Source: a bacterium
Lineage (GTDB): Bacteria; UBP15; UBA6099; DSWB01
Assembly: GCA_020061125.1 (NCBI GenBank)
Contig: JAGUYV010000004.1
Location: forward strand, 1 to 8,767
DNA length: 8,767 bases
Direction of reading: 5' to 3'
In this document: positions 1 to 8,767 of the stretch, one piece after another
How the letters are laid out: the number at the start of each line of letters is the position of its first letter
How positions within the stretch are numbered: position 1 is the stretch's first letter
The notes under the pieces: generated by a model
Told to the model about the DNA's origin: nothing
Seen by the model: the letters and a program-made list of their open reading frames with translations, nothing else
Databases searched by the model: none
Translations under genes and position numbers: made by a program

Positions 1-1
1 C

Positions 2-238
2 GTGACCCTGTCCGGGAATCTGCAGGCTTCCGGAGGCGCGGGCGGCTCGTACACTGTATACGGCGCCGCGGGCGGCGGCGGCGGCGGCGGCCGCATCAAA
101 ATCTTCGCCTCGTCTCTCGCGGATTCTTCAACCAGATCCGTTGCCGGAGGCGCCGTGGGCGGAAACAACGGCTACACGCCCAATGGAACCGCAGGCGCCG
201 CAGGCACCATCTGGATAGATTCCTCATACGCCTATTCC
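2..238 (+). other. Glycine-rich, beta-helix-like end segment
   Basis: Residues 1-79 are dominated by Gly, Ala and Ser, with a run of seven Gly (residues 24-30) followed by RIKIFAS, and later AGTIWIDSS. The alternation of a Gly-rich turn with a short R-I-x-I or T-I-x-I strand resembles rungs of glycine-rich repeat exoproteins that fold as right-handed beta-helices. Only the last one or two rungs fall in the window, so the fold is inferred and the bulk of this region would lie upstream. Confidence 0.5.
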
Positions 239-3200
239 TACAACTCCGGTGTTGCGGATACGGGAAATATCACATCCTATTCCATCTCTCCCGTGTTCTT
301 CGGAAAAACTTTCCGGGCCACGCATTCCATCCCAGCGGTGGGCGCGGTTTCCTATGAGATCCGGCGCGCTTCTGACAGCGCCGTGCTGTGCTCCATCACA
401 GCGGCCCAGGCAGCGGCCGGATATGACATCGGCCCGGAGTCCGGCAACTGTCCGGCCTGGACCGCCGAGGACACCCCCGTAAAAATTTACTCGGTTCTAT
501 CCACCACGGATTTTCCCGGAACACCCGTGATAGCGGACATGACCTTCGAGTACTACAAGCGCAACACCGTGGGCACGCCTCCCTCTTACGGCGTGGGCGC
601 CGAGCAGTCCTTCACCTATTACACGGACATTCCCACCGTCAAGCCCGTTTCCACCGCGGGCTATGTGTTCGCCGAACTGGTGTCTTTCAGCGAAGTGCTT
701 GGCGCGGGAAATCAGGGCGTGGTTCGTTACCAGATTTCCAATGACGGCACTTCGTGGTATTACCACGACGGATCCAACTGGGCGCCCGCATACGCTTACG
801 CGCAAACCAATACGGCCGCGGAAATCAACGCCAACTGCGCAACTTTCGACAATGAAATCGGCGGCGGCACCCTGTTCTTCAGGGCGTATTTGAACTCGGA
901 CGGCACGCAGGCCGTGCAGATTGACAGCATTGACATCACGCTGATCGCGCCGCCAACACCGGACATTACCTCCCTGGCGCCGGATCACGGAGTGTCCGGA
1001 ACCACGGTCACCATCACCGGCACGGATTTCGGAACTTCGCAGGGCCAGTCAACGGTCATGTTCAACGGGGTCGTTGCGGGGTTCGCCAGCGCATGGTCCA
1101 ACACTTCGATAACCATAGACGCGCCCGCGGATGTAACCACCGGATATGTGGTGATCACCGTGCGCGGCGTGCAGTCACCCAAAGAAGCGGATTCCATTTT
1201 CACGGTGGACGCTCCGGTGGTCACGGGCCTGAATCCGTCATCGGGATACTGGCTAACGCCCATCATCATCACGGGTTCGAATTTCGGCTCTGTCCAGGGC
1301 AACTCTTATGTAACATTCGGCGGCGGCGTGCGCGCCACATGCACGGCGTGGGCCAATACCTCGCTGACCTGCACCGTGCCCGCGGGTGCGGCCACCGGTG
1401 ATGTGATTGTGACCACGGCAGGCGGCGGTTCGTCCGCGGCCAACCCGCCGGCCACTACCTTCACGCTCACCGCGGACAATTCCATCTGGCCGTTCGAAAC
1501 CCTGGCCCACTACAGTTGGGACGCGGACATGAATGTAGGAGGCGGCCTGGCCTATCTCAATTCCAACAACGCGCCCGCGTGGTACGATCCTTCGTGGCAG
1601 TACCGCCGCGCCATCACCATTGACAACACCGGCGGCGGCGCGCTCGCCGATTTCCAGGTGCAGGTCAACCTGAACAACACCAATTTCTCGTTTGCAAACG
1701 CGCAGAACGACGGCGACGACATCCGCTTCACGGACACAGACGGCACAACCCTGCTCAATCACTGGATCGAGAGCTACGATCCCGCCTCGCTCCTGGCCAC
1801 GGTCTGGGTCAAAGTTCCGGCCATCGCCGCAAATTCCACAAAGAATGTTTACCTGTACTACGGCAACGCCACGGCCGGTTCGGGCAGCGACGCGCTGGCC
1901 ACACTGGATGTCTCGGCCTGGACCGACGGAGCGCCCGCGTGGACCGAGGTGGAGACCTCCACAAATATCAACACCAGCGGCGCGGACGCTACGCTCGACA
2001 TGCAGACCAACAACACGCAGAACACATGCACGGAAACCTGGGGTTCGCCTTGCGACGCCCAGACCGACTCCGACAACACATGGGACGGATGCAACAACCA
2101 GAGCGGCACCACAACTTACACAAAAGTTCTCGAAGTGACCCTCAACAAGACCAAGGCGCCAATCGGCGACACCATGCAGGTTACCTGCCGGTTCCAGGGC
2201 AGCAGTTCGGACAACGGCACCGAGTGGTACATCTACTACTACAATGGTTCGGGCTGGGCGCTGGTGCCGGGCGCAAGCGGCAATGTGGACGCGGATACGG
2301 TGTTCACGGAAACGCACAGCTTCACGGTTTCCGGCGCCCCCGGCGACCAGTGGGTGCGCTGCATCGCCGACCAGGGCGGAACCGGAACCCAGTGCGCGGA
2401 CAACGGCGGCGCTCCGGATTACTGGGACAACGACGACGCGCGCTTCTATGTGCATTACAAGACCAGCGGCGAAATGCGCGGCAACAGCATTGATTCCTAT
2501 ATGCAGGGCAACACCTTCACCGCCAGCCACACCGTGCCCGGGTCCACCAATATCACTTACAAAATTCTGCGAGCGTCGGACAACACCACGCTGTGCAGCA
2601 TCACCGCGGCGCAGGCCGCCTCGGGCTACGATATTTCCGCATGCGCCCCGGATGCGGAACCCATCAAGGTCTGGGCCGAGATGACCGTGTCCGCGTCTCC
2701 GCCCACGGTCGCGCCCTCGATTCAGGATTACACGGTCAGTTATTACGGGCGCAAAACCGCAACCCCGCAGCCCGGCGCAACCGTGGGGCCGGAAGTCAGG
2801 CCCACCTACTACACGACCGATCCCACGGTGCGCAATGTGGCCGGGCAGGGACTCGATTTCCTGGAAATCATTTCGTTCACGGAACTGCTCGGCCCGCGCA
2901 ACCAGGGGTCCGTACGATATCAGATCTCCAACAATGGAACCAACTGGTACTGGTTCAACGGCTCGAACTGGGTAGCGGAAACGGGCGGCGGTTACAATCA
3001 GGCCAATGACGCGGCCACGGTGGACGACAATATCCTTCAGTTCGACAACGACGCCGGGCCGGGCACATTCTACTTCAAGGCCTTCCTGCGCTCGGACGGC
3101 TCGCAGCCGGTCGAAATTGACGGCATCAGCATCAACACGGCCCAGCTCACCATCAACGAAGTGCACAACGACGGCATCCGCCTGGCCGAGGGCGACGACT

Positions 3201-6200
3201 ACATCCAGCTTTACAACCCGTTCACCACGGCGTATTCCCTCACGGGCCATGTGCTGGGCGACGGCTCCGGCGCCGGGGATGGAGAATACACCATCCCCGC
3301 GGGCCATTCCGTGCCCTCCAAAGGCTATTATCTGATCACGAAAAACGCCACGGAATTCAACAACCGGTTTGCGTGCGATCCCGGGCTTGTGAACCAGTGG
3401 AGCAACATAGATCTGGACAGCGCCGGGGACGAGATTTATCTCAAACTGAACGCCGCGGCAACGCGATCCGTTGATCTTGTGGTGTGGGGCGCGTACAACG
3501 CCGCGGATCTGCCAGAGGGCGCATTCAACGGAACCGCCGCGCCCTTGTCCGGAGACGGCAACAGCATTAAACGCATCACGGACGGATACGAGGGCAACGA
3601 GCGGGATTCCGGTGACGCGGACGCTTCGCCCGAGAATGATGAGGTGCTCGCAAGCACCTTCATGGTTGTGTCTCCGCCCACGCCGTACTGCATGCCGCCC
3701 ACCGCAGGCTCCATCACCGTCATTGACAACGGCGGATACACCAACAGCAGCGCGCCGCCCATGTCCATCGCCTGCGAAGATCCGTCGGGCGTGGAATGCA
3801 ACAGCGGCGACTTCATGCGCCTGGCATGCACCGAGGCAGCACTCTCGTCCGCGTCCTGGAGACCCTTCGAGAAAAAATGCAACGAATCTGGATACGCCTG
3901 CACTTTCAACATTCTGACCGGCCCCGGCTGCTCCGCGGGCGAGGGCGCCAAGACCGTGTGGGTCGAGTTCAAAAACGACAAGGGCAACATCCAGACAACA
4001 CACTCGTCCGACACTACGAATTATGATGTCACACCGCCAGTAATCACGGCCGTGGCCGCGTACTCGGATATGGATCAGTACCTTTGCGGCACAGCGGACG
4101 GGTGTGTGACCCTGAATCCCGTGACCGGCGGCACGGTGTATTTCAACAACCTAGGCGGCGAGGGCAACGGCCAGAAGATGACCGTCGAGCTTACCTGGAA
4201 CGATTCCGGGGGCGCGGGCGGAGCGCGGGATTACTTCATCGGCCAGTACGCTTTCTCCCAGACGCCCACTTACGACGGCGTCACCACGGGCGCGGATTTC
4301 AACGGCGCCGACGGCTGGAAGCAGGTCTATGCCCTCAATTCCGGACAGGGCGACCAGAGCAACATAACCATGACCGTGTACGACAAAGCCGGCAACAGCT
4401 CGAATGTCAAGCTGAACTTTGTTCGCGACAATGCGGATCCCGGCATTTCCTACACATTCCCGTCCGCGGGCGGCAAAACCACCTGGTACAAGACAGACCC
4501 CGGGAATGTCGTGGATGTGGACTTCTCATGGGGCGGCGGAGCGCCCCTGGCCTATGCCCAGTACCGCATCGGCGCGGGCGCGTGGACGAATATTTTCAGC
4601 GCCTTCACATGGGCCAATTATTCCGCCAACTGGGGCATCGCCTGGGCCTCGCTTCCCGAGGGTGTCAACCAGATTTCCGTGCGCATTGTGGACGGCTGCG
4701 GCAATGTGCTATCGCACACTTATGTGGAAAACACCACGGGCTTTATTTTCCGCAAGGACATCACGCCGCCTTCCATCACGGCGGTCACAATCGGCTCAAA
4801 CCAGGAAACATATTTTTACGGGAACAGCGCGGATGCTCTGGACTGCACTGCGGTGGGCGCGTTTCCGGGTGTGACCTGCTCGCCCTGGTTCAACAGCCTG
4901 GCGGGCGAGGGCGGGGGCCAGGCCATCACGGTCACCGTAAGCTGGACGGATGCGGCCTCGTACGACCGTCTTCAGGGGGAACCCGCATTCAACGACACGC
5001 CCGTGGCGGACACGGTCGGCCCGCCATGGACCGTGGTGTATTCCATTGAAAACAATCAGACAAACCAGACCGGCGTTGACTTCAATGTGTATGACCAGGC
5101 CGGCAACAAAGCCACCATCGCCCTGGATTTCAGGCACGACAACACAGACCCGTCGTTCGTGTACAACGATCCCGGCGCGGGCGGCGCCACGCCCTGGTAC
5201 AGCGCGGATCCGGGCGCGGCCGTGGACATTGATCTGGCCTGGTCCTATGGCGCGCCCGTCACGCAGTTCGATTACCAGATCGGCGCGGGCGGGTGGAACA
5301 ACCTGTGGACCGGCGAACAGAGCGCCACATACACGGCCAACTGGGGCATGGCGTGGGCCTCGCTGGCCGAGGGCCACAATGAAATCCATCTGCGCGGATA
5401 CGACGCCGTGGGCAACTCCGCCGTGGCCGCCTATGCGTCCGGAAGCGTCGGGTTCCTGTTCCGCAAGGATGTGTCCGCGCCCGCCAATCCTGCGGTTCCC
5501 GTCAACGCTTGGGACAGCGCGGCAAAGAACGAGGCCCTCACCAGCAGCACAACTTATAATTATCTGAATCCCTACTTCGAGTGGGGCGCGCCCGCGGACA
5601 ATCCCGCGCCCAACAATTCCGGCGTGTACGGTTACTTCGTTTCGTTCTCCACCGATCCAAATCATGATCCAAGCGCTCTTCAAACAGCAACCTCTTACAC
5701 GGCCGCGGCGCCGGGCTGCGGCACGGAATACTATCTGCGCATCAAGACCGCGGACAGCGCCACGCCCACCCGCAATGTGTCGGCTCCGGTCACGGCTTTC
5801 ACCTACATCAATGGCGGCAGCGCCGGCATCACGGACAACCAGGCCGGGGACGACACCTGGCGCAGCGCGCCCGGCACAGCCTACGATGTGGATTTCTCCG
5901 GCGCATGTTCCGCGAACATTGACACCATACAATACGCCATCTGGTCCGCCGCGGACATGAGCGCGGGCACCGGCTCGCAACTCCTGGCCTGGACCACCTT
6001 CGTGTCCTCTCCGGGTTCGGACACCTACACAACGGACTGGACCGTGGACGCCAACTGGGCCTCGCTCGCGGACGGCATCAACTGGGTTTCCGTCAAGGTC
6101 TGCGATGTGACCCCGATTTGCGGCGTGGCAACGGATGTGTTTTATATTTACAAGGACACCATTGGCCCCGACAATCCACCGGCGGCGGCCGCATACGACA

Positions 6201-8767
6201 CGGCGGGCAAGGCAGTAACGCTCACGGATTCCACATGGTACAACTACCCGGCCCCGTATTTCGAATGGGCCGCGGTGTCCGACAACCCGGCCGTGCTCAA
6301 TTCCGGATTCAACACATTCCTGGTTTACTTCGGCACGGATTCCGCGGGCACGCCGGACATCGCCACGGCCGCGCTCAACTTCACCTCCACGGCAACCCTG
6401 GTTTCGGGCCAGTCTTATTACCTGCGCATTTCCGGCCTGGACAACGCGGGCAACGCCACGGCCGCCGCAACCTTGTTCACATACAAATATGACGGCGCCG
6501 CGCCGGACAACCCCACGGTTGTGGCTTACGCCTCGGACGGCATGAACCCGCCCGCGCTCTCAACCGGACTGTGGTACACATTCCCTAATCCGTTCTTCAG
6601 TTGGAGCGGCGCATCGGATCTTCCGGCGGGCGTAGCCGGCGTGGACAATTCGGGCATCCAGGATTACATCTTCTATTTCGGCGATAACCCGGCGGGCGTT
6701 CCCGATTCCGCAACCACCGCGCTCGGTTTCACCTCCACCGCAACACTGGTCTGCAGCAATGTCTATTATCTGCGCATGAGCACTCGCGACAACGCCGGCA
6801 ACGCCACAGGCGCTTCCACGGTGTTCGCCTATCAGTTCGACGGCGACCCGCCGCACTGGGATTACAACAGCCCGGCAACGGGCTCCTTCACTCCGTGGCT
6901 CAACGCGGACCCAGGAAACATTATTGACATTGATCTTGTCTGGGGCGGGTGTTCGCCGCTCACGGATATCGAGTACAGCACGGACACCGTGACATGGAGC
7001 AACGCCTGGTCCGGCAGCCAGACAACGGACAGAACCACGGACTGGGGCGTGCTGTGGGCGGACATGGCCGAAGGCCTCAACGAAATCAGCATCGTGGGCA
7101 TTGACGCCGCGGGCAACAGGGCCACGGACACCTACGCCAGCAACACCGCCGGATTCCTGTTCCGCAAGGACACCACCGGACCGCTGAATCCCGTGGTCAC
7201 GGCGTACGATTCCGCGGCCATGAGCGTGTCTCTGGCCGACAACACATGGTATCGCTATCCCGCGCCGTACTTCACATGGGCCGGCGCAGCCGACCTGCCC
7301 GCGGGCGCGGACGGCGTGGACAATTCAGGCCTCAAGGATTATTTCGTGTACTTCGGCGACAACCCCGCGGGAACGCCCGACACGGCTACCACCGCAACCG
7401 CCCTGCAATCCACGGCCACTCTCGTGTGCGACACTCCTTACTATCTCCGCTTGTACACGCGCGACAATCTCAACAACGCAACCGCCGCGCAGTCCCTGTT
7501 CACCTACAAGTTCGACGGCGATCCTCCGTTCTGGAATTACAACAGCCCGGCCACGGGTTCCTTCACGCCCTGGTACAGCTCCGATCCCGGCAACATCATT
7601 GACATTGATTTGATGTGGGGCGGATGCTCGCCTCTCACGGACATCGAGTACAGCACCGACACTGTCAATTGGCGCAATGTCTGGAACGGCAGCCAGACCG
7701 CGGATGTGACCGCGGACTGGGGCGTTCTGTGGGCCGATTTGGCCGACGGCACCAATGAAATCAGCATCGTGGGCATTGATACGGCCAACAACCGCTCCAC
7801 CGAGACATACGCAGGCAACACCGCCGGGTTCCTTTTCCGCAAGGATACCGTCGCTCCGGATAACCCCGCCGCGCCCGCAAACGCATGGACCACCGACGCA
7901 AAAACTATCCCCGTGGCCGACGGCGCTTCCGAGGGATACGGCACTCTGTACTTCGAATGGGCCGCGCCCGGCGATAATCCCGCGGGCGCGGACGGAACAG
8001 ACAACTCCGGCCTTGACTATTATTACATCGCTTTCTCCACGGATTCCGTGAATCCCGTGTGGGCCACAATCCCCGAAACGCAAAATAATTACTACGCCAC
8101 GCCCACGGAATGCAACGCCACTTACACTCTGATGATCAGGTCCGCGGACAGAGCGGTTCCCTCGGCAAATGTGTCCGCAACGGCCACGCTGTTCACTTAT
8201 ATTTACGGCGGCGAGCCTGTGATCACCGACAACCAGGGCGGCGACGATACCTGGTATAACGCAGACCCCGGCGCTATCTGGGACATTGATTTCGACGCGT
8301 CTTCCTGCAATGTCCTGGACTATGCGCAATACACGATCTATTCCGCGGCCAACGGCGGCGGCTCGCTCGTCAAGGACTGGACATACATCATGGGGCCGGG
8401 CTACGGCCTGAATTCCTATTCCGCGGACTGGGCCATTGATTTCGCGGCCGCGGCCGAGGGCTGGAATTATATCTCCGTGCGCCTGGCCGACACCGGCGGT
8501 GCAGTGGTTTATGCAACGGACGCTTTCTATGTCAAGAAGGACACCACGCCGCCCAACAACGCCCCGGTTTCCGCTTATGACACATCGGCAAAAACCATCA
8601 CCCTCACGGACAGCGTGTGGTACTCTTACCCGAATCCATACTTCGAGTGGTCCGCCATCGCGGATCTCCCCGCGGGCGTGGACGGCACGGACAATTCCGG
8701 CTTCGATCTCGTGAACATCTATTTCGGCACGGACCCGGCGGGCGTTCCCTTCGCCACTACCACTGGC
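2..8767 (+). CDS. Giant multi-domain surface/secreted protein, partial at both ends (at least 2,922 residues)
   Basis: A single frame starting at base 2 is open for 2,922 codons to the window end with no stop. It has neither a credible start nor a stop, so signal peptide and anchoring or secretion signals lie outside. The translation is a mosaic of extracellular beta-sandwich modules: glycine-rich end of a beta-helix, paired repeats A and B, two IPT/TIG, DUF2341, Ig-like, lamin-tail, a Cys-rich Ig-like module, and an array of at least 14 C, D and E modules. The frame is confirmed because repeats match at protein level while their codons differ mostly at third positions. No transmembrane segment or catalytic motif is visible. 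Inferred role: adhesin or long structural surface protein. The individual gene is not one I recognise. Third positions are strongly G/C-biased throughout, with no compositional break that would suggest a chimera. Confidence 0.95.
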   Translation, partial: MTLSGNLQASGGAGGSYTVYGAAGGGGGGGRIKIFASSLADSSTRSVAGGAVGGNNGYTPNGTAGAAGTIWIDSSYAYSYNSGVADTGNITSYSISPVFFGKTFRATHSIPAVGAVSYEIRRASDSAVLCSITAAQAAAGYDIGPESGNCPAWTAEDTPVKIYSVLSTTDFPGTPVIADMTFEYYKRNTVGTPPSYGVGAEQSFTYYTDIPTVKPVSTAGYVFAELVSFSEVLGAGNQGVVRYQISNDGTSWYYHDGSNWAPAYAYAQTNTAAEINANCATFDNEIGGGTLFFRAYLNSDGTQAVQIDSIDITLIAPPTPDITSLAPDHGVSGTTVTITGTDFGTSQGQSTVMFNGVVAGFASAWSNTSITIDAPADVTTGYVVITVRGVQSPKEADSIFTVDAPVVTGLNPSSGYWLTPIIITGSNFGSVQGNSYVTFGGGVRATCTAWANTSLTCTVPAGAATGDVIVTTAGGGSSAANPPATTFTLTADNSIWPFETLAHYSWDADMNVGGGLAYLNSNNAPAWYDPSWQYRRAITIDNTGGGALADFQVQVNLNNTNFSFANAQNDGDDIRFTDTDGTTLLNHWIESYDPASLLATVWVKVPAIAANSTKNVYLYYGNATAGSGSDALATLDVSAWTDGAPAWTEVETSTNINTSGADATLDMQTNNTQNTCTETWGSPCDAQTDSDNTWDGCNNQSGTTTYTKVLEVTLNKTKAPIGDTMQVTCRFQGSSSDNGTEWYIYYYNGSGWALVPGASGNVDADTVFTETHSFTVSGAPGDQWVRCIADQGGTGTQCADNGGAPDYWDNDDARFYVHYKTSGEMRGNSIDSYMQGNTFTASHTVPGSTNITYKILRASDNTTLCSITAAQAASGYDISACAPDAEPIKVWAEMTVSASPPTVAPSIQDYTVSYYGRKTATPQPGATVGPEVRPTYYTTDPTVRNVAGQGLDFLEIISFTELLGPRNQGSVRYQISNNGTNWYWFNGSNWVAETGGGYNQANDAATVDDNILQFDNDAGPGTFYFKAFLRSDGSQPVEIDGISINTAQLTINEVHNDGIRLAEGDDYIQLYNPFTTAYSLTGHVLGDGSGAGDGEYTIPAGHSVPSKGYYLITKNATEFNNRFACDPGLVNQWSNIDLDSAGDEIYLKLNAAATRSVDLVVWGAYNAADLPEGAFNGTAAPLSGDGNSIKRITDGYEGNERDSGDADASPENDEVLASTFMVVSPPTPYCMPPTAGSITVIDNGGYTNSSAPPMSIACEDPSGVECNSGDFMRLACTEAALSSASWRPFEKKCNESGYACTFNILTGPGCSAGEGAKTVWVEFKNDKGNIQTTHSSDTTNYDVTPPVITAVAAYSDMDQYLCGTADGCVTLNPVTGGTVYFNNLGGEGNGQKMTVELTWNDSGGAGGARDYFIGQYAFSQTPTYDGVTTGADFNGADGWKQVYALNSGQGDQSNITMTVYDKAGNSSNVKLNFVRDNADPGISYTFPSAGGKTTWYKTDPGNVVDVDFSWGGGAPLAYAQYRIGAGAWTNIFSAFTWANYSANWGIAWASLPEGVNQISVRIVDGCGNVLSHTYVENTTGFIFRKDITPPSITAVTIGSNQETYFYGNSADALDCTAVGAFPGVTCSPWFNSLAGEGGGQAITVTVSWTDAASYDRLQGEPAFNDTPVADTVGPPWTVVYSIENNQTNQTGVDFNVYDQAGNKATIALDFRHDNTDPSFVYNDPGAGGATPWYSADPGAAVDIDLAWSYGAPVTQFDYQIGAGGWNNLWTGEQSATYTANWGMAWASLAEGHNEIHLRGYDAVGNSAVAAYASGSVGFLFRKDVSAPANPAVPVNAWDSAAKNEALTSSTTYNYLNPYFEWGAPADNPAPNNSGVYGYFVSFSTDPNHDPSALQTATSYTAAAPGCGTEYYLRIKTADSATPTRNVSAPVTAFTYINGGSAGITDNQAGDDTWRSAPGTAYDVDFSGACSANIDTIQYAIWSAADMSAGTGSQLLAWTTFVSSPGSDTYTTDWTVDANWASLADGINWVSVKVCDVTPICGVATDVFYIYKDTIGPDNPPAAAAYDTAGKAVTLTDSTWYNYPAPYFEWAAVSDNPAVLNSGFNTFLVYFGTDSAGTPDIATAALNFTSTATLVSGQSYYLRISGLDNAGNATAAATLFTYKYDGAAPDNPTVVAYASDGMNPPALSTGLWYTFPNPFFSWSGASDLPAGVAGVDNSGIQDYIFYFGDNPAGVPDSATTALGFTSTATLVCSNVYYLRMSTRDNAGNATGASTVFAYQFDGDPPHWDYNSPATGSFTPWLNADPGNIIDIDLVWGGCSPLTDIEYSTDTVTWSNAWSGSQTTDRTTDWGVLWADMAEGLNEISIVGIDAAGNRATDTYASNTAGFLFRKDTTGPLNPVVTAYDSAAMSVSLADNTWYRYPAPYFTWAGAADLPAGADGVDNSGLKDYFVYFGDNPAGTPDTATTATALQSTATLVCDTPYYLRLYTRDNLNNATAAQSLFTYKFDGDPPFWNYNSPATGSFTPWYSSDPGNIIDIDLMWGGCSPLTDIEYSTDTVNWRNVWNGSQTADVTADWGVLWADLADGTNEISIVGIDTANNRSTETYAGNTAGFLFRKDTVAPDNPAAPANAWTTDAKTIPVADGASEGYGTLYFEWAAPGDNPAGADGTDNSGLDYYYIAFSTDSVNPVWATIPETQNNYYATPTECNATYTLMIRSADRAVPSANVSATATLFTYIYGGEPVITDNQGGDDTWYNADPGAIWDIDFDASSCNVLDYAQYTIYSAANGGGSLVKDWTYIMGPGYGLNSYSADWAIDFAAAAEGWNYISVRLADTGGAVVYATDAFYVKKDTTPPNNAPVSAYDTSAKTITLTDSVWYSYPNPYFEWSAIADLPAGVDGTDNSGFDLVNIYFGTDPAGVPFATTTG
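71..91 (+). repeat. (GGC)7 trinucleotide tract encoding seven glycines
   Basis: Seven perfect GGC units in the reading frame, immediately before the CGC ATC AAA codons of the RIK motif. Slippage here would add or remove whole glycines without breaking the frame. Confidence 0.9.
281..946 (+). repeat. Repeat A: beta-sandwich module, paralogue of repeat B
   Basis: Residues 94-315. The first half carries a pattern T-F-x-A-x-H-x-(I/V)-P followed by Y-E-I-R-R-A-S-D and LCSITAAQAAAGYDI. The second half has VRYQISNDGTSWYY, then DGSNW, then FFRAYLNSDGTQAVQIDSI. The second half looks like the all-beta, ligand-binding-like segments found in large secreted bacterial proteins, where a Y-Q-x-S-x-x-G-x-x-W-Y strand pairs with a later F-x-A-x-L-x-S-D-G strand. 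The same two halves occur in the same order at 2486-3136. I cannot assign a named family or a ligand. Confidence 0.8.
959..1207 (+). other. IPT/TIG domain 1
   Basis: Residues 320-402. It begins P-D-I-T-S-L-A-P-D-H-G and continues with SGTTVTITGTDFG, then VMFNG, then S-I-T-I-D-A-P and GYVVITVRG. This is the standard IPT/TIG (Ig-like, plexin, transcription factor) pattern: I-x-x-(L/I)-x-P-x-x-G, T-I-x-G-x-x-F-G, V-x-F-x-G, a P at the strand end, and a final V-x-V strand. In bacterial surface proteins such domains serve as structural spacers or sugar- and protein-binding units. It is followed after two residues by a second copy. Confidence 0.9.
1214..1471 (+). other. IPT/TIG domain 2
   Basis: Residues 405-490. 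The order of motifs is P-V-V-T-G-L-N-P-S-S-G, then PIIITGSNFGS, then YVTFGGG, then TCTAWANTSLTCTVPAG, then GDVIVTTAGG. This is a canonical IPT/TIG domain directly after the first, making a tandem pair. It differs in carrying two cysteines flanking the AWANTSLT strand, possibly an internal disulfide; domain 1 has none at that place. Confidence 0.9.
1472..1585 (+). other. Linker between IPT/TIG pair and DUF2341
   Basis: Residues 491-528, rich in aromatic, Asn, Ala and Gly residues, including WPFETLAHYSWDAD and a GGG turn. No domain is recognised. It joins the tandem IPT/TIG pair to the DUF2341 module without a frame break. Confidence 0.6.
1586..1876 (+). other. DUF2341 domain (PF10102-like)
   Basis: Residues 529-625. 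It opens DPSWQYRRAITIDN, continues with FQVQVNLNNTNF, then GDDIRFTDTDG, then LNHWIESYD, then ATVWVKVPAIAANSTKN, and ends VYLYYGNATA. This order (W-x-Y-R-R-x-I-T-I start, D-I-R-F-x-x-x-D-G, the W-I-E-x-(Y/W) strand, V-W-V-K-(V/I)-P, and a final Y-Y-G-N) is diagnostic of DUF2341, an all-beta module of secreted and surface proteins often placed beside lectin-like or Ig-like domains. Its biochemical activity is not established; carbohydrate binding is an often-made guess. It looks complete. Confidence 0.92.
1877..2125 (+). other. Cysteine-containing spacer, unrecognised
   Basis: Residues 626-708. The segment is rich in Thr, Asn and Asp and contains three cysteines within about 24 residues, in TCTETW, SPCDAQ and DGCNNQ, after a WTDGAPAWTEVE strand. 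It could be a small disulfide-stabilised insertion or the N-terminal half of the adjoining Ig-like domain. No family is recognised. Confidence 0.5.
2126..2458 (+). other. Ig-like domain with a B-F type cysteine pair
   Basis: Residues 709-819. A strand L-E-V-T-L-N precedes GDTMQVTCRF (Cys 729), then EWYIYYYNGSGW, then FTVSGAPGDQWVRCIAD (Cys 787), and a final ARFYVHY strand. The V-x-C ... D-x-W-V-x-C spacing of 58 residues, with a Trp-containing strand between, resembles the canonical Ig disulfide joining strands B and F. The assignment rests on this pattern alone. An extra cysteine follows in TQCADNGG. Confidence 0.6.
2486..3136 (+). repeat. Repeat B: second copy of the A module
   Basis: Residues 829-1045. 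It aligns with residues 94-315 over its whole length: ASHTVP against ATHSIP, YKILRASD against YEIRRASD, LCSITAAQAASGYDI against LCSITAAQAAAGYDI, VRYQISNNGTNWY against VRYQISNDGTSWY, and FFRAYLNSDG replaced by FYFKAFLRSDG. Both are preceded by unrelated modules, so an ancestral unit was probably duplicated and the IPT/TIG, DUF2341 and Ig-like block inserted or shuffled between. The second copy leads directly into the lamin-tail domain. Confidence 0.85.
3143..3646 (+). other. Lamin-tail (LTD, PF00932-like) domain
   Basis: Residues 1048-1215. The sequence runs QLTINEVHNDG, then DDYIQLYNPFTTAYSLTGHVLGDG, then YTIPAGHSVPSKGYYLITKN, then DLDSAGDEIYLK, then VDLVVWG, then GNSIKRITDGY, and ends in an Asp- and Pro-rich tail. 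The I-N-E-V start, the D-Y-I-(E/Q)-L-Y-N-P strand, I-P-A-G-x-x-(I/V)-P, L-x-x-x-G-D-x-(I/V)-x-L, and the S-I-x-R strand are the hallmarks of bacterial LTD domains. They are Ig-fold modules of secreted proteins thought to mediate binding or surface attachment; no enzyme domain adjoins it here. Confidence 0.9.
3689..4030 (+). other. Seven-cysteine Ig-like module
   Basis: Residues 1230-1343. The frame of the module, G-S-I-T-V-I-D-N-G-G-Y-T-N-S, then M-S-I-A-C-E-D-P-S-G-V, then F-M-R-L-A-C, then S-W-R-P-F, then G-A-K-T-V-W-V-E-F-K-N-D-K-G-N, then D-V-T-P-P, matches the common bacterial Ig-like repeat with an N-S strand, D-x-S-G-V turn, W-x-x-(F/Y) strand and K-T-V-x-V-x-F-x-D-x-x-G-N strand. It carries seven cysteines (YC, IAC, VEC, LAC, KKC, YAC, PGC) where the family usually has few or none, so several intradomain disulfides are likely. 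Confidence 0.7.
4040..4441 (+). repeat. C1: Ig-like repeat of type C
   Basis: Residues 1347-1480. It begins ITAVAAYSD, has a close cysteine pair in LCGTADGCV, the signature YFNNLGGEGNGQ, a TVELTW strand, and closes with NITMTVYDKAGNSSNVKL and DNADP. The pattern recurs at 4772-5152. The D-x-A-G-N turn followed by a short strand and an Asp-rich D-P linker is typical of bacterial Ig-like repeats. It directly precedes a D module. Confidence 0.7.
4442..4771 (+). repeat. D1: 110-residue repeat of type D
   Basis: Residues 1481-1590. The D signature is W-Y-K-T-D-P-G, then V-D-V-D-F-S-W, then Y-A-Q-Y-R-I, then A-N-W-G-I-A-W-A-S-L-P-E-G, then N-Q-I-S-V-R, and closure G-F-I-F-R-K-D. It follows a C module and has Gly (bases 4538-4540) where later D modules have Cys. 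A lone cysteine sits in the D-G-C-G-N turn. Confidence 0.8.
4772..5152 (+). repeat. C2: Ig-like repeat of type C
   Basis: Residues 1591-1717. It matches C1 through SITAVT, a cysteine pair (LDCTAVGAFPGVTC), WFNSLAGEGGGQ, ITVTVSW, FNVYDQAGNKATIAL and DNTDP. Spacing between the cysteines is wider than in C1 (11 against 5 residues between them) but the place, just before the FN-S/N-L-x-G-E-G motif, is conserved. Confidence 0.7.
5153..5482 (+). repeat. D2: 110-residue repeat of type D
   Basis: Residues 1718-1827. It has WYSADPG, VDIDLAW, FDYQIGAGGW, TANWGMAWASLAEGHNEI, then YDAVGN, and closure GFLFRKD. Its length equals D1, D4 and D5 exactly. It follows C2, contains no cysteine, and has Gly (bases 5249-5251) at the staple position. 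It is the last D before the E modules begin. Confidence 0.8.
5483..5818 (+). repeat. E1: Fn3-like repeat of type E (subtype a)
   Basis: Residues 1828-1939. The E pattern is P-A-N-P, A-W-D-S-A-A-K, then Y-L-N-P-Y-F-E-W-G-A-P-A-D-N-P, then N-S-G-V-Y-G-Y-F-V-S-F-S-T-D, then the strand before it P-G-C-G-T-E-Y-Y-L-R-I-K-T-A-D, and ends T-A-F-T-Y. The F-E-W strand, the Y-F-V-x-F strand and the Y-Y-L-R-I strand match strands B, C and F of fibronectin type III domains. Cys 1906 (bases 5717-5719) lies just before YYLR. Its closest relative in the window is E5. Confidence 0.75.
5819..6169 (+). repeat. D3: long repeat of type D with an extra cysteine pair
   Basis: Residues 1940-2056 (117 residues, seven more than D1, D2, D4 and D5). 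It begins ITDNQAGDDTW, has YDVDFSGACSAN (Cys 1969, bases 5906-5908), IQYAIWSAA, then DWTVDANWASLADGIN, WVSVKVCDVTPICGV and closure FYIYKD. The turn usually occupied by A-G-N is replaced by a loop closed by two cysteines six residues apart. It resembles D6 in start and ending. Confidence 0.75.
6170..6505 (+). repeat. E2: Fn3-like repeat of type E, without cysteine
   Basis: Residues 2057-2168. It shows AYDTAGKAVTLTDSTWYNYPAP in its first part (read as AYDTAGK, VTLTDSTWYNYP), YFEWAAVSDNP, FNTFLVYFGTD, then LVSGQSYYLRISGLDNAGN and FTYKYDG. At the place where other complete E modules have Cys it has Ser (TCG at 6404-6406). It is the only complete E followed by another E instead of a D. Confidence 0.75.
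6506..6853 (+). repeat. E3: Fn3-like repeat of type E
   Basis: Residues 2169-2284. It has DNPTVVAYASDG, LWYTFPNPFFSWSGASDLPAG, VDNSGIQDYIFYFGDNPAG, then STATLVCSNVYYLRM (Cys 2251, bases 6752-6754), TRDNAGNATG and FDGDPP. With D4 it forms a unit repeated immediately downstream as E4-D5. Confidence 0.75.
6854..7183 (+). repeat. D4: 110-residue repeat of type D
   Basis: Residues 2285-2394. It has YNSPATGSFTPW, LNADPGNIIDIDLVWGGCSP (Cys 2317, bases 6950-6952), IEYSTDTVTW, DWGVLWADMAEGLNEISIVG, IDAAGN and GFLFRKDTTGP. It is about 79% identical to D5 over 110 aligned residues by hand count (23 differences, no gap), the closest pair in the array. Confidence 0.85.
7184..7528 (+). repeat. E4: Fn3-like repeat of type E
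   Basis: Residues 2395-2509. It has VTAYDSAAMSVSL, TWYRYPAPYFTWAGAADLPAG, GVDNSGLKDYFVYFGDNPAG, then STATLVCDTPYYLRLYTRDN (Cys 2476, bases 7427-7429) and FTYKFDGDPP. It aligns along its length with E3; the NPAG, LPAG and VDNSG segments are nearly unchanged. Confidence 0.75.
7529..7858 (+). repeat. D5: 110-residue repeat of type D
   Basis: Residues 2510-2619. It has YNSPATGSFTPW, YSSDPGNIIDIDLMWGGCSP (Cys 2542, bases 7625-7627), IEYSTDTVNW, DWGVLWADLADGTNEISIVG and GFLFRKDTVAP. It matches D4 without a gap, while codons differ at many third positions, so the protein sequence has been held by selection since the duplication. Confidence 0.85.
7859..8218 (+). repeat. E5: Fn3-like repeat of type E (subtype a)
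   Basis: Residues 2620-2739. It starts DNPAAPANAWTTDAK, continues LYFEWAAPGDNPAG, TDNSGLDYYYIAFSTDS, then TECNATYTLMIRSADRA (Cys 2704, bases 8111-8113) and FTYIYGG. It shares with E1 the NAW start, A-F-S-T-D or S-F-S-T-D strand, the R-S-A-D/K-T-A-D turn followed by P-x-x-N-V-S-A, and the TYI ending, which sets these two apart from the other E modules. Confidence 0.75.
8219..8554 (+). repeat. D6: repeat of type D (D3 subtype)
   Basis: Residues 2740-2851. It has ITDNQGGDDTWYNADPG, WDIDFDASSCN (Cys 2769, bases 8306-8308), AQYTIYSAANGGGSLV, SADWAIDFAAAAEGWNYISVRLAD and closure FYVKKDTTPP. The ITDNQ-x-G-D-D-T-W start, the Y-x-I-(Y/W)-S-A-A strand with a G-rich insertion, and the F-Y-x-x-K-D ending are shared with D3 and absent from the other four D modules. 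Confidence 0.75.
8555..8767 (+). repeat. E6: Fn3-like repeat of type E, cut by the window end
   Basis: Residues 2852-2922. The visible part has VSAYDTSAKTITLTD, VWYSYPNPYFEWSAIADLPAG, TDNSGFDLVNIYFGTDPAG. It is closest in start to E2, which holds the same place after D3 as this one does after D6, though its LPAG and TDNSG segments resemble E3 and E4. The strand that would show whether it has the cysteine lies downstream. Confidence 0.75.

Follow-up and report, generated by a model that had tools for sequence, protein, structure and literature searches.

The joints between the domains of the giant adhesin SiiE are stiffened by calcium. Adjacent domains may also be joined covalently: in the Siglec MAG a disulfide between Ig1 and Ig2 (C37-C165) has been cited among the causes of limited interdomain flexibility (PMC5150538), and in PelI an artificial disulfide (T70C/N240C) locks a fibronectin type III (FN3) domain to its catalytic neighbour (PMC7949064). 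The giant adhesin of Mobiluncus mulieris carries cross-links inside its domains, including the disulfide Cys6887-Cys6895, and its interdomain linker has been described as flexible (PMC10619420). In FN3 tandems the joints are formed by loops near the termini, the BC loop of FNIII 8 being buried at the FNIII 7-8 joint (PMC2818841). No interdomain disulfide between two bacterial FN3 domains was found in the open literature searched, which does not prove that none exists.

The window analyzed here (8,767 nt) is the whole of contig JAGUYV010000004.1 (G000:C208) and belongs to a 4.1 Mb genome, 79% complete, in 513 contigs. Frame 2 of its + strand runs through the whole window without a stop codon (2922 amino acids), and the gene is cut at both window ends. 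A Pfam scan of the whole protein detected a DUF2341 domain, two TIG domains and a lamin tail domain in its first half and no model over cut-off in the region of the E and D modules; fn3 gave no match at E<=1 in that scan, a type of profile search that can miss distant FN3 domains, and no PDB sequence matched the E/D modules at E<=0.1. The modules are as follows, with the source of each assignment in brackets:

4433-4759, + strand: D1 module after a C module, used as control; Gly in the BC loop, lone FG-loop C1566 (HMM scan and cysteine list)
5141-5470, + strand: D2 module after a C module, used as control; Gly in the BC loop, no cysteine (HMM scan)
5468-5809, + strand: E1 module, FN3-like; C1906, codon 5717-5719, in the EF loop (HMM scan and cysteine list)
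5822-6160, + strand: D3 module; C1969, codon 5906-5908, in the BC loop, plus C2034 (6101) and C2040 (6119) (HMM scan and cysteine list)
6155-6493, + strand: E2 module, followed by E3; Ser replaces the cysteine (HMM scan)
6491-6841, + strand: E3 module; C2251, codon 6752-6754, in the EF loop of the model (HMM scan, AlphaFold2 and cysteine list)
6845-7174, + strand: D4 module; C2317, codon 6950-6952, in the BC loop of the model (HMM scan, AlphaFold2 and cysteine list)
7169-7516, + strand: E4 module; C2476, codon 7427-7429 (HMM scan and cysteine list)
7520-7849, + strand: D5 module; C2542, codon 7625-7627 (HMM scan and cysteine list)
7844-8206, + strand: E5 module; C2704, codon 8111-8113 (HMM scan and cysteine list)
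8213-8545, + strand: D6 module; C2769, codon 8306-8308 (HMM scan and cysteine list)
8540-8764, + strand: E6 module, truncated at the contig end ahead of its EF loop and uninformative (HMM scan)

A preliminary description of this DNA had reported one cysteine in every E module directly followed by a D (E1, E3, E4 and E5, at residues 1906, 2251, 2476 and 2704) and one in every D module directly preceded by an E (D3, D4, D5 and D6, at residues 1969, 2317, 2542 and 2769). All of these were confirmed, as were the controls within the protein (Gly at the BC position of D1 and D2, Ser in E2). Apart from the junction residue there is no cysteine in E1, E3, E4, E5, D4, D5 or D6; the first reading had overlooked C2034 and C2040 in D3 and the lone C1566 in D1. 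If modules were independent, the match between neighbours within the window would have a chance probability of 1/5 x 1/15 = 0.013, but duplicates are present among them and they are not independent: E3-D4 and E4-D5 are duplicates, about 70% identical. The two additional cysteines of D3 lie in and after strand F (VKVCDVTPICG, window 6101-6121) and were not observed in the remaining D modules. They might bond to one another or compete for C1969, and because D3 has these further cysteines, the pairing at E1-D3 is ambiguous and this junction is the least certain one.

The E3-D4 pair was modelled with AlphaFold2 from a 48-row alignment. The model consisted of two end-to-end FN3-like domains (pLDDT 92.3, pTM 0.80), each a beta-sandwich of FN3 topology, and both domains together could be fitted to the titin FN3 tandem A77-A78 (3lpw; Z 9.2, 3.7 A, 185 residues) and to fibronectin Fn7B89 (3t1w; Z 9.7, 4.4 A, 170 residues), which bears out the proposed FN3-like nature of the E and D modules. 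C2251 (model residue 88) is located between strands 79-81 and 91-100 of E, in the EF loop just before the long strand, and C2317 (model residue 154) between strands 145-150 and 157-163 of D, in the BC loop. As anticipated in the preliminary description, the EF loop of E and the BC loop of D thus lie on facing poles, in E3-D4 by the model and in the remaining pairs by alignment; loops of this kind meet at FN3-tandem joints such as those of fibronectin. That description had also regarded the D-E joints as hinges. A control model of D4-E4, the reverse order with no cysteine pair at the joint, gave no support to this idea (pTM 0.84 vs 0.80 for E3-D4; pLDDT 94.7), the comparison being a weak test as AlphaFold2 does not measure flexibility. 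Facing the preceding D, module E3 has a long acidic BC loop (window 6605-6655, DLPAGVDGVDNSG-like), which is also present in E4, E5 and E6 and corresponds to block 41-50 of the model, where pLDDT is low. In E modules of the UBP15 type this loop resembles a potential calcium site and might make D-E joints stiffer; the acidic insert is missing from the E modules of Elusimicrobiota.

With profiles built from the window modules, searches covered paralogues within the genome of the window (contigs C110, C101, C137, C138 and C64), the remaining six genomes of the class, and contigs of Elusimicrobiota, Caldiserica and Omnitrophota; contigs were also scanned for E-D junctions using a 5-row E-D alignment as query. 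From the genome of the window, its order and Elusimicrobiota, 28 native E-D junctions were obtained: 13 with a cysteine on both sides, 15 with none on either side, and none mixed. Independent variation of the two cysteines among homologues, which would have spoken against a bond, was thus absent (0 discordant junctions of 28). The corresponding Fisher tests (p = 2.7e-8 for the 28 junctions; p = 0.0018 for the 16 from the window's own order) are naive and inflated by shared descent. Three Cys-less junctions belong to the window's order (L021 3181, L022 1777 and L050 676), the other 12 of the 15 to Elusimicrobiota-type arrays. No further E-D junctions were found in other contigs of the class (seven genomes). 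Where a D follows another D, the BC-loop cysteine is absent in 256 of 257 cases, and 15 of the 17 cysteines in E modules of the window's order are in the EF loop. The register of the cysteines differs between pairs by one or two residues; therefore, it is the placement in the loop that is conserved and not one frozen motif.

The same survey bears on the possibility that the cysteines are paired elsewhere, either within D3 (C1969 to C2034 or to C2040), across adjacent chains or in a metal site. The three cysteines of D3 would agree with this, as would a second group of modules: in the D1-type modules of six related loci, a BC-loop and an FG-loop cysteine always occur together (KCP...DGCGN), after a non-E module. 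These two residues are likely to form an intradomain bond in the D1 clade, and the BC-loop cysteine of D is accordingly not exclusive to E-D joints. However, 12 of the 13 Cys/Cys pairs contain exactly two cysteines in about 230 residues, E1-D3 being the exception, so that no intradomain partner is available in them because neither module holds any other cysteine; bonds between chains, in turn, need no co-occurrence with the direct neighbour. We consider pairing elsewhere quite unlikely as the general explanation. The D1 module of the window has only the FG-loop cysteine (C1566, 4697-4699), whereas its counterparts in L054, L057, L059, L060, L063 and L064 have a second one in the BC loop (KCP); half of the putative intradomain bond has apparently been lost from the window D1, which keeps the FG cysteine only.

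Adjacency of E and D, to which the cysteines had been ascribed in the preliminary description, was not sufficient to explain their distribution. A neighbouring D does not call for a cysteine in E, given the 15 E-D junctions with neither residue. Nor is the E cysteine confined to E-D joints: two Cys-bearing E modules of two families (L022 E2242 and L050 E1454) precede a different domain with a cysteine at its first residues (...YYLECKAKPDYF and YYYDCGVDPDYL, respectively), and seven Cys-less E modules precede Cys-less starts of an apparently homologous domain. The non-D domain with the initial cysteine may represent another matched partner of the E cysteine, a case that is only suggestive because this domain holds other cysteines. 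As read from the sequences, the rule is one of a matched partner and not one of E-D order. It is conceivable, if somewhat doubtful, that a transferable junction rule of this kind operates in giant proteins of candidate phyla; the EF-loop cysteine of a donor FN3-like module would always be met by an N-terminal-pole cysteine in the next module, be it a D or a different domain, both halves would be gained or lost when modules are shuffled, and the stiffness of the chain would be set by how the staples are distributed along it.

Several other features of the related loci were observed. Long arrays of D modules (ITDNQxGDDTW...) with hardly any cysteine occur in giant proteins from Elusimicrobiota, Caldiserica and Omnitrophota bins (L095, L097, L100, L101 and L103-L109). 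The second D module of L054 (ORF residues 1985-2096), L057, L059 and L063 contains CPAC or CPSC in its first loop (NNIAGCPACDDTW), conserved in related genomes, a motif that likely forms a local disulfide. L023 and L024 (the short contigs C137 and C138 of the window's genome) both start with near-identical E-E-D modules and then diverge; they represent either paralogues or fragments of repetitive sequence that is hard to assemble. The C-terminal domain of L050 (7543-7992), ending in GKFTVVR, has a weak likeness to the sorting tails of type IX secretion (PorU/PorZ ends; TIGR04183 scored below cut-off), and the ends of L051 and L062 are similar to it.

Many of the E-D pairs are duplicates, and the 28 junctions reduce to few independent events. 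In a tree of whole pairs, built with the cysteines masked, three state changes were found (at least two forced), both sides changing each time. The E tree showed five changes (bootstrap 4-6) when any cysteine within the next 45 residues was scored, a scheme under which two L056 rows were counted that are not junction cysteines. In the D tree there were six changes, at least four of them forced on supported branches; the four independent contrasts on these branches comprised three that agree with the preceding E, none that oppose it and one uninformative contrast, in which the preceding E shows no difference and which we read as the D1 clade. The independent contrasts were too few for phylogenetic sign tests to reach 0.05.

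These trees are relevant to an explanation by shared descent, in which E-D blocks were duplicated together with two unrelated ancestral cysteines that form no bond. The high identity of E3-D4 and E4-D5, the mere three changes needed by the pair tree and the low power of the formal tests would be in line with it. Against it, the cysteine occurs in both D subfamilies and beside closely related Cys-less D modules, four supported changes are forced on the D tree, and all the contrasts involving E agree. In addition, window E2, L021 3069 and L021 3181, about 60% identical to E3/E4, are Cys-less exactly where the next module is Cys-less, and a neutral exposed cysteine should have disappeared on its own from some copies, which happened in none. 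Shared descent alone is in our opinion an unlikely explanation. The covariation of the E and D cysteines, clean in its direction, constitutes strong circumstantial evidence for their pairing, short of proof because the formal test lacks power.

A third alternative, that the thiols remain reduced, with a different function or with no function at all, appears very improbable in view of the type of protein and its genomic setting. Paralogues of the giant protein have signal-peptide-like N-termini, as in proteins of exported type, and the same protein contains other Cys-paired modules. VKOR drives disulfide formation outside the cytoplasm, and this enzyme was found over cut-off in all seven genomes of the class, including that of the window. 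A DsbA-like partner (Thioredoxin_4) was clear in five of the seven, gave a sub-cut-off match in the incomplete genome of the window, and was not found in G005 by the profile search of these seven genomes.

The best explanation, which we consider probable, is an interdomain disulfide between the EF-loop cysteine of E and the BC-loop cysteine of the next module, stapling the joint; formation of the bond is inferred from the positions and co-occurrence of the cysteines, the FN3-like fold and the facing loops of the E3-D4 model. According to this proposal, E and D would be beta-sandwich domains of FN3-like type, arranged end to end along a giant exported protein, in which an E with an EF-loop cysteine at its C-terminal pole is followed by a module with a BC-loop cysteine at its N-terminal pole. 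After export the two cysteines would form the disulfide, and the pair of modules would be covalently stapled at the joint, presumably stiffening or protecting it in a long, fibre-like surface or secreted protein. The original claim of a staple in each E-D pair is therefore retained in part: covariation and the facing poles of the E3-D4 model favour it, while E1-D3 is ambiguous and 15 junctions are Cys-less. If the bonds form, particular neighbours in a mixed-module chain would be selectively and covalently locked, in a manner readable from the sequence as one cysteine per side. The system would then offer a simple test bed for the tuning of stiffness in repeat proteins. It would also allow modules that behave as a single unit to be predicted in uncultured bacteria with surface proteins beyond the reach of direct study. 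The same E-D joint occurs naturally with and without the cysteine pair in one genome, which eases tests.

Interdomain Ig disulfides are already known, and the proposed E-D staple would be a new variant on that theme. MAG resembles it in that a natural disulfide joins two adjacent beta-sandwich domains, as is proposed for the E-D pairs, but in MAG the domains are vertebrate Ig domains with a single such junction, whereas those of the E-D protein are bacterial and FN3-like, with junctions that are repeated and selective along one chain. The FN3 tandems of fibronectin and titin (3t1w, 3lpw) share with E-D the end-to-end arrangement and a joint made of polar loops, to which the second module of a pair contributes its BC loop; they differ in that no disulfide at the joint has been described for them in the literature searched, and they have no detectable sequence kinship with E or D. 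Among bacterial proteins, the adhesin of M. mulieris is likewise a giant repeat protein with covalent cross-links that include disulfides, although its cross-links are intradomain. SiiE (2yn5, the top Foldseek match) and other bacterial Ig-like stalks are also giant surface proteins of repeated beta-sandwich domains; the joints of SiiE are stiffened by calcium, where cysteine pairs are proposed in the E-D protein.
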